This document shows positions 1-64,000 of a stretch of 64,000 nucleotides of DNA, piece by piece. A program made the position numbers and the translations under genes. This DNA is from Paenibacillus puerhi (GTDB lineage: Bacteria > Bacillota > Bacilli > Paenibacillales > NBRC-103111). Every line of letters begins with the position of its first letter. Position 1 is the first letter of the stretch. The stretch covers positions 310,001-374,000 of the forward strand of contig NZ_WUWM01000002.1 in NCBI RefSeq assembly GCF_009846885.1, in the 5' to 3' direction. The notes under the pieces are model-generated. The model did no database searches, was not told the origin of the DNA, and saw only the letters and a program-made list of their open reading frames with translations.

Positions 1-1142
1 TGCACGATACCGACGGCATATAACTTGCTGTCGCCAGATCCCATATATACCGTTCCGTCAGAGCCGACCGCCGATGCGGCGATGATTTGGCCATTGGTTT
101 TGAACTCCCATTTCTTCGTTCCATCCGCTTTAATCGCATAGAGCTTCATATCGGCCGAACCGATATAGACGGTGCCGTCTGCGCCAACCGCAGGTGTAGT
201 TATCATAATGCCATCTGTATCGAATTTCCATTTCTTTGTTCCGTCGGGCTTGATTGCATACATGCCTGAGCCGCCCGAGCCGACATAGATGGTGCCATCT
301 ACACCAATCGCTGGCGATGCATAAAGATTACCTCCATAAAGCTCATCATCCAATGGATACTCCCATTTGACCTTCCCATCCGACTTGATCGCATACAGTC
401 TCTTTGCACCGGAAGCGATGTAGACGGTACCATCTGTCCCGATCGCCGGTGAGGATTTCACTTCATCGATTGTAGTCAATTCCCATTTCTTCGTTCCATT
501 CGGGTTGATCGCATAGAGCTTCTTATCGCGGGAACCGACATAGATGGTGCCGTTAGAATCAATGGCGGGTTTGCCGCTCATCCCCCCTCCTGTTTTGAAC
601 TCCCATCTTTTCATACCGTCCGGCATGAGCGCATAAAGCTTCCCATCCTCACATTCCACATAGACGGTACCGTCTGCGCCAATAGCCGGCGTTGAGTATA
701 TGCCGCCCCCTGCTTCGAACGCCCATTTCCGCTTTCCGTCAGGAGTAATTGCATATAGATGGACGCCCGAGCCGACATACACAGTGCCGTCCGCGCCAAT
801 TGCCGGCGAGGAGTACACGGCAGTTTTCGTTGCGAACTCCCATTTCTTCGTTCCCTTTTTATCGACTGCATAAAGCTTCCCATCCACCGATCCAACGTAA
901 ACAGTGCCGTCGGCACCGATTGCCGGCGAAGACGAGTTGATCGCTCCCCCTGCTTCAAACACCCATCGTTCCACGCCGTTTGAACTCGGCAAAGTCAGGT
1001 TTAGGATAAGGTCCGGGTTGACTTCTGTCTTTACATCCGGATTTAACTTAAAATCAAGTGCCTTAGCGGAGTGAGGCGGAGTGAAACAAGCCAGCAGCAG
1101 GGCAATTGAGAAAACAGCGCAAAGCGATTTTTTAACAAGCAT
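1..1142 (-). CDS. PQQ-like beta-propeller repeat exoprotein, C-terminus cut by window edge
   Basis: The minus strand is open from an ATG at 1142 to the left edge, giving 380 visible residues without a stop. The N-terminus has a Lys-rich start, a hydrophobic stretch (residues 9-19) ending LLAC, and an AKA signal peptidase-like site, so the protein is exported, possibly as a lipoprotein. From about residue 52 it has eight or more repeats of 36-42 residues, each with KWEF, SPAIGADGTVYVGS and KLYAI elements, the signature of PQQ-like (BamB/WD40-like) propeller blades. The RBS AAAGGAG precedes the start. Such propellers usually bind proteins or polysaccharides. No enzyme domain is visible, so the function is unknown. 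It is divergent from the stalk-domain gene at 1384. Confidence 0.85.
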   Translation of the reverse strand, partial: MLVKKSLCAVFSIALLLACFTPPHSAKALDFKLNPDVKTEVNPDLILNLTLPSSNGVERWVFEAGGAINSSSPAIGADGTVYVGSVDGKLYAVDKKGTKKWEFATKTAVYSSPAIGADGTVYVGSGVHLYAITPDGKRKWAFEAGGGIYSTPAIGADGTVYVECEDGKLYALMPDGMKRWEFKTGGGMSGKPAIDSNGTIYVGSRDKKLYAINPNGTKKWELTTIDEVKSSPAIGTDGTVYIASGAKRLYAIKSDGKVKWEYPLDDELYGGNLYASPAIGVDGTIYVGSGGSGMYAIKPDGTKKWKFDTDGIMITTPAVGADGTVYIGSADMKLYAIKADGTKKWEFKTNGQIIAASAVGSDGTVYMGSGDSKLYAVGIV

Positions 1143-1205
1143 AGAGAGCTCCTTTCTTGTTCATGCGCCACATACCGTTTCACTGGTTTTTCAGCAAGAT
1201 CAAGC

Positions 1206-1325
1206 GGTTCGCGAACCGCCTTCCTAAGTGATTTTAAAACAGCAAGCGCTTCAAAAGCGCTTCCCCGCCCCCTACCCGTTTTTAAAACTTTTTTAAAACG
1301 TTTTTGAAACGCTTTTGAAGCGTTT
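1206..1325. promoter_or_regulatory. Divergent intergenic region with several inverted repeats
   Basis: The region between the divergent genes holds the palindrome GGTTCGCGAACC (1206-1217), two copies of AAGCGCTT separated by CAA (1244-1262), and an inverted repeat AAACGCTT-TTG-AAGCGTTT (1307-1325). The last resembles operators of LacI-type regulators, with a central CG and flanking AA/TT. No promoter hexamers were assigned with confidence. A role in controlling both exoprotein genes is an inference. Confidence 0.45.
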
Positions 1326-1383
1326 ATCTTGCTACGCTTTTACTTGTTGAGCTCGATCATTAACGAATGGAGGAAAATGATTC

Positions 1384-2118
1384 ATGAAGAAGACACATGT
1401 TATTCTGCTGCTTTTCATCACCGCCATGCTTTCTCTAGCTACCGGAGCGTTAGCAGCCAGCAATCTTACCGAGATCAAAGCCTATCTCAATTCAGAGATC
1501 AAATTTCGTCTGGATGGCAAGCCTTGGCGCCCTGTCGGCGACAACGGCGAGGAAGTGCTTCCGATCACGTACAACGGAACGACTTATTTGCCGCTTCGGG
1601 TAGTTGCCAATGCCTTTGACATTCCGATCGCATGGGAAAGCTCCACGCAAACCGTCAGCATGCGCGAGAGCAGCAACCTCACGTTGTATTCCAAAGAAGT
1701 GAAAGTGGATAACTGGAGCGAGAAGTTTTACGATATCGCTGACAAAAAACAGCTTGTTTTCGGAAATCGCCAGTATGACGGGGCTTACGCCTTTACGGCG
1801 GAAAACGTAGGGTTGGGCTGGTATGAGGGATCGCCTTACTTAAAATTCAACTTTGGAAAACCATACAATACGTTACATCTGACCCTGTACTCTCCCTCGT
1901 CGATGAAGGTCAGGGTGATGAACGGCAGCAATCAGCAATTGACGGAGGAGATCAGTCTCGAGGCCGATCGGGTTACGGAGCTGGATGTAGACCTGCAAGG
2001 CAGCCCCTATGCCTTAGTATCGGCTTATGATGCCGCTGTACAAGCCGAAAAGCCGCTACTCTATATCTTGAAGGATAGCTATGTTACGACGGCGGCCATT
2101 CCGGTCTCTCTCAAGTAA
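1384..2118 (+). CDS. Secreted stalk-domain protein
   Basis: The 244-residue product has a classical Sec signal peptide (KK start, hydrophobic core to about residue 20, cleavage near ALAAS). Residues 35-95 carry the stalk pattern: RLDGK, LPITYNGTTYLPLR, then AWESSTQTVSM. This is the copper-amine-oxidase N-terminal-like stalk domain common in Paenibacillus surface proteins. The remaining 150 residues look like a beta-rich binding module of a type I could not name. RBS GGAGG lies just before the start. It is monocistronic, followed by a terminator at 2157. The role is probably cell-surface binding; the ligand is unknown. Confidence 0.75.
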   Translation: MKKTHVILLLFITAMLSLATGALAASNLTEIKAYLNSEIKFRLDGKPWRPVGDNGEEVLPITYNGTTYLPLRVVANAFDIPIAWESSTQTVSMRESSNLTLYSKEVKVDNWSEKFYDIADKKQLVFGNRQYDGAYAFTAENVGLGWYEGSPYLKFNFGKPYNTLHLTLYSPSSMKVRVMNGSNQQLTEEISLEADRVTELDVDLQGSPYALVSAYDAAVQAEKPLLYILKDSYVTTAAIPVSLK

Positions 2119-2156
2119 ATCGGGTGTGTTTCAGCCAAAAAAAGAAATGAATAGAC

Positions 2157-2190
2157 AAAAAAGCCATTTCCGTAGAAGTGGCTTTTCTTC
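2157..2190 (+). terminator. Intrinsic terminator after the stalk-domain gene
   Basis: A stem of AAGCCATTTC and GAAGTGGCTT with a four-base CGTA loop, followed by TTCTTC, lies 40 bases after the stop codon. The flanking A and T tracts make it potentially bidirectional. Confidence 0.75.
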
Positions 2191-2255
2191 ATGTTATGGA
2201 ATATCGAACCTTGCCATAGGCTCTATGTTCAAACCGCGAACCCTAGATGCGGTTA

Positions 2256-2299
2256 TTGAACTTTTATTACACCTATGTTATATTTCACATATGAAATAT
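2256..2299 (+). promoter_or_regulatory. Promoter with overlapping dyad upstream of the padR gene
   Basis: TTGAAC (2256-2261) and TATATT (2279-2284) are separated by 17 bases, a good sigma-A promoter. A near-perfect dyad, ATATTTCACATATGAAATAT (2280-2299), covers the -10 element and start site. Its position suggests autorepression by the PadR protein encoded immediately downstream (inference). Confidence 0.65.
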
Positions 2300-2319
2300 T
2301 TGATATAAGGAGTCCCTCC

Positions 2320-2892
2320 ATGCAAACCTTATCGAATGTCGAATTCATGCTCCTGCAAATCATCGCGGAATATCATCAAGCTTCCGGGTACGATGTTAAG
2401 AAGGTAGTCGATCAGCGAGGCTATAGAGAATGGACGAATATCGGGACCACTTCGATCTATGCAGGACTGAAAAAACTTAGCGATAAAGAATGGATCGCAT
2501 CCTTGGAACCTGATGAGAAGTCCGGCAAGGGACCGACGCCGACACGATTCGCCCTCACTGAAGCTGGTATGCTTAAGCTGCGAAATGAAATTATTGACAG
2601 TCTGTCGTCTGCCCGGGAACGTGACCACCGCTTCGATCTCGGTTTGGCCGCTTTGCCCTTTATCGGGAAAGAAGAAGCCATCCTTGCTTTACAGAATCGG
2701 CTGGATTTCCTCGGACAAGCCTCGATAAAGATAAGACAAAAGTACGAATCACAAGGCGGCATTAGCTTACCGTTGAACGTAAGGGCGCTGTTCCTGCATC
2801 CGATAAGCTTAATTGAGAGCGAGCAAGCTTTCATTGACAGTCTGATTCATGAATTGTTGGAGGGGACAGGTGAATATGGTCAACATCATTGA
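2320..2892 (+). CDS. PadR-family transcriptional regulator
   Basis: The chosen ATG at 2320 follows AAGGAG by 8 bases; an upstream in-frame start at 2275 falls inside the promoter. The 190-residue protein has the PadR winged helix at residues 1-80: VEFMLLQIIAEY, SGYDVKK, then TSIYAGLKKL and an acidic-basic wing reaching FALTEAGM. The C-terminal part is helical, consistent with a PadR dimerisation region. The stop overlaps the next gene by 17 bases, so the two are probably co-transcribed and translationally coupled. The ligand is unknown. The neighbour encodes a BtrH-like protein that it may control. Confidence 0.8.
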   Translation: MQTLSNVEFMLLQIIAEYHQASGYDVKKVVDQRGYREWTNIGTTSIYAGLKKLSDKEWIASLEPDEKSGKGPTPTRFALTEAGMLKLRNEIIDSLSSARERDHRFDLGLAALPFIGKEEAILALQNRLDFLGQASIKIRQKYESQGGISLPLNVRALFLHPISLIESEQAFIDSLIHELLEGTGEYGQHH

Positions 2893-3856
2893 AGATTTCA
2901 TTCCTTACCAAGGCGAACATTGCGAAACGACCGCCATCGGCAACTTGCTGCAATATGCGGGAGTCCGCTTGTCTGAATCGATGTTATTCGGACTCGGGCA
3001 AGGGCTTGGATTCATATATTGGGATTCGAAGGGAATGGACTTTCCGTTCATCGGAGGAAGGGTAAAGCCCGATGAATTGACCGCTAACCTCGCCGACCGA
3101 CTCGGCTTGACCGTCAACCTTCAAGAGACCTCGTCCGTCAATAAAGCGTGGCAGAACGTACGGAGTTGCATTGAACGCGGAATTCCGGTTGGACTAAAAT
3201 TAGATTCCTATTACTTAGATTATTTTAATAACAAAGTGCACTTTGCCGGTCACTATGCGGTACTTTACGGTATAGATGACGAATACGCCTACATGGCGGA
3301 CACTAGTCAACAGGGCGGGCTGGCGAAGACGAGTTTGACAGGCTTGGCCGCGGCCAGAAACGCAAAGGGACCCATGAGTTCCCGGAATCGTTCCTTTACA
3401 CTCGAGCCAATCGATGGCTTGCCTCCGCTCGCTCCCGCAATACGCGAATCCTTGACCAAGAATGCGCATGACTACTTGAACCCGCCTATTCGCAATATTG
3501 GCAATAAAGGCATTGTTAAAATGAGTGCTGAAATCTTGAAGTGGCCTTCACGCAGCAGCAATTTCGAACATGATTTAGGTCTGACCGCATTGCTGATGGA
3601 GCGGGCGGGAACCGGCGGTGCTTTGTTTCGGAATCTGTACAGGGATTTTCTGAGAGAATGCGCGGAGCGGCTGGACGACCCCAGAATCGAACAAGCCCAC
3701 CATTTGTTTACGGAAATCGCTCCACTGTGGAGTAGTGTCTCTGCTTTGATCGATCATGCAGGAAGAACAAGCGATCACCAAGATCTCGTGCAAGCGTCCA
3801 AACTTTTGCTCGAGATTGCGGATAAAGAACGCGCAGCCATGGAGTTATTGTTGTAG
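2876..3856 (+). CDS. BtrH N-terminal domain / DUF4872-like protein
   Basis: The ATG at 2876 follows GGAGGGG and lies inside the end of padR. The 326-residue product resembles proteins with a BtrH N-terminal domain: GEHCETTAIGNLL near residue 15 (a papain-like Cys position), LGQGLGFIYW, and GHYAVLYGID near residue 130 (His), followed by YMADT. In butirosin biosynthesis BtrH moves an acyl side chain from its carrier protein to the aminoglycoside. Here no carrier protein, NRPS or aminoglycoside gene is near, so the substrate is unknown. The C-terminal half corresponds to the DUF4872-like helical region. Part of this gene is duplicated at 15943. Confidence 0.65.
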   Translation: MVNIIEDFIPYQGEHCETTAIGNLLQYAGVRLSESMLFGLGQGLGFIYWDSKGMDFPFIGGRVKPDELTANLADRLGLTVNLQETSSVNKAWQNVRSCIERGIPVGLKLDSYYLDYFNNKVHFAGHYAVLYGIDDEYAYMADTSQQGGLAKTSLTGLAAARNAKGPMSSRNRSFTLEPIDGLPPLAPAIRESLTKNAHDYLNPPIRNIGNKGIVKMSAEILKWPSRSSNFEHDLGLTALLMERAGTGGALFRNLYRDFLRECAERLDDPRIEQAHHLFTEIAPLWSSVSALIDHAGRTSDHQDLVQASKLLLEIADKERAAMELLL

Positions 3857-3886
3857 AACCCTTACCGTAATGATGACGATCCAGCA

Positions 3887-4780
3887 TTACTCTCGAATCC
3901 ATGCGAGCCGCCCAATTTGATTGCACTCTTCCGCGAACCAAATCTCACCGCTCGCACTAAGAGCAATACCATGAGGTTCTGCATGCGGGGTTGGAATTTC
4001 GTACTCGACTATTTCCCCTCGCGTCGAAATATGACCGATTCGATTAGCTCCCCATTCCGTAAACCACAGATCATCATGTAAGCCGCTGACAATAGCATGC
4101 GGCCGGGCGTTCGGAGTGGGGATAAGAAATTCGCGAACCTCTCCTGAGACCGTGATACGCCCAATCTTATTCCCTTGGATTTGAACAAACCACAAAGCTC
4201 CATCGGGTCCGCTAGTCATGCCTACGGGCCCGGAATTAAGGGTTGGAATAAGATATTCCTGTATCTCACCCGCTAAAGTGATTCTTCCGATGGCATTTTT
4301 TTGATTAAGTGTAAACCATAATGCATCGTCCGGACCCTGGGTTATATATGAGGGGAATGACTTCGGGTCAGCTAGCTCGAACTCCGTAACTTCCCCCGTT
4401 TGGCTAAGCCTTCCAATCTTTCCGCAGCCTATCTGAGTAAACCATATGGCACCGTCCGCCCCCTCTGTAATACCAAAGGGAGAAGCGTTCTCTGTCGGAA
4501 GCTCGTATTCTATGAAGCGGCCGTCCATCGACATTCTTCCGATTTTATTAGCCTGATATTCGGTAAACCATATGTCGCCCGCCTGATTCTTTATTATTGA
4601 CATCGCGCCTGCGTTCGGAGTGGGGATGGAGAAGGATACAATCTCGCCATTTTCGTCAATACGCCCGATTCGGTTACCTTTTTGCTCCGTAAACCACATC
4701 TCTCCGTCTTTCCCCGCTGTTATTCCGTAAGGGCCGGATGCAGCCTCAAGTATCGAATACTCTCTCATACGAACTCTCAT
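3887..4780 (-). CDS. Virginiamycin B lyase-like (streptogramin B lyase) beta-propeller
   Basis: The 297-residue product is a seven-bladed propeller made of repeats of the type [19 protein letters not shown] and GEI.EY.IPTPN. This matches Vgb lyases in repeat and length (about 299 residues). From the ATG at 4780, the residues reported as catalytic or Mg-binding in staphylococcal Vgb fall at identical numbers: His228 (ARPH), Glu268 and His270 (AEPH), Glu284 (FAEE). Vgb linearises streptogramin B by elimination at the ester bond. The start was chosen because GAGGAG lies six bases upstream; the alternative at 4798 lacks spacing. No signal peptide is seen. Distant propeller homologues without lyase activity exist. 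Confidence 0.75.
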
Positions 4781-4829
4781 GTCATGCTCCTCTCCCATTC
4801 CCTCATCATTTTAGAATTAGGACTTATCA

Positions 4830-5312
4830 TTAGACATCTTCGCCTGTAGCATTTTCTATTTCTTTGATTTGCCGAATTCCTTGCATAATCTGCCCTCTGT
4901 CGCATTCTCTCAAAGTATAGAGAACTGGCGCTGAAGGAATATCGAATTTCAGATGAGAGTGAGGAATTTCAGTCAATAGGTTCCCGACCATATGACCATC
5001 TGTGCGACGGACGACGTTCCAGAATATTCTGGACCTGTTAGTCTCGGAGCCCCATTTTTCAAGCGAGTTTCGAAAGAGCAAGCATTGACCTATGATGAAG
5101 TCATTTTCCTCCACAGGCTCCATAGCAACGAACCCAACCTCCTTTAAACGCTCAAATAATGGAGGCATCAACCTATCCAAATACATCCCGTAAGCCGCAT
5201 CCTCAATTTCGCGAAAAGCGTTTGTTAGCTCCTCGTACATTGATTCATATAAGGAATGCCAGATGGAATCGATATACCGGTTGCCTTCATTGCCGATCTC
5301 TTCGATCGACAT
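4830..5312 (-). CDS. Hypothetical protein, possibly 5'-truncated
   Basis: I do not recognise this 160-residue protein. It is acidic and mostly helical in its first half (EEIGNEGNRYIDSIWHSLY, then FREIEDAAYG), with a beta-like C-terminal part containing VLYTLRECDRGQ. The ATG at 5312 has no ribosome binding site, and the frame stays open upstream to a GTG at 5543. Upstream codons such as QLPQFRYT look coding, so either the start is wrong or the gene lost its 5' end. It is followed at its 3' side by the Vgb-like gene in the same direction, 49 bases away. Confidence 0.45.
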   Translation of the reverse strand: MSIEEIGNEGNRYIDSIWHSLYESMYEELTNAFREIEDAAYGMYLDRLMPPLFERLKEVGFVAMEPVEENDFIIGQCLLFRNSLEKWGSETNRSRIFWNVVRRTDGHMVGNLLTEIPHSHLKFDIPSAPVLYTLRECDRGQIMQGIRQIKEIENATGEDV

Positions 5313-5384
5313 GGTATAACGGAATTGGGGTAATTGTTGAGTAGTACGGTCAAGGAAGCAGCAACGAAGAAAGATATAGCATTC

Positions 5385-5628
5385 ATGACGTTTCACAGCA
5401 GACAGGAGTACAAAAATCAGATTTATACAAGTGCTGCAAAACTGTGTATATTCAGACGATACCGTTGCTCTAAAGCAATCGATAAAAAGGTTAGACCCGC
5501 ATAATTCGGAAGAAGTTTCAAAACTTGCAGACCAAGTTTTCACCTATTTGAACAAGATCATCCGCTCCCAGATGCGAGCAATGAGTCACCTCTATCAGTT
5601 AGTGGAATTTTTATCATCACCTGCCTAA
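5385..5628 (+). pseudogene. Small, possibly frameshifted gene of unknown function
   Basis: Two plus-strand frames look coding and join within a few codons. An ATG at 5385 begins MTFHSRQEYKNQIYTSAAK, and the other frame continues from about 5440 as YSDDTVALKQSIKRL to a stop at 5628. The joined product would be about 80 residues, largely helical. It overlaps the open upstream part of the minus-strand gene ending at 4830. No family recognised. A single GTG-started 65-residue frame at 5431 is the alternative. Confidence 0.3.
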
Positions 5629-5687
5629 TTATCAGAAATGCTGTTAGTGTAATGATCAGTTCTGAGCATTCTTTTTTGCCTACTTAC

Positions 5688-6281
5688 TCAAGGGAATTTT
5701 TTTAATAATAAAGTCTTAGTTTGTAATCCATTGGTTTTAAATTTAAAGTACAAATAATAATCGCCTGTTCTATAACCAACAAGGTATTCGGAAGGTCCGA
5801 TATCGCTCATCTCATCCGCATCAGGATGACCAAGCTTATCTTTTATTTCTTTTGGAGAGAGCGACAACGGTAATTCAGTTTCAATCGAAAGTACGGAATT
5901 ATCATGTATGAAAAATTTTGTGGCTGAGTACTTTAAATATTCCGTATGTTCTTTTCCGATTTCGTCGGGCTCTCCTAAATTTTTAATGACATCCTCTTTG
6001 GACATACCTAATGGTATATCTATCCCATTTATTTTTCCTTGGGTTGCTATTGAAATGAAATCGTCTGAGATGACCGGTTTTAACTTGCCCTCCTTAAGAG
6101 GTAATTCATTATTGGAGTAATTTATTATATCCATTCCCCCCGGGATTTTCGTTTCCTCCCCATTAAGGACTAGCTTTACTGGATAAAGATAGGCTTTGAT
6201 CCTATCTGCAGCGTATACACTTGAAGCACTAGCCAAAGTTATTCCAGCGACAAGTCCGAGGGTAAACATTCTTTTTTTCAT
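5688..6281 (-). CDS. Secreted protein with degenerate stalk region and LGEP-type repeat
   Basis: The ATG at 6281 follows AAGGAGGA; the longer frame from 6329 adds 16 unlikely residues. The 197-residue product starts MKKRMFTLGLVAG with a signal peptide cleaved near VYAAD. A short stalk-like part (AYLYPVKLVLNGEE, INYSNNELPL) is followed by IPLGMSKEDVIKNLGEP and a second similar element, LSPKEIKDKLGHP. This doubled motif resembles DUF4309/SmpA-like modules in Bacillales exoproteins. A surface or envelope role is likely; the function is unknown. Confidence 0.65.
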   Translation of the reverse strand: MKKRMFTLGLVAGITLASASSVYAADRIKAYLYPVKLVLNGEETKIPGGMDIINYSNNELPLKEGKLKPVISDDFISIATQGKINGIDIPLGMSKEDVIKNLGEPDEIGKEHTEYLKYSATKFFIHDNSVLSIETELPLSLSPKEIKDKLGHPDADEMSDIGPSEYLVGYRTGDYYLYFKFKTNGLQTKTLLLKKFP

Positions 6282-6329
6282 GATTGGGCCGTCCTCCTTA
6301 GGGATGTAAATATTGGTATTACCATCCAT

Positions 6330-6577
6330 TTATTTGATTTAGGTACATATTCAACGACTATCTGTTTGTTTTTGTTGCAAAGAATAATCTAGGGCTATCG
6401 TTTGGAGCCCTGGGTTCATCCCCCGAGCTCCCGTGCCATCGGTGTGGTTTCCCCGCCCCTTAACCATCGCGGCAAAAATCGGAGCAAACAGTCGCAACTC
6501 CTTATTCGGACAAGGTTTCTGACTTAATAAGTCGCTCCTGCCTTCTTTCTCCGGCACTTAAATGAGAACGTTAAAGC
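6330..6577. other. Intergenic stretch, nothing recognised
   Basis: About 250 bases between the secreted-protein gene and the arsR promoter. No coding remnant, tRNA or strong terminator was recognised on either strand. Confidence 0.4.
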
Positions 6578-6606
6578 TTGACAGGACAATCATTGAGCTC
6601 TATGTT
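6578..6606 (+). promoter_or_regulatory. Sigma-A promoter of the arsR-type gene
   Basis: TTGACA (6578-6583) and TATGTT (6601-6606) have a 17-base spacer, 32 bases before the TTG start codon. Confidence 0.65.
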
Positions 6607-6637
6607 TAATAATATACTTAATTAAGGGGGTTATTAA

Positions 6638-6973
6638 TTGATTGCAAAAGACTCACTCAGCCTCGTCTTCGCTGCGCTCGCCGATCCGACACGCCGGAAC
6701 ATCTTGACCAGGCTGTCGCAGAGTCCCGCGACGGTCGGGGAGATTGCGGAGCCCTTCGAGATAAGCGCACCTGCAGTCTCCCAGCACCTCAAAGTACTGG
6801 AGCGAGCGGGGCTAATCGACCGCACTACGAACGCGCAATGGCGCACCCTGACGATGCGTACCGAACCGCTCGATGAGGCAGCCGCTTGGGTCGAGAAGCA
6901 CCGCCGCGAGTGGAACCAGCGCTTGGATGCTCTGGAAGAACACCTCAAAACCATGACCAACAGGGAGGAATAA
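6638..6973 (+). CDS. ArsR/SmtB-family HTH regulator
   Basis: The 111-residue product begins at TTG (6638), eight bases after AAGGGGG. It has the ArsR winged helix: ALADPTRRNIL, then VGEIAEPFEISAPAVSQHLKVL as recognition helix region and a wing at LIDRTTNAQWRTL. No CxC metal-binding motif is present, so it belongs to the metal-independent group usually paired with an SRPBCC (AHSA1) gene. The next gene, five bases downstream, is such a protein, so the pair is one operon. The GC content is higher than in neighbouring accessory genes, which suggests separate acquisition. Confidence 0.85.
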   Translation: MIAKDSLSLVFAALADPTRRNILTRLSQSPATVGEIAEPFEISAPAVSQHLKVLERAGLIDRTTNAQWRTLTMRTEPLDEAAAWVEKHRREWNQRLDALEEHLKTMTNREE

Positions 6974-6978
6974 TAAAC

Positions 6979-7416
6979 ATGTCTACATCTATACCGGAGT
7001 TCACCATCACCCGTACCCTGAATGCCCGGCGCGAGCTTGTGTGGCAAGCCTGGACCGAGGCAAAGCAGCTCGCAGCCTGGTTACCTTCGACACCCTTGGA
7101 GTCCATCTCCTTCGATGTCCGCGAAGGTGGAGACTATCACTACACTATGGTCAACAACAAGACAGGCGAAGAGTATCCCACGGGAGGTGTCTTTCTCGAG
7201 GTCAAACCGTTCGAGCGGCTCGTCTTCACTTGGGGTCACCCCAATGATCCCAACTCCCCTGTCGTGACCCTAACTCTCACCGAACAGGGAAACCACACGG
7301 AGATGACCTTCCATCTGCGCGGAGTAGCCGGTCACCCTGGCGACCGGTTCTTCTATGACGGCTGGTCCAGCACGCTCGATACTTTGGCGACGCACTTGCT
7401 TGACCAGAAGCAGTAG
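6979..7416 (+). CDS. SRPBCC / AHSA1 domain protein
   Basis: The ATG at 6979 follows GGGAGGA. The 145-residue protein is a single AHSA1/START-type domain: ITRTLNARRELVWQAWTE, AAWLPS, GGDYHYTM, then FLEVKPFERLVFTW and a C-terminal helix DGWSSTLDTLATHL. Such proteins bind small hydrophobic ligands in a helix-grip fold. Many are co-transcribed with an ArsR regulator lacking metal ligands, as here. The ligand and role are unknown. Confidence 0.85.
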   Translation: MSTSIPEFTITRTLNARRELVWQAWTEAKQLAAWLPSTPLESISFDVREGGDYHYTMVNNKTGEEYPTGGVFLEVKPFERLVFTWGHPNDPNSPVVTLTLTEQGNHTEMTFHLRGVAGHPGDRFFYDGWSSTLDTLATHLLDQKQ

Positions 7417-7568
7417 ACCGAGAGCAAAACAGAGCAGATGCCTTCATGGTTCCTCTCCTCAGACGGCGTTCAATAGAGATTACCGGTCTTTCGTACGCTT
7501 AATCGATAGGTGCAAAAGGAAGTGGGATGTCCGATTCTTAATTGAATGGCTGATATCAAAAAACGATA

Positions 7569-7618
7569 TTGACAGTATAATCCTCCTGGTGATATATTGT
7601 GTATATACATTATACACA
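7569..7618 (+). promoter_or_regulatory. Promoter and perfect operator of the GntR/ABC operon
   Basis: TTGACA (7569-7574) and TATATT (7593-7598) are 18 bases apart. Immediately downstream is a perfect inverted repeat, TGTGTATA-N5-TATACACA (7598-7618), over the expected start site. This is the type of site bound by YtrA-subfamily GntR repressors, and such a regulator is the third gene of the operon (9140). Autoregulation is inferred. Confidence 0.75.
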
Positions 7619-7639
7619 GTTAGGAGTGAATGGTACGAT

Positions 7640-8494
7640 ATGCTGGCATTAGAGATAAAAAACTTGAATAAAAAATATGAACATTTTCATTTAAAGGACG
7701 TATCGTTTCAACTGGAAAAAGGTTATATTATGGGATTCATCGGAGCTAACGGCGCAGGAAAAACAACTACCATAAAGTCGATTTTGAATTTGATTCGTAT
7801 GGATAGCGGCGAGATCCGTATTTTGGGTAAGAGCATGGCCGAACACGAGGTCGAATTGAAACAAGAAATGGGCTCTGCATTTGGAGACATCAATTTTTAT
7901 ACGCGCAGTAAAATTAAAACGTTAACGAATGTGATCAAAACGTTCTATCGGAATTGGGATGATGAAACCTATAGGAAGTATCTTAAAAAATTCAACTTGA
8001 TTGAAGACAAAAAAATAGCCGAATTATCAGCTGGAATGAAAGTAAAATACAGCCTTGCCCTTGCTTTGTCACACGGCGCGAAGCTTCTGATCCTAGATGA
8101 ACCAACAAGCGGACTTGATCCGGTTGCTCGAGACAATCTGCTGGATATATTCCGGGAACTAGTGAAAGACGGCGAAATCAGCATTCTGTTCTCAACTCAT
8201 ATCACGTCGGACTTGGAAAAGTGTGCAGATTATATTACCTATATCCATAACGGACAAATAGTCAATAGTGCTGAGAAAGAAGATTTTATCGATACGTATC
8301 GCTTGTTGAATGGAAAAAAAGAGCAATTGGCTCTGATTAAAGACCGGTTAGTTTCCTACAAAACCAATTCCTTCGGCTTTACAGGCTTGATTCGTACGCA
8401 AGACTTTGATCTGTCTTTAGGTATTAAATCCGAAGTGCCTAATCTTGAAGAGATTATGATCTACTTCTCGAAGAAGGAGGATATGTATGCATAA
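7640..8494 (+). CDS. ABC transporter ATP-binding protein (YtrB/DrrA-like)
   Basis: The ATG at 7640 lies 12 bases after TAGGAG; the longer frame from 7355 runs through the promoter. The 284-residue product has Walker A (GANGAGKT, residue 37), a Q/D-loop region, a degenerate signature (LSAGMK), Walker B (LLILDEP), and an H-loop (STH). The C-terminal 80 residues are an accessory region ending in a helix. It overlaps the permease gene by eight bases. It should energise export or bacteriocin/antibiotic defence as in Ytr-type systems; the substrate is unknown. Confidence 0.88.
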   Translation: MLALEIKNLNKKYEHFHLKDVSFQLEKGYIMGFIGANGAGKTTTIKSILNLIRMDSGEIRILGKSMAEHEVELKQEMGSAFGDINFYTRSKIKTLTNVIKTFYRNWDDETYRKYLKKFNLIEDKKIAELSAGMKVKYSLALALSHGAKLLILDEPTSGLDPVARDNLLDIFRELVKDGEISILFSTHITSDLEKCADYITYIHNGQIVNSAEKEDFIDTYRLLNGKKEQLALIKDRLVSYKTNSFGFTGLIRTQDFDLSLGIKSEVPNLEEIMIYFSKKEDMYA

Positions 8495-9140
8495 TTTATT
8501 GATGAAAGAAATAAGGTTAGGCGTAAGTCCGTTCTTTTATGTATTGCCCTTTTTAACAGGTGCCTTGATGTTAATTCCGGGATGGCTATATTTCATTGTC
8601 ATCCTATACTTTTGTTTTATTACGATACCGAATATGTTCGCAGGATATAAAAGTCAGAACGATTTAATGTTTACAAGCATGCTGCCTGTAACGAAAAAAG
8701 ACATGGTTAAAGCAAAAGTATCCTTTATTGTAATTCTGGAGTTATTGCATATTGTGGTTGCCGTTATATATGGCATGATTAGTGTTCGCTTGTATCCGGA
8801 TCTGACCTACTATTTCTTTGAACCAACCTTAGGTTTTTGGGGACTATGTTTCGTCATGCTGGCGATCTTCAATATCATCTTTATATCGATGTATTACAAG
8901 ACGGCGTATAAATACGGCGCAGCCGCGATTGCATCTATTACAGCAGCTATCCTTTTTGCTGGGGGCGCGGAATGGCTTGGCATACAGAGCTCGTTCGTAT
9001 TCGATCTATTCAAGGGGACGGGCACTGAAAATTCGGCCATTCAACTATCCCTCTTGCTCATAGGAATTGTTATATTTGCAACATTTACGATTATCGCTTA
9101 TCATATTGCCAACACACGGTTTGAGAAAGTGGAAATATAA
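8487..9140 (+). CDS. ABC-2 type permease of the GntR-regulated operon
   Basis: The 217-residue protein has about six hydrophobic segments (starting near residues 14, 29, 87, 117, 143 and 192) and no catalytic motif, consistent with an ABC-2 family permease. The short soluble loop GYKSQNDLMFTSMLPVTKKD between helices 2 and 3 is characteristic of this family. An RBS (GGAGG) precedes the start inside the ATPase gene. The stop and next start overlap (TAATGA), so all three genes are coupled. Confidence 0.85.
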   Translation: MHNLLMKEIRLGVSPFFYVLPFLTGALMLIPGWLYFIVILYFCFITIPNMFAGYKSQNDLMFTSMLPVTKKDMVKAKVSFIVILELLHIVVAVIYGMISVRLYPDLTYYFFEPTLGFWGLCFVMLAIFNIIFISMYYKTAYKYGAAAIASITAAILFAGGAEWLGIQSSFVFDLFKGTGTENSAIQLSLLLIGIVIFATFTIIAYHIANTRFEKVEI

Positions 9141-9505
9141 TGAACATTGCGATTTCAAACACATCCGAGAAGCCCATCTATCAGCAGCTTTTTGAACAAA
9201 TCAGCGCTCAAATTCTCAAGGGAGAGCTAGAGAGCGGGTATTGTTTACCGCCCATACGACAAGCTGCCACGGAGCTTCGGGTCAGTGTAATTACCGTAAA
9301 AAAAGCTTGGGAAGAGCTCGAACGATGTGATTTGATTTATACCATTACCGGCAAAGGATGTTTTGTTGCCGAACTTTCATCCGATGAAATGCTTCAAAAA
9401 CGCAATGAAATGATCCTAAGGCAGATGGTTATTGATACTTCCTATTACAAATCCTTTGGCCTCACGTTAGAAGAAGTTTTTGAGCTTTTAAAGGAAGTTT
9501 ATTGA
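9140..9505 (+). CDS. GntR-family regulator, YtrA subfamily
   Basis: The 121-residue protein has the short GntR form without a large effector domain: SEKPIYQQLFEQISAQIL, the recognition region TELRVSVITVKKAWEEL, then the wing ITGKGCFVAE and two dimerisation helices. YtrA-type regulators repress their own ABC transporter operon and respond to cell-envelope antibiotics in B. subtilis. Here the gene is last rather than first in the operon. The likely operator is the perfect dyad at 7598-7618. Confidence 0.88.
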   Translation: MNIAISNTSEKPIYQQLFEQISAQILKGELESGYCLPPIRQAATELRVSVITVKKAWEELERCDLIYTITGKGCFVAELSSDEMLQKRNEMILRQMVIDTSYYKSFGLTLEEVFELLKEVY

Positions 9506-9712
9506 CACGGTGTGGTTATGAACCACTTCTCGCGCGGACGAACCCCGGTGTTCGTCCCCTGTGCTATCCACAACAAAATTATTAATGGAACGATTGATTC
9601 GACCTCGTTCTACCTCACGCAATCGGCAGATCGTTCTGCACCACCAGCAAGCTAATAGCTAAATCCAGCGCGCCTGCCGATTCCTCCATGTTCGTAGAAA
9701 TCCGCCTCTTAA

Positions 9713-10349
9713 TTACTGTATAAACTCATGTTCGTAAATTGCATGAATCCTTTCCAATACGTTTCGTGCCTGATCTGTAAATTTCAATGCTGCAACCCGG
9801 CCTTTAAGCAAAAACACGCCGGTCTCATTACGGTGTTTCCCGAAAGCACCTTCATACAGCATGTTGCACCGTGAGTTGGCGGAGAGAAAAACAGCTTCAT
9901 CACGGGAGTAAGCCAGATGGGCAGGCCGGATTTCTTCCCTTTTTTAAGCGTATTGTTGCCGCCCGGGTCAACACTGCGAACTTTGATATCTTCCTTGGCA
10001 AGTTGCGGCCCGATCTCTTGAGTCCACAGCGATAACGCTAACTTTGAGCTAGCGTAAGGTCCAAACAGCCTGCGGAAAGTTTTGGGGCGTTCCAGAATTT
10101 CAATATCCAATTCTTTCGTAATTTTTATCGCTGCCGACGAGGTGTTGATCACCGTTTTTAAGCCGCTATTTTTGATGAGTTCCTTTACTTCCATCAATAC
10201 AATATACGGAACGACCGTCATTAGCTCATAATGCTGTTCGCGTCCTTGATTCGAATACTTCAGTTCGGGAAAAGATCCGCCCGCGTTGTTAAACAAGATA
10301 TCGATCCGCCGCTCGTTGCTTTTGATTTCTTGTAGAGTTCGTGACTGTT
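9713..10349 (-). pseudogene. SDR oxidoreductase pseudogene (5' truncated and frameshifted)
   Basis: The minus strand encodes the middle and end of a short-chain dehydrogenase: RRIDILFNNAGG, TVINTSSAA, the YASSK active site (Tyr, Lys) and VRSVDPGG. The N-terminal Rossmann motif TGxxxGxG is missing, because upstream sequence becomes the dispersed repeat at about 10350. A one-base loss near 9870 shifts the frame; after it the expected C-terminus resumes (GKHRNETGVFLLKGR) and ends at a TAA at 9713. The gene is therefore dead twice over. Confidence 0.75.
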
Positions 10350-10645
10350 TTCACATAAAATAAGTACAAAAGACCGATAAAGACATGCTTTTATACGATT
10401 AATCACACAAATGAGATGGGTCCAACCATAAAATATGCGATTTTGTACGATTATTCATTCAAAATCAATTGCTACCGCCAAAAACCCATAACTTTGTACG
10501 ATTTTTCATTCAAAATCACACTGAGGTTCAAAATGCTTGGCATCGCTGGAGTAAATCCGAAGCCTGATCCCACTTGCTGTCGAAGCCCTGCCCATGAAGA
10601 GGTGGTTCAGTCGCCATACTCCTCTGCTTCGCTCCGTTCGTCTGT
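10350..10645. repeat. Dispersed repeat element, copy A
   Basis: This stretch carries the motif ACGATT.TTCA..CAAAATC three times (near 10395, 10447 and 10498). The first two lie about 50 bases apart within one approximately 105-base unit. A conserved tail follows, with GCTGGAGTAAAT and TGATCCCACTTGCTG. The same units and tail occur at 15650-15942. Each unit contains a short inverted repeat (GATTTTG ... CAAAATC). The element abuts the broken 5' end of the SDR pseudogene, so it marks the rearrangement point. No transposase is encoded. Confidence 0.65.
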
Positions 10646-10649
10646 GCGG

Positions 10650-10698
10650 ACGAACCCCTAACCATCATCGCTGCCAGTGGTGAGCACTCCCGCGGATG
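10650..10698 (-). pseudogene. tRNA-Ala remnant 1
   Basis: On the plus strand, CGAACCCCT followed by TCATCGCTGCCAG and CTCCC matches the T-arm to D-arm section of the intact tRNA-Ala(GGC) gene at 23999-24074. There is one inserted base and about six mismatches over 41 positions by eye. The acceptor stem is absent on both sides, so it cannot be a functional tRNA. Confidence 0.55.
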
Positions 10699-11006
10699 GC
10701 CCATTACACCACCCTAATTGAATGTCTGTGTGAGAGGTTTTTGCCATGATGACTCTGCAAAAAAGTATTCGGGAAAGGCACTAACCATCTTCCCCCTCGT
10801 GAGCTCGCGCGTCTAACGAAAGAAACGCCACCACGATATGTGCAATATGGGGTGACGTTTCTTTTGTTGTCCGTTCCGAATTGAGCTCGGACCGTGATGC
10901 TGCTATCCCTTTAACTTCAAAATCCGAACAAAACGCTTCAATCCGTTTAGTATCAGATAGCTAGTAGATGTCTGGTGTAACTTCGGTCGGAATGAATGGA
11001 ATCAAG
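10699..11006. other. Intergenic, only a terminator recognised
   Basis: About 300 bases between the tRNA remnant and the ABC-F gene. Apart from the hairpin at 10820-10868, no coding remnant was recognised. Confidence 0.4.
10820..10868. terminator. Hairpin terminator
   Basis: AGAAACGCCACC pairs with GGTGACGTTTCT around a 16-18 base loop, followed on the plus strand by TTTGTTG and on the minus strand by TTCGTT. It lies 140 bases beyond the ABC-F stop and could terminate that transcript. Confidence 0.5.
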
Positions 11007-12509
11007 TTAACTTGGAGAATGGTTGATCTCTATCAGTTCCACAATCTTTGTCGCGATATGCTTGCAAAACTCGCTGTCATGCTCCACAAAAAGGATGGTC
11101 GGAGAATGCTCCAGCAGCAGTTCTTCAATTTGCATCCGGGAAATAACGTCGACAAAATTCAGCGGTTCGTCCCAAACATGTAAATGAACCTGCTCGCAGA
11201 GGCTTTTCGCGATCAGCACCTTCTTCTTCTGACCGCCGCTGAAAGAAGCGATGTCCTTTTCGAATTGCAAACGCGAAAAATCCAATTTCCTCAATATCGA
11301 TTTGAACAAGCTTTCATCAATTCCGCTGTTTCTGGCGAATTCCGATAAGTTGCCCCGCAAGTGTGAAGTGTCCTGTGAAACATACGATATCTTCAACTGG
11401 CTCCCTCTTCGAAACGTGCCGGAATAAGGAATCTCCTCGCCGTAAATCAATTTGAGCAAGCTGGATTTGCCTGAGCCGTTCGGACCGGAGAGCGCAATGC
11501 GGTCCCCTCGCTCCACCGTAAAGCTGACGTCGCGGCAAACCTTCTTCTCGCCATAATGAATCGAAACGCGATCAAGCTCGACTAATTGCTGCTTGTGATA
11601 CGCCATCTGAGAAATTTTCAGGCTTTCCGAGCTTTCAACGTTGGTAAGCAGCAGGGATCTTTCCTCGATCGCGGATTGTTGTCTTTGCTCGATCGATTTG
11701 GACCTCTTCATCATTTTGGCAGCCTTGTGACCGATGTACCCTTTATCAACCTTGGAGCCGGAGTTGCGGGTGCCGTTTTTTGTTTTTTCCACTTCATGCG
11801 ACCAGCTGCTCGTACGCTTGGCCGCTTCGGACAGCCGCTTGATGTCCTTCCTCAGTTTTTCGTTCTCAGCCATTTCAAAGTTGTCCTGACGTTGTTTGTT
11901 CTCCCACCAGTCGGAAAAATTTCCTTTCTGGATTTCAATATTGGTTTTGTTGATCGAAAGAACGTGATCCACACAGTTGTCCAAAAACGCCCGGTCGTGC
12001 GACACCAAAATAAATCCGTTCTTGCCGCTCAAATATTCACTGACCAGCTTCCGAGCATGTATGTCCAGATGGTTGGTCGGCTCGTCAATGAGCAAAAAAC
12101 GATTTTCCTTCAAAAACAGGGCCGCCAGCAGCACCTTCGTTTGTTCTCCATTGGACAACGATTCGAACGGTCGGTATAATACGTCCTCCGACACATTCAG
12201 CAGCGAAAGCTCGCGAAGAAGCCGCCAGTGCTCAAAGTCCGGATAGATGCCGGCGACGACGTCAATGGTATTGTTTTCTTTATGTTCAACGTGGAATGGG
12301 AAGTACTCGAAGCTGACGTTGGCCGAAATCGTACCGCTGTATTCGTACTTTCCCAGCAGCAGATTGAGAAACGTGGTCTTGCCACGGCCGTTTCTCCCCG
12401 TAAAGCCCAATTTCCAGTCGGTATCAATTTGAAAGCTAACATTCTCAAAGATGTTGTCATAACTGCCGTCATAAGCAAACGTCAGATTCGTTACCTTGAT
12501 CAATGACAT
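11007..12509 (-). CDS. Lsa-type ABC-F ribosome protection protein
   Basis: The 500-residue product has two ABC domains without membrane segments. Domain 1: Walker A GRNGRGKT (residue 38), signature LSNGEQ, Walker B LLIDEPTNHLD. A long charged linker follows, then domain 2: Walker A GPNGSGKS, signature SFSGGQ, Walker B HVWDEPLN. The start MSLIKVTNLTFAYDGSYDNI and the length match Lsa-family ABC-F proteins, which displace lincosamides, pleuromutilins and streptogramin A from the ribosome. The start ATG follows AAAGGAGG. The long leader with an attenuator (12531-12744) supports antibiotic induction. The exact drug range cannot be read from sequence. Confidence 0.9.
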   Translation of the reverse strand: MSLIKVTNLTFAYDGSYDNIFENVSFQIDTDWKLGFTGRNGRGKTTFLNLLLGKYEYSGTISANVSFEYFPFHVEHKENNTIDVVAGIYPDFEHWRLLRELSLLNVSEDVLYRPFESLSNGEQTKVLLAALFLKENRFLLIDEPTNHLDIHARKLVSEYLSGKNGFILVSHDRAFLDNCVDHVLSINKTNIEIQKGNFSDWWENKQRQDNFEMAENEKLRKDIKRLSEAAKRTSSWSHEVEKTKNGTRNSGSKVDKGYIGHKAAKMMKRSKSIEQRQQSAIEERSLLLTNVESSESLKISQMAYHKQQLVELDRVSIHYGEKKVCRDVSFTVERGDRIALSGPNGSGKSSLLKLIYGEEIPYSGTFRRGSQLKISYVSQDTSHLRGNLSEFARNSGIDESLFKSILRKLDFSRLQFEKDIASFSGGQKKKVLIAKSLCEQVHLHVWDEPLNFVDVISRMQIEELLLEHSPTILFVEHDSEFCKHIATKIVELIEINHSPS

Positions 12510-12530
12510 GCGCCCGTAACCTCCTTTGAC

Positions 12531-12572
12531 AAAATAAAAAGAGCTACAAGAAAGTTACCTTTCTTGTAGCTC
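12531..12572 (-). terminator. Leader terminator (attenuator) of the ABC-F gene
   Basis: In the transcript, GAGCTACAAGAAA pairs with TTTCTTGTAGCTC around GGTAAC, followed by TTTTTATTTTG. It lies between promoter and gene, only about 20 bases before the RBS, so it must stop most transcription unless disrupted. Confidence 0.85.
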
Positions 12573-12744
12573 AAAAAATACGGCACATCCAAACCCGTGC
12601 AGGGAATGAAAAGGATATATTTTCTGAGTGAAAAGAATAAGGTAACTCTCTTGCCAAATAAAGAACAAAACAAATTTTGCTTTATTCTTTAAAAAATGGC
12701 AAGAAATATTACATTATCCTCTTCACTCCAATCGTTAAGTGTGT
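12573..12744 (-). promoter_or_regulatory. Antibiotic-responsive leader RNA of the ABC-F gene
   Basis: The leader can form an upstream stem (CTTGCCA, about 12705, with TGGCAAG, about 12652) enclosing complementary A/T-rich arms. Next comes AGAGTTACCTT (about 12640-12650), which is complementary to AAGGTAACTTTC in the terminator's left arm and loop, with one mismatch. It can therefore act as an antiterminator. A start-stop mini-ORF, ATG TAA, lies at 12709-12714. This arrangement matches ribosome-stalling attenuation known for other ABC-F genes (inference). Confidence 0.7.
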
Positions 12745-12750
12745 CATACG

Positions 12751-12779
12751 ATTTTAGCATACCCGCTTCTACATTGCAA
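12751..12779 (-). promoter_or_regulatory. Promoter of the ABC-F leader
   Basis: On the minus strand TTGCAA (12779-12774) and TAAAAT (12756-12751) are separated by exactly 17 bases. Transcription should start near 12744, giving a leader of about 235 bases. Confidence 0.75.
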
Positions 12780-12780
12780 T

Positions 12781-12836
12781 AGGAGGGATCGATCCTCTGA
12801 CCTCATCTCTGCCAGCGATGCGCTTTCCTGCTATGG
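12781..12836 (-). pseudogene. tRNA-Ala remnant 2
   Basis: The plus-strand text GGGATCGATCCTCTGACC, then TCATCTCTGCCAGCGATG, matches the intact tRNA-Ala(GGC) gene at 23999-24074 with about five mismatches over 45 bases. Similarity runs from the T arm through the anticodon arm and decays in the D arm; the acceptor stem is absent. It sits exactly between the ABC-F promoter and the hxlR stop codon. Confidence 0.6.
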
Positions 12837-13208
12837 TCAGTTGCACTGCCCCAACTGAATTTTCGCGTGTGTATTCTTGCTATTACTAACGTTGATATAT
12901 TGCTCTCCCCATTCGCCCAATTGGTCTAATATCGGCTTCAGCGATTTTCCGAATTCACTTATTTCGTAAATAACTTTCGGCGGCACCTGATTATATATGG
13001 TTCGATTAATGATTCCCGCTTCTTCCAATTCCCGAAGCTGCTGCGTCAGCATCTTTTGGGATAGATTAGGAATCGCTTTTTTGAATTGGCTCGATCTCAT
13101 AGGCCCGCAATTTAGATAGCACAGAATCAATAGCTTCCATTTCCCCCCAATTACCTCCAATGTCGCTTCTGCAGGGATATTATAGAACTGAATCGATTGA
13201 TCTTCCAT
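12837..13208 (-). CDS. HxlR-family transcriptional regulator
   Basis: The 123-residue product has the HxlR winged helix: GGKWKLLILCYL, RSSQFKKAIPNLSQKMLTQQLRELEEAG, then the wing YNQVPPKVIYEISEFGKSL. The conserved N-terminal redox Cys of YodB-like members (Cys before Pro) is Ile here (YNIP), although Cys residues occur at LCYLNCG. The ATG at 13208 follows GGAGGG. It is divergent from a flavodoxin-fold oxidoreductase gene (13358), its probable target. Confidence 0.88.
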   Translation of the reverse strand: MEDQSIQFYNIPAEATLEVIGGKWKLLILCYLNCGPMRSSQFKKAIPNLSQKMLTQQLRELEEAGIINRTIYNQVPPKVIYEISEFGKSLKPILDQLGEWGEQYINVSNSKNTHAKIQLGQCN

Positions 13209-13279
13209 AGATATCCACCCTCCAAATCGTTTTTAGGTACTTTACCGTATCTATAGCACTTAAAGGTTCTATAAGAACA

Positions 13280-13321
13280 AAAAAGTGCGTTCTTCCTAAA
13301 TTTCACAACATCAGACATAAT
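13280..13321 (+). promoter_or_regulatory. HxlR-type operator and promoter, site 1
   Basis: AAAAAGTGCGT (13280-13290) followed by TCTT lies 36 bases, start to start, upstream of CATAAT (13316-13321), the probable -10 of the oxidoreductase gene. The same motif at the same spacing is found at 22471-22481 and 22998-23008. Confidence 0.6.
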
Positions 13322-13357
13322 GCAATTGTAACATACGAAAAAGGAAGGTGACACAGT

Positions 13358-13960
13358 GTGAACGTTTTAACTGTTGTATCGCACCCCAGGGTGAAATCTC
13401 TTACGTTTGCTGTCGCAGACAGATTTACTCAAGGCCTCATTGATGCAGGTCATCAGACAGAGATTCTGGACTTGCACCGCCACGGATTCAATCCTGTGCT
13501 GTGGGATACAGATGAACCTGATTGGTCATCTGAGCAAAAGAGCTTTTCGCTTGAAGTAGAGGTAGAAATGGAACGCATGCGGAAACATGATGCTCTTGCC
13601 TATATCTTTCCCGTATGGTGGTATAGTTTGCCGGCTATGCTCAAGGGGTATATTGATCGGGTATGGAATAATGGTTTTGCGTATGGCTCCAATAAATTGC
13701 ACCATCGACAGGTGCTGTGGATCGGTCTCGCAGCCGATTCGAGGGAAGGCATGGCAAAAAGACAATATGATGCTATGATGAGCCATCAACTGAACGTCGC
13801 CATAGCTGGGTATTGCGGGATTGAAAACAGTAAGGTTGAAATTTTGTACAACACCTTGGATGCAAACACGGAAATACACGAACAGTTGCTCCTGCAAGCA
13901 TATGAGCTCGGATTGAATTATAATGATGCAAATCACTTCCGCCATGCGTCTCGTGGATAA
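13358..13960 (+). CDS. NAD(P)H oxidoreductase, flavodoxin-2 fold
   Basis: The GTG at 13358 follows AAGGAAGG. The 200-residue protein has the flavodoxin-like pattern of YwrO/KefF/NQO-type enzymes: VLTVVSHPRVKSLTFAV at the N-terminus (FMN phosphate loop), YIFPVWWYSLPAMLKGYIDRVW (flavin and active-site region) and FAYG. Members reduce quinones and other electrophiles in the cytosol with two electrons. A second member of the family (23190) is also linked to an HxlR gene. Regulation by the divergent HxlR is inferred from the shared operator. Confidence 0.88.
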   Translation: MNVLTVVSHPRVKSLTFAVADRFTQGLIDAGHQTEILDLHRHGFNPVLWDTDEPDWSSEQKSFSLEVEVEMERMRKHDALAYIFPVWWYSLPAMLKGYIDRVWNNGFAYGSNKLHHRQVLWIGLAADSREGMAKRQYDAMMSHQLNVAIAGYCGIENSKVEILYNTLDANTEIHEQLLLQAYELGLNYNDANHFRHASRG

Positions 13961-13973
13961 TTTATGACCTGCT

Positions 13974-14320
13974 TCACTTTGGAGCTTCGATCTTCGGCAT
14001 CGACTCTGTCGGCACGAACGCCGAGCTGATAAAAGGAAGGAAGATCAACAGATAGGAAAAGACGCTGGCACCTTCCACTGTTTTTGCAGACAGCTCGGCA
14101 AGCGCCGCGATCCTGGTCAAAGCCAGCGTGAACAGGATGAGTATGCCGGCTACGACAAGCCGGGACATTACACCCGCCGACGATCGGATGCCCATTATGA
14201 GTGCTGCGAGAATAATGACAATAATCGAAATGGCGTTGGATACCACCGAAGTTAGCACATGCCCCCACAACACGGTGGAACGAGAAATCGGCATAGAGTT
14301 GGAAGCAATTGCTTTTTCAT
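13974..14320 (-). pseudogene. Fragment of an ABC-2 permease after a gene-fusing deletion
   Basis: The frame from 14294 encodes MPISRSTVLWGHVLTSVV and three membrane segments, ending SSAFVPTESMP before unrelated codons and a stop. This is the middle of a DrrB-like ABC-2 permease without its N- or C-terminal parts. Just upstream, a strong RBS (GGGGGAG) and ATG at 14320 begin another gene (MKKQLLPT) that runs out of frame into the fragment. An intervening ATPase gene and part of the permease were therefore probably deleted. Confidence 0.7.
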
Positions 14321-14332
14321 CTCGCTCCCCCT

Positions 14333-14683
14333 TTACTTTGTTTTACCCTTCCCCTTGTTCATGGCCTTGTTAACTTCTTGGTCAACCGATTCTTGATAGA
14401 TGTCCGTATAAGTTTTTGAATCCTTGATTAAATCGTCGCAGAAAGACGCTACGTCTTTGCCCGTCACTTCGAGCACGCCTTTCCCCAAGGCCGCGCCTTC
14501 TTCAAAAAGATCGACAATCCCCGAGAGCAAACCCGTCCCGTCAGTTAACTCAACAGGGCCGACCTTAAAGAAATATTTTTGAATTTCTTTATACACAATC
14601 CGATAATCTTGCGGGAGCGCTTTGACACGCGCCACGTGAGCGCGCCACTCTTTTTTGCCCTTGATGATATCTTGTATGCTCAT
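14333..14683 (-). CDS. DUF1048 protein, second of two
   Basis: The 116-residue protein is all helical: DIIKGKKEWRAHVARVKALP, DYRIVYKEIQKYF, LLSGIVDLFEEGAALGKGVLEV and DVASFCDDLI match DUF1048 proteins. These small soluble proteins are usually encoded between a PadR regulator and an ABC transporter. The preceding gene is a paralogue 12 bases upstream. The RBS AGGAGG precedes the ATG. Molecular function is not established. Confidence 0.85.
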   Translation of the reverse strand: MSIQDIIKGKKEWRAHVARVKALPQDYRIVYKEIQKYFFKVGPVELTDGTGLLSGIVDLFEEGAALGKGVLEVTGKDVASFCDDLIKDSKTYTDIYQESVDQEVNKAMNKGKGKTK

Positions 14684-14695
14684 TTTATCTTCCTC

Positions 14696-15043
14696 CTACT
14701 TACCTAATTTTTTTGCGATATTATTGTTGAGTTGCTCGCGCCACTTGTCGCGGTACGACTTTGCCCCTTCTTCGCCGGCCAGCGCTGAACAGAAGCCTTT
14801 GATATCGTCACCCAGAACCTCTTGGACGCTCTGACCGTCCGCCGCCGTTTCTTCGAGTAGGCCAAGCACACCGTCAAGAATGGGCATGAGGTTGCGACCG
14901 GTGAAATCGGAGTGCGGCCATAGATGGGTATTAATTTTTTCCCAGGCCGCTTGATAATCAGCTGGCAGCTTTTTGGCTCGCGATTCAAAAGCTTTCATTT
15001 CTTTAGTCATGTCGCTTCCTGTGATTTTCTCCCAAAAATTCAT
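14696..15043 (-). CDS. DUF1048 protein, first of two
   Basis: The 115-residue product (MNFWEKITGSDMTKEMKAFE, LPADYQAAWEKINTHLW, ILDGVLGLLEETAADGQSV, IKGFCSALAGEEG) is a typical DUF1048 protein and a paralogue of the next gene. Its ATG overlaps the padR stop by four bases (ATGA), so translation is coupled. Two tandem DUF1048 genes behind PadR are the standard arrangement of this operon type. Confidence 0.88.
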   Translation of the reverse strand: MNFWEKITGSDMTKEMKAFESRAKKLPADYQAAWEKINTHLWPHSDFTGRNLMPILDGVLGLLEETAADGQSVQEVLGDDIKGFCSALAGEEGAKSYRDKWREQLNNNIAKKLGK

Positions 15044-15369
15044 TGTTTGTTCTCCTTTAACTCATTTATTTTTGATGACACGAACTCCCATTTTCCCCAG
15101 AACCTTTGCAGTTCCTCACGCCCCGCATCGTTTAGCGTAAAAAACTTTCTCGGCGGCCCCATATCGGAGGGCTTCTTGGTGATCTCTACCAGCTTATTTT
15201 TTTCAAGACGGATCAGAATCGTATACACCGTTCCCTCTACGACATCCTGGAAGCCCAGGGCGTTCAGTTGCCGCGTGATTTCGTAACCATAGGTTTCTTG
15301 GCGGCTTATAATTTCAAGGACACAGCCCTCGAGCACGCCTTTAAGCATTTCCGTTAAGTTATCCAGCAT
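15040..15369 (-). CDS. PadR-family regulator of the DUF1048 operon
   Basis: The 109-residue protein is a compact PadR: LEGCVLEIISRQETYGYEI, VVEGTVYTILIRLEKNKLV, then the wing PSDMGPPRKFFTL and a C-terminal dimer helix FWGKWEFVSSKINEL. The ATG at 15369 was preferred to the GTG at 15375 because AGGGG is correctly spaced. PadR proteins of this type repress their own operon; a dyad covers the promoter at 15397-15425. Confidence 0.87.
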   Translation of the reverse strand: MLDNLTEMLKGVLEGCVLEIISRQETYGYEITRQLNALGFQDVVEGTVYTILIRLEKNKLVEITKKPSDMGPPRKFFTLNDAGREELQRFWGKWEFVSSKINELKENKQ

Positions 15370-15396
15370 CTTCACCCCTGCTATTCTGTATTACTA

Positions 15397-15436
15397 ACTA
15401 CTGCTATATAGTATTACGTAGTAGTCGGTTTGTCAA
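15397..15436 (-). promoter_or_regulatory. Promoter and operator of the padR-DUF1048 operon
   Basis: TTGACA (15436-15431) and TACTAT (15413-15408) on the minus strand are 17 bases apart. An inverted repeat ACTACT-N17-AGTAGT (15397-15425) brackets the -10 element, the expected place for a PadR dimer. Confidence 0.75.
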
Positions 15437-15556
15437 CAGCGTTTGTTCTTCTCTCAGCAATCAGCTTGGCGACATCGGACTCATACCTGTAGCGGCCTGC
15501 CTCAGTAATAATCCTTCTTATCTTATATCGTTATGTCCCCGCAGCTATCCCTGTAT

Positions 15557-15608
15557 GAAAAATAAGAAAGCCCCGACGATTCCTTGATGAAACCAGGAAC
15601 CTCGGGGC
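15557..15608 (-). terminator. Intrinsic terminator
   Basis: GCCCCGA and TCGGGGC form the outer stem with an inner AGGAA/TTCCT stem, followed on the minus strand by TTTCTTATTTTTC. It separates the DUF1048 operon from the repeat element to its right. Confidence 0.7.
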
Positions 15609-15649
15609 GCGCTTCTCCGGCGTGTCATTCTCCTCCTAGATCTGCTGTT

Positions 15650-15942
15650 GAACGATTTTTCATACAAAGGAGATGAATTCAACCGCAAAACATCCGTTTT
15701 GTTCGATTTTTCGTTCAAAATCAATTGCTATCGCCAGAGTATCGATAATTTTGTACGATTTTTCACACAAATTAGATGAATCCAACCGTAAAATATGTTT
15801 TTTGTTCGATGTTTCGTTCAAAATCACGCTGAAGTACAAAAAAGCTCGGCTTCGCTGGAGTAAATGGCCGAATCCTGATCCCACTTGCTGACGAAGCCTT
15901 GCCCTCGATGACGATCTTAGCCGTGGATTCAGACGCCGTACT
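15650..15942. repeat. Dispersed repeat element, copy B
   Basis: Two tandem units of about 104 bases start near 15651 and 15754. Each has ACGATTTTTCA.ACAAA, AGATGAAT.CAACCG.AAAA and TTCGAT.TTTCGTTCAAAATC. The tail GCTGGAGTAAAT...CCTGATCCCACTTGCTGACGAAGCC is shared with copy A (10350-10645), in the same orientation. Copy A has one full unit and a half. No open reading frame is convincing. The element ends at the fragment of the BtrH-like gene. Confidence 0.7.
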
Positions 15943-16083
15943 CCTCCGCTCGTTCCCGCAATACGCAAGTCCTTGACCATGAATGCACATAGCTATTTAA
16001 ACCCGCCCATTCGCAATATTGGCAATAAAGGCATTGTTAAAATGAGCGATGAAATCTTGAAGTGGCCTTATGCTTTGAAATAA
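15943..16083 (+). pseudogene. Fragment of a BtrH-like/DUF4872 gene
   Basis: Positions 15943-16069 align without gaps to 3422-3548 of the BtrH-like gene with 12 mismatches in 127 bases (about 91%). The frame is kept: PPLVPAIRKSLTMNAHSYLN, then IRNIGNKGIVKMSDEILKWP, before a stop at 16081-16083. Many changes are silent or conservative, so the source was probably a functional paralogue. No start or upstream domain exists here. Confidence 0.85.
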
Positions 16084-16133
16084 GTACTTGTTTGTTGAGC
16101 GACCACGATCAGGTTCGAGCATAATATCAACAT

Positions 16134-16180
16134 ACAAAAAAACCTTCAACACTCGGAATGTTGTGTTTGAAGGCTTTTTG
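16134..16180 (-). terminator. Terminator of the MMPL/two-component operon
   Basis: On the minus strand AAGCCTTCAAACAC pairs with GTGTTGAAGG (loop AACATTCCGA), followed by TTTTTTTGTATG. It lies about 55 bases after the stop at 16233. T-rich flanks on both sides could make it bidirectional. Confidence 0.8.
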
Positions 16181-16232
16181 TGTGACGGAGCTGTAGGGTC
16201 GGTAACGAGTTCAATACGAACCGGGGGCCATT

Positions 16233-16631
16233 TTATATATTGCTTTTACCTTGAAACAATTTTTTATCAAAAAATAAAAGAACGATGAAGAGAATAATTC
16301 CTACTAACAATATCGATGCTGTCGTAATAAACGTAAGCATGGTAGCCGTGTTCTCCATCTTATAGTACACGAGCATACTGAGCGGCATAAGGCCGCCGCC
16401 AATCAGACTGGACCAAACATGTAATTTAGCTGTTTTTTTCATGCCGATTTCTTTAAATACATAATAAAAAATACCATATGCAAAAAGAGTTAACCAACCG
16501 ACAACTAGAATATGAGCGTGACCCGGGACCATGGCATAGTCCTTTCTCCCCGCTATATCCGATCCAAGCAAGGCACCGATCAAAGCATATACTGCCGAAA
16601 TACGCATGAGCCATTTACTATAAACTACCAT
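16233..16631 (-). CDS. Small heme-copper oxidase subunit I-like membrane protein
   Basis: The 132-residue protein has four membrane helices (about residues 8-24, 40-62, 71-90 and 98-122). The segment VPGHAHILVVGWLTLFAYG resembles a heme-ligand helix of cytochrome oxidase subunit I, with two His in GHAH. Full subunit I has 12 helices, so this is a short relative of a kind often annotated as cytochrome c oxidase in Bacillales. The ATG follows AAGGAG at 10 bases. It is last in the operon after the sensor kinase. A role in redox or heme sensing is possible but unproven. Confidence 0.55.
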   Translation of the reverse strand: MVVYSKWLMRISAVYALIGALLGSDIAGRKDYAMVPGHAHILVVGWLTLFAYGIFYYVFKEIGMKKTAKLHVWSSLIGGGLMPLSMLVYYKMENTATMLTFITTASILLVGIILFIVLLFFDKKLFQGKSNI

Positions 16632-16656
16632 TATATTCTCGCTCCTTTATGGAAAT

Positions 16657-18030
16657 TTATACCTTAGGCAATGTAATCGCTACATGAGTTCCACCACCAA
16701 GCTCACTTGACACTTGAATGCTGCCCTCATGTAATTCAACAATTTGTTTAACAATCGTCAACCCAAGACCTGTACCTTCTTTCGTTCGAGAAGCATCTGC
16801 TCGGTAGAATCGATCGAACACATGTGGAAGCTCATCTTCTCTAATACCTATCCCGGTATCTTTGAATTGAATGGCCACGTAAGGGCCACAGTCTTCCAGC
16901 TCAATTTGTATGGAGCCGTTGGGTTTATTATATTTTAAGGCATTAGTAAACAAGTTGTCCCACACCGTCTCTAATAAACTTCGATCACCCTGGTAAAGTA
17001 CAGGAGATAGTTTATAGTAGAGCTCAATCCCTCTCTCTTCGATTCGCCATAGATATTTCTGCGACAAGCTTTTGAGCTGCTCATCGAGCGAGAAGAACTC
17101 CCACTTCAATCTGCGGCTTGACTGATCTAATGACGTGAGAAGCAACAGCTGCTTCGTCAAAACCGAGAGTCGTTTGGCTTCTGTTTGAATGACTGAAGAA
17201 TAAGCAAATCGTTCTTCTTCTCTAATCGTCTGAGCGTTTAATAAATCCGCATACCCTTGGATATTGAGAAGAGGAGATTGGAAATCGTGCGACACGTTGC
17301 TAATGAACTCTTTACGTGACTGATCGTTCTCCTGCAATTGCTTCGTCATTTCATTAAAGCTCTCGGCAAGCTGTCCAATCTCATCTTTTCGATCAATCTC
17401 AAGCATATGATTGTACTTTCCCTCCGAAATTTGCTTCGTCGCTTCCGTAAGCTGCGTAATCGGACGAATCAGCCGTTTGGCAACGATGAGCATCGCGAGA
17501 AGACTAATGGCAGCCATCGATACAATCATCCCTGCAAAAATAATGTGCACCTCGGTAACAAGCAGTTCAATATTCGGTCGCAGGAATAACCCATAGCTCT
17601 CGCCTTCGTATTTAAACGGTACGCCTACTGTGTTTGCAAGCTCATTGGCAAACATTCCGCTCATAAAGATGTAGCTAGGGAATTCTATCATGCCATGATA
17701 GATATTCCCGCTAAATACAGATAGTTTTGTTGATTCCGGCAAATCCTTTACCACAAATTCACTCCCGAAAAATTGGGAATAGCCAGATTCGCTTGCCACA
17801 TAGAACTGATAGCCGACCTGACCCAGCGTGGACAAATAATGCTCCAGATTCACATGTTTATTCGTTTCTATATACTGAGTAATTTCTTGAGCAATCGCAA
17901 CATGCTTCTGATCATTGAGCTCCTCAGTGACCTGATAATAGTACATATTCGCCATGAAGAAGGCGACCATCGTACTCAACAATATCGTGATCATGGTCGT
18001 GACGAAAAATTGCCGGTAAAGTGTTTTCAC
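16657..18030 (-). CDS. Sensor histidine kinase
   Basis: The 457-residue product has membrane helices near residues 8-28 and 165-185 around an extracellular sensor of about 135 residues. These are followed by HAMP (RLIRPITQLTEATKQISEG), HisKA with the phospho-acceptor His in FISNVSHDFQSP, and HATPase_c with N (WDNLFTNALKYN), G1 (DTGIGI) and G2 (GTGLGL) boxes. It starts with GTG at 18030, overlapping the regulator stop by four bases. Partner: the OmpR-type regulator upstream. The input signal is unknown; the neighbouring MMPL exporter suggests envelope or lipid stress. Confidence 0.9.
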   Translation of the reverse strand: MKTLYRQFFVTTMITILLSTMVAFFMANMYYYQVTEELNDQKHVAIAQEITQYIETNKHVNLEHYLSTLGQVGYQFYVASESGYSQFFGSEFVVKDLPESTKLSVFSGNIYHGMIEFPSYIFMSGMFANELANTVGVPFKYEGESYGLFLRPNIELLVTEVHIIFAGMIVSMAAISLLAMLIVAKRLIRPITQLTEATKQISEGKYNHMLEIDRKDEIGQLAESFNEMTKQLQENDQSRKEFISNVSHDFQSPLLNIQGYADLLNAQTIREEERFAYSSVIQTEAKRLSVLTKQLLLLTSLDQSSRRLKWEFFSLDEQLKSLSQKYLWRIEERGIELYYKLSPVLYQGDRSLLETVWDNLFTNALKYNKPNGSIQIELEDCGPYVAIQFKDTGIGIREDELPHVFDRFYRADASRTKEGTGLGLTIVKQIVELHEGSIQVSSELGGGTHVAITLPKV

Positions 18031-18701
18031 GAAGGTTGAACCTCTAGCTTATAACCAAGACCACGGATCGTGCTGATTTCGATGTTAGCACCCAGACGGG
18101 CTAAGCGTTCGCGAACTCGCATCATATGCGTATTCAACGTATAATCATCACCTTCATAGTCATGCCCCCAGATTTGCTCCATAATCGTGCTCCGCTCAAC
18201 GACATGATTCAAACGGCTTGCTAATAAAGCGAGTAGTTCAAATTCCTTTAACGGCATAATAACCGATTTCTCACCCGTCGACACTTCGAATATTTTACGG
18301 TTAATAGTCACGTTACCTACTTGAAGGATCGATTGGTTTTCTTTTTCAAACCTTCTTAATATGACGGCGATGCGAAATAGTAATTCCTCTGGTTCGAACG
18401 GTTTTACAACATAATCCTCCGATCCTGCTAGGAATCCTTTTGATTTGTCTTCTAACTCGCCTTTTGCAGTCAAGAGGAGAACAGGAATACCGTAATCTTG
18501 ACTTAAAATTTTTGTTAATTCTATGCCATCCATACCAGGCATCATCACGTCAACTACGGCCAAATCAGGCACTTCCTTCTCCAGCATATCCAGAGCTTCC
18601 GCTGCGTCACTTGCTTTGAGCACTCGGTATCCTTGACGTGTTAGATGAATGCTTACAAGCTGTAAGATGTTCTTGTCATCATCGATCACAATGATTTTCA
18701 A
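18027..18701 (-). CDS. OmpR-family response regulator
   Basis: The receiver domain has acidic residues in VIDDDKN, the phospho-acceptor Asp in AVVDVMMPG, Thr in LLLTAKG and Lys in VVKPFEP. The C-terminal winged helix reads MPLKEFELLALLASR through RVRERLARLGANI and STIRGLGYKL. The TTG at 18701 was chosen because GGGAGGGGGG is six bases upstream; a TTG at 18719 would sit before that RBS. The product is 224 residues. It probably controls the MMPL gene 63 bases upstream, its own operon, or both. Confidence 0.9.
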   Translation of the reverse strand: MKIIVIDDDKNILQLVSIHLTRQGYRVLKASDAAEALDMLEKEVPDLAVVDVMMPGMDGIELTKILSQDYGIPVLLLTAKGELEDKSKGFLAGSEDYVVKPFEPEELLFRIAVILRRFEKENQSILQVGNVTINRKIFEVSTGEKSVIMPLKEFELLALLASRLNHVVERSTIMEQIWGHDYEGDDYTLNTHMMRVRERLARLGANIEISTIRGLGYKLEVQPS

Positions 18702-18763
18702 CTGAACCCCCCCTCCCAATCAAGACTATACAGAGCCAGCCCGCTCTGCACAAGGTTCCGTTA

Positions 18764-20867
18764 CTACTTCTTATCCTTTTCGAAGAACAGGATTAATGAT
18801 GGCAATAACATTCCACGAACTAAGAACGTATCCATGAGAATACCGATGGCGACAATGAAGCCGAAAACGAACAGGTCTGCGATGGGCATCGTCATCAATG
18901 CTGCGAAAGTTGCCGCCAATATGATACCAGCCGATGAAATGACGCCACCCGTGTTACGAATCGCAACTTCTAATGCTTCCTTCACTTTACGTGCTTTACG
19001 TTCCTCTAAGAATCGTGACACTAGAATAATGTTATAGTCGATTCCAAGAGCGACTAAGAAAATAAAGGCATATACAGGAACACGCGTACTTACCGCATCG
19101 TACCCGAAGAATACCTCAATTAGGAAAATACCGAGTCCTAATGCAGATACGAATGAGATCAGAATCGTAGCCATCATGTAGGCTGACATTTTAAACGATT
19201 TGGTCAGCACGAACAATAATACGAGGATCAGTAGCGTTTCAAGTACAACGATTACCCATATATCGCGCTGATTAACATCACGTTCATCAACTAGCTTCGG
19301 TGTAACGCCACCATAATGAATTTCTCCAGATAAGTTAACCTCCGCTAGCAAGTCATCACTACGATTACGCAGCTCCTTGACCAAATCGATCGCTTCTACG
19401 GAATAAGGATTAACATCAAGCGTCATGCTATATTTTAGAGCCTTGGCATCCTCTGTTTTATTATTCAGCCTAACAGACGCAACGCCTTCCTCGTTAAGCA
19501 ATCTCGAACTAATCGCTTCGATTTGATTTTCAGCTATGGGTTCATCGCTTGTTACTAAAATCGAGGTGGGTGCTAATTCCCCTTTATTATAGTTGGCTTC
19601 CACAATTTCATACCCTACACGAGAGGGCAAGTGCTTTTGGAAATGATTTCACTGTATCGAATTCATAATTGATGTTAAAAATATTCAATGCTGTCACAAG
19701 CATAATAATCCCTATAAGTCCGCCTGATAGTCCTGGCTTGTTGACTACAAATTTTGCAACAGGACCCCAGAAGCCATGCTTCACTTCCTCGGATTTGCCA
19801 AACTTAGGTACCTTTGGCCAGAAGGATTTGCGACCGAACAATGTGAATAAAGCGGGTAAAAGTGTGATCGATGCTAACATGATAATGGCCATCGTCATAC
19901 CAAAAATAGGTGCGAAATTCTGATAATCGCGGAAGTTCGCAAAGAATAAAATGAGCATGGCCGCAAAAATAGTACCGCCTGCAATAAATACGGGCTTACC
20001 TGTAGCACGCATCGCATGCTTCATTGCATCATACTTGCTTTCGTAATGATTCAACTCCTCACGGAAGCGCGAGAATACGAACAGGGAATAGTCAATAACA
20101 GCTGCGAACAGCAAAATACTCATAATCGACGTGGTCGAGTTATTGATTTCTAATCCGCCTGCACCCATTAATCCAATGATCTGGTTGGTAACTTGATATA
20201 CAATCGCTGTCGCTAATAATGGAATGAGCGCTAATAAAGGTGAACGGTAGATAATGATTAGAAGCAATAAAATAATTCCAATCGTTGCCAGTATTAGTAC
20301 GAAATCTGCTCGCTCAAAGAGCTTTAACGTATCGCCTACAATACCGGCAGGGCCTGTTATATAAAATTGCGTATTCGTAAGTCCTTGCGCCGCCTGATTT
20401 CCGATCTCGGCAACTTTATCCACCGTTTCGCCCATCTGACGACTGTCAGCACCAGCGTCTAACACCATCGGAATAATCATCGTTGATTTATCTTCTGATT
20501 TAAAAGATTCTACCGCCTGAGGCGGCAGGTTAGCGATATTAACAATGTCGTCTATGCCAGCTACATTAGCAGCAATAATGGTATCCATGATCACGGCTAC
20601 TTCGTCTACCTTGATTTCCCCGTTATCATTATGAAAGACGAGGATCCCAGGTGTTCCTTGATTGTTCGGAAAATACTTTTCGAGCTTTTCGTTAGCTATG
20701 ATGGACGGTGCCTCGTTAGGCAATGACTGAAAGTTCGTTACTTTGTAGTCGTTTAATTTGGGTCCAGCACTTAAACCAATCATAAGAACAAGCCAAACAA
20801 TAATTGTAATCCACATGCCCCGCTTTGTCGAAACCCGATCGGTTATGGATTGTAATAAAGTATTCAT
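18764..20867 (-). pseudogene. MMPL-family exporter interrupted by a single-base insertion
   Basis: Two overlapping minus frames make one RND-type MMPL protein of about 700 residues. The first, from ATG 20867 (RBS AAGGAGG), gives residues 1 to about 415 with the first membrane block. The second continues to 18764 with the other membrane block. The expected junction KDLPSRVGYE is recovered if the extra base at 19633 is removed. Intact YdfJ/MmpL-like proteins have two six-helix blocks and export lipids or drugs. Unless this is a sequencing error, the gene yields only a half transporter. It heads the operon with the regulator and kinase. Confidence 0.85.
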
Positions 20868-21010
20868 TATTCCCTCCTTGAGTTCTAATTCATCCATACG
20901 AATGAACTTTCTAGCTGACGTTTCACATTATATTCTCCCCGTATAAACTCAAAATAAACTTTTGATAGTTTCGAAGTCTGCTCCAGAAACTTCCTTCTGG
21001 TATTCATAAT

Positions 21011-21040
21011 AAAAAAGCCGACCCTATTGGATCGGCTTTC
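21011..21040 (-). terminator. Terminator for the MFS gene
   Basis: AAAGCCGATCC pairs with GGGTCGGCTTT, followed on the minus strand by TTTTATTATG. It lies about 175 bases beyond the MFS stop and after the alpha/beta-hydrolase remnant. Confidence 0.75.
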
Positions 21041-21048
21041 CTTGCCGA

Positions 21049-21174
21049 CGAGTGTATGCCATTTTCCCGGATGCAGCCCTCAAACTTGTCAATAACTCAC
21101 TTACTCTTGTGCAAGAGGACCAACCCGAAGCGTTCGCGAATGAACTTATCCACTTTATGAACTCGCGGCAGTGA
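21049..21174 (+). pseudogene. 3' remnant of an alpha/beta-hydrolase gene
   Basis: The plus frame reads YAIFPDAALKLVNNS, LTLVQEDQPEAFANELIHFM and a stop at 21172-21174. This matches the last 35-40 residues of alpha/beta-hydrolases (helix, then a His/Glu-Pro-x-x-F segment, then a final helix). No further upstream coding sequence is present; the terminator hairpin begins immediately before it. It is noncoding debris. Confidence 0.6.
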
Positions 21175-21214
21175 TGGTTGAAAGGTGGTTTGATCCCTGT
21201 ATCATAAACGGGGG

Positions 21215-22402
21215 TCAGTCCAAGGCGGTGGAGCTCTTAATGTTGGTAGTATGCGAAAAAAACTGACGATAAATAAAAAGAAGTGCACAAGCAAAGATGA
21301 TCCCGTAAGCATAGAACTCCAATTCGTAACCCATCCAGTAAAAAGTTGTGCCTACTACCGGGCCGATCGTCATCCATACGTAACGAAAGAAATTATAAAC
21401 CCCTGTAGATGTAGCTCGGTATAAAGGCATTACATTTGCAAGAAGCGTTGTTTGCAAAGGAAGCGATACTCCGAGAAAAATGCCGAATACAGATATACTA
21501 ACGGTTAGAATCGGTAAGGATACCGATGCGGCGATCGCAAACAAAAACACGGATGCCATATTGAACGAGGACAGTACCACCAGCAGTTTTTTCGTTTCAT
21601 AATGCTCCTGAATACGTCCGCCTATCAAACTTCCGATGACGATACAAATTGAAATGGGAAGGAACATCAACCCGGTCTGACTGGGGGTCAGTGCATACAG
21701 GTCGTCAAGGATATTGGGGAGCAATACTAATAGGGAATAAAACACCGAATATTGTACTGAGCCAAGCACCACTATGCCTAGTCCGATCCGATGAGTCAGC
21801 ACAGCGGACAATTGTCGAAAACGGAATCGGTCGCTCCCGCCTTGTACTGTTCTTGTTTCTGGCAGACTGAAGAACAGGACTATCCAAAGCGCCAAGCTAA
21901 TTCCGAGAAGAAACCAGAATAAACCGTTAATCCCATAATATTGTCCGATAAAACCGCCGAATATGGGACCGAGACCCGGTCCCAGCGCGACAAGCATTTG
22001 ATAGATACCCATAGATCGTCCGCGCATTTTGCCTTCAAACAAATCGCCGATTATCGTAATGGCAGCTACGGAGCCAACCGCAACTCCAATTGCCTGAAGC
22101 GCGCGAAAAATGATAAGAATTGGAACTGTGTACGACAATGCCGCTCCAACAGTCGCGAACAAATAAAACATAAACCCGATCAGCAGTATTCGGCGTCGAC
22201 CATATTTATCGATTAGAGGACCATATATCAGCTGCATAAATGCAAAAAAGATGGGATAAATGGAAACCGTCAAATTAACGGCATTTTGCGAGGCATGAAA
22301 TTGCTCCGCTATTTCCGGAAGCAAGGGCGTATAGATCGTTTGGGTAAACGGACCGAAGAATGCTGCCGTGGAAACTAAAAACACCAGAAATTTTTTGCTC
22401 AT
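21215..22402 (-). CDS. MFS drug transporter, DHA1-like
   Basis: The 395-residue protein has 12 predicted membrane helices, motif A after helix 2 (GPLIDKYGRRRILLIGFM) and motif C-like GPGLGPIFGGFIG in helix 5, typical of drug:proton antiporters. The ATG at 22402 follows GGAGGATGAAGT. It is divergent from an HxlR gene, and its promoter carries the same motif as the two oxidoreductase genes, so it probably belongs to the same electrophile or drug response. The substrate is unknown. Confidence 0.88.
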   Translation of the reverse strand: MSKKFLVFLVSTAAFFGPFTQTIYTPLLPEIAEQFHASQNAVNLTVSIYPIFFAFMQLIYGPLIDKYGRRRILLIGFMFYLFATVGAALSYTVPILIIFRALQAIGVAVGSVAAITIIGDLFEGKMRGRSMGIYQMLVALGPGLGPIFGGFIGQYYGINGLFWFLLGISLALWIVLFFSLPETRTVQGGSDRFRFRQLSAVLTHRIGLGIVVLGSVQYSVFYSLLVLLPNILDDLYALTPSQTGLMFLPISICIVIGSLIGGRIQEHYETKKLLVVLSSFNMASVFLFAIAASVSLPILTVSISVFGIFLGVSLPLQTTLLANVMPLYRATSTGVYNFFRYVWMTIGPVVGTTFYWMGYELEFYAYGIIFACALLFIYRQFFSHTTNIKSSTALD

Positions 22403-22439
22403 ACTTCATCCTCCGTAAGCCTATTTATTTACAACAAAG

Positions 22440-22497
22440 ATCATACATAATATACTAACAAAATATAAGTACGCACTTTTTCGTTCAATACTTACCA
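22440..22497 (-). promoter_or_regulatory. HxlR-type operator and promoter, site 2 (MFS gene)
   Basis: Read on the minus strand, TGGTAAGTATT.AACGAAA and AAAAAGTGCGT (22481-22471) precede TATGAT (22445-22440), start to start 36 bases. About 35 bases are almost identical to 22982-23016. The site also abuts the start of the divergent hxlR gene. Confidence 0.7.
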
Positions 22498-22513
22498 GAA
22501 GGAGAGTATAGTT

Positions 22514-22864
22514 ATGGCAGTCTCTGATGCTATATATGAACTGAACGGCAAAAAATATCAATGTCCCATCGAGCTTTCGGTCTCCCTGTTTGCCGGTAGA
22601 TGGAAAACAACGATACTCTGCAAGCTGCTGGATGGAAAGAAAAGATACGGGGAACTCAAAAAGTTGATCAATGGCATTAATCATAAAATGCTTGCTGAAC
22701 AATTACGTGATCTAGAGGATGCGGGGATCATCAAAAGGCATGTCTATCCCGTTGTCCCCCCAAAGGTTGAATATGAATTAACCGCTCTGGGCGAGGGATT
22801 AAAACCGGCAATCGAACATTTGCAGCAATGGGGCAAACAATTCCGATTGACGATTGAGGATTGA
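22514..22864 (+). CDS. HxlR-family regulator with conserved sensing cysteine
   Basis: The 116-residue product has the HxlR fold: FAGRWKTTILCKLL, GELKKLINGINHKMLAEQLRDLEDAG, wing YPVVPPKVEYELTALG. Unlike the HxlR at 12837 it keeps the N-terminal Cys before Pro (YQCPIELS, Cys17), the redox-sensing residue of YodB/HypR-type members that react with quinones and diamide. The ATG follows AGGAG. Likely targets are the divergent MFS gene and the oxidoreductase at 23190, which share one operator. Confidence 0.9.
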   Translation: MAVSDAIYELNGKKYQCPIELSVSLFAGRWKTTILCKLLDGKKRYGELKKLINGINHKMLAEQLRDLEDAGIIKRHVYPVVPPKVEYELTALGEGLKPAIEHLQQWGKQFRLTIED

Positions 22865-22894
22865 CAAAGCACGATCCGATACAATATATACATA

Positions 22895-22940
22895 GCGGCA
22901 GTTCGAAGCGAGTATCATACTTCGAACTGCCGCTTTTTCT
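22895..22940 (+). terminator. Terminator after hxlR
   Basis: GCGGCAGTTCGAAG pairs perfectly with CTTCGAACTGCCGC around an 11-base loop and is followed by TTTTTCTG. Confidence 0.9.
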
Positions 22941-22981
22941 GTCGAAAAAAAACGGTTGTAAGCGAGACATTGCTTCCCTTT

Positions 22982-23039
22982 TGGTAAGTATTAAACGAAA
23001 AAGTGCGTACTTATTTTTATAAAGTTTATTATGTATGAT
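22982..23039 (+). promoter_or_regulatory. HxlR-type operator and promoter, site 3 (oxidoreductase gene)
   Basis: TGGTAAGTATTAAACGAAA runs into AAAAAGTGCGT (22998-23008), followed by TACTTATTT, with TATGAT at 23034-23039, again 36 bases start to start. The block is nearly identical to site 2 in opposite orientation. Confidence 0.7.
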
Positions 23040-23081
23040 AAGTTTCGTACTTCACTTTAAGGGAGGGAGGCTGAAAGATAT

Positions 23082-23129
23082 ATGCTGTACGAGGACACGG
23101 TATGGATTGAACTGATACGAGTGACGTAG
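23082..23129 (+). CDS. Possible 15-codon leader ORF
   Basis: An ATG 11 bases after GGGAGGGAGG opens a 15-residue frame, MLYEDTVWIELIRVT, ending at TAG 23127-23129, between the operator-promoter and the oxidoreductase start. A strong RBS before a tiny frame could be a leader peptide, or a decayed 5' end. No alternative hairpins were identified. Confidence 0.3.
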   Translation: MLYEDTVWIELIRVT

Positions 23130-23189
23130 CAAATGAGCCGCTATTCGAAAAAAACGAAATCGACAAACATACGTACAGGAGTGATCTCT

Positions 23190-23723
23190 ATGAAAACGTT
23201 AGTCATTGTGTCTCACCCGAACCTGACCTCATCCCGCATTAATCAAGCATGGGTTGAAGCGTTGCAAAAGCACGATGATCTTACTATTCATCAGTTATAT
23301 AAGGCCTATCCCGATGAAACGATTGATATAGCCCGTGAACAGAAGCTTCTGGAAGCGCATGACCGTATCATTTTTCAATATCCTCTCTATTGGTACAGCA
23401 CCCCGCCCTTGCTCAAGAAATGGTTTGATGTTGTTCTTCAGTACGGCTGGGCTTATGGCCCCGGTGGGGATAACATGCAGGGTAAAGAAATCGGAGCAGC
23501 CATTTCCACGTATGGTTCGACGGCATCTTATCAGCCAGGCGGAGCCAACCGTTTTACAATTGAGGAGATCTTGAGACCCATCGAAGCGCTTAGTCATTTT
23601 ATTAGCGCCACCTACCTGCCGCCCTTCTCGTTCAGCGATGTATCTAACGTGACCGATGAACAATTAGAGCAGAGCATAATCGATTACGTGAATCATATTA
23701 GATCCGTAACGTCTGTAGCCTAA
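23190..23723 (+). CDS. NAD(P)H oxidoreductase, flavodoxin-2 fold
   Basis: The ATG at 23190 follows AGGAGTG; the frame from 23133 is longer but lacks an RBS. The 177-residue product starts TLVIVSHPNLTSSRINQAW (FMN loop), then IIFQYPLYWYSTPPLLKKWFDVV and GWAYGPGG, as in YwrO/KefF-like quinone reductases. STYGSTASYQPGG and the Leu-rich end complete the fold. Likely role: two-electron reduction of quinones. It is controlled by the HxlR-type site 3 promoter. Confidence 0.9.
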   Translation: MKTLVIVSHPNLTSSRINQAWVEALQKHDDLTIHQLYKAYPDETIDIAREQKLLEAHDRIIFQYPLYWYSTPPLLKKWFDVVLQYGWAYGPGGDNMQGKEIGAAISTYGSTASYQPGGANRFTIEEILRPIEALSHFISATYLPPFSFSDVSNVTDEQLEQSIIDYVNHIRSVTSVA

Positions 23724-23742
23724 TAGCAATAAATAATAGATT

Positions 23743-23790
23743 TCATACCCTCAACACTTAATTCTTCTGGTGTCTTGAGGGTATATTACT
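23743..23790 (+). terminator. Hairpin after the oxidoreductase gene
   Basis: ATACCCTCAACAC pairs with GTGTCTTGAGGGTAT; only a weak T-rich tail (ATTACTAT) follows, so termination may be modest. Confidence 0.55.
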
Positions 23791-23957
23791 ATCGGCAGAT
23801 CATGATGGGGGAGGCTGGACGGACATGAACCTTTCGAGACGGGCGCGCCAGCAAAGTAATGCTCCGTGGTGAAATTCGATACCGGACTAGTAAAGGCTAC
23901 AAAGCGTCACAGTCACTTCCTGTGGGCAGTCTGCCCCTAGGCAAACCACTATAAAAA
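23791..23957. other. Intergenic, nothing firm
   Basis: A frame MNLSRRARQQSNAPW follows GGGGGAGG (ATG at 23825) but ends after 15 codons. No family or RNA was recognised. It may be debris at the edge of the accessory region. Confidence 0.3.
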
Positions 23958-23992
23958 CAGAAAACCACGCCCTATGGACGTGGTTTGAATTG
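23958..23992 (-). terminator. Terminator behind tRNA-Ala
   Basis: AAACCACGTCC pairs with GGGCGTGGTTT, followed on the minus strand by TCTGTTTTTATAG, just after the tRNA 3' end. Confidence 0.75.
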
Positions 23993-23998
23993 TTTATT

Positions 23999-24074
23999 TG
24001 GTGGAGCCTAGGGGGATCGAACCCCTGACCTCATCGCTGCCAGCGATGCGCTCTCCCAGCTGAGCTAAGGCCCC
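23999..24074 (-). tRNA. tRNA-Ala (anticodon GGC)
   Basis: The minus strand folds as a 76-base cloverleaf: acceptor GGGGCCT with AGGCTCC, D arm TTAGCTCAGCTGGGAGAGC, anticodon stem CATCG/CGATG with loop CTGGCAG (anticodon GGC), and T arm with GGTTCGATCC. The 3' CCA is encoded in the gene. It marks the boundary between the accessory region and the core, and two degenerate copies of its centre occur upstream at 10650 and 12781. Confidence 0.97.
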
Positions 24075-24136
24075 GTATTTGGCGACAAGAATGATAATAC
24101 CACGTACCCGCTGGCTTGTCAACGATTGGCGGAAAA

Positions 24137-24619
24137 TTAATTATTTCCGCCATCTCCGCCGACTTGATGCTTAGTTAACAAGCCGCTAAGCTCCTTCATA
24201 AACATGTTGATATCCTTGAATTGCCGATAGACCGAGGCAAAGCGAATATAGGCTACCTCATCCACCGGATACAGCTCCGTCATGACGATCTCACCGATCG
24301 CTCGGCTATCGACTTCGGCGTGGGCCGTATTGCGTACTTGTTTCTCGACCTCGGATACAATCATCTCCAGCCGTTCCAGAGAAACCGGACGTTTCTCACA
24401 GGCGCGGATCAGGCCGCGCAGCATCTTCTCCCGGCTGAATTCCTCGCGGCTTCCGTCTTTCTTGATGACGACCAGCGGGGTCTCCTCGACCATTTCAAAA
24501 GTCGTAAAGCGTTTGGCGCACTTCTCGCATTCACGACGGCGGCGTATCGATTTGTCTTCGTTAGCGGAACGGGAATCAAGCACCTTCGTTCCGGAATAAG
24601 CGCAAAAAGGACATTTCAT
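24137..24619 (-). CDS. nrdR: Transcriptional repressor NrdR
   Basis: The 160-residue protein has the NrdR zinc ribbon (CPFC near residue 3, CEKC near residue 31 after SIRRRRECE) and an ATP-cone ([18 protein letters not shown], then [11 protein letters not shown]). It represses ribonucleotide reductase genes when bound to ATP/dATP. The ATG at 24619 gives the family N-terminus MKCPFC; the longer frame adds 19 residues. It lies next to the tRNA-Ala gene and divergent from the SASP gene. Confidence 0.97.
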
Positions 24620-24658
24620 GTACGTTCGTTCTTCCTTTCTCTTTTCCAAAGACTCCCT

Positions 24659-24688
24659 TACATGAAGAGCATTCAAACGAGCATAATA
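24659..24688 (+). promoter_or_regulatory. Possible sigma-G promoter of the SASP gene
   Basis: CATAATA (24682-24688) fits a sigma-G -10 element. The -35 candidate TACAT 18 bases upstream is weak. Forespore control is expected for SASP genes; the site itself is tentative. Confidence 0.4.
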
Positions 24689-24719
24689 GGGTTACTAACC
24701 GACAAGGAGGTGAACAGAC

Positions 24720-24944
24720 ATGGGTGCAGGTCAATCCCGCAGCAGCAACGTTCTGGTCGTGCCACAAGCTAACGCAGCGCTGGATCAACTGAAATACGAG
24801 GTAGCCCAAGAACTGGGGATCGCTATTCCTCAAGATGGTTACTACGGTAACATGGCTACTCGTGATACTGGTGCAATCGGTGGTCACATTACGCGCCGCT
24901 TGGTCCAAATTGCCGAGCAATCGCTTGCCGGTCAATTCAAATAA
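24720..24944 (+). CDS. Alpha/beta-type small acid-soluble spore protein
   Basis: The 74-residue protein shows both SASP signatures: LDQLKYEVAQELGI with the GPR protease cut region (YEVAQELG), and RDTGAIGGHITRRLVQIAEQ. It coats and protects DNA in dormant spores and supplies amino acids after cleavage at germination. The RBS AAGGAGGTG is seven bases before the ATG. This gene is direct evidence that the host forms endospores. Confidence 0.97.
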   Translation: MGAGQSRSSNVLVVPQANAALDQLKYEVAQELGIAIPQDGYYGNMATRDTGAIGGHITRRLVQIAEQSLAGQFK

Positions 24945-25027
24945 TACCACGTTTTGCTGTAAACGAGAAGAAGTGCCGGCATTCTTCCCGCAAGGGCAGC
25001 TTGTCCGGCGCTTCTTCTGCGAGCTCC

Positions 25028-25597
25028 TTACTTCCATTCTTCGCTGTATAACTTACTATATTTGGTATAATAATAGATGACGCGCTGAAGATAATGCCTG
25101 GTTTCTCCATAGGGAATTTGCTGTGCACCCTCCAGACTTCCGTCCCATTGTTGGTCCTGAAGCCATCTGCTTACCTTTCCGTGTCCCGCATTGTAGCCTG
25201 CAATCATGGCATACATATTGCCGTCGAACTGCTTGTTCATCCAGTTCAAATACCAGGAGCCCAGCTCAATACTTACGGCCGGCTGATCCAGACGGGATCT
25301 GTAGCCATCGTCGAAGGGGGCTTTGTCGATGATCCAGGACGAGGTATCCGGCATAAGCTGCATCAGGCCGTAAGCGCCTTTCTTGGATTCAAGATCTGGC
25401 CTATAATTAGTTTCCACACGAATAATGGCGGCGATGAGAAACGGATCAAGCTCGTATTTCTTGGCATATCGGCGGATCTCGTCCTCATATTCTATGCTGT
25501 AGATCAGTCGGCCAATGAAAGTACTGCTTAAGAACAGAAAAACAAGAAAGGTCACCAGCAAAGCGGCGAATACCCGTTTCTTGCGCCAAAATTTCAT
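25028..25597 (-). CDS. Membrane-anchored lytic transglycosylase (SLT family)
   Basis: Residues 10-30 form an N-terminal membrane anchor. The SLT domain follows: YELDPFLIAAIIRVETNYRP with the catalytic Glu in RVETNY, then SKKGAYGLMQLMP, AGYNAGHGKV and a Tyr-rich end YYYTKYSKL. It cleaves peptidoglycan glycan strands outside the membrane. The ATG overlaps the coaE stop by four bases. It could act in sporulation or germination, but family members also work in growth. Confidence 0.93.
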   Translation of the reverse strand: MKFWRKKRVFAALLVTFLVFLFLSSTFIGRLIYSIEYEDEIRRYAKKYELDPFLIAAIIRVETNYRPDLESKKGAYGLMQLMPDTSSWIIDKAPFDDGYRSRLDQPAVSIELGSWYLNWMNKQFDGNMYAMIAGYNAGHGKVSRWLQDQQWDGSLEGAQQIPYGETRHYLQRVIYYYTKYSKLYSEEWK

Positions 25598-26190
25598 GAA
25601 AGCCCCCTTTCCTTCCAGAACGCATCGATCTGCCCTTCCGTTTCCTCTAGAGAGCCCGTATTGGTAATAACGATATCGGCCATGCGCTTTTTGTCCTCGA
25701 TGGACATCTGGGCATTCAAGCGTTTTTCCGCCTCCTCCGGACTCATGCCGTCTCTGGCGATCAGCCTGGCAAGCTGAACCTCCCGAGGCACATAAACGAC
25801 CATGACCTCCTCAACCATCCCCTGCAGCCCTGACTCATATAAAAGCGGGATGTCGACGACGACCAGCTTGTCCGGATGGTCTTCCTGATACCTGCTCATC
25901 CTCTCCCGCATCGTAGCGCGGATAGGCGGATGCAGCAGACCTTCCAGATCGCGCAGCGCTTCCGGATCGCCGAATACCTTCTCTCCGAGCTTCTTCCGAT
26001 TGAGCGAGCCGTCCTGCAGCAAGAGGTCCGCGCCGAAGCGCTCGATCACTTGGGCCAGCACGGGCGTATTCGGCTCTACCACCTCTCGGGCGATACGGTC
26101 CGCATCCACGAGCAACGCTCCGCGGCGGACCAGCATCGCAGCAACCGTACTTTTCCCGCTGGCAATTCCTCCAGTTAATCCGATATTCAT
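25594..26190 (-). CDS. coaE: Dephospho-CoA kinase
   Basis: The 198-residue protein starts MNIGLTGGIASGKSTVAAML (P-loop), followed by ALLVDADRIAREV (Asp near residue 33), the CoA-binding region and the lid, and VVVDIPLLYESGL. It phosphorylates the ribose 3'-OH of dephospho-CoA, the last step of CoA synthesis. RBS AGGGAG precedes the ATG. The order polA-mutM-ytaF-coaE is conserved in Bacillales. Confidence 0.97.
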   Translation of the reverse strand: MNIGLTGGIASGKSTVAAMLVRRGALLVDADRIAREVVEPNTPVLAQVIERFGADLLLQDGSLNRKKLGEKVFGDPEALRDLEGLLHPPIRATMRERMSRYQEDHPDKLVVVDIPLLYESGLQGMVEEVMVVYVPREVQLARLIARDGMSPEEAEKRLNAQMSIEDKKRMADIVITNTGSLEETEGQIDAFWKERGLS

Positions 26191-26226
26191 AGCGTACTCC
26201 CTATTTAAGTTAAGTTCATGTATGAG

Positions 26227-26928
26227 TTAGAACAGTTTCATGATGCCCATAATAATAAGAACAAATCCGGGTATTACGGACAGCGGACGCATCCACGAGA
26301 AGCCAGCATACCGAAATCCGGTGCGTAAGCCCATGCTCAAAAATATACCGCTGGCCAGGGCGATGACCGCAGCCGTCAGCCATGGCGTAAAGCCAAGCAG
26401 AGCCGCACCGACCCCTGCGCCAAAAGCATCCAGGGACAGCGCCATTCCGAGCAAGGTTGCCTCATACGCGGAAATAATGCCTGATCGATCCATATCCGCG
26501 ATCGACGGTTTTCGAAGGATTTGGATAACAAGCCCGAACCGCCTGAGCTCGATATAGATGATTTCCTTCGTACTCACAGGCACCTGAACCGGCTTCAAGG
26601 CTTCCCCCGGCTCCGGACGAGCTTCGGATTCGGCTTCATCCGAGCCCGCTTCTTCCTTATGCTGCTGATACAGTTGATACCAGGCCCATAATCCGATGCC
26701 GACCAGGATAAACGCTCCTATATTTTGGGCCAGCCCCGGATGCACCCATTCGCTCATCCAAGCGCCGATCTGCATGGAAATAAAAATTACCAATCCCGAG
26801 CAGCACGAAATAATTGCGATGGATAATAAGGGGATCCGGATCTTGCGGAGCCCGTACGTCACCCCTACGCCAAAACCGTCCAAGCTAACCGCCAAGGCCA
26901 ATAACAACAGTGAAACAACCGGCAGCAT
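26227..26928 (-). CDS. ytaF: Sporulation membrane protein YtaF
   Basis: The 233-residue protein has six membrane helices in two MntP-like halves, each opening with LAVSLDGFGVGVTYG or LSLDAFGAGVGAALLG (paired Asp in membrane). A charged loop (about residues 95-145) separates them. YtaF belongs to the sporulation-associated relatives of the MntP manganese exporter. The start ATG follows GGGAGG. It sits between mutM and coaE as in B. subtilis. Confidence 0.93.
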   Translation of the reverse strand: MLPVVSLLLLALAVSLDGFGVGVTYGLRKIRIPLLSIAIISCCSGLVIFISMQIGAWMSEWVHPGLAQNIGAFILVGIGLWAWYQLYQQHKEEAGSDEAESEARPEPGEALKPVQVPVSTKEIIYIELRRFGLVIQILRKPSIADMDRSGIISAYEATLLGMALSLDAFGAGVGAALLGFTPWLTAAVIALASGIFLSMGLRTGFRYAGFSWMRPLSVIPGFVLIIMGIMKLF

Positions 26929-27085
26929 ATGCCTTTCCCTCCCAGCAAATGAAACGGCGTACCGACCTACTGGAGGCAGTCGCGCGTCTCCACGATGTTA
27001 TACGCACAGCCTGCTCCGTAACAAAAAGGGCAGCGGGCTGGGCGGCTCATGGCTTACTATATGGGAGTTCTAGGCTCTTGGTGCA

Positions 27086-27937
27086 TTAATTTTGGTTACG
27101 TCGCGTGCGTCCCGGCTTTTGGCAATGGGGGCAGAAATGCGTTCCGCGTCCCGCTACGACGGTTTTCTCGATAGGCCCGCCACAAGTATGACAAGGCTCT
27201 CCTTTGCGACCGTACATGCGCAGCTGATGCTGAAACATGCCCATTTCGCCTTGACCGTTCACGTACGATTTAATCGACGAGCCGCCCACAGCCACCGCAT
27301 CGCGGAGCGTGGACACAATCGCTTCATGAAGCTTGGCCCATTCCTTGGCCGTAAGCGTATTGGCCTCGCGTTCCGGATGGATACCCGCCAGATACAGGGA
27401 CTCATCCACATAAATATTCCCGATCCCCACGATATATTCCTGGTTCAGCAGCAGCGGCTTAATCTTTGTCGTCCGTTTGCCCAGTCTGTCACGGAAAGCC
27501 TGCAAGGTGAAAGCTTCGTCGAGCGGCTCCAAACCGAGCTTGACCAGCGGTTTTTCATTCAAATCCTGATCTTTGTCGAAGATATGCATCGTACCGAACT
27601 GGCGCACATCTTTATAGCGGAGCTCGCTTCCATCCGTAAAATAAAAGATAACATGCGTATGCAGCTCCACCGGCTCTCCCGATTGATATACCCCATAACG
27701 CCCCTCCATACGGAGATGAGAGACCAGCGTGTAATGATCGAACATCAGACGGAGAAATTTGCCGCGGCGCTCCACCGAGCGGATCGTTTCCCCTTCCAGC
27801 AGGGCAGCAAACATCTGGATATCGTCAGGCCGTTGAATAATGCGCGGCAGCAGCACCGCGACACGTTCTACGGTCTTGCCCACGACCAACTGCTGCAGGG
27901 TTCGGCGGACCGTTTCCACCTCGGGTAATTCTGGCAC
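27086..27937 (-). CDS. mutM: Formamidopyrimidine-DNA glycosylase
   Basis: The 283-residue protein begins PELPEVETVRR after the initiator (GTG at 27937), leaving the catalytic Pro1 and Glu2. The Lys in RRGKFLRL and the zinc finger CHTCGG...CPHCQ are present. It excises oxidised purines and nicks the abasic site. RBS AAAGGATGG is upstream. It follows polA by 67 bases and is probably in the same operon. Confidence 0.97.
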   Translation of the reverse strand: MPELPEVETVRRTLQQLVVGKTVERVAVLLPRIIQRPDDIQMFAALLEGETIRSVERRGKFLRLMFDHYTLVSHLRMEGRYGVYQSGEPVELHTHVIFYFTDGSELRYKDVRQFGTMHIFDKDQDLNEKPLVKLGLEPLDEAFTLQAFRDRLGKRTTKIKPLLLNQEYIVGIGNIYVDESLYLAGIHPEREANTLTAKEWAKLHEAIVSTLRDAVAVGGSSIKSYVNGQGEMGMFQHQLRMYGRKGEPCHTCGGPIEKTVVAGRGTHFCPHCQKPGRTRRNQN

Positions 27938-28004
27938 AACATTCCATCCTTTCTTAACGGCAAGGGAAGACAGCCGGCCTTCCTAGACCAGCAGGTCTGT
28001 TCCC

Positions 28005-30737
28005 TTACTTCGCTTCGTACCAATTGGCTCCATCGTCGACCTCCACCTTAAGAGGCACATCAAGCTTCAGCGCCGATTCCATGACCTCGGCGACCATCGT
28101 TTTCATGAGCTCGACCTCATCGTCCGGCACCTCGAATACCAATTCGTCATGCACCTGCAGCAGCATCCGGCTGCGGACGCCTTCGCTAGCCATACGCTGA
28201 TCCAGTTGAACCATAGCCAGCTTGATGATATCGGCAGCCGTCCCTTGGATCGGCGTATTCATTGCGGTTCGCTCGGCGAAGGAGCGGAGATTGAAATTCG
28301 ACGCCGTAATTTCCGGCAAATACCGGCGGCGGTTCAGCAGAGTTGTGACGTAACCGTCCTGCCGGGCCATGGAAACAATATCATCCATATACTTGCGAAC
28401 TCCCTGGAAGACGGCGAAATACTGCTCGATAAACCGTGCCGCATCCTTCCGGGTGATATGCAGATTCTGGGATAACCCGTAATCGCTAATCCCGTACACA
28501 ATCCCGAAGTTAACCGCCTTGGCTTGACGGCGCATGTTCGAATCCACGTCCTCCGCCGACACGCCGAACACATCCATAGCGGTCTTCGTATGAATGTCCA
28601 TATTATCGCGGAAAGCCTCGATCAGCTTCTCATCCTGGGAGATGTGCGCCAGCACTCTCAGCTCAATCTGCGAATAGTCGGCAGTCACGATTCGCCAGCC
28701 CGGCTGCGATGGCACGAATACTTTGCGGATCTTGCGCCCTTCCTCCAGCCGGATCGGAATGTTCTGCAGATTCGGATATTGGCTGCTGAGCCGTCCGGTT
28801 GCTGCAATGGTTTGCCGGTAATACGTGTGAACCTTGCTCGTATCCGGCCGCACCTCCTTCAGCAGCCCTTCCACATAAGTGGACTGCAGCTTGGCCAATG
28901 TCCGGTAAAGAAGAATATGCCCGATCATCGGGTGATAAGGCTCCAGCTTCTCCAGCACCTCGGCATCGGTCGAATAGCCGGTCTTTGTTTTTTTCACGAC
29001 AGGCAGCTGCAGCTTATCGAACAGAATCTCACCAAGCTGCTTGGGCGAGTTGATGTTAAACTCCATGCCCACGGCTTCGTAAACATTCTGCATGATCTCT
29101 TCAATACGTCGATTAAGCTCGGCGCCATATTCCCTGAGTTCTCCGGTATCCACTTGGATGCCCTTCCGCTCCATCGAAGCCAGCACGAGCGCAAGCGGAA
29201 GCTCCAGCTCAAAGAACAGCTCACTCATGGAGCTTGCCTCAAGGGCTTCCTGGAGCTTTGGAGTTAACCGATGCACCGCCTCCGCCTTGCGGCCCATGAA
29301 CGCACATAGCGAATCCTGATCAGGCAGCTTGAACTTGGCTCCTTTGCCGAAAAGCTCTTCGTCAGCAGGCAATGCCGGCAGGCCGTAACGCGAGGTTAAG
29401 CCGCTGAGCGTCAGTGCAGATTCTGTAGGATCAAGCAGATAGCCGGCTAGCAGCACATCGAAGTCCACGCCATTCAGCTCTATGCCCTTCCAATACAGCG
29501 CGAGGACTGCCCGATGGAGATCATAGATGGACACAGCTTTATCCTCGCTGGCAAGCCATTCGCGTAGGGGTGCCGCTGCGGTACTCACGAGAGCCTCGAA
29601 AGGCACGTAGTAAACCTTGGCCCTCAGGTCCGTATGGACGTCAGCGGCCTGCTCCATCTCCTTATCCTGTACGAAAAATGCAAGGCCGAGCAGCTCCGAC
29701 GAATGCGGGTTTTCGCCGATAACCTCTACATGCAGCGCCTTGACGGACGGAAGCACTCCGATGAGCTTGTCTAGTACTTCAGCCTCTGCCGTCCATATAC
29801 ATTCGGCATAGGTTGTGTCAGCCTCTTGAGCTTCGCCCCCAAGAGTATCCAAGGAACCGCTTCCGGTTCCGTACAAGCCGAGCCGTTCCAGCAGCGACTT
29901 AAATTCCAGCTTGCGGAAGGTATCGCCCAGCAGTCCTTTGTCATAACCGCTGTATCCCAGCTCCGAGAGAGGAAAATCAATCGGAACCTCGCGGTGAATC
30001 GTCGCCAGCTCCTTGCTCATGCGTGCATCCTCGGCATGCGCGGCGACCTTCTCCCCCATCTTACCTTTGATGCTGCCGGCGTTCTCAAGCACTTGCTCAA
30101 CGGACCCATACTCGTGAAGCAGCTTCAATGCCGTCTTCTCGCCGACGCCCGGAATACCGGGAATATTATCGCTGGCATCCCCCATCAGACCTTTCAGATC
30201 GATGATTTGATGAGGCTGAAGACCGTATTTTTCTTGGATATGCGCCGGATCAAACATTTCAATTTCACTGATCCCTTTGCGCGTTAAAGCGATATTCACC
30301 TTGTCTGAAGCCAGTTGAAGCATATCCTTGTCACCGGTAACGACGATAGCCTCATACTCTTCGCTTTCATCTACAAGCTTTGTAACTGTCCCGATAATAT
30401 CGTCCGCTTCAAAGCCGTCGAGCTCGAATTGCTTAATTCCAAAGGAAGCGATGAGCTCGCGCAAAAGCGGGAATTGCTCGGAAAGCTCAGGCGGAGTCTT
30501 CTCTCTTGTTCCTTTATATTGGGCATAGCCCTCATGTCGGAAGGTTTGCTTGCCAGCATCGAATGCTACCAGAAAATGCGAGGGCTCATAATCCTCCATT
30601 AGCTTTAACAGCATAGTAGTAAATCCGTATACGGCGTTCGTATGCAGCCCCTTCGAGTTGCTGAGCAGCGGAAGGGCAAAAAAAGCGCGATAAGCAATAC
30701 CGTTCCCGTCAATAACGATTAACTTCGATCTGGACAA
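28005..30737 (-). CDS. polA: DNA polymerase I
   Basis: The chosen TTG at 30737 gives MSRSKLIVIDGNGIAYRA, the family start, with GGGGTG six bases upstream; a GTG at 30746 and a much longer frame are alternatives. The product is 910 residues: a 5'-3' exonuclease (residues 1-300), an exonuclease-like domain without the FDxE residues (LHVEVIGENP instead), and a polymerase domain with motif A (DYSQIELR), motif B (RRQAKAVNFGIVYG) and motif C (VHDELVFE). Proofreading is thus probably absent, as in other Bacillales PolA. It fills gaps in repair and Okazaki fragment processing. Confidence 0.96.
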   Translation of the reverse strand: MSRSKLIVIDGNGIAYRAFFALPLLSNSKGLHTNAVYGFTTMLLKLMEDYEPSHFLVAFDAGKQTFRHEGYAQYKGTREKTPPELSEQFPLLRELIASFGIKQFELDGFEADDIIGTVTKLVDESEEYEAIVVTGDKDMLQLASDKVNIALTRKGISEIEMFDPAHIQEKYGLQPHQIIDLKGLMGDASDNIPGIPGVGEKTALKLLHEYGSVEQVLENAGSIKGKMGEKVAAHAEDARMSKELATIHREVPIDFPLSELGYSGYDKGLLGDTFRKLEFKSLLERLGLYGTGSGSLDTLGGEAQEADTTYAECIWTAEAEVLDKLIGVLPSVKALHVEVIGENPHSSELLGLAFFVQDKEMEQAADVHTDLRAKVYYVPFEALVSTAAAPLREWLASEDKAVSIYDLHRAVLALYWKGIELNGVDFDVLLAGYLLDPTESALTLSGLTSRYGLPALPADEELFGKGAKFKLPDQDSLCAFMGRKAEAVHRLTPKLQEALEASSMSELFFELELPLALVLASMERKGIQVDTGELREYGAELNRRIEEIMQNVYEAVGMEFNINSPKQLGEILFDKLQLPVVKKTKTGYSTDAEVLEKLEPYHPMIGHILLYRTLAKLQSTYVEGLLKEVRPDTSKVHTYYRQTIAATGRLSSQYPNLQNIPIRLEEGRKIRKVFVPSQPGWRIVTADYSQIELRVLAHISQDEKLIEAFRDNMDIHTKTAMDVFGVSAEDVDSNMRRQAKAVNFGIVYGISDYGLSQNLHITRKDAARFIEQYFAVFQGVRKYMDDIVSMARQDGYVTTLLNRRRYLPEITASNFNLRSFAERTAMNTPIQGTAADIIKLAMVQLDQRMASEGVRSRMLLQVHDELVFEVPDDEVELMKTMVAEVMESALKLDVPLKVEVDDGANWYEAK

Positions 30738-30930
30738 CGACAACACCCCATTCGTACAAACTTTCCTGCTACCTCCATGATAGCATAGGAGCAGGAAAGA
30801 AAAAAACATCGCAAAAAAGAAGCGGAAAGAGGGGTGACCCGCCTGCCAACCGCATATTAATGAAAGAACTCGATCCTTTCCGCGCATGTGATTCAGAATG
30901 CCGATGCGCCAGTGAATCGGAGGGATGAAC

Positions 30931-31689
30931 GTGAATGAAGCGAAGCCGCTGAGCGGCAAGCAAGTCATTTTCTTTGATGTCAATCAAACACTCGTGTTGC
31001 AGGGACTGAGCTTCGAGGCTTGCTTTCGGGAGGTTTGGGGGGCGTATGCGGCACGATGGGAAGCGGCTGCGGGGGAAAGCGACAAATTGTGGGAGGCATA
31101 TATTACCCGTTGGCATCAGCGCAAAAAAGCCCGGGCTACGTTCAAGCAGCTCGATGAACTGCAGCAGCAATGCCTGCGCGAAGCTTTTCTCGAGCGCCGG
31201 ATCCCTGTGTCAGGCGCGATGGTGAACAGCTTTTTGCAGGAGGTGCTGCAGCTGCAAATTTCGGCCAAGACGATGCCGCCGCGTACGCAGGAAACGCTCT
31301 CGCTGCTTGCCCCGCGCTATACCTTGGCTATCATAAGCAATAGCCCCCGGGTAGAGGTTCTCCTATTGCTCGAACGCTTTGGGCTTCAGACCTTCTTCCC
31401 GCCGGAACGCATCTATACAGCCTTGAAGCCTGCGGACAAGAAGCCTGCTCCTGTACTGTTCAAGTCGGCCTTGCATGCACTCAGGCTCACACCTCGTCAC
31501 GCGGTCATGGTAGGTAACTCCTGGAGGCATGACGTATGCGGGGCAGTGAAGGCCGGGATGGATGCCATCTGGCTCCACGAGAGCGGAGATCCGGCGCTCG
31601 AGTCTCCCAAGATTAACCGGCAAAGGCTAGGCAAGCGTCAAGTTTATCTTATCAAACGAATAGAGCAAATGCTGGGCTTGTTTTCCTAG
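30931..31689 (+). CDS. HAD-superfamily hydrolase
   Basis: The GTG at 30931 has the best spacing to GGAGGG; an ATG at 30925 touches the RBS. The 252-residue protein has HAD motif I FFDVNQTL (first Asp at FFDVN; the usual second Asp is Asn), motif II (IISNSP), motif III Lys in ALKPADKKP and motif IV as GNSWRHDVCGA, followed by AIWLHE. A helical cap lies between motifs I and II. The Asp-to-Asn change at the second motif I residue is unusual and may alter phosphatase activity. Its stop is one base from the stop of the convergent EAL gene. Confidence 0.85.
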   Translation: MNEAKPLSGKQVIFFDVNQTLVLQGLSFEACFREVWGAYAARWEAAAGESDKLWEAYITRWHQRKKARATFKQLDELQQQCLREAFLERRIPVSGAMVNSFLQEVLQLQISAKTMPPRTQETLSLLAPRYTLAIISNSPRVEVLLLLERFGLQTFFPPERIYTALKPADKKPAPVLFKSALHALRLTPRHAVMVGNSWRHDVCGAVKAGMDAIWLHESGDPALESPKINRQRLGKRQVYLIKRIEQMLGLFS

Positions 31690-31690
31690 G

Positions 31691-33511
31691 CTAGGTAATG
31701 CCAGACGTTCCTTGCCAGCACGCAGCGCCGCATTCCCCTGCTTGGTCACAGAATACAACGCTGCCTCGATGCGCTTTTGATTTCTTCTTCAGCCGCGCCG
31801 CAGTCAGTGAGATTTGCTCCGGCGTGACATGCCTTCCCGATTCGCAGACCACCAAGGACAACGACAGCGTTACCCCGTCGCTATCTACTTTATTGCCGTG
31901 ACGGTCCTCGACATAGGTCCAGCTCTCGACCTCGTAGAAGGCCGATACTCCTGCATCGAAACGCCTGATCATTTCCTGGCACAGCCTCTCCGAATCCGGG
32001 CAAGCCGTAATCGCGATAAAATCATCACCGCCGATATGACCGACAAAATCGTAAGGCGACCCCATCATCTGAATAGAGTACTGGATACAATCGGCCGTAA
32101 ATTGAATCAATTGATCTCCCTTGTGAAAACCATAGCGATCATTGTACCATTTGAAAAAATCCAAATCCGCATAAATGACGGAAAATCGGCCTTCGCTAGC
32201 CAGTCGCCTCTTAATCTCCCGGTTGATTTGTAGATTCCCGGGCAAACCTGTTAAAGGATTCGCCACTTTGGCATTTTCCATCTTGGCGTTCGTGATGCAT
32301 TCCAGAATCGTTCTTACGGATGCCATTCCATGCATTTGCCCGTTTGAGGTAATGATGACCAGATCGTACAAATGACCGCTGTCCCGGCTTGTCGCAAGCT
32401 TCGAGACGAGTTCGACCGGCTTCCCCTCATCCACGATCAAGGGATCGTCGTCCATCAATTGATCGATTGGCCTGTTCCAGAATAATGAGTATCCATACTG
32501 GCCTGCCAGCTGCTGGAACAGCCGTTCTCTCATGATGAGACCTACGGGTCTCCCTTCCTTCACTACGACTGCACCCTGGGCCTCCACTCGGCTCTTAAAA
32601 TAATTCGCTACAAGCGAGATCGGCGTCCCCGCTTCGAAGGTCGGGCTGGGCGCCGCCAGCTCGCCGATCGTCAGGATATGTCCCGTCCAATCCAGCATAC
32701 TTCGATGCTCGACGATTTGACGCCGGATGTCCTGCGGTATATCGATTGGTTTCTCTGCGGATGGTCTCCCCAGCAAATAGCCTTGACCGTAATGAACCCC
32801 CATTCTTGTCAGCTTCATGAGTTCGTCAGGCGACTCGATTCCTTCAGCTATCAGATAGATGCCCAACTTGTCTGCAAAAGTAACCAGCGTCTCCAAAATA
32901 TATTCCTTGGACTTGCTTCGGTGCATGCCGGCAATAAGCGACTTGTCTGCCTTAATATAATCGGGACCGAGCTCCGCTATGGCCTGAAGAGAGGAATACC
33001 CGGCTCCCGCATCATCGATGGCAATCCGATATCCCTGCTGTCTGTAGTGATCCAGCACTCTTTTAGCTGACGCAAAATCCTCAATCGAGCTCCTCTCCGT
33101 AATCTCAAACACGACGTTTGAAGGCCTCAAGCCGCGGGCGGTCAGGAGCTCCAAGGTCTTGCCCGGAGCAAATAACGGATCATTCAGTATTTCAGCCGAT
33201 ACGTTAATAAACAATAATTGCTTCTCATGGTTAAGTCTGACCCCTTCGATCGCTTTGGCACGGGCCAGCCGATCGAGCGGATACAGCAGTCCTTCCTGTT
33301 CCGCAATAGAAAACATAGGCAGCGGCGAACGAAACCTGCTATCCTCGGGTCCCCGGGTCAGAGCTTCGTAACCGGCAATTTCCCCATCCCGCAAAGAAAC
33401 GATCGGCTGGTACACGGAGCGTATCGACTGTTGTTGAATAATATGCTCAAGCTCCTCCCGAAGAAGCGTGAGCTCATCGGTTGATTCCTTCCACCCTCGT
33501 TGTGCTGCCAT
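31691..33511 (-). CDS. Cyclic-di-GMP protein with EAL, CBS pair and GGDEF domains
   Basis: The EAL domain at residues 20-260 is complete: YEALTRG, LFINVSAE, FEITE, IDDAGAGYSS, KADKSLI, AEGIE and GQGYLLG, so phosphodiesterase activity is likely. Residues 275-400 are two CBS modules (AQGAVVVKEGRPVGLIM, LYDLVIITSNGQMHGM), which bind nucleotides. The C-terminal GGDEF domain has GHIGGDDF, an acceptable active site, with no RxxD inhibitory site nearby. No membrane helix is present. The ATG at 33511 has GTGAGG six bases upstream; starts at 33517 and 33523 are also possible. Direction of net c-di-GMP turnover cannot be read. Confidence 0.9.
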   Translation of the reverse strand: MAAQRGWKESTDELTLLREELEHIIQQQSIRSVYQPIVSLRDGEIAGYEALTRGPEDSRFRSPLPMFSIAEQEGLLYPLDRLARAKAIEGVRLNHEKQLLFINVSAEILNDPLFAPGKTLELLTARGLRPSNVVFEITERSSIEDFASAKRVLDHYRQQGYRIAIDDAGAGYSSLQAIAELGPDYIKADKSLIAGMHRSKSKEYILETLVTFADKLGIYLIAEGIESPDELMKLTRMGVHYGQGYLLGRPSAEKPIDIPQDIRRQIVEHRSMLDWTGHILTIGELAAPSPTFEAGTPISLVANYFKSRVEAQGAVVVKEGRPVGLIMRERLFQQLAGQYGYSLFWNRPIDQLMDDDPLIVDEGKPVELVSKLATSRDSGHLYDLVIITSNGQMHGMASVRTILECITNAKMENAKVANPLTGLPGNLQINREIKRRLASEGRFSVIYADLDFFKWYNDRYGFHKGDQLIQFTADCIQYSIQMMGSPYDFVGHIGGDDFIAITACPDSERLCQEMIRRFDAGVSAFYEVESWTYVEDRHGNKVDSDGVTLSLSLVVCESGRHVTPEQISLTAARLKKKSKAHRGSVVFCDQAGECGAACWQGTSGIT

Positions 33512-33523
33512 ATGCATCCTCAC

Positions 33524-33697
33524 TTTTCTTCGTTTGGCGACCGCTACTTATTACCTACTTTAGCATAGGACTTTCAACCCCGTGTTAACTCCGCATGCAT
33601 TTATGTAAATGTGTTGTAAACATTTTTTATGGCTTTGAGGAATGTCAGGGAAACCCTGCTTTACTCAGCTTCAGAGTCTGACTGTCTGTCTGACCGA
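33524..33697. other. Intergenic part before the simple repeat
   Basis: This likely contains the promoter of the EAL gene on the minus strand. No hexamers were assigned with confidence. Confidence 0.3.
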
Positions 33698-33770
33698 CTG
33701 TCTTACTGTCTTACTGTCTTACTGTCTTACTGTCTTACTGTCTTACTGTCTTACTGTATTACCGTCTAAC
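33698..33770. repeat. 8-bp simple sequence repeat
   Basis: CTGTCTTA is repeated seven times without error (33698-33753), followed by diverging copies (CTGTATTA, CCGTCTAA). Related CTGTCTG elements flank it from 33680 and up to 33800. The array lies between the EAL gene and the transposase-like gene. Confidence 0.95.
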
Positions 33771-33955
33771 CGTCTGTTTCTCTGATTGTCTAACTGTTTA
33801 CTTGCTTTTTCAGCCCCTTTGAGGAATTATCCCCATCGCTCAGTAGGCAAAATATAAAAGGAAAGATTGATAGAAAAGCAAATATATGTTATATTATATA
33901 GGAACAAATGTTCTTATTTTTTCCAACAATGTCGTAAAGGAACGGGGGGACGTGC

Positions 33956-34864
33956 ATGGAAAAGAACGCTATGGACTTTGATTATTTCCGCCGGTTTTAT
34001 GCAGACGAAGCAGCCTGCGAGAACACCCTGTTCTCAGCCAAGTGGCCCAACGGTTTTACGTGTAGCTTGTGCGGGCATCAGCATGCCTACCGGATCCGTA
34101 CGCGGCGGTTGCCGCTATTCGAATGCAGACACTGTGCGTTCCAAGAATCTTTGATTGCCGGAACTGTGATGGAAGGCAGTAAAACAGCTCTAAGCAAATG
34201 GTTTATGGCCATCTTTCTTGTATCGGATACTTCTTGCAGCATAAATGCCCGTCAACTCAGCTCTATCATTGAGGTCACCTACAAAACCGCATGGCTCATC
34301 CTGCACAAGCTTCGTCATGCCATAACCCTATCCAATGACCAGAAGCTATTAGCGGGCATTGTTCGAGTCAATGTCGCCTCGTATGGCCGTCCCCGGTATT
34401 GCAGCAGCGTTCAGCATCCTCGTCAGCAGCTGCTTTTTATCGGCGCAGCCCTGGATGATAGCGGCGATCCTGTTCATCTTAAGATAAAGAAAGTGCCTGC
34501 TGAGCATTCGAATGGCAACTCCGTTCGCTCCAGTGGTAAAGAACACTTCAACAAGAGCTGTATCTCCCCCAGGCAAACCGAATCCGAGTTCGTGACGGCC
34601 CCATTCAGCCCGAAGCGTTTTCGCGATTTGCATGCAATCGCCCTTATAGCCGGTAGTTGGCTTAATCGAACCTTTCATGGTATCGGCCCTAAGCATCTGC
34701 AGGCATATCTGGAAGAATTCACTTACCGGTACATGCTTTCCAGATCAGACCGCTCTCCCTTTTCATCGCTCTTGAATCTAATGGCCGCTTCGCCTCGAAC
34801 CACTTATTTCCGGATCGTCCATCCGGGCTTCTTTTCCACAGGCATGGCTTCTCCTGCTGGATAA
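33956..34864 (+). CDS. IS1595-type transposase homologue, probably inactive or domesticated
   Basis: The 302-residue protein has the IS1595 layout: an N-terminal zinc ribbon (CSLCGHQHAYRI, then FECRHCAFQESL), LIAGTVMEGSKTALSKWF, TYKTAWLILHKLR, and the C-terminal block KHLQAYLEEFTYRYM. Where active members have VEVDE(T)YVGG with the first catalytic Asp, this one has VRVNVASYG. The His-Ser-x-Gly-x-Phe segment is also altered (SSGKEHFN). No terminal inverted repeats or target duplication are evident. RBS AAAGGAACGGGGGG is well placed, so the gene may be expressed. A dead IS element is the alternative. Confidence 0.75.
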   Translation: MEKNAMDFDYFRRFYADEAACENTLFSAKWPNGFTCSLCGHQHAYRIRTRRLPLFECRHCAFQESLIAGTVMEGSKTALSKWFMAIFLVSDTSCSINARQLSSIIEVTYKTAWLILHKLRHAITLSNDQKLLAGIVRVNVASYGRPRYCSSVQHPRQQLLFIGAALDDSGDPVHLKIKKVPAEHSNGNSVRSSGKEHFNKSCISPRQTESEFVTAPFSPKRFRDLHAIALIAGSWLNRTFHGIGPKHLQAYLEEFTYRYMLSRSDRSPFSSLLNLMAASPRTTYFRIVHPGFFSTGMASPAG

Positions 34865-34978
34865 GCTTTGTTTTTTCTTGAACCCACATAACGATATCCT
34901 GAACGGCGCTATTTAGCAGGAACTAGCCAGGTGCTACTTTCTTTCAGAGAAAGCTAATTCGATTATCGTTCTTCTATG

Positions 34979-35287
34979 AGGTCATATGAGCGTTCATTCA
35001 GCGGGTCACATTAGTGTTCTTTCATTGGGTCATATAAGCGAATCTTTCACTGGGCACATTAGCGTTCTTTCGTTGGGTCATATTAGCCATCATTCATTGG
35101 TTATATCCGTGTTCATTCATTGCTCACATTAGCGTCATTCATTGGTTACATTTGTGTTCATTCATTGGCTCACCTTAGCGATCATTCATTGGTTACATTT
35201 GTGTTCATTCTTTGGCTCACCTTAGCGTTCTGTCATTGGGTCACATTAGCATTCTTTCATTGGAAACTTTAGCATTCTTTTATTTGT
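34979..35287. repeat. 24-bp tandem array, about 13 units
   Basis: Degenerate head-to-tail units follow the consensus GGGTCACATTAGCGTTCTTT plus CATT, at 22-25 base periods. Units alternate between forms with CACATTAGCG and with TACATTTGTG in the middle. No unit contains unique spacers, so it is not CRISPR. No frame is open across it. The region from 34865 to 35640 has no gene. Confidence 0.9.
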
Positions 35288-35640
35288 CATGAACTTATGG
35301 GACCACAGGACTTTTGTGGGGGTCAGCATATTTTTGTCGATTCATATTTCTGGGGTTTGTTTAGCAAACTTTCTTTGGGCGGTCGTACCTGGATAGGAAG
35401 GGAAACTTCCGAGGACAGCTTATGGTAAGAAAGCCGTATAAGCGGTATAAATAGTCAGTCGAAGTCGAGTCCTTTCCTGAGCGATCGGGATAATCTCCAA
35501 AGGAAGTGCAAACCGACCTTACGGTCAGCCGAGCACTCAAAATCAAGCATGCTCAAAACTTAGCATCCAAGCAGCAACAGCCGTTTCTTCATAGACCGGA
35601 TTGCCAACGACCCGGCCCAGCTTAATCAAATCCAGGGAGC
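35288..35640. other. Intergenic, small inverted repeats only
   Basis: Short dyads (GTTTGCTAAACAAAC, GGAAGGGAAACTTCC, CTGACCGTAAGGTCGG) occur between 35350 and 35540. No convincing gene or known RNA was recognised. Confidence 0.35.
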
Positions 35641-35663
35641 TCAATGAACTTAATCAACTCAAT

Positions 35664-35731
35664 CAGCCCAGGCAGCCCAGGCAGCCCAGGCAGCTCAGGT
35701 CAGGTCAGGTTAAGTTAGGTCAGCACAGCAC
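35664..35731. repeat. Low-complexity tandem repeats
   Basis: Three perfect copies of CAGCCCAGG (35664-35690) and a variant are followed by repeats of TCAGG and CAGCA. The reading frame across it encodes only QPRQPRQPRQ-type sequence and is not taken as a gene. Confidence 0.85.
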
Positions 35732-35764
35732 AGCTCAACTCCCCTCTCCTCTCAGCTCATACAA

Positions 35765-35800
35765 AAGAACAGCTCTCCAAAATCCAAGAGAGCTGTTCTT
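35765..35800 (-). terminator. Terminator of the pst-phoU operon
   Basis: AAGAACAGCTCTC pairs perfectly with GAGAGCTGTTCTT, followed by TTTGTATG on the minus strand, 13 bases after the phoU stop. Confidence 0.9.
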
Positions 35801-35812
35801 CTAAAACAGAGT

Positions 35813-36472
35813 CTAAATATTCAAGTCCTTGCGCTTGCCTGTCACCATGTAAATCACACTTTCGCCTATGTTGGTTGTATGGTCGGCAACCCGCTCCAGA
35901 TATAAAGCCGACATCATAAGCTGGGACAGCTCACGGTTGCGCGATACATCGACGTTCATCAAGCCGTTAATCTCATCGACGATAGCGCTGTATTGCTTAT
36001 CTACCTCGTCATCGCGCTCAGCCAGAGATGCGGCACGGTGAATGTCACGATCGGTATAGGAGGCCAAGCTTTCGCTCAGCATTTCCTTCACCAGGACGGC
36101 CATATGGGGGATGATCTCGAGCGGCTTAACCTGCGTTTTTCCAGCCAGACGTCGAGCAATTTTGGCGATATCGACCGCATGGTCACCGATACGCTCCAAG
36201 TCGATAGCGATTTTCAGTGCTGTTCCGATTATACGAAGATCGCTAGCCATAGGCTGTTGGAGGGCAATCAATCGCAGGCAATTTTCCTCCACTTCCAGTA
36301 AAAGCTCATCGATCTGATCATCATTCTCGATAATGCGCTGAGCCAGAGCTTCATCCCGCCTGCTGAGTGCCTCAACCGCTCCTTCTATGCTGTTCTCAGC
36401 CAGACTGCCCATCTTGAGCAGTTCACTTTGCAATTCTTCCAATGCGGAATGAAAATTCGATCTTGTATCCAT
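35813..36472 (-). CDS. phoU: Phosphate transport regulator PhoU
   Basis: The 219-residue protein is two PhoU three-helix repeats with metal-binding ExxxD-type segments: LERIGDHAVDIAKIA in the first and LERVADHTTNIGESVIYM in the second. It links Pst transporter state to PhoR and limits phosphate uptake. It is the last gene of pstS-pstC-pstA-pstB-phoU, 25 bases after pstB. Confidence 0.96.
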   Translation of the reverse strand: MDTRSNFHSALEELQSELLKMGSLAENSIEGAVEALSRRDEALAQRIIENDDQIDELLLEVEENCLRLIALQQPMASDLRIIGTALKIAIDLERIGDHAVDIAKIARRLAGKTQVKPLEIIPHMAVLVKEMLSESLASYTDRDIHRAASLAERDDEVDKQYSAIVDEINGLMNVDVSRNRELSQLMMSALYLERVADHTTNIGESVIYMVTGKRKDLNI

Positions 36473-36497
36473 TCTGGCATTCGCCCCCTAGTCTTTG

Positions 36498-37253
36498 TTA
36501 TCCGAAGCGTCCCGTGATGTAATCTTCTGTGCGTTGGTCGGTCGGTGTTGTAAAGATTTTTTCCGTTTGGTCTGACTCAATCACTTCACCGTTCAGGAAA
36601 AAGGAAGTAAAGTCCGAGATACGTGCAGCCTGCTGCATATTGTGCGTGACGATGACGATCGTGTATCTGTCGCGCAGCTCGCGAATCAATTCCTCAATTT
36701 TCAGAGTGGATATCGGGTCGAGCGCAGAGGTTGGCTCATCCATAAGCAATATCCGAGGATTGACAGCCAGCGCACGCGCGATACAAAGACGCTGCTGTTG
36801 ACCACCGGACAACCCGTATGCCGACTTTTTCAGATTGCCGCTGACTTCCGTCCACAGGGCGGAGGCTTTCAGACTGGATTCCACGATGTGATCGAGCTGC
36901 TCTTTATCTTTTATGCCGTGAATGCGAGGACCATACGCAATATTATCGTATATCGATTTGGGAAACGGATTGGGCTGCTGGAACACCATCCCGATGTTTT
37001 TACGCAGCAGCTCTACGTTTACGTTGGGATCGTAAATATTTTGCCCGTCTATGTTGACTTGGCCGTCGATCTTGATGCCTTTGATCATATCGTTCATTCT
37101 ATTGAGCGTCCGCAGCAGCGTAGATTTGCCGCAGCCCGATGGACCGATAAAGGCAGTAACGGAGTTTTCAGTTATATCCATATTTACTTTCTTAAGTGCG
37201 TGAAACTCGGAGTAGTACAGATCAAGCTGCTTGATATCCACTATCGTTGCCAT
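36498..37253 (-). CDS. pstB: Phosphate ABC transporter ATPase
   Basis: The ATG at 37253 ([17 protein letters not shown]) follows GGGGGAATAG; the longer frame is unlikely. The 251-residue protein has Walker [10 protein letters not shown], the signature [16 protein letters not shown], Walker [14 protein letters not shown], and H-loop THNMQQA. Length and the sequence [20 protein letters not shown] are typical of PstB. It energises phosphate import by PstCA. Confidence 0.97.
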
Positions 37254-37278
37254 GACTTCTATTCCCCCTGACCGTCTT

Positions 37279-38148
37279 CTAGAGCTTTCTCTGATACTTG
37301 TTCCGCAAGTAAATGGCGAATGCATTCATGCTGAGCAGCATGACGAGCAGCAGTATAATTCCCGCAGCGGCTACGTTCTGGAATTCGGCTTGCGGCTGGC
37401 TGGCCCAGTTAAAAATTTGAATCGGCATAACGGTGAACGTATCCAGCGGCGAGCGCGGCAGGAAAGCCACATAGGCGACGGCTCCGACTACGATCAGAGG
37501 AGCTGTCTCCCCGATAGCCCGGGACAGCGAAAGAATAGAACCGGTCAGAATACCGGGAAGGGACGATGGCAGTACGACGCGCACGATGGTTTGCCAGCGG
37601 TTGGCCCCAAGTGCAAACGACGCATTGCGCAGCGATTGCGGCACGGTCTTGATCGCCTCCTGTGAGGATACGATGATGATTGGCAGCACCAGCAGGGTCA
37701 TCGTTAATGCACCCGATAAGATACTGCGCTCGAGATGAAGCAAGCGTACAAATACCGTCAAACCTAGCAGCCCGTATACGATAGAAGGTACGCCGGCCAG
37801 GTTCGCTATATTGGTTTGGATGATCCGACTGAAGCGAGTGTCCTTCGCATATTCCTCCAGATAGATGGCTGTGGAGACCCCGATGATAAATGTCAGCGGA
37901 GCTGTGATCGCCATCAGCCAAAGCGTACCGACGAATGCAGCTAATATGCCCGCCCGTTCAGGGAGCCTCGAGGAATAGTTGCTCAGGAAATCCCAATCCA
38001 ACCAGCCGAGGCCCTGGACCAGAACTTGTATCAACAGCAAGGCAAGAGCAAGCACGCCAAAGCAGGTAGAGGCGAAATACAACCGATGGTACAGCTTGTT
38101 TTTTCGCTTGCGGCGATTGATGTGCAGAAGCGTTTCTTTGCTTTCCAT
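37279..38148 (-). CDS. pstA: Phosphate ABC transporter permease PstA
   Basis: The 289-residue protein has six membrane helices and the EAA-like coupling loop [26 protein letters not shown]. The motif RAIGETAPL is typical of PstA. Its ATG at 38148 overlaps the pstC stop (TGATG) with RBS GGGAGG. It forms the membrane channel with PstC. Confidence 0.96.
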
Positions 38149-39092
38149 CAGTATTCCTCCCTGAACTTTCTCGAGATATAGCTTGCCAGAATATTCATGA
38201 TTAGCGTCAGGACGAATAAGGTCATCCCTACCGCATAAATAGTCAAGTACTCCGTGGAGCCGTAGCGGGTATCGCCCGAGCTTACCGAAACGATATACGC
38301 CGTCAAGGTTTGCAGACTTTGCAGCGGATTATAGGCAAGCACTGCCATATTGCCCGCGGCGAGCGTCACGATCATGGTCTCCCCGATGGCTCTGGAAAGT
38401 CCCAGTACAAACGATGAAACGATCCCGGACAATGCTGCCGGAACTACTATTTTAATGGCAACCTCTAGCTTCGTGGCTCCTAAGGCATAGGCTCCGTTAC
38501 GAAGCGCGGCTGGAACGGCGACCATAGCATCCTCGCTTAGGGACGAAATAATCGGAATAATCATAATGCCTACGACGATACCAGCGCTAAGCGCATTGAA
38601 AATTTCCGTTTGCGGAATAATAAATCGGAGCACAGGCGTGACAAAGGTCAGCGCAAAAAAACCATATACAATCGTCGGGATGCCGGCGAGAATTTCCAAG
38701 ATTGGCTTTATAATATTCCGTACCTTTGCAGGTGCATATTCACTTAGATAAATGGCGCTGCCCAGTCCGATCGGTATAGCTACTATGCTCGCTATCACCG
38801 TAATCAGCAGCGTTCCTGTGATGAGCGGCAATACACCGTACTCAGGCGGCTCGAATAACGGCGTCCACTTGATGCCGGTTATGAAATCCCAGAAGCGAAC
38901 CACCCGGAAAAAGCCCACCGATTCAAAAACAAGTATAAAGACGATCCCTACCGTGGTGAGAATCGAGATAATGGCGAAAAACGCCAGTATTTTCGGAATT
39001 AATACATCTGAAGAAAGTATACGTTTTTTCTTCTTATAATTGACCTTCGAGCTGGCCGTTGTTGCTGCTATCTGTCCTGCCATTTTCTCCAT
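38148..39092 (-). CDS. pstC: Phosphate ABC transporter permease PstC
   Basis: The ATG at 39092 was preferred over 39098 because GGGGGA is six bases upstream. The 314-residue protein has six helices after a basic N-terminus (VNYKKKKRIL), the loop VPAALRNGAYALGATKLEVAIK and RAIGETMIV, as in PstC. It is separated from pstS by a hairpin that can reduce read-through. Confidence 0.95.
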   Translation of the reverse strand: MEKMAGQIAATTASSKVNYKKKKRILSSDVLIPKILAFFAIISILTTVGIVFILVFESVGFFRVVRFWDFITGIKWTPLFEPPEYGVLPLITGTLLITVIASIVAIPIGLGSAIYLSEYAPAKVRNIIKPILEILAGIPTIVYGFFALTFVTPVLRFIIPQTEIFNALSAGIVVGIMIIPIISSLSEDAMVAVPAALRNGAYALGATKLEVAIKIVVPAALSGIVSSFVLGLSRAIGETMIVTLAAGNMAVLAYNPLQSLQTLTAYIVSVSSGDTRYGSTEYLTIYAVGMTLFVLTLIMNILASYISRKFREEY

Positions 39093-39126
39093 TACCATTC
39101 CCCCGCGTAAAGCAAATGATATTGTT

Positions 39127-39175
39127 AAAAAGCCGCAACGCCCACACTGCCTGATCCGGTGAGCGTCACGGCCAG
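39127..39175 (-). terminator. Partial terminator between pstS and pstC
   Basis: GCCGTGACGCTCAC can pair with GTGTGGGCGTTGCGGC (with G-U pairs), followed by TTTTTAAC on the minus strand. Such an element would keep pstS in excess over the permease genes. Confidence 0.6.
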
Positions 39176-39186
39176 AAATTCAGTTC

Positions 39187-40179
39187 TTACTTAATAGATT
39201 CCAGGTTTTTGCTAGCGACTTCTTTCGGAAGCCTGATGTACTTCACGGCTTCGACAAGCTTAGCGCCTTCTTCGCTGTTATAGTACTTAATGAATTCTTT
39301 GACATGAGCTTGCTCCAACGCTTTCTTCGAAGGATAAATATAGATGTAACGGGAAAGCGGTGCATAAGTCATTTTCTCAATCGTATCATGGTTCGGCAAT
39401 ACGGCAGCTGCGCTTGCATCCTTCTTAATGCCAACTGCATTCAGCTTGTCTTCGTTTTCTTTATAGTAGGAAAAGCCGAAGTATCCGAGGGAGAATTCAT
39501 CCCCTGCAACACCTTTTACGAGTACGTTATCGTCTTCGGAAGCTGTGTAGTCCGAACGGGATTCTTTAGCTTTGCCATTGATGGCTTCTGTGAAAAATTC
39601 GAACGTACCCGAAGCCGTTCCTGGACCGTACAGCTTGATTTCTTTATCCGGCCATTCTGGACGAACCTCGTTCCATTTCTTGATCTTGCTGTCCTTGCTC
39701 CAAATTTTCTTGAGCTCTTCTACCGTCATTTCCTTGGCAAATGTGTTCTTCTTGTTTACAACAACCGTTACGCCGTCAAGAGCTATAGGCATTTCAATTG
39801 CTTCTGTATTTTGCTTGGTTTTAAGCTCTTCCAGCTCTTCCTTCTTGAAGGTACGGGACATGTCTGCGATATCGATCTCGCCGGCAATCAGTTTTTTGGC
39901 GCCGTTACCCGACCCCGACTCACCGACAGTAATTTTAACGTCTTTATTTTTTTTCATAAATTCTTCCGCGATTGCCTGGGAAATCGGGAACACCGTGGAG
40001 GAACCGTCAATTTTGATTTCGCCTTTCAAGCTGGAAGCTGCAGGAGGAGCTTCTTTGGCTGGCGCGGGCGCAGGAGTAGTACCGCTGCCTTGTGTTGGGT
40101 TTTCCGTTTTTGTACCACATGCTGCCAGGGATAGTGCCAATACTGTTGCAGTTACTGCCAACGTACTTTTCTTAAACAA
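39187..40179 (-). CDS. pstS: Phosphate-binding lipoprotein PstS
   Basis: The TTG at 40179 is eight bases after AAGGAG and gives MFKKSTLAVTATVLALSLAACG, a lipoprotein signal with lipobox LAAC. The mature domain carries phosphate-binding segments IDGSSTVFPISQA, GESGSGNGAKKLIAGEIDIADMSR and GPGTASGTFEFFTEA. A GTG at 40188 overlaps the RBS and is less likely. It captures phosphate at the cell surface for PstCAB. The Pho box at 40237 predicts PhoP activation under phosphate limitation. Confidence 0.96.
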   Translation of the reverse strand: MFKKSTLAVTATVLALSLAACGTKTENPTQGSGTTPAPAPAKEAPPAASSLKGEIKIDGSSTVFPISQAIAEEFMKKNKDVKITVGESGSGNGAKKLIAGEIDIADMSRTFKKEELEELKTKQNTEAIEMPIALDGVTVVVNKKNTFAKEMTVEELKKIWSKDSKIKKWNEVRPEWPDKEIKLYGPGTASGTFEFFTEAINGKAKESRSDYTASEDDNVLVKGVAGDEFSLGYFGFSYYKENEDKLNAVGIKKDASAAAVLPNHDTIEKMTYAPLSRYIYIYPSKKALEQAHVKEFIKYYNSEEGAKLVEAVKYIRLPKEVASKNLESIK

Positions 40180-40236
40180 CTTGACCACTCCTTAAGTGTT
40201 TGTGTTTTGCTCACAATTGCAATGTTACAGCTCTAA

Positions 40237-40275
40237 TGTTTTCGCTAATTCACTCCTTTGTTAACGCAATGTTAA
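40237..40275 (-). promoter_or_regulatory. Pho box upstream of pstS
   Basis: TTAACA-type repeats lie on the minus strand at 40270-40275 and 40259-40264 (11 bases apart), and AAAACA lies at 40237-40242, another 22 bases on. The 11-base periodicity of TT(A/T)ACA is the PhoP binding pattern of Bacillus. PhoP is encoded at 43838. Confidence 0.75.
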
Positions 40276-40445
40276 AAATCACGAAATCTATGAATTCTTC
40301 TGATCAATCGTGGTCCTAGTCTGGAAGACCCTGATAATATTTACAGTGCGTTTACGCAATCCGTACATAGACTTAATTTTTGGATCGTACAATAGTCATG
40401 CATCCCTTGTTTGGTTATCATTTTATTACATTAGGAGGAACTCAC

Positions 40446-42416
40446 GTGATTACTAGAATCAAGTCTCTGCCTGTATGGCATTTGACGCTGCAAGCCAAGC
40501 TGATTCTCAGCTTCGTGGTCTTGCTCGCGATCTTCGCTGGTGTGTCCGCCTATCATAGAAGCCAGGTGAACGGGATACACGATCAAGTCCTACATCAGAA
40601 TCATGAGATGCAGAAACAGCAGCTGGCACTGGAGTTGAAAATTAAGACGAATGAAATTGACGCGATTAAATCCGGATTTCTTATCTCAAGAAATGAAGCT
40701 CTGATAGAAACATTTGAAAGCAGTAAGTTGGATTTCTACGCCCTCGTGGAGCAGATCGCTTCGACAGCCTCCAATGCAGACCAACGGAAGTGGAGTGCGC
40801 GCCTGAAAAATACATCCACTGAATATACGGCCACCTTCGATTCTGCCGTGACTATTGTCAGAGACAAAAGCTTATCGCTGGCAGACATGAACGACCAATT
40901 AGCCAAGCTTCATGAATTGTCCCAGGTACATAAGGAGTATATATTCGAACTGGTCGACCAATTTAACCAGGCCTACGCCCAGGATGTCGAGGCGGCAGTG
41001 GCCAGCTCCTCTTCTTATGTAGCCGCCTCATTGAATACGTCCCTTCTGTCTTTAGCCGCCGTGCTGATTCTTAGTTCGGTTGTAGCCGTCATCCTGATCC
41101 GTTCGTTCTCAAGACCTATCAAGCGTCTTCAGGAGGCCGTCAAACGGATCGCTCAAGGAGACCTAAGTCAGACGATTAACCATACTTCCCGTGATGAACT
41201 TGGCAATCTAAGCCGTGACTTCGATCATATGGTCGAGCAGGTTCGAACGATGCTCGCCAACACGAAGCGGATCGCTTCCACGCTATCCGGGCATTCGGAA
41301 ACGTTTCGCAAATTCTCCGGTTCCACCGCGGCAGCTAACCGCGATATTGTCCGGGCTATTCAGGAGATCTCCTCAGGCACCGAAAAGCAGGCTAGGCATA
41401 CCGAGCACAGCTCCATATCTATCGCTGAGCTGTCGAGCCAAGTACAGGAAATTGCACGCATAACAGAGATCATGCAGCGCAAAAGCCGGGAGGCCGCCTT
41501 CAATACGTATACCGGCTCGGAATCAATGGCAGGTCTGAAAACGGCCGCGCAGCATTCTGAAGGCGTCTTGCAGCAAGTGTTCGCCTCCATGGATACGCTG
41601 TCGAAAAGCTCGGCCCAAATAGGTAAAATCGTCAGTACGATTACCGAAATCTCGACGCAGACGAACGTATTGGCCTTGAATGCCGCGATTGAGGCGGCGC
41701 GTGCGGGAGTCCACGGCAAAGGCTTCTCGGTTATTGCGGAGGAGGTCCGCCTGCTGTCCGGCCAAACGAACGAATCCTCCAAGCAAATCGGCGTCATCGT
41801 GAAATCGCTGGCTTACCAGATTGGAGAGCTCGAAGCCATCCTAAGCGCAGCAAGGCAATCCTTCGAGCTTCAAAACGGAAAGATGGAGGAAAGCTCCACC
41901 GCTTTCCAAGACATCCGCCAGTCCATGGACGAGCTTAACGGACATATTACGCTGATTCATGAACGCATCGCGGCTGCAGATGTAAAAAACAACGAGCTGG
42001 TGCATTCCATCCAGCATGTTGCCGGTATTTCTCAGGAAACCGCAGCAGGCGTAGAAGAAGTCAACTCTTCCTCGCTCCAGCAGGATGCAGCGATTCATCA
42101 AATCGCCAGAGGAGCAGATGATATGAGGCTTCTCGCTCAGCAATTATTCGATGAAATGAGTACATTTAAGATCGGGGAAGAACATGGAGAGACAGAGGAA
42201 GTACTTGCTGCGGGGAATCATGACTCGGATCCGGCTCTCAGAGCTTCCCAAGATGTAGCCATCATCCATCAAATTGAGGAGTATCAACAGCCTGAGGAAC
42301 ATCATGTAGAAAAACTTATTGTGGAGGAGCCTTCTTCGGAAGAGCAAAGGTCCGCAGAAGTCAAACAGGAGGAGAGCAAGCAAGAAGACGCGGAGAAGAA
42401 ACTGATCCCAGTATAG
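40446..42416 (+). CDS. Methyl-accepting chemotaxis protein
   Basis: The GTG at 40446 follows AGGAGG. The 656-residue protein has TM1 (residues 19-37), a helical ligand-binding region of about 160 residues resembling a four-helix bundle, TM2 near 200-220, a HAMP domain ([20 protein letters not shown]) and a cytoplasmic signalling domain with the conserved tip [20 protein letters not shown]. The Glu-rich tail lacks a CheR-type pentapeptide. It reports an unknown ligand to CheA. It lies between the Pho and pst genes, but no direct link to phosphate sensing is visible. Confidence 0.93.
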
Positions 42417-42446
42417 GGTAGGCTTTGCTTAACTCCCCGCTTGAGA

Positions 42447-42500
42447 AAGAACGTACCTGATGCTGCGATCAAGCCGCAGTAAGAGGTACGTTCTTCTTTG
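42447..42500 (+). terminator. Terminator after the chemoreceptor gene
   Basis: AAGAACGTACCT and AGGTACGTTCTT form a perfect outer stem with an inner TGCGATC/GCCGCA-like stem, followed by CTTTGT. Confidence 0.85.
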
Positions 42501-42516
42501 TCGTTAGAGGCGTATG

Positions 42517-43608
42517 CTAAGCCTCATTATGGAAGTAAATCGCCTTCCCGGTACGGGACGATTCGTAAATAGCCTCCAAAATCTCCGATACGACACAAGC
42601 TTGCTCCGGTGTGACGACCGGATCGATATCCTTCTCGATCGCTTCCAGCCACAGCTTGGCCTCCAGGTCGGCAGGGCTTTCTTTGGAGCCGTCGTAGAAA
42701 TCAACGCCCTTGGCATCCAGCTGGATTTCATTAGCAAACAACCGGCTGTGCTTTTCCCCATTGATGCGCAGCCCGTCCCACATATCGGCGCCGCCTTCGG
42801 TACCGCATAGCGTTGTTTTCGCTTCGCCGGTCTGCAGCAGATTCAGTGCCCAGCTGGACTCCAGCATGATCGTTGCCCCGTTCTCCATCGTGATCATGCC
42901 GAAGGCGGAGTCCTCTACCGTAAATTGCTTCGGGTCCCACGGCCCCCAGGCGTTGGCCGCATTTTCCTTCTGCGACAGCTTATGAAAAGCAGTGCCGAGC
43001 ACAGCCTTCGGCTTATAATTGTCCATCATCCACAAAGTCAGGTCCAGCGCATGGGTCCCGATATCGATGAGCGGGCCCCCGCCCTGCTTCTCCTCATCGA
43101 GAAATACACCCCATGTCGGTACGGCTCGGCGCCTGATGGCATGCGCTTTCGCATAATAAATGTCGCCCAGCTCGCCATCCCGGCATACCTGCTTCAGGAA
43201 CTGGCTGTCCGGACGGAAGCGGTTCTGGTAGCCGACCGTCAGCTTTTTGCCGGTCCGCTTGGCCGCTTCCACCATCCTTCTGGCATCGGCTGCGGTTTTC
43301 GCCATCGGCTTTTCGCACATGACATGCTTGCCCGATTCCAGGGATGCGATCGTAATCTCCGCATGGGAGTCATTAGGGGTGCAAATATGTACAACATCTA
43401 GACTGGAATCCTGAAGCAGCTCCCGATAGTCCGTATACACCTTCGCGCCGTCGGCCCCGAACTTCGTCGCCGCATCCCGGGCACGGTCCTCTTCAATATC
43501 GCAAAAAGCGACCAGCTCCGCATTCGGCTGGTTGTTCAGGGCAGGCATATGCTTGCCGAAAGCAATCCCCCCGCAGCCAATTATTCCGATTCTAAACACT
43601 TTTGACAT
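42517..43608 (-). CDS. Gfo/Idh/MocA-family oxidoreductase
   Basis: The ATG at 43608 follows GAGGAG. The 363-residue protein begins with the Rossmann motif IGIIGCGGIAFGKHMPAL, then HICTPNDSHAEI, the catalytic-type KHVMCEKPMAKT (Lys of EKP) and a C-terminal domain with GGGPLIDIGTHALDLTLWMM (Asp and His). Members oxidise or reduce sugars and inositols with NAD(P). The substrate cannot be told. Confidence 0.9.
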   Translation of the reverse strand: MSKVFRIGIIGCGGIAFGKHMPALNNQPNAELVAFCDIEEDRARDAATKFGADGAKVYTDYRELLQDSSLDVVHICTPNDSHAEITIASLESGKHVMCEKPMAKTAADARRMVEAAKRTGKKLTVGYQNRFRPDSQFLKQVCRDGELGDIYYAKAHAIRRRAVPTWGVFLDEEKQGGGPLIDIGTHALDLTLWMMDNYKPKAVLGTAFHKLSQKENAANAWGPWDPKQFTVEDSAFGMITMENGATIMLESSWALNLLQTGEAKTTLCGTEGGADMWDGLRINGEKHSRLFANEIQLDAKGVDFYDGSKESPADLEAKLWLEAIEKDIDPVVTPEQACVVSEILEAIYESSRTGKAIYFHNEA

Positions 43609-43774
43609 CCTTAGCTCCTCCTCCACTCGTAACGGATATGACGCTTGTCTCCTAACAAAGCGCAATATGTTTAGTATAGGCAATAGGCTGAAAAAAGATA
43701 TGCCGGATTTGGCTTTGTTTGCATGCGATTCTGTCCTTGGGATGACCGGCGGTCCGGCGGAAGGCCGTTGGGAA

Positions 43775-43808
43775 AGAAAAAGGCTCCCTTTCCTAAGAAA
43801 GGGAACCT
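43775..43808 (-). terminator. Terminator of phoPR
   Basis: GGTTCCCTTTC and GAAAGGGAGCC form a stem with loop TTAG, followed by TTTTTCTTTCCC on the minus strand, about 30 bases after the phoP stop. Confidence 0.85.
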
Positions 43809-43837
43809 GCTTTTACCGCATGCGGTACTTCATATAG

Positions 43838-44557
43838 CTATGCTTTCTTCGTCGGCGATGTAACCAGCTTATAGCCGACGCCGCGGATCGATTCGATCTG
43901 AACGGACTGCTGGTTCATCTCCAGCTTCTTGCGCAAGGAGCTGACATGCACGTCAACCGTACGCTGACCGCCGATGTAATCAAATCCCCAGACGATGTTC
44001 ATCAGATCGTCTCTTGTAATAACGACGCCCGGGCGCTGCACCAGATAGAGCAGCACCTCAAATTCCTTGGGCCTCAGCGGAATCGACTCTCCACCCAGCA
44101 CAACCTCGTATTTCTCCGGGTAAATGTGTAGATCCCCTGCGGTAATCACCTTTTCTCCCGAAGAGGTCTTCTCTTGAAGCCCTTCCCCCGTCATCGTCCG
44201 CCGCAGAACGGCCGAAACGCGGGCCAGCAGTTCGGCTACGCCGAAAGGCTTGGTAATATAATCGTCAGCCCCGTGCTTTAGCCCCTGCACGACTTCCTCC
44301 TCGGCATTACGGGCGGTCAGGATGATAACCGGCGTCCGGTTCCCCTTCTGTCTCAGCTTAGACAATATTTCAAATCCGTTCATACCCGGAAGCATAATAT
44401 CCAGCACGATCAGATCGAACGACTGCTGAAGCGCTGCCTGTAAGCCGTCGCTCCCGTGATCGACGACCTTGGTCTCATACCCTTCCTGAGAGAGGTTATA
44501 AGACAAGAGGCGCGCTAAAGTAGGTTCGTCCTCAATCACTAATATCTTTTGTGGCAT
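43838..44557 (-). CDS. phoP: Response regulator PhoP
   Basis: The ATG at 44557 follows GGGGGATATTC. The 239-residue protein has the receiver acid pair (VIEDEPT), Asp in IVLDIMLPGMNG, Thr in ILTARN and Lys in YITKPFG, plus an OmpR winged helix (RPKEFEVLLYLVQRPG, TVDVHVSSLRKKLE, ESIRGVGYKL). It is PhoP by adjacency to phoR, order near polA and TCA genes, and the pst operon with a Pho box. It activates phosphate starvation genes. Confidence 0.93.
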   Translation of the reverse strand: MPQKILVIEDEPTLARLLSYNLSQEGYETKVVDHGSDGLQAALQQSFDLIVLDIMLPGMNGFEILSKLRQKGNRTPVIILTARNAEEEVVQGLKHGADDYITKPFGVAELLARVSAVLRRTMTGEGLQEKTSSGEKVITAGDLHIYPEKYEVVLGGESIPLRPKEFEVLLYLVQRPGVVITRDDLMNIVWGFDYIGGQRTVDVHVSSLRKKLEMNQQSVQIESIRGVGYKLVTSPTKKA

Positions 44558-44640
44558 GAATATCCCCCGACTCCAAATTCTATATCTCAAGCTTACCATA
44601 GCGTGAAAATATTGACAAACGGTAAATCGATTGTCGCAAG

Positions 44641-46437
44641 CTAGTGAATAAGGGGCATGTCGATCTTAAAGGTCGTACCCACCCCTACTTCGCTTTCCAC
44701 CCGTATGGAGCCCTTGTGAAGGTCGATCAGATGTTTGACAATCGAAAGCCCTAGCCCCGTTCCGCCGGAAACCCGGGAACGCGCTTTGTCTACGCGATAG
44801 AAGCGCTCAAAGATACGCGGGATGTCCTTCTTGGGGATACCGATACCGGTGTCGTTGATCGTGAAGCGCACCTGATCAGCCTCCGCAAGACCGGTCAAGC
44901 TCGGGACATGCTGGACGCTTATGCTGACCTGGCCGCCTTCCGGCGTATAGTTGATCCCGTTGGACAGCAGATTGATCAAAATTTGCCTCAAGCGATCCTC
45001 GTCCGCCTCCATATACAGATCCCCCGGCACCTCCATCGTCATCTTGATGTCCTTGGCCGAAGCCTGCGCGTTCAGCACGTTGATACAATTATGGACAAAG
45101 GGTGCCAGATGGATAGGCGAGAATTGCAGCGGAATGCGCTTCGACTCAATTTTGGACAGCTCGAGAATATCGCCGATCAACCGGTTGAGGCGCTCGCTCT
45201 CATCAAAGATAATTTGGAGAAACGACCGGGCGGTCTCTTTATCGTTAAGCGCTCCAGCCAGCAGCGTTTCCGCGAATCCTTTGACGGCGGCGATAGGCGT
45301 CTTCAGCTCATGCGATACATTGGCTACGAATTCGCTGCGCATCCGCTCCAGACGCCTTACCGCCGTAATGTCATGAAGCACGATAAGCAGCCCCGACCAG
45401 TCCTGTCCCTGCTGCGAGATCGGGTTCAGGTTGATCTCCAGGATGCGCTCGGATGGGAAATAGAATACCATTTCGTCTCGGATATGCTCCCTTGACTCGA
45501 TACATTCCTGAATCAACTGCGTAAATTCATATTGCTGTTTCGCCTGATCGAATCGCTTACCAAGAAGCTCCATCGACGAGAAGCCGAGTATCTCTTCGGC
45601 CGACCGGTTCAGCAGCACAATCTTGCCTTCACGGTCTATCATCACGACGCCGCTAATCATATTCTCGAGCACGCTCTTCAGCCGGCTCTCGTCCTCCAGA
45701 ATCCGCTCCATCTGGAGCTGCAGACTGTCGGCCATCCGGTTGATCGCTGTGCCAAGCTGACCGATCTCGTCCTTCTTGTTAACCGTTACCCGATACTTAT
45801 AATTCATATCCGTGATCTGCTGTGCTACACTCGTAATCAGTTCGATCGGGCGCGTTATATTGAATGCAACCCGGTAGCTGATCAAGGCCGCTAAAGCAAA
45901 GACGGCAGCCAATCCTCCGAGCAGTACAAACCATACATTGCGGATGGAATTATCAATTTCGGTGAGACTCATGGACAAGCGCAAGAAGCCGACCGTTTCT
46001 CCCCCAGACGGCACGGGCAGGGCCACATACAGCAAGTTCTTGCCGACGGAATCGCTGTAACGGGTCGCATACCCTATACCGTCGCGCGCAGCCTCGATAA
46101 TCTCTTCCCGATTCGCATGAGACTCCAGCTCGGACGCCTTGCGGTCGGAGTCTCCAAGCACCTTGCCGTCCGCCTGGAGAAACGTCACTCTCGCATCCGC
46201 AGACTTCTTCAGAAGCTCGGCCTGCTTCGTATAGAACTCCAGCTTCTCCTCCTCGGTCCCCGTCTGCTGCATGTTGACCGTCGTCATGATAATGCGAAGC
46301 TCGCGTTCCATGTTCAGCTTTAACGATTCGATGTACGAATTTCTGAGCATGCTGGCCATGAATATGCCTACAGCCAACACGGATGCGCCTATCAAGGCCA
46401 TAAAAATAAGAGTAAGACGCGCGCGAAACATATTCAT
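44641..46437 (-). CDS. phoR: Phosphate sensor histidine kinase PhoR
   Basis: The 598-residue kinase has TM1 (residues 8-30), an extracellular PAS-like domain of about 130 residues, TM2 near 165-190, HAMP, a cytoplasmic PAS (ENMISGVVMIDREGKIVLLN), HisKA (FVANVSHELKTPIAAVKGFAE, phospho-His) and HATPase_c (INLLSNGINYTPEGG, NDTGIGIPK, GGTGLGLSIVKHLI). This matches the Gram-positive PhoR plan. It lies 83 bases upstream of phoP, the reverse order of B. subtilis phoP-phoR. Confidence 0.92.
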   Translation of the reverse strand: MNMFRARLTLIFMALIGASVLAVGIFMASMLRNSYIESLKLNMERELRIIMTTVNMQQTGTEEEKLEFYTKQAELLKKSADARVTFLQADGKVLGDSDRKASELESHANREEIIEAARDGIGYATRYSDSVGKNLLYVALPVPSGGETVGFLRLSMSLTEIDNSIRNVWFVLLGGLAAVFALAALISYRVAFNITRPIELITSVAQQITDMNYKYRVTVNKKDEIGQLGTAINRMADSLQLQMERILEDESRLKSVLENMISGVVMIDREGKIVLLNRSAEEILGFSSMELLGKRFDQAKQQYEFTQLIQECIESREHIRDEMVFYFPSERILEINLNPISQQGQDWSGLLIVLHDITAVRRLERMRSEFVANVSHELKTPIAAVKGFAETLLAGALNDKETARSFLQIIFDESERLNRLIGDILELSKIESKRIPLQFSPIHLAPFVHNCINVLNAQASAKDIKMTMEVPGDLYMEADEDRLRQILINLLSNGINYTPEGGQVSISVQHVPSLTGLAEADQVRFTINDTGIGIPKKDIPRIFERFYRVDKARSRVSGGTGLGLSIVKHLIDLHKGSIRVESEVGVGTTFKIDMPLIH

Positions 46438-46499
46438 CGTGTAGGGGTCCCTCCATGCCGGTTAGCTTGCTTAGCTTGTCAGCAAGAAATAAATTTTAC

Positions 46500-47495
46500 T
46501 CAATATCGTACCTGTTCGGCAGAGGGAATGCCAGTTATTTTTTTGTAAAGATCCGACCGCATGAATGCTTTCATGAAAGCATTATTCAGCGTGGCGAACG
46601 GCTGCTGGATCAGAATAGCAAGCACGACCGGCACAGCGGTCAGCGGGCTGAAGTAGGACAGCGCAAGAACAAGCCCGAGCGAAATATTGCGCATTCCGGA
46701 ACTGAACGTAACCGCGATCATCAAATCCGGTCTTCTCGTCCATAAGGATCCAGCAAAGCCGATCAGGTAGCAAAGGCTCACGAGCAGCACGACCAAGGGC
46801 ACAACAACGACCATGTCGCGCTTCAGCTCCACCATATAAGGGGCGATCGCCGCGGCATTGATCATAATCACCGTACATAAAGCGACCTTGGAGGTCGGTC
46901 CGCAGACGGGAGCCGACCATGCCTTGAAGCGGTACCTCGACAGCTCGTTGACGAGCACCCCAAGTATCGTCGGCGCCACCACGATAAGCAGCAAATCCGC
47001 AAGCATCCCCATATGATCCAGCTCGATCGAGGTGCCGAACATTGTCTCCAGGGCAAGCGGGATCACGAACGGACTTAAAGCCGTATCGATGACGATCATC
47101 GCCAGTGTGAAGGGCACATGTCCCTTCGATAGCGATACCCAGATGACCGAGGACACCCCAAGTGGAATAACGGCGAACAACACGAAGCCTACGACATAAG
47201 GAGAGTCGGCTCCGAACACCCAGGCACCGATGCCGTAAGCGATCAGCGGCGCAACAATATGGGTCAGGGAGAAAGTCAGGAGCATCGCACTCGGCATTCG
47301 AAACGCATCTCGGATCGAATTCACGCTGCAGCCTGAGGCCATGACAAACGTCAAATAAGCGAACAGCCACGGAATAGCGTTGACGCCCGACTTAAACTGT
47401 TCAGAAAGAAGAAACCCGAGTATCAGAGATACCGGGGTCAGAAGAAATAAATATTTTTCAAGCAGCCCGTTGAGACGGTTCCCATTCTCTCTCAT
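46500..47495 (-). CDS. Bile acid:sodium symporter (BASS) family transporter
   Basis: The 331-residue protein has nine to ten membrane helices with the family's central segments: GFVLFAVIPLGVSSVIWVSL and the crossing helix region PTILGVLVNELSRYRF, then AVTFSSGMRNISLGLVLAL. The family carries bile salts, pantoate, organic anions or arsenite. No ars genes are near, so the substrate is open. The RBS is weak. It lies 12 bases after the fumarase stop and may be co-transcribed with it. Confidence 0.85.
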   Translation of the reverse strand: MRENGNRLNGLLEKYLFLLTPVSLILGFLLSEQFKSGVNAIPWLFAYLTFVMASGCSVNSIRDAFRMPSAMLLTFSLTHIVAPLIAYGIGAWVFGADSPYVVGFVLFAVIPLGVSSVIWVSLSKGHVPFTLAMIVIDTALSPFVIPLALETMFGTSIELDHMGMLADLLLIVVAPTILGVLVNELSRYRFKAWSAPVCGPTSKVALCTVIMINAAAIAPYMVELKRDMVVVVPLVVLLVSLCYLIGFAGSLWTRRPDLMIAVTFSSGMRNISLGLVLALSYFSPLTAVPVVLAILIQQPFATLNNAFMKAFMRSDLYKKITGIPSAEQVRY

Positions 47496-47507
47496 AGGAT
47501 CCCGCCG

Positions 47508-49049
47508 TTATACGAAAACCGGTTCTTTAAATTGCTCAAGCTTCGTCCGGGAGTCGTGCTCGACCTCGGCATGGAGGCTGTTGCCATGCGAGTCCATGGT
47601 GACGATCGCTGCGAAACCTTCGGTTTGCAAATGCCACATCGCTTCCGGAATGCCGAACTCCAGGAAATCGACGCCTTCTACCTTTTTGAAGCATTCGGCA
47701 TAATACTGCGCTGCCCCGCCGATGGCATTCAAATAAACGCCTCCATGCTCTTGCAGAGCCTTGAGCGTTTTGGCGCCCATGCCGCCCTTGCCAATCACCG
47801 CGCGGATGCCGAATTTCTTAATAATATCTCCCTGATAAGGCTCTTCCCGGATGCTCGTCGTCGGTCCGGCCGCCTTGACCACCCAGTTGCCATCGCCGTC
47901 TTTGGCCATGACAGGGCCGCAATGATAGATCGCCGCGCCATTCAGGTCGACCGGCGAATCATGGTCCATCAAGTACTTGTGAAGCGCATCCCGGCCGGTA
48001 TACATCGGACCGTTGATGATGACGACATCACCGACGCGCAGTGAACGAATCTGCTCCTCGGAGATCGGCGTCTGCAGCACAATCTCGCGGCGTTCTCCGC
48101 TGTCTGCCGCTGCGACCTCGGAGGGCTCGTCCTTCTGCATCGGCAGCTCGGTGCCCCGGCGATACACCCACTCCGTTATTTCCCCGGTCCCTGCGTCGAT
48201 CAGCACGCCCTGGCGGCGAAACGCCCAGCAGTTGTAAGCCACCGAGACAAAGAAGCTGGCCGGCAAGCGGTTCATAACGCCTACCTTACAGCCCAGCAGG
48301 GAAACTTGTCCGCCGAAGCCCATCGTGCCGATGCCGAGCTTGTTGGCATTCTCCATCACATAATCTTCAAGCTTGCGCAGCTCCTCGTTCGGGTTTACAT
48401 CATCCACAGTACGGAACAGCTGATGCTTGGCAAGCTCGTACCCGGTTGTCCGGTCGCCGCCGATACCGACGCCGATGAAACCCGCGCTACAGCCCTGGCC
48501 TTGCGCCTGGTACACCGCATGCAGGATGCATTTGCGGATACCGTCGAGATCGCGGCCTGCCTTGCCGAGGCCTTCCAGCTCTGTAGGCAGACTATACTGG
48601 ATGTTCTTGTTCTCGCAGCCGCCACCCTTCAGGATCAGGCTTGCTTCGATCTCAGGACGCTCCCATTGCTCGAAATGAATAACCGGAGTACCCGGCCCGA
48701 TATTGTCTCCGCTATTGGCTCCCGTCAGGCTGTCGACGGAATTCGTCCGCAGCTTGCTGTCCTTCGTCGCTTGGGCGACCGCCTCGATAATCGCTTTCTT
48801 CATCTCGAGCTGGTTCGCGCCTACCGGCGTACGGACGATGAACGTCGGCATGCCGGTATCCTGACAGATCGGAGATACGTTGCACTCCGCCATCCGAATA
48901 TTATCGGCAATCGTAGACAGCGACAGAGCCGAACGCGTACCGGCATCCTCCTTCCGTCTTGCCTCTTGGATCGCCTCACGAACATCGGCTGGCAGGTTGG
49001 TGGAGGTTTCCACAATCAGGTTATACATGCTTTCTTGAAATTGCTTCAT
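47508..49049 (-). CDS. Fumarate hydratase, class I (iron-sulfur)
   Basis: The 513-residue single chain joins the alpha (residues 1-290) and beta (320-510) parts of class I fumarases. Cys ligands for a 4Fe-4S cluster are visible in SPICQDTGMP, GGGCENKN and GQGCSAGFIG. The beta part has YTGRDALHKYL, GPTTSIREEPY and IGKGGMGAKT. It hydrates fumarate to malate in the TCA cycle. An AAAGGAG lies ahead of the ATG. A Bacillales genome with this enzyme may or may not also carry class II FumC. Confidence 0.93.
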   Translation of the reverse strand: MKQFQESMYNLIVETSTNLPADVREAIQEARRKEDAGTRSALSLSTIADNIRMAECNVSPICQDTGMPTFIVRTPVGANQLEMKKAIIEAVAQATKDSKLRTNSVDSLTGANSGDNIGPGTPVIHFEQWERPEIEASLILKGGGCENKNIQYSLPTELEGLGKAGRDLDGIRKCILHAVYQAQGQGCSAGFIGVGIGGDRTTGYELAKHQLFRTVDDVNPNEELRKLEDYVMENANKLGIGTMGFGGQVSLLGCKVGVMNRLPASFFVSVAYNCWAFRRQGVLIDAGTGEITEWVYRRGTELPMQKDEPSEVAAADSGERREIVLQTPISEEQIRSLRVGDVVIINGPMYTGRDALHKYLMDHDSPVDLNGAAIYHCGPVMAKDGDGNWVVKAAGPTTSIREEPYQGDIIKKFGIRAVIGKGGMGAKTLKALQEHGGVYLNAIGGAAQYYAECFKKVEGVDFLEFGIPEAMWHLQTEGFAAIVTMDSHGNSLHAEVEHDSRTKLEQFKEPVFV

Positions 49050-49261
49050 GATGGATGATGACTCCTTTCGGCAGCTGAACTACATAATCCTATCATACCA
49101 TACCGCCTGACGCTCCGGCACATCCTTTTCTAGAATGAAAAACAGGCGGCAAGCGGCATCCGGGAAATGTCACGGAGGTTTTACAATTGGAGGGGCGCAC
49201 GACCCCCGCGAATCGTGTATAATTCGTTCTGCGGCATGTTTCGCCATTAATCGGAGTAAGG

Positions 49262-49855
49262 ATGATAACGATGAATAGCCATTTTTTCGCCTATATGAAT
49301 AGACTAAGGTATATTGAGCGATGGAGCCTTATGCGCAATGTCATGAAGGAAAACGTCGCGGAGCACTCCTTTCAAGTCGCTGTACTCACCCATGCGCTGT
49401 GTACGATCGCCAACACCGTGTTTGACCGCGATGTGCCGACGGACCGCATCGTCTGCATGGCGCTTTTTCACGATGCTACGGAAGTGTTTACCGGCGATAT
49501 TCCGACGCCTGTCAAGCATCACAATCCCAAGATTTTGTCCAACTTCCGCGAGATCGAACAGCTGGCTGCCGAGCGTCTGCTCGATATGGTCCCTGAGCCT
49601 CTGCGACAGGTCTACGAGCCGTTGATCGATACCAAAGCAAACGGGGAGAATGGCGTCTACAAGCACTATATCAAAGCGGCCGACCAATTGGACGCCTACC
49701 TCAAATGCGTGACCGAGCTATCGGCAGGCAACCGCGAATTTGCCATCGCCAAGAAGCAGATCGAGGAATCCATGGCAGCACTCGATATGCCCGAGTTGAA
49801 TTACTTCCTGGAGCATATGGCTCCAAGCTTCGAGAAGACGATCGACGAGCTGTAG
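49262..49855 (+). CDS. 5'-deoxynucleotidase YfbR-like HD protein
   Basis: The 197-residue protein matches YfbR: SHFFAYMNRLRYIERWSLMRN, then ENVAEHSFQVAVLTHAL (HD His), MALFHDATEVFTGDIPTPVK (HD pair) and KAADQLDAYLKCVTEL (last Asp). It dephosphorylates 5'-deoxynucleoside monophosphates such as dUMP or dTMP with Co or Mn. Either ATG 49262 (GGAG five bases upstream) or ATG 49271 may be used; the latter gives the E. coli-like N-terminus. Confidence 0.92.
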   Translation: MITMNSHFFAYMNRLRYIERWSLMRNVMKENVAEHSFQVAVLTHALCTIANTVFDRDVPTDRIVCMALFHDATEVFTGDIPTPVKHHNPKILSNFREIEQLAAERLLDMVPEPLRQVYEPLIDTKANGENGVYKHYIKAADQLDAYLKCVTELSAGNREFAIAKKQIEESMAALDMPELNYFLEHMAPSFEKTIDEL

Positions 49856-49907
49856 CGACCGCGGCCGTCTCCGCAGCAGAGGCCCGCAAGCATCGCCCCA
49901 AACGAAA

Positions 49908-49948
49908 CAAGAGCCAGGATGGAGACCGGCTCCATCTGGCTCTTATTT
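49908..49948. terminator. Bidirectional terminator
   Basis: AAGAGCCAG.ATGGAG pairs with CTCCATCTGGCTCTT; an A/T-rich flank on each side serves both the yfbR-like gene and the convergent membrane protein gene. Confidence 0.85.
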
Positions 49949-49994
49949 CATCATGTCCCTCTAGGAGCGGACATTCGGTTAGGGCAATCCCCTT

Positions 49995-50420
49995 CTAGAA
50001 CAGCATCGGGAATTTCATCAAGGTAACAATCAGGAAAAATACGACACCGTTAATCAGCGCGAGTGTTTTGATCCACCCAAGCTGAGCGGCGACCAATCCG
50101 CCTGAAGATTCGCTAACGGCCAGACGGATACGCTTGCCCATAATGCCGGTCAGCGCAGCAAGCGCCAGGAACAGCACGACGGATAGGACCATCCAAAGCA
50201 CGGAATAATCGCCTTTCCCGACCATGTAGCCACCTGTCAGGAAAGCTAGGATCAGCGAGAACTGGCCTACGCGGTTGGTGGTAAACAGCACGTTCAGAAA
50301 GCCTACCTTGGACGCGCCGGATTGAAGCTTGTCCACCCGCCCGACCAGGAACGGCAGGACCAGGTATATCCCCATTAATATGGCGCTAAGTACATGAAGA
50401 TAAATCAACACATTCCACAC
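49995..50420 (-). CDS. Small four-helix membrane protein, function unknown
   Basis: The 141-residue protein has four hydrophobic helices (about residues 4-24, 52-68, 74-94 and 115-138). The first contains His in YLHVLSAILMG and the loop has KLQSG. The pattern resembles DUF2269-type predicted membrane proteins, but this is not certain. It is monocistronic between yfbR-like and mdh genes. Confidence 0.65.
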   Translation of the reverse strand: MWNVLIYLHVLSAILMGIYLVLPFLVGRVDKLQSGASKVGFLNVLFTTNRVGQFSLILAFLTGGYMVGKGDYSVLWMVLSVVLFLALAALTGIMGKRIRLAVSESSGGLVAAQLGWIKTLALINGVVFFLIVTLMKFPMLF

Positions 50421-50542
50421 AGTGAAGCCACCTCTCTGCTATTTAATGCTATCCCCCTCAGTATAACGGAAGCGTTTGCCTGTATCAAACCAAACGTGCA
50501 AATATTGTGTGAACATGTGATAACAATCATAGACAACATACG

Positions 50543-50578
50543 AAAGCCTCCGAGCGCTTGGGCGCACGGAGGCTTGGA
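50543..50578 (-). terminator. Terminator of the citZ-icd-mdh operon
   Basis: AAGCCTCCG and CGGAGGCTTT form a stem with loop of 14-16 bases, about 20 bases after the mdh stop, followed by TCG and an AT-rich tract. Confidence 0.75.
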
Positions 50579-50595
50579 GTGGACTTGGCAGGAGC

Positions 50596-51537
50596 CTAAG
50601 CCGTTACAACTTTGATGACGTTGCGAACGGATTCTGCCGATTTGTCAAGGGCCGCTTTCTCTTCAGGAAGCAGCTCAAGCTCGAATATTTTCTCGATCCC
50701 GTCGCCGCCAAGCAAGGTAGGCACGCCCATGAACAGGTTGTCATAGCCATACTCGCCTTGCAGCAAGGCGATCGAAGGAAGGATACGTTTCTTGTCCTTC
50801 AAAATCGCTTCTGTCATTTGAACGAGCGATGCAGCCGGAGCATAATAAGCCGAACCGTTGCCCAGCAGGTTGACGATCTCGCCGCCGCCCGTACGGGTAC
50901 GCTTCACGATGGCCTCGATGCGCTCAGCCGGAATCAGCTTCTCGATCGGGATACCGCCTACGTTCGAGTAACGAACGAGCGGAACCATGTCATCCCCGTG
51001 GCCGCCTAGTACGAAACCTCGGACATCCTCAACGGATACGTTCAGCTCTTGCGCGATGAACGTACAATAGCGAGCCGTATCCAGCACCCCGGATTGACCG
51101 ATAACACGGTTTTTCGGGAAGCCGAGCGTTTGGAACGCCACGTAAGTCATCGCATCGACCGGGTTGGAGAGGATGAGGACGATCGAATGCGGGCTCGTTC
51201 TCTTGATATTCTCACAAACGGACTTCACGATACCTGCGTTCGTATTCACGAGATCGTCGCGGCTCATGCCCGGCTTGCGAGCGATCCCAGCCGTGATGAT
51301 CACAATATCCGAGTTAGCGGAATCGTCGTAACTCGACGTACCTGTGATGTTCGCGTCAAAGCCTTGAACCGGGGAAGCCTCGAGCATGTCAAGCGCTTTA
51401 CCCTTGGTCGGGTTCTCCAGCTGCGGAATGTCGAGCAATACGACGTCGCCGAGTTCTTTTTGCGCCAGCATCAAAGCAGTAGTCGCGCCTGTGAAGCCCG
51501 CGCCGACAACCGTAATTTTCTTACGTTGGATAGCCAT
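50596..51537 (-). CDS. mdh: Malate dehydrogenase
   Basis: The 313-residue LDH-like enzyme has the Rossmann motif [12 protein letters not shown], Asp in LLDIP (NAD specificity), the substrate loop [11 protein letters not shown], catalytic His in [10 protein letters not shown] and Asp in SGVLDTARY. It oxidises malate to oxaloacetate. RBS AGGAGG precedes the ATG. It is last in the citZ-icd-mdh cluster. Confidence 0.97.
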
Positions 51538-51625
51538 TAGAAATTCCTCCTGGGAATGTCTTTTAGTGGGTTTGACAAAGCTTCGAGCTACAGCGATGCG
51601 ATTAAAGCTTCATGAGGGCCGCAGC

Positions 51626-51660
51626 CCGCTGCCTGCATGATCCCGGCAGCGGGCTTGCCC
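51626..51660 (-). promoter_or_regulatory. Stable hairpin between icd and mdh
   Basis: GCCCGCTGCC pairs with GGCAGCGGGC around an 11-base loop in the 222-base gap, without a T tract. It may be an RNA processing or stability element or a weak terminator. Confidence 0.55.
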
Positions 51661-51759
51661 TTCACGAGCAAGACGCCCCTTGCCAGGGATGTACTTAGCC
51701 GTCAGGCTTCGTTGCCGAGGCAAGCAGGGCGTGCGCTCCCCGTTAAGGGTTCGTCCAAT

Positions 51760-53055
51760 TTAGAAATTAGCGATGATCTCGTTAGCGAACTGCGAGCATT
51801 TTACTTCCGTAGCGCCTTCCATCAGGCGTGCAAAGTCATACGTAACCGTCTTGTTGTTGATAGCTGTTTCCAGACCTTTGTAGATCAGGTCAGCCGCTTC
51901 CTGCCAGCCCAGGTGTTCAAGCAGCATAACGCCGGAGAGGATAACTGAGCCAGGGTTTACTACGTCAAGGCCGGCATACTTTGGAGCCGTACCATGAGTA
52001 GCTTCGAAGATCGCGTGGCCGGTCACATAGTTGATGTTCGCGCCAGGTGCGATCCCGATACCGCCTACTTGAGCAGCCAGAGCATCAGACAGATAGTCTC
52101 CGTTCAGGTTCAGCGTAGCGATAACGTCAAAGTCAGTCGGACGCGTCAATACTTGCTGCAGCGCGATGTCGGCGATCGCATCTTTTACGATGATTTTGCC
52201 GGCGGCTTCTGCGTCTTTTTGCGCTTGGTTAGCTGCATCAGTGCCTTGCTCTTCTTTGATTTTATCGTACTGCGCCCATGTGAAGGTCTTGTCGCCGAAC
52301 TCCTGCTCAGCCAGCTCGTAGCCCCAGTTTTTGAACGCACCTTCGGTGAATTTCATGATATTGCCTTTGTGGACCAGGGTAACGCTCTTGCGGTTATGCT
52401 GGATAGCATACTCGATAGCCGCGCGCACGAGACGCTGGGAGCCTTCCTTCGAAACAGGCTTAATCCCGATACCTGAAGTTTCAGGGAAGCGGATTTTCTT
52501 AACGCCCATTTCGTTTTTAAGGAATTCCAGTACCTTCTTTACTTCGTCAGAGCCTTCTGCCCACTCGATACCCGCATAGATATCTTCTGTATTTTCACGG
52601 AAAATAACCATATCCACGAGCTCAGGACGCTTTACAGGGGAAGGAACGCCATCGAAGTAACGGACTGGACGGGAGCATACGTACAGATCCAGCTCTTGAC
52701 GAAGAGCTACGTTCAGGGAACGGATTCCGCCGCCGATAGGCGTAGTGAGCGGGCCTTTGATAGCAACGATATACTCGCGGATCGCCGTCAGCGTATCGGC
52801 AGGCAGCCAGTTGTTATATTGATTGAAGGCCTTCTCGCCGGCAAACACTTCGTACCATGCGATTTTCTTCTCGCCCTTGTAGGCTTTCTCAACAGCTGCA
52901 TCCAGCACGCGCTTGGAAGCGGCCCAGATGTCAGGACCTGTTCCATCGCCCTCGATGAAAGGGATGATCGGCTGATTGGGAACATTCAGCTTACCGTTAG
53001 TGATCGTGATGCGCTCGCCTTCAGTCGGCAGTGCATATTGCTCGAATTGTACCAT
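51760..53055 (-). CDS. icd: Isocitrate dehydrogenase (NADP)
   Basis: The 431-residue protein starts with a VQFEQYALP segment, then [32 protein letters not shown] (isocitrate Ser and Arg), [11 protein letters not shown], and the adenine-binding [10 protein letters not shown] region followed by the NADP-type Lys and Tyr. The length and sequence match Bacillus Icd. RBS GAGGAGGA is upstream. It converts isocitrate to 2-oxoglutarate. Confidence 0.97.
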
Positions 53056-53129
53056 GTTGATGTAATCCTCCTCGTAAAAGTAGAGTCAGCGGATGCTGAC
53101 CCAAAATAATGAATCTAGAAAACATAGGG

Positions 53130-53180
53130 GTGCCGCAGCAGTCCACCCTCTCCTGGGGGATCATGCGGACTGCTGCAGAC
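53130..53180 (-). promoter_or_regulatory. Hairpin in the citZ-icd gap
   Basis: GCAGCAGTCC and GGACTGCTGC form a ten-base perfect stem around a CCACCCTCTCC..GGGGGATC loop that can pair further. No T tract follows. It could stabilise the citZ message or block exonuclease. Confidence 0.55.
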
Positions 53181-53224
53181 AGCCCATGGGGGTAAACAGT
53201 CCAAGTCTGATCATATACGACCGA

Positions 53225-54337
53225 TTAACGGTTGTCGATAGGAACGTAAGCCTGCTGGGAAGGTCCCGTATATTCGGCGCGTGGACGAATCAACCGGTTG
53301 TTCTCGTATTGCTCAAGAATATGGGCCGTCCATCCGGATGTACGGCTGATCGCGAAGATCGGCGTGAACAGGTCGCGTGGAATTTCCAGGGACGTGTACA
53401 CGGAAGCCGAGTAGAAGTCGACGTTAGGCTTCAGCCCCTTCTGACCGGTTACGATTTCTTCGATTTGAATCGACATGTCGTACCAGTTCATGTTGCCGGT
53501 CAGCTTGCCAAGCTCTTGAGACATTTTTTGAAGATGCTTTGCGCGCGGATCGCCATTTTTATAAACGCGGTGGCCGAAGCCCATGATCTTGACTTTGTTT
53601 TCAAGCTTCTCGTTGATGTAGCTGGACACGTTGTCCGCTGTGCCGATCTCTTCCAGCATCGCCATCACAGCTTCGTTCGCGCCGCCATGGAGAGGGCCTT
53701 TGAGTGCGCCGATAGCGGAGGTAACGCCCGAGTAAATATCGGACAGCGTCGCCACGGTAACACGCGCTGCGAAAGTGGACGCGTTCAACTCGTGGTCGGC
53801 GTGGAGGACTAGGGCTTTGTCCAACGCTTCGACCGCGATTTTGTCCGGGTCTTTCCCCGTCAGCATATACAGGAAGTTTTCAGCGATGCTTGCGCCGGCT
53901 TTCGGAGCAATCGGCTCAAGGCCTTTGCGGATGCGGTCGAATGCGGCCACAATCGTAGGCAGTTTGGCTTGCAATTTAATCGCCTTGCGCAGGTTCGATT
54001 CCGGAGTCATGTCGTTCGCTTCGGCATCGTACAGGGCAAGACTGGAAACGGCGGTACGCAGAGCCGCCATCGTATTGACATCCTGTGGGAACAGTTTAAT
54101 TTGGCTAAGCACTTCGGACGGAACGGAGGCATTGTCGCCTAATTCCTTGACCAATCCCGCGAGTTCGGAGCGATTGGGCAGCTTGCCGTACCATAACAAA
54201 TAGACAACTTCTTCGAACGTAGCGTTCTCTGCGAGGTCGTCGATGTTGATGCCGCGGTACGTAAGCACACCGTCAATAATGGAGCTAATGGAAGACGTGG
54301 TAGCTACGATTCCTTCCAAACCTTTGGTAGCAGTCAA
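53225..54337 (-). CDS. citZ: Citrate synthase
   Basis: The TTG at 54337 follows AAAGGAGAG and gives the normal start LTATKGLEGIVATTSS; the much longer frame is spurious. The 370-residue protein has His in LHADHELNAST, GAIGALKGPLHGGANEAVM, GFGHRVYKNGDPRAK and Asp in PNVDFYSASVY. It condenses oxaloacetate and acetyl-CoA. It is first of citZ-icd-mdh, and a CcpC-type site lies upstream at 54415. Confidence 0.97.
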   Translation of the reverse strand: MTATKGLEGIVATTSSISSIIDGVLTYRGINIDDLAENATFEEVVYLLWYGKLPNRSELAGLVKELGDNASVPSEVLSQIKLFPQDVNTMAALRTAVSSLALYDAEANDMTPESNLRKAIKLQAKLPTIVAAFDRIRKGLEPIAPKAGASIAENFLYMLTGKDPDKIAVEALDKALVLHADHELNASTFAARVTVATLSDIYSGVTSAIGALKGPLHGGANEAVMAMLEEIGTADNVSSYINEKLENKVKIMGFGHRVYKNGDPRAKHLQKMSQELGKLTGNMNWYDMSIQIEEIVTGQKGLKPNVDFYSASVYTSLEIPRDLFTPIFAISRTSGWTAHILEQYENNRLIRPRAEYTGPSQQAYVPIDNR

Positions 54338-54414
54338 GATAATCTCTCCTTTTGCGTTCAAATCACATATGTCTACTATAAAGGATTTACCAATCAATGT
54401 GAACAAATTTAGAC

Positions 54415-54429
54415 ATAAAAGTTCATTAT
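54415..54429 (-). promoter_or_regulatory. CcpC-like operator upstream of citZ
   Basis: ATAA (54415-54418), seven bases, then TTAT (54426-54429) is an exact match to the CcpC dyad ATAA-N7-TTAT known for citZ and citB. A further half-site ATAA lies at 54437-54440. Citrate-relieved repression of citZ is therefore likely. Confidence 0.65.
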
Positions 54430-54659
54430 CAGCACCATAAACATATGCTATCTGCAAGTAAGTCCTCTCATACAAGCATGTCTTTCCCCATGTAAATTTA
54501 TTCTCGCCTCCTACAATATCTTCAACCGGACGGCTTCCGCCGAACCGGGTGGACTTCAAATAGGGTAAAAGGTAAAATAGAAATCGTTCCGAAAAAAATA
54601 TAACAATCATTCGAAAAGTAGAAATCAGACCACGCCTTTGCGCGGACGGGAGGACCCCC

Positions 54660-56201
54660 ATGAACAACAGCCGCATCATCGGGATTATCGACATCGGCTC
54701 CAACTCCATTCGACTGGCCATCTATGAATTAGCGGCCGAAGGCGGCTATCGGGTCGTGGGCGAGTTCAAGGAATCGGCACGCCTCAGCAGCCGGATTCAT
54801 CCGGACGGCTCCCTTCCTGAAGAGGATATTCAAAGACTTGTGCACATCCTGACCCGGTTCAAGCGGATCGGGGATACCTATAAGGCAGGCGAATACCGCG
54901 TGGTGGCCACGGCGGCCATTCGCAACGCCTCTAATTCGCTACAAATCCTGGAAAGTCTCCGCCGGGAGAGCGGGCTTCCGGTAGAGATCCTGTCCGGCGA
55001 GGACGAGGCGCGCATCGGCTTTCTTGGGATGATCCGGACGATGGACATACCGGACGGCTTCCTTGTCGATATCGGCGGCGGCAGCACCGAGGTCAGCCTG
55101 TTCCGCGATCGCAAGATTGTCCAAAGCGTGTCGTTTTCGTTTGGAGCGGTTAATACGACGCGCGTCTTCTCCACAGACGGTGAGTTTTCGAACGAACAGC
55201 TGATGGGGATCCGGTACATGGTCGAGGCAGCTGTCGCTGCAGAGCCTTGGATCAAGGAGTCTCCCGGTCTCCCTCTGGTCGGCTTGGGAGGAGGCGTGCG
55301 CACGCTTTGTAAAATCAGCCAGCGCAAGAGACGCTACTCTTTCCCCCAAACGCATCACTATCTTATTCCTCCTGAAGAGATGGATGAGCTTGCCGCTTGG
55401 CTTCCCTCGCTCCCCGGCGAAAAGCGCAAGAAGGTGGACGGCCTGTCCAAGGACCGCATCGATATCATCATACCGGGCCTGATTATTTTGCAGACGCTCT
55501 TCCAGCAAGCCGGCGCAACGCATTACCTGGTTAGCGGCGCAGGGCTCCGGGACGGGTTGTTCTTCGAAACGTTCGCGCCGGCGCAGCCCGAGGACGTGCA
55601 GGTAGCCGAGTATAGCGCAGCCAACCTGCTTGCGCTGCATTCAACGGCCCCCGCGGCGCACACCCTTCAGGTACGTGCATTGGCGCTCCAGCTTTATGAT
55701 GCGGTGACCGTAGAAGGCGGCATCCCATTGTCAGAACGGCACAGGCTTTGCTTCGGCATCGCGGCCATGCTTTATCGGATCGGGGCTTCCTTGCAGTATT
55801 ACCAATTCCCTAAGCATTCGTTCCATCTGATCGCCCAGACACGTATCGATGGGCTGACTCACCGCGAGATGCTGCTTTGCGCCTACATCGCGTCGTTCAA
55901 AACGAAGAGCCGTACCCAGCAAGCGATGTCCGGCTACAAAGATATTCTCGAAGACGACGATCTGGAGACCGTCGCTAAGCTGGGAAGCCTGCTTCAAGTG
56001 GCGGTTGCGCTTGATGTCAGCGAGACCCAGGCACTGGAGCTGACGTCAGCCACGCTGCACAACCACTCCCTTCTTTTGGGTCTGCGGATAAAGCACGACC
56101 CCTCTGCGGAATACAGAGAGGTCGAAGCACTGCAAAAGGATTTTAAAAAATTATGGGGGCTGCAGCTCAAGCTTCAGGGGCCGTCGTTTTCCACGAGCTG
56201 A
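54660..56201 (+). CDS. ppx: Exopolyphosphatase, Ppx/GppA family
   Basis: The 513-residue protein has the ASKHA phosphate-binding motif IIDIGSNSIRLAIYEL, then ATAAIRNASNS, LSGEDEARIGFLGM (catalytic Glu), and VDIGGGSTEVSLF. A C-terminal HD-like helical domain covers residues 310-510. It removes phosphate from polyphosphate ends or hydrolyses pppGpp. It is convergent with ppk, and the two coding regions overlap by 35 bases at their 3' ends. RBS GGGAGG precedes the ATG. Confidence 0.93.
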   Translation: MNNSRIIGIIDIGSNSIRLAIYELAAEGGYRVVGEFKESARLSSRIHPDGSLPEEDIQRLVHILTRFKRIGDTYKAGEYRVVATAAIRNASNSLQILESLRRESGLPVEILSGEDEARIGFLGMIRTMDIPDGFLVDIGGGSTEVSLFRDRKIVQSVSFSFGAVNTTRVFSTDGEFSNEQLMGIRYMVEAAVAAEPWIKESPGLPLVGLGGGVRTLCKISQRKRRYSFPQTHHYLIPPEEMDELAAWLPSLPGEKRKKVDGLSKDRIDIIIPGLIILQTLFQQAGATHYLVSGAGLRDGLFFETFAPAQPEDVQVAEYSAANLLALHSTAPAAHTLQVRALALQLYDAVTVEGGIPLSERHRLCFGIAAMLYRIGASLQYYQFPKHSFHLIAQTRIDGLTHREMLLCAYIASFKTKSRTQQAMSGYKDILEDDDLETVAKLGSLLQVAVALDVSETQALELTSATLHNHSLLLGLRIKHDPSAEYREVEALQKDFKKLWGLQLKLQGPSFSTS

Positions 56202-58284
56202 TGCGCATCGCCTCGAACTGGCTGCGCAGCGGCTCATCCGGCCCTGCCTGAACTCTTTCGTATAGCCCGTTTGGCTGAAGCCGGCGGGCTTTTACATTAT
56301 CCCGCAAACTCAGCTGCAGGATGTTGATCAGCGTCTCCTGGATGCTCGTATCGAATACCGGGCACATCAGCTCTACCCGTCGCGTCAGGTTCCGCGTCAT
56401 CCAGTCGGCGCTCGAGATATAGATCTCGGGCTCGCCGCCATTCTCGAAGTAGAAGATTCGGGAATGCTCCAGAAATCGGTCCACGATGCTGATCACGGTG
56501 ATATTCTCGCTAAGCCCCGGAACACCCGGCTTCAAGCAGCAAACTCCGCGCACGATCAGCTCAATCTTCACACCCGCCTGCGAGGCCAGATACAGCTCAT
56601 CCACCATCCGCTGGTTGGAGAGCGAGTTGAACTTCGCGACGATGCGCGCGGGCTTGCCCTGTGCGGCATTCTCGGCTTCACGACGTAATTTCCCGATCAG
56701 CTTATCCATCATGTCCGATGGCGCTACTCCGAAGGCTTTCCAGTTATGGGGCGCCGAATAACCCGTTACTTCGTTAAATAAGGCCGACGCGTCCTCCCCA
56801 ATATCCTTGTCCGTGGTGAACAGGCCGATATCCGTATACAGCTTGGCTGTGCTGTCATTATAATTCCCGGTTCCCACATGAATGTATCTGCGCAAGCCGT
56901 CCTGCTCCTGACGTACGACCAGCGTGATCTTGGCATGCGTCTTAAGCCCAACGAGACCGTAAACCACATGACATCCCGCTTGCTCAAGCTTGCGTGCCCA
57001 AGCTATGTTGCGTTCTTCGTCAAACCGGGCCTTCAGTTCGACCACGACCGTCACCTGCATGCCGGATTCCGCTGCACGGGCAAGCGCCTGGATCAAAGGA
57101 GAATTGCCGCTGACGCGATATAGCGTCATTTTGATCGCGAGCACCTCGGGATCATAGGCCGCCTGACAGATGAAGTCCGTCACCGCATCGAAGGATTCGT
57201 ACGGATGATACACGAGGACGTCCCGCTGACGGAGCTTGCCGAAGATGTCGGCCGCCTCATCCAGCTCCGCCGGATAGGCCTGCTGGATAGGAGCATAGCG
57301 CAGCTGGTCATATCCTTTTAGCGAGCCCGCGAGCTTCATCAAGTAGCTCAAGTCAAGAGGGCCGTCGATCTCGAAGATATTGTCCGTGACCTCAAATTCA
57401 TCCAGAAGCTGTGCCAACGCATACGGGTGAATCCCCTTCTGAACCTCTAGCCGTACCGGCGTCCCCCATCTGCGGCGGCGGAGCTGGAGCTCAATCTCCT
57501 CCAGCAGATCCTCCGCCTCTTCTTCGTTGAGTATCAGATCCGAGTTGCGGGTTAGGCGGAAGGCCTGTACGGAAACGGCATTGTACCCGCTGAACAGAGT
57601 GTGGATATGCTGCTCAATCAGCTCCTCCATGAGGATATACTCCCGTTTCTTGCTGTTGGTCCTTACCGGAACTTCTATAAAGCGGGACAAGTTGGAAGGT
57701 ACCTCTAGAATCGCAAAGTAGGGCTCCTCCTCATTCTCCAGGCCCTCTTCGTATTCTTCCTTCATCAGCACGACCGCCAAATACACGCCCTGCGAATGCA
57801 CAAGCGGGAAAGGACGCGCCTGATCGACCGCCATCGGAGTAAGCACGGGAAACATAAAGTTATGGAAATATTCATCCATCGCTTTTCGCTGCGTGATGTT
57901 CAGGTCTTCATATTCGATAAAATGAATCCCTTCCTTGCCCAAAGCCCGGGATAGTTCACGGTAGGTTTTGTACTGCTCCGCGACCAGCTTGGCTCCCCGC
58001 TTCATGATTCGCTTAAATAGGCCTGCAGGCGTATATCCCGTAAAATCCTTCTTGGTGTAACCCGCCTTGATCTGATCCACGACGCCGGCTACCCGGACAC
58101 TCATAAATTCATCCAAATTAGAAGATACGATGGATAGAAATTTCATACGCTCCAGCAGCGGAGTGGTCGGGTCCTGCGCCTCCTCCAGTACCCGTCTGTT
58201 AAATTCCATCCAACTCAATTCCCGGTTCAAGTAATGATTGGCCGTTTCTTTGACATGCGTCTCTCGAGAAGCCGTCTCCTTCAT
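56167..58284 (-). CDS. ppk: Polyphosphate kinase 1
   Basis: The 705-residue protein follows the PPK1 plan: N domain (NHYLNRELSWMEFNRRVLEEA), head domain, and two phospholipase D-like C domains with the autophosphorylated His in GLKTHAKITLVVR and RYIHVGTGNYND. The second basic site is FYFENGGEPEIYISSADWMTRN. It makes polyphosphate from ATP reversibly. The convergent overlapping ppx gene encodes the opposing enzyme. Confidence 0.97.
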   Translation of the reverse strand: MKETASRETHVKETANHYLNRELSWMEFNRRVLEEAQDPTTPLLERMKFLSIVSSNLDEFMSVRVAGVVDQIKAGYTKKDFTGYTPAGLFKRIMKRGAKLVAEQYKTYRELSRALGKEGIHFIEYEDLNITQRKAMDEYFHNFMFPVLTPMAVDQARPFPLVHSQGVYLAVVLMKEEYEEGLENEEEPYFAILEVPSNLSRFIEVPVRTNSKKREYILMEELIEQHIHTLFSGYNAVSVQAFRLTRNSDLILNEEEAEDLLEEIELQLRRRRWGTPVRLEVQKGIHPYALAQLLDEFEVTDNIFEIDGPLDLSYLMKLAGSLKGYDQLRYAPIQQAYPAELDEAADIFGKLRQRDVLVYHPYESFDAVTDFICQAAYDPEVLAIKMTLYRVSGNSPLIQALARAAESGMQVTVVVELKARFDEERNIAWARKLEQAGCHVVYGLVGLKTHAKITLVVRQEQDGLRRYIHVGTGNYNDSTAKLYTDIGLFTTDKDIGEDASALFNEVTGYSAPHNWKAFGVAPSDMMDKLIGKLRREAENAAQGKPARIVAKFNSLSNQRMVDELYLASQAGVKIELIVRGVCCLKPGVPGLSENITVISIVDRFLEHSRIFYFENGGEPEIYISSADWMTRNLTRRVELMCPVFDTSIQETLINILQLSLRDNVKARRLQPNGLYERVQAGPDEPLRSQFEAMRISSWKTTAPEA

Positions 58285-58420
58285 TGGTACTATACCCCCA
58301 TGGCATCCGCATCATTGTCTAATCGTTTGCGGGCTTCTGTTTCCTCCATCGTAATTCGACAATGTTAAGGGACAATACGTCTTTTGTAAATTTTATGTAA
58401 ACAATTCCAAACGTATTCGA

Positions 58421-58849
58421 TTAATACCCCGTTCCATCTGCAGGAGAAACAGCTTCTCGCAGTAGCGCATAGACCTCCGCCGCTTCACGATCAAGCCGTA
58501 CCGGCTTCCAGTCCTTCCTCACCCACACGTGCCGGGTAGTGCCGGTGACAAGCAGATCGCCGCCACGCTTCACCTCATACGCAAATGCCAAGCGGACATG
58601 GGTATAGGACTCCAGACGGGTATGAACCGTAACCACGTCATCGTAGCGGGCAGGCTGCTTGAATTTCACCTCCGCCTCCACGACCGGCAGCAGCAGTCCC
58701 TTGGCTTCCAGCTGCTCATAAGGGACGCCCAGCGAACGTATCATTTCCGTGCGACCGATCTCGAACCACGTCAAATAATTGGCGTGATACACAACGCCCA
58801 TTTGATCCGTTTCCTGATAGCGCACCCGAATTTCATGAGAAAACCACAT
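58421..58849 (-). CDS. Acyl-CoA thioesterase, YbgC/4HBT family
   Basis: The ATG at 58849 follows GGAGGCAATC. The 142-residue hotdog protein has the catalytic Asp in the YQETDQMGVVYHANYLTWFE motif, followed by RSLGVPYEQLEAKG and VRLAFAYEVKRGG. YbgC-like enzymes hydrolyse short acyl-CoAs or acyl-ACPs. It stands alone between ppk and pyk. Confidence 0.92.
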   Translation of the reverse strand: MWFSHEIRVRYQETDQMGVVYHANYLTWFEIGRTEMIRSLGVPYEQLEAKGLLLPVVEAEVKFKQPARYDDVVTVHTRLESYTHVRLAFAYEVKRGGDLLVTGTTRHVWVRKDWKPVRLDREAAEVYALLREAVSPADGTGY

Positions 58850-58879
58850 GATTGCCTCCACCTCCACCTATTAGCCGGC

Positions 58880-58916
58880 GAAAAGAAAAGAGCGAAACCG
58901 ATATTCGATTTCGCTC
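58880..58916 (-). terminator. Terminator of accDA-pyk
   Basis: GAGCGAAA and TTTCGCTC form the stem around an 11-base loop that pairs further, followed by TTTTCTTTTCG on the minus strand, 30 bases after the pyk stop. Confidence 0.85.
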
Positions 58917-58946
58917 CCTTCTCTGTATAAACCCTAACCGTTCGTC

Positions 58947-60707
58947 TTACAATACCCGCGCGCGGCCGGAATAAATCACGCCGACCTCAGGATAAATCGA
59001 TACTTCAGCGCCATCCTTCAGGATGGTCAGCGCGTTTTCGACGCCAACGATGACCGGCTTGCCCAGACTGATGCCGACGACGGCTGCATGAGACGTAATG
59101 CCTCCGGTTTCCGTGATGACGGCCGCGGCTTTTTCAAAGGCTGGCATGTACTCCTTGTCCGTGGTCGGCGTGATCAGAATGCAGCCCTCGGTTGCTTTGG
59201 CATTCGCTTCCTCCGCGCTGCGGGCCACGATGACTTTGCCCGTTGCATTTTGAGTGCCGATCCCTTGCCCTTTAGCGATCATCTCTCCGACCTGGTGCAC
59301 CTTGATCAGGTTCGTCGTTCCGGAGCGGCCTACCGGCACGCCAGCCGTAATGACGACGATGTCGCCTAGGCTGACCAGACCGGTCTTCACGCTGGCATCG
59401 ACAGCCATTTCGAACAATTGGTCCGTCGATGTACAAGCTTCGCCCTTCAACGCTACAACGCCCCAGACAAGGGATAGGCGGCGCAGTACGCTCTCCACCG
59501 GGGTAACGGCGATGATCGGAGCCTTCGGGCGGTATTTGGATACCATCCGGGCCGTATAGCCGCTCTCGGTAGCTGTCAGAATGGCACGCGCCTGCAGATC
59601 GAGCGCCGAGTTGGCTACTGCTTGGCTGATTGCTTCCGTGACAGTCGTTTGCTGTGCGTTGCTTTGACGGATAAAAATCTCACGGTGCTCCAGCGCGCTC
59701 TCCGCACGCTCGGCGATGCGGGCCATCGTTTGCACGGATTCGATCGGATATTTCCCCGCAGCCGTTTCACCGGACAGCATGACGGCATCGGTGCCGTCGA
59801 AGATCGCATTGGCCACGTCGCTTGCTTCCGCACGGGTAGGGCGAGGGTTGCGCTGCATCGAATCGAGCATCATCGTTGCCGTAATAACCGGTTTGCCGGC
59901 CTGGTTACATTTCTTGATCATCGCCTTCTGTACGATCGGCACATCCTCGGCCGGAATTTCCACGCCAAGATCTCCGCGCGCAACCATCAGACCGTCGGAT
60001 ACTTCCAAAATTTCGTCGAGGTTGTCCACGCCTTCCTGGTTCTCGATCTTGGAGATGATCTGAATATGAGTCGCATTATGACGCTCCAAAATTTCACGAA
60101 TTTCGATAACGTCGCTCGCTTTGCGGACAAAGGAAGCGGCGATGAAATCCACGCCCTGCTGGATACCGAAGATAATATCGTTGGCATCCTTCTCGGTAAT
60201 ACCCGGCAGGTTGATCTTCACGCCAGGCACGTTGACACCCTTCTTACCTCCGAGCAGTCCGCCGTTCTTGATGCGGCAGATGATATCCGTACCCTGAATA
60301 TCCTCAACGGTCAAGCCGATCAAGCCGTCGTCGATCAGAATCGTCGATCCGATCCGCACGTCCTTGTACAGATCGCGATATGTAATATGGACGCGCTCGG
60401 CATCCCCCACGATCTCCTCCGTCGTCAGGGTGATCATCTGATCCTGTACAAGCTCAACCTTCTGGTCGTCCTTCAGCTTGCCGGTACGAATCTCCGGCCC
60501 CTTCGTATCGAGCAGGATCGCAATGTCGCTGCGTCCGAGCTCTTTGCTGGCCTCGCGGACGTTCTTGATCCGGTTGCCATGCTCTTCGAAGTCGCCGTGG
60601 GAGAAGTTAAGACGGGCGACGTTCATACCCGCTCCGATCAGTTTCTTGAACATCTCCAGCGATTCGCTCACTGGACCAATGGTGCACACAATTTTAGTTC
60701 TACGCAT
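58947..60707 (-). CDS. pyk: Pyruvate kinase with C-terminal extension
   Basis: The 586-residue protein has the classical barrel: [41 protein letters not shown], and ATMMLDSM. After residue 475 comes the extra domain found in Bacillus and other Gram-positives, with [14 protein letters not shown] and [21 protein letters not shown], resembling the PEP-synthase phosphohistidine domain. The ATG at 60707 overlaps the accA stop by eight bases, so the genes are coupled. pfkA, usual at this position, is not between them. Confidence 0.97.
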
Positions 60708-61674
60708 GGTTTCCCTCCTGGATGGTTGTAAAGGTGCCTATTTCTCTAAATTTGCGGTAACGATCTTCGACAAGCTGTTCCTCAGACAGAACAAGCAGCT
60801 CCTGCAGGTGCTGCCACAGCGTCGTCTTGATCGATTCGGCCTGCAACGCAACATCCCGATGGGCACCGCCCCTCGGTTCGGGAATAATGGCGTCGATGAC
60901 GCCCTGCTTCAGAATTTCATCGGCGGTGATTTTCATCGCTTCCGCCGCTTCCATGGACTTGGAAGCATCTTTATACAATATCGAGGCTGCGCCTTCCGGG
61001 CTGATGACCGAATAGATCGCATTCTCAAGCATAAACACACGATTGCCGACGCCAAGCGCCAGCGCGCCGCCGCTGCCGCCTTCGCCGATGACGACGCAAA
61101 GGATCGGTACGCGCATAGCAGCCATCTCCATCAGGTTGCGAGCGATCGCCTCGCCTTGACCGCGTTCCTCGGCTGCATTGCCGGGATAGGCACCCTTCGT
61201 ATCGATGAACGTAATGATCGGCCGCTTGAACTTATTCGCCTGCTTCATCAGGCGCAGCGCCTTGCGGAAGCCATCAGGGTGAGGAGAGCCGAAGAAGCGG
61301 GCGATATTCTCCTTGGTGTCCTTGCCCTTCTGATGGCCGATCACCGTAACGGGAATTCCGTTGAAACGGGCTATACCGCCTACAATCGCGAGATCGTCGC
61401 CATAAAGACGGTCGCCATGCAGCTCCATGAAATCGGTAAACAGATGCTGGATATAATCCAGCGTGGTCGGCCGCTGCGGATGTCTTGCGACCTGCATCTT
61501 CTGCTGGGTGGACATGCTCTCGTAGAGCTCTCCTTCCAGCTGAGCCAGCCGCTGCTCCAGGCGCGCGATCTCCTCGGAGAAGTCGATTTGCTTGTCCCGG
61601 CTGAACTTGCGCAGATCCTCGATCTTCGAACGCAGATCCGCAAGCGGCAGCTCAAAGGGCATTTCATTTGCCAT
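60700..61674 (-). CDS. accA: Acetyl-CoA carboxylase carboxyltransferase subunit alpha
   Basis: The 324-residue protein begins with the helical region [11 protein letters not shown]...[11 protein letters not shown], then [34 protein letters not shown] and [14 protein letters not shown] (oxyanion region). It forms the carboxyltransferase with AccD for malonyl-CoA synthesis. It overlaps accD by 11 bases at its start and pyk by eight at its end. Confidence 0.97.
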
Positions 61675-62590
61675 GAACGACTTCCTCCTTTACCTTATGC
61701 ATGCCGAGCAGCTTGGACAGCATGCCCCGCAGGTCCTTGCGATGCGCGACCAGATCCACTTGCCCATGCTTCAGATTGAATTCCGAGGTTTGGAAATTAT
61801 CCGGCAGCTTCTGCCGGATCGTCTGCTCGATGACGCGACGGCCCGTAAAGCCGAAGGCCGCGCCCGGCTCGGCGATAATATAATCGCCCAGCATCGCGAA
61901 GCTCGCCGATACGCCCCCGAAGGTCGGGTCGGTAATGACCGACACGTACAAGCCCCCATGCTCATTAAGCTTGGACAAGGCTGCGCTGGTCTTGGCCATC
62001 TGCATCAGACTCAGGATGCTCTCCTGCATCCGGGCTCCGCCCGAGGTCGAAAAGATGATCATCGGCTTGTCCGTCTCTATCGCGTATTCGATAGCCCGGG
62101 TTACCTTCTCGCCAACCACCGAGCCAAGCGATCCGCCCATGAAGTCGAAGCTCATGACCGCCATCACGACCGGGTAACCGCCGATCCGGCCCTCGCCGGT
62201 GATGACCGCATCCTGCATCCCCGTCGACTCCATCGCCTTCGCGTACTTGCCGGCGTAGTCAGGGAAGCCGAGCGGGTCCTCGGAGATCATCTCGCTGTCA
62301 AGCTCTGTGAACTCTCCGTCATCCATCGTCATCTGGATCCGCTCTACCGCGCTTAACCGGTAGTGGTAATCGCAGGACGAGCACACCTTCAGGTTCTTAT
62401 CCAGTTCCTTGTTATATTGGATCGTTCCGCACTTCGGGCACTTGTTCATCAGGCCCTCTGGGATTTCGCGCCGCGGCCTCTCTTCAGGTACGTCGATACC
62501 GCCGTCCAAGGGACGATCGACAGCAGGCCTGTCCGTACTCGGAACGGTCGCGTATTTTCTTTTCTTCTGAAACAGGTCTTTAAATTGCAC
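61664..62590 (-). CDS. accD: Acetyl-CoA carboxylase carboxyltransferase subunit beta
   Basis: The GTG at 62590 follows GAGGTG and gives [16 protein letters not shown]; the longer frame to 62632 has no RBS. The 308-residue protein has the four-Cys zinc finger (CPKCG, CSSCDYH, residues 55-80), [34 protein letters not shown] and GRRVIEQT. It pairs with AccA in fatty acid synthesis. AccDA and pyk form one transcription unit. Confidence 0.97.
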
Positions 62591-62657
62591 GACTACACCT
62601 CGCCTTACGTTGTTGGACTTGTCCGTGCGCATCGCAGCTTCTAAGGAATCCGAGCAT

Positions 62658-62849
62658 TCAGGATCTATGCAAAATGGTATTCAACACCTCTTGAACTTCT
62701 TCCACTTCGCCTTCGGGAACGAGGATCTCGAACTGATTCTTGGTCATGTTAATAGCCCGAACCTGTACCAGAAAGCCTTCTTCGGTCAACTTCAGCTTGA
62801 TTCTATCGGCTATTTTCGCCGTAGGTGCGATATAGATCACGGTCCACAT
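62658..62849 (-). CDS. Small conserved protein, function unknown
   Basis: The ATG at 62849 follows GGGAGG at 9 bases. The 63-residue protein MWTVIYIAPTAKIADRIKLK alternates strands and helices (GFLVQVRAINM, QFEILVPEGEVEEVQEVL), like ferredoxin-fold 'putative signal transducing' small proteins of the DUF2007 type, but the match is only by pattern. It lies upstream of accD in the same direction, 67 bases away. Confidence 0.65.
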   Translation of the reverse strand: MWTVIYIAPTAKIADRIKLKLTEEGFLVQVRAINMTKNQFEILVPEGEVEEVQEVLNTILHRS

Positions 62850-62985
62850 GAAAAAAGACCTCCCGAACATAATGGAATAATGATATCATAACTCCACTTT
62901 TACCCGCAACCGAGTTCAGGAGGGCGTTTACCTGATGAAACAAGGCGAAAACGCGCGAATTTCCGCGAAAAAAGGGTGCTGAGCC

Positions 62986-63471
62986 TTAAGTTTGACGGTC
63001 CAGCTCATCCTGCTGTCTATGGGCAATCCGGGCGGATGCCGCGGCGGCAAGGCCTGCGACCAAATCGTCGAGAAACACATGAATAGCGCTCACGTGATCA
63101 TTCAAATCGCGAATAATGCCGATTTTATTTTTATCCAAATAGCCGAAGCTGGTCAGTCCGATCATCCCGTATACGTGTACGATGCCGAGCGCGAGCGTCT
63201 CGTCCACCCCGTACAGCGAAGCATCCGTCTCCATCAACCCTTGAAGCGGCTGCGGCAGCAGCTTCTTCTCGGCAAGCTCGTCGAGTGCGATGCCCGTATA
63301 AAGCACGTACTGCACCTCACGCTTCTGCAGCACCGCCAGCACACTCTCCAGGCAAGCCTCCTTCGTCAGGACCGGGTTGTAAGGAGCCTGCAGCTCGTGT
63401 ACGATGTCCGCGATCCGCTCCAAGGTCACTCCGCGCTTCTCCAGATAGTCTACGATAGGTTGATGCGACAT
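62986..63471 (-). CDS. Phosphatidylglycerophosphatase A-family protein (YutG-like)
   Basis: The 161-residue protein has the PgpA/YutG pattern: an N-terminal helical part (VDYLEKRGVTLERIADIVHE), ALDELAEKKLLPQPLQGLM, GVDETLALGIVHVYGMIGL, then GYLDKNKIGIIRDLN and HVFLDDLVAGLAAA (paired Asp). The Bacillus member YutG is the soluble relative of PgpA. It probably dephosphorylates phosphatidylglycerophosphate, but YutG-type proteins lack the membrane helices of E. coli PgpA. Confidence 0.8.
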   Translation of the reverse strand: MSHQPIVDYLEKRGVTLERIADIVHELQAPYNPVLTKEACLESVLAVLQKREVQYVLYTGIALDELAEKKLLPQPLQGLMETDASLYGVDETLALGIVHVYGMIGLTSFGYLDKNKIGIIRDLNDHVSAIHVFLDDLVAGLAAAASARIAHRQQDELDRQT

Positions 63472-63582
63472 AACAACAACGCCTCCTTCGATTCATTCGT
63501 AACACGTGTCAGACCGTCTCGGGATCTCCCGGGAGGGCCGATGATAGCTCGGGTTACTAAATGTATGCAAAGGAGGCTTTCA

Positions 63583-64000
63583 TTATTTCACCTTTACGCT
63601 CTGCTTGCCAAGCAGCTCCTCAATCTGCGCGAACAGCTGGGGAGACGGCTTTACATTGAATTCGCCGCTGAGACCCAGCGTCTTCTGTGTTTTCTCATAA
63701 TAAAGGACGACCGGCAGCGGTCCGCCGTGCTGCCCGATCAGCTGCTTCAGCGCGGCAAGCACGGCCGGCTGCTCCCGCTCGGCGGCGATGCGCACGTAGA
63801 CGCGCTGGGTTGCCGACGGCGCCGGGCGGTCTCCCCCTGCCGCCGGCCGAGACTCGGTGGCAAATGCGGCCGACCGCTGGCTGCCGTCCCCTTTCCATGG
63901 CGCGCCGCCCTCGCGGACCGTCCCGCCCTCCGGCGGAAGACGCTCCGGGGTCTTCGCCTGCACTGCCGCAGCGCCCTGGCGCGCCGTGCCGCCCGCTGCA
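63583..64000 (-). CDS. dnaE: C-terminal end of DNA polymerase III alpha (DnaE), cut by window edge
   Basis: The minus frame is open to the right edge and ends at 63583. The end resembles the C-terminus of Bacillales DnaE: RVYVRIAAEREQPAVL, GGPLPVVLYYEKTQKTL, then FNVKPSPQLFAQIEELLG and SVKVK. The preceding part (about 63850-64000) is a GC-rich Ala/Pro/Gly linker without fold. No polymerase active site lies in the window; identity rests on this tail and on gene order ahead of accDA. Confidence 0.75.
   Translation of the reverse strand, partial: AAGGTARQGAAAVQAKTPERLPPEGGTVREGGAPWKGDGSQRSAAFATESRPAAGGDRPAPSATQRVYVRIAAEREQPAVLAALKQLIGQHGGPLPVVLYYEKTQKTLGLSGEFNVKPSPQLFAQIEELLGKQSVKVK

Follow-up and report, generated by a model that had tools for sequence, protein, structure and literature searches.

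The window, a stretch of 64,000 nucleotides of Paenibacillus puerhi DNA, carries on its minus strand a gene for an Lsa-family ABC-F ribosomal protection protein of 500 amino acids (positions 11007-12509, start ATG at 12509). The family is assigned by NF000167, which the protein matches with 766.9 bits at a cut-off of 750, and the nearest solved structure is that of Lsa(A) (7nhk). As a member of this family the protein is expected to protect ribosomes from pleuromutilins, lincosamides and streptogramin A.

A leader with all the parts of a transcription attenuator lies before the gene on the same strand. The promoter (12751-12779) consists of TTGCAA (12779-12774), a 17-nt spacer and TAAAAT (12756-12751) with the extended -10 motif TGC, and from its position transcription is expected to start at about 12744. 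It is followed by GGAG, resembling a Shine-Dalgarno sequence (12726-12729), and by the upstream open reading frame (uORF) ATG TAA (12709-12714), a start codon directly followed by a stop codon. The uORF lies in the left arm of a hairpin, SL1 (12626-12728), the anti-antiterminator, and the right arm of SL1 contains a segment, R (GCAAGAGAGTTACCTT, 12639-12654), that has two possible pairing partners, the left arm and the terminator's 3' half. Then come a middle hairpin, SL2 (12573-12625), with a T-rich TTNTTT stretch at its end, and an intrinsic terminator (12531-12572) with a 14-bp stem (12572-12541), a hairpin energy of -23.0 kcal/mol and a U-run. The Shine-Dalgarno sequence of lsa (AAAGGAGG, 12520-12527) is found behind the terminator and is unpaired in the fold of the window leader.

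The original prediction had placed a promoter, an upstream stem, a segment complementary to the terminator and a strong terminator before the ribosome-binding site in this region, and all of them are present where it put them on the minus strand. It had also singled out ATG TAA as the only obvious upstream reading frame, which holds in that no other uORF of the window leader has a Shine-Dalgarno-like site. A search of the leader against Rfam gave no family match at gathering score. A covariance model built on SL1 matches positions 12731-12624 with 91.9 bits, the window rows being part of the model's own alignment. The same model gives a weak match of 47.4 bits on the opposite (plus) strand at 12623-12731, which is taken as an artefact because SL1 is a long near-palindrome.

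Two competing pairings in the leader

The window leader folds with -90.3 kcal/mol compared with a mean of -47.2 for shuffled sequences (z = -10.2), and none of 200 shuffles is as stable. In the full leader R (12654-12639) is paired with the left arm of SL1 that bears the uORF. R can alternatively form a 16-bp duplex of -22.8 kcal/mol with AAGGUAACUUUCUUGU, the terminator loop and 3' half (12546-12561), while the terminator hairpin alone has -23.0 kcal/mol. These values bear out the predicted attenuator with a segment that pairs with the terminator arm.

When transcripts growing from R onwards are folded, with the left arm absent, the antiterminator R:AAGGUAAC forms as soon as AAGGUAAC has been made and persists to the end. 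In an equilibrium fold of the whole leader where only the left arm is forbidden to pair, the terminator is still preferred and the pairing of R with it is absent. The two kinds of fold differ, and the outcome in the window therefore varies with the way in which the occupied arm is represented.

Absence of the pairing from orthologous leaders had been set beforehand as one of the results that would count against the original prediction, and the pairing is present in them. All 71 leaders that were folded have R paired with the uORF arm at minimum energy (on average with 12.4 of 13 bases), and when this arm is blocked R pairs with the terminator in 57 of the 71 equilibrium folds. Complementarity of R to the terminator extends over 13 of 13 bases in 145 of 184 leaders. 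Compensated changes are seen in six leaders, for example L106, where GCAAGAAAGAUAU is combined with GUAUCUUUCUUGC and with GAUAUUUCUUGC in the left arm. The window and its relatives thus share mutually exclusive anti-antiterminator and antiterminator pairings, an intrinsic terminator between promoter and gene (12572-12531 in the window), and a conserved GGAG with AUG-stop in the anti-antiterminator arm, from which translation is predicted.

The paired regions among relatives are taken from folds of the individual sequences because the alignment is gappy; RNAalifold recovers only a 7-bp core from it. An ungapped search for complementarity between R and the left arm did no better than shuffled controls because of bulges in the arm, and the fold-based count was used in its place.

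Distribution of the leader and the genes behind it

Within the order, 204 of 392 genomes match the covariance model of the leader (E <= 0.001), with up to four matches in a single genome. Across the phylum (E <= 0.01) 15 of 398 genomes have it; among these are the window's own genome and two more of its order. After removal of exact duplicates, with close relatives retained, 184 distinct leaders were analysed. A T-run follows the terminator stem in all 184, a simple pattern detects a promoter-like site at the same place in 175, and the TTNTTT stretch at the end of SL2 is present in 142 compared with 28 shuffled sequences.

The leader stands before two kinds of drug-protection gene: 161 of the leaders are followed by lsa and 21 by a cfr-type gene, leaving two with neither. 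Among 80 lsa relatives, nine were called as lacking the SL1 leader by pattern. Some of these, for example L103 and L105, have a different upstream sequence and one (L047) retains only the 3' part; L109 has a clear relative of the leader that the pattern missed. In one locus (L204) the leader is intact, with ATG TGG as uORF, and no lsa was found behind it; the sequence after its terminator resembles the start of a group II intron. In two others (L146, L147) the lsa match behind the leader ends after about 15 and 27 codons respectively, and the gene seems to be interrupted.

The cfr translation of L163 exceeds the cut-offs of both TIGR04432 (635.7 compared with 550 bits) and NF000424 (599 compared with 530), and the other cfr-type genes were assigned by 70-95% identity to the L163 protein. 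Behind the leader of L174 come the C-terminal 45 residues of Lsa (453-497, 96% identical), then a small conserved ORF, then cfr. Only the last few Lsa codons seem to be left before cfr in L163, and weaker traces of the Lsa C-terminus lie between leader and cfr in L140, L160 and L168. These remnants suggest that cfr in such loci took over the leader from lsa through deletion of most of the lsa gene.

Between the leader's terminator and cfr, all 21 loci (among them L163, L164, L170, L172, L174, L179 and L182) have another conserved small ORF, some 35-40 codons long (for example MFEVVNVHVNRSLSVSTVHDQTKRMPEHYPSIDRCT followed by a stop) and with an AGGAGG-like site. It may encode a second leader peptide. 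A similar small ORF is found upstream of lsa in L103, where the SL1 leader is lacking.

A blastn search of the leader DNA against plasmids gave no match, and the covariance model found homologues of the leader before plasmid-borne lsa genes. A leader of the same family, with the uORF MYNFSC followed by a stop, precedes lsa(E) on an Enterococcus faecalis plasmid (L258, 321-452), and a Paenibacillus urinalis plasmid (L257) has a leader with ATG TGA.

The short reading frame and the alternatives

An AUG or GUG start is present in all 183 leaders where the uORF could be called. It is immediately followed by a stop in 150 of them (TAA 89, TAG 47, TGA 14), a count favoured by the choice of the shortest ORF where several starts were candidates, most leaders having a single AUG there. 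In the same leaders a stop comes next after 181 of 3317 other NTG triplets (5.5%). The conserved ATG-stop looked for in the leaders of orthologues is found in Paenibacillus, Cohnella, Brevibacillus and relatives, and the cfr leaders have it in 21 of 21 cases. Each G of the GGAG is conserved in 183-184 of 184 leaders, and the A is retained in 167 and replaced by G in 17. The GGAG and the start codon are 11 nt apart in the window and 8-13 nt apart in relatives. Although the folds leave the U of the AUG mostly unpaired, 172 of 182 aligned leaders have a U there.

The uORFs that are not start-stop have 2 to 10 codons, and most of them have 5 or 6 and end right behind a conserved UUCUUGC; examples are MDISC, MYISC, MDFSC, MINLSC and MRNFSC, each followed by a stop. 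Four leaders with uORFs of 7-8 codons precede lsa (L057, L072, L078, L124), a three-codon uORF as in vmlR occurs in only one of 183 leaders, and homologous leaders in Clostridia have a 6-codon uORF. A stop stands right behind UUCUUGC in 28 of 33 longer uORFs compared with 47 of 150 start-stop leaders (p = 2e-8, uncorrected for relatedness), and it appears to be kept where the uORF relies on it to terminate. On the Lsa tree (FastTree, with many weak branches) the uORF switches between start-stop and longer forms at least 16 times, and the identity of the stop changes at least 23 times within start-stop leaders.

The leader is probably a ribosome-sensing transcription attenuator of the Lsa-type gene, with a uORF that consists of a start directly followed by a stop. 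Read simply, the uORF of the window is a start-stop, provided that the ribosome initiates at its AUG. The stop also has a place in the hairpin, where the GUAA of the uORF sits opposite the GUUAC of R. UAA, UAG, UGA and UGG all preserve this pairing, and among 150 start-stop leaders only one has an unpaired stop. Because the stop codon base-pairs as well, comparison alone cannot prove that it is selected as a stop; it does support that the start is conserved and that the uORF terminates early.

The strongest alternative accepts an attenuator operated by the ribosome and holds that only initiation at the AUG matters, the UAA being a by-product of a GUAA:GUUAC pairing that imitates the terminator arm. 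We put this somewhat below even chances. Three of the four codons compatible with the pairing are stops in any case, UGG does occur behind the start (in L072, L124 and L204; three seen compared with 5.6 expected, p = 0.13), and leaders with uORFs of 2-8 codons stand before intact lsa genes. Against a mere by-product, uORFs without an immediate stop still end early, mostly directly behind UUCUUGC, outside the pairing with R, and this adjacent stop is retained far more often in longer uORFs than in start-stop leaders.

That SL1 binds a ligand or a protein, with the AUG there by chance, is very unlikely. The leader is structured and highly conserved, as such a binding element might be, and translation of the uORF is predicted rather than proven. 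However, the leader belongs to no Rfam family, the GGAG-like site, the AUG or GUG and the unpaired U are all conserved, homologous leaders carry evident ORFs of 5-6 codons at the same place, and related ABC-F leaders are operated by ribosomes (PMC9226507, PMC10201436, PMC12421871).

A longer uORF as the sensor is less probable still, even if two such frames are open in the window: one from the in-frame ATG at 12747, giving MTHLTIGVKRIM and ending at the same TAA, and one of five codons from the GTG at 12725. The frame from 12747 was rejected because it is not conserved and its ATG probably precedes the transcript, which is expected to start at about 12744; the nearest relative (L031) also lacks this ATG. 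Elsewhere the upstream frames are broken by 1-nt changes, as in L044, and the GTG or TTG at the 12725 site comes directly behind the GGAG with no space for a Shine-Dalgarno interaction. Least probable of all is a plain intergenic terminator without regulation, for although regulation in this genome is predicted from sequence, 204 of 392 genomes in the order have the leader, with the two competing pairings preserved.

Proposed sensing by the ribosome and comparison with known leaders

As a ribosome-sensing attenuator the leader would work as follows. In the absence of drug, a ribosome would initiate at the AUG with UAA in its A site, release fMet and depart; SL1 would re-form and sequester R, and the terminator would halt transcription ahead of lsa. 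When a pleuromutilin, a lincosamide or streptogramin A occupies the peptidyl-transferase centre, the ribosome would remain on the AUG with its fMet-tRNA and cover the left arm of SL1, and R, being freed, would pair with the 3' half of the terminator so that RNA polymerase could enter lsa. The TTNTTT of SL2 resembles the NusG pause motif of the vmlR leader and may act as a pause site by analogy. E. coli ribosomes can initiate at an AUG directly before UGA and terminate there with RF2 (PMC9841429), which together with the precedents discussed below makes a start-stop uORF a plausible sensor for this class of drugs. The 11 nt between GGAG and AUG in the window exceed the usual optimum and speak against the ribosome-sensing reading.

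The step blocked by the drug would be the release of fMet and not the formation of a peptide bond. A sensor of this kind should ignore macrolides, phenicols and oxazolidinones, which act on the growing chain, and a similar argument has been made for the MIN uORF (PMC9226507). We see about an even chance that the leaders form a widespread attenuator family in which drugs of the peptidyl-transferase centre are sensed without any peptide bond, through a block of fMet release, and which controls both Lsa and Cfr while being blind to macrolides, phenicols and oxazolidinones.

The closest known system is vmlR of Bacillus subtilis, where a three-codon uORF (MIN) precedes the gene and mutation of its Shine-Dalgarno sequence or start codon abolishes induction (PMC9226507). 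Both leaders have, in the same order, a uORF in an anti-antiterminator hairpin, a middle hairpin with TTNTTT, an intrinsic terminator and an ABC-F gene, which in vmlR acts against pleuromutilins, lincosamides and streptogramin A (PMC9226507). The vmlR leader differs in its three codons, compared with one in the window, and in an extra hairpin over the main Shine-Dalgarno sequence, and the window RNA appears to be of a different sequence family.

Very short uORFs before ABC-F genes with the same resistance spectrum are also known for Clostridioides difficile cplR (MRI) and for LsaA (uORF4u consensus MAGN), with three and four codons respectively (PMC10201436). The cplR uORF is likewise sequestered in a 5' hairpin, whereas the cplR terminator hairpin also covers the Shine-Dalgarno sequence of the gene (PMC10201436). 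The published uORFs for this drug class (MIN, MRI, MK[L/Q] and MAGN) all have at least three codons (PMC10201436). In the Streptomyces leaders of are5sc (MLV) and tiaA, toeprints show that the ribosome stalled by the drug sits on the start codon, which means that reading of later codons is not required (PMC12421871). These are actinobacterial leaders with uORFs of 3 and 9 codons (PMC12421871).

The lsa(E) leader of Enterococcus plasmids (L258) belongs to the same RNA family according to the covariance model and has the same R and terminator segments; it differs in its six-codon uORF and in a second small ORF before lsa(E). The erm leaders depend on the nascent peptide for stalling, are induced by macrolides and exert their control mostly at translation. 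Features of such translational attenuation were looked for in the window, where the leader has no conserved longer ORF and the lsa Shine-Dalgarno sequence is unpaired. The original prediction had contrasted ATG TAA with the longer leader peptides of erm genes; this stands in that no erm-like longer ORF is present, but ATG TAA is better compared with the uORFs of 3-4 codons that precede other ABC-F genes, the gene being Lsa-type by its NF000167 score. What the erm leader peptides share with the proposed switch is a drug-stalled ribosome on a leader ORF (ermB: PMC8274638). The AUGUAA of Arabidopsis NIP5;1 is likewise a start-stop element, and ribosome stalling on it is triggered by a small molecule; it is eukaryotic, responds to boron and works via mRNA decay, and is an analogy only (PMC11915504).

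Ribosome-mediated transcription attenuation of ABC-F genes is already known from vmlR and cplR, and the one-codon uORF is a new variant of it. The literature searched, which took in a minority of subscription papers, describes no start-stop uORF in a bacterial attenuator. More of them may be hidden because start-stop uORFs fall below the default minimum of three codons in uORF4u (PMC10219788).

Among leader ORFs a start-stop uORF is the limiting case. If such a sensor works, neither a peptide sequence nor elongation would be required, and specificity would come from the stage of translation alone. With this leader one could test directly whether a ribosome that faces only termination is held by pleuromutilins, lincosamides and streptogramin A. 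The presence of the same switch before the unrelated genes cfr and lsa suggests that drugs can be sensed by a leader that encodes no peptide, and since the plasmid lsa(E) leader is in the same RNA family, the switch bears on mobile resistance.
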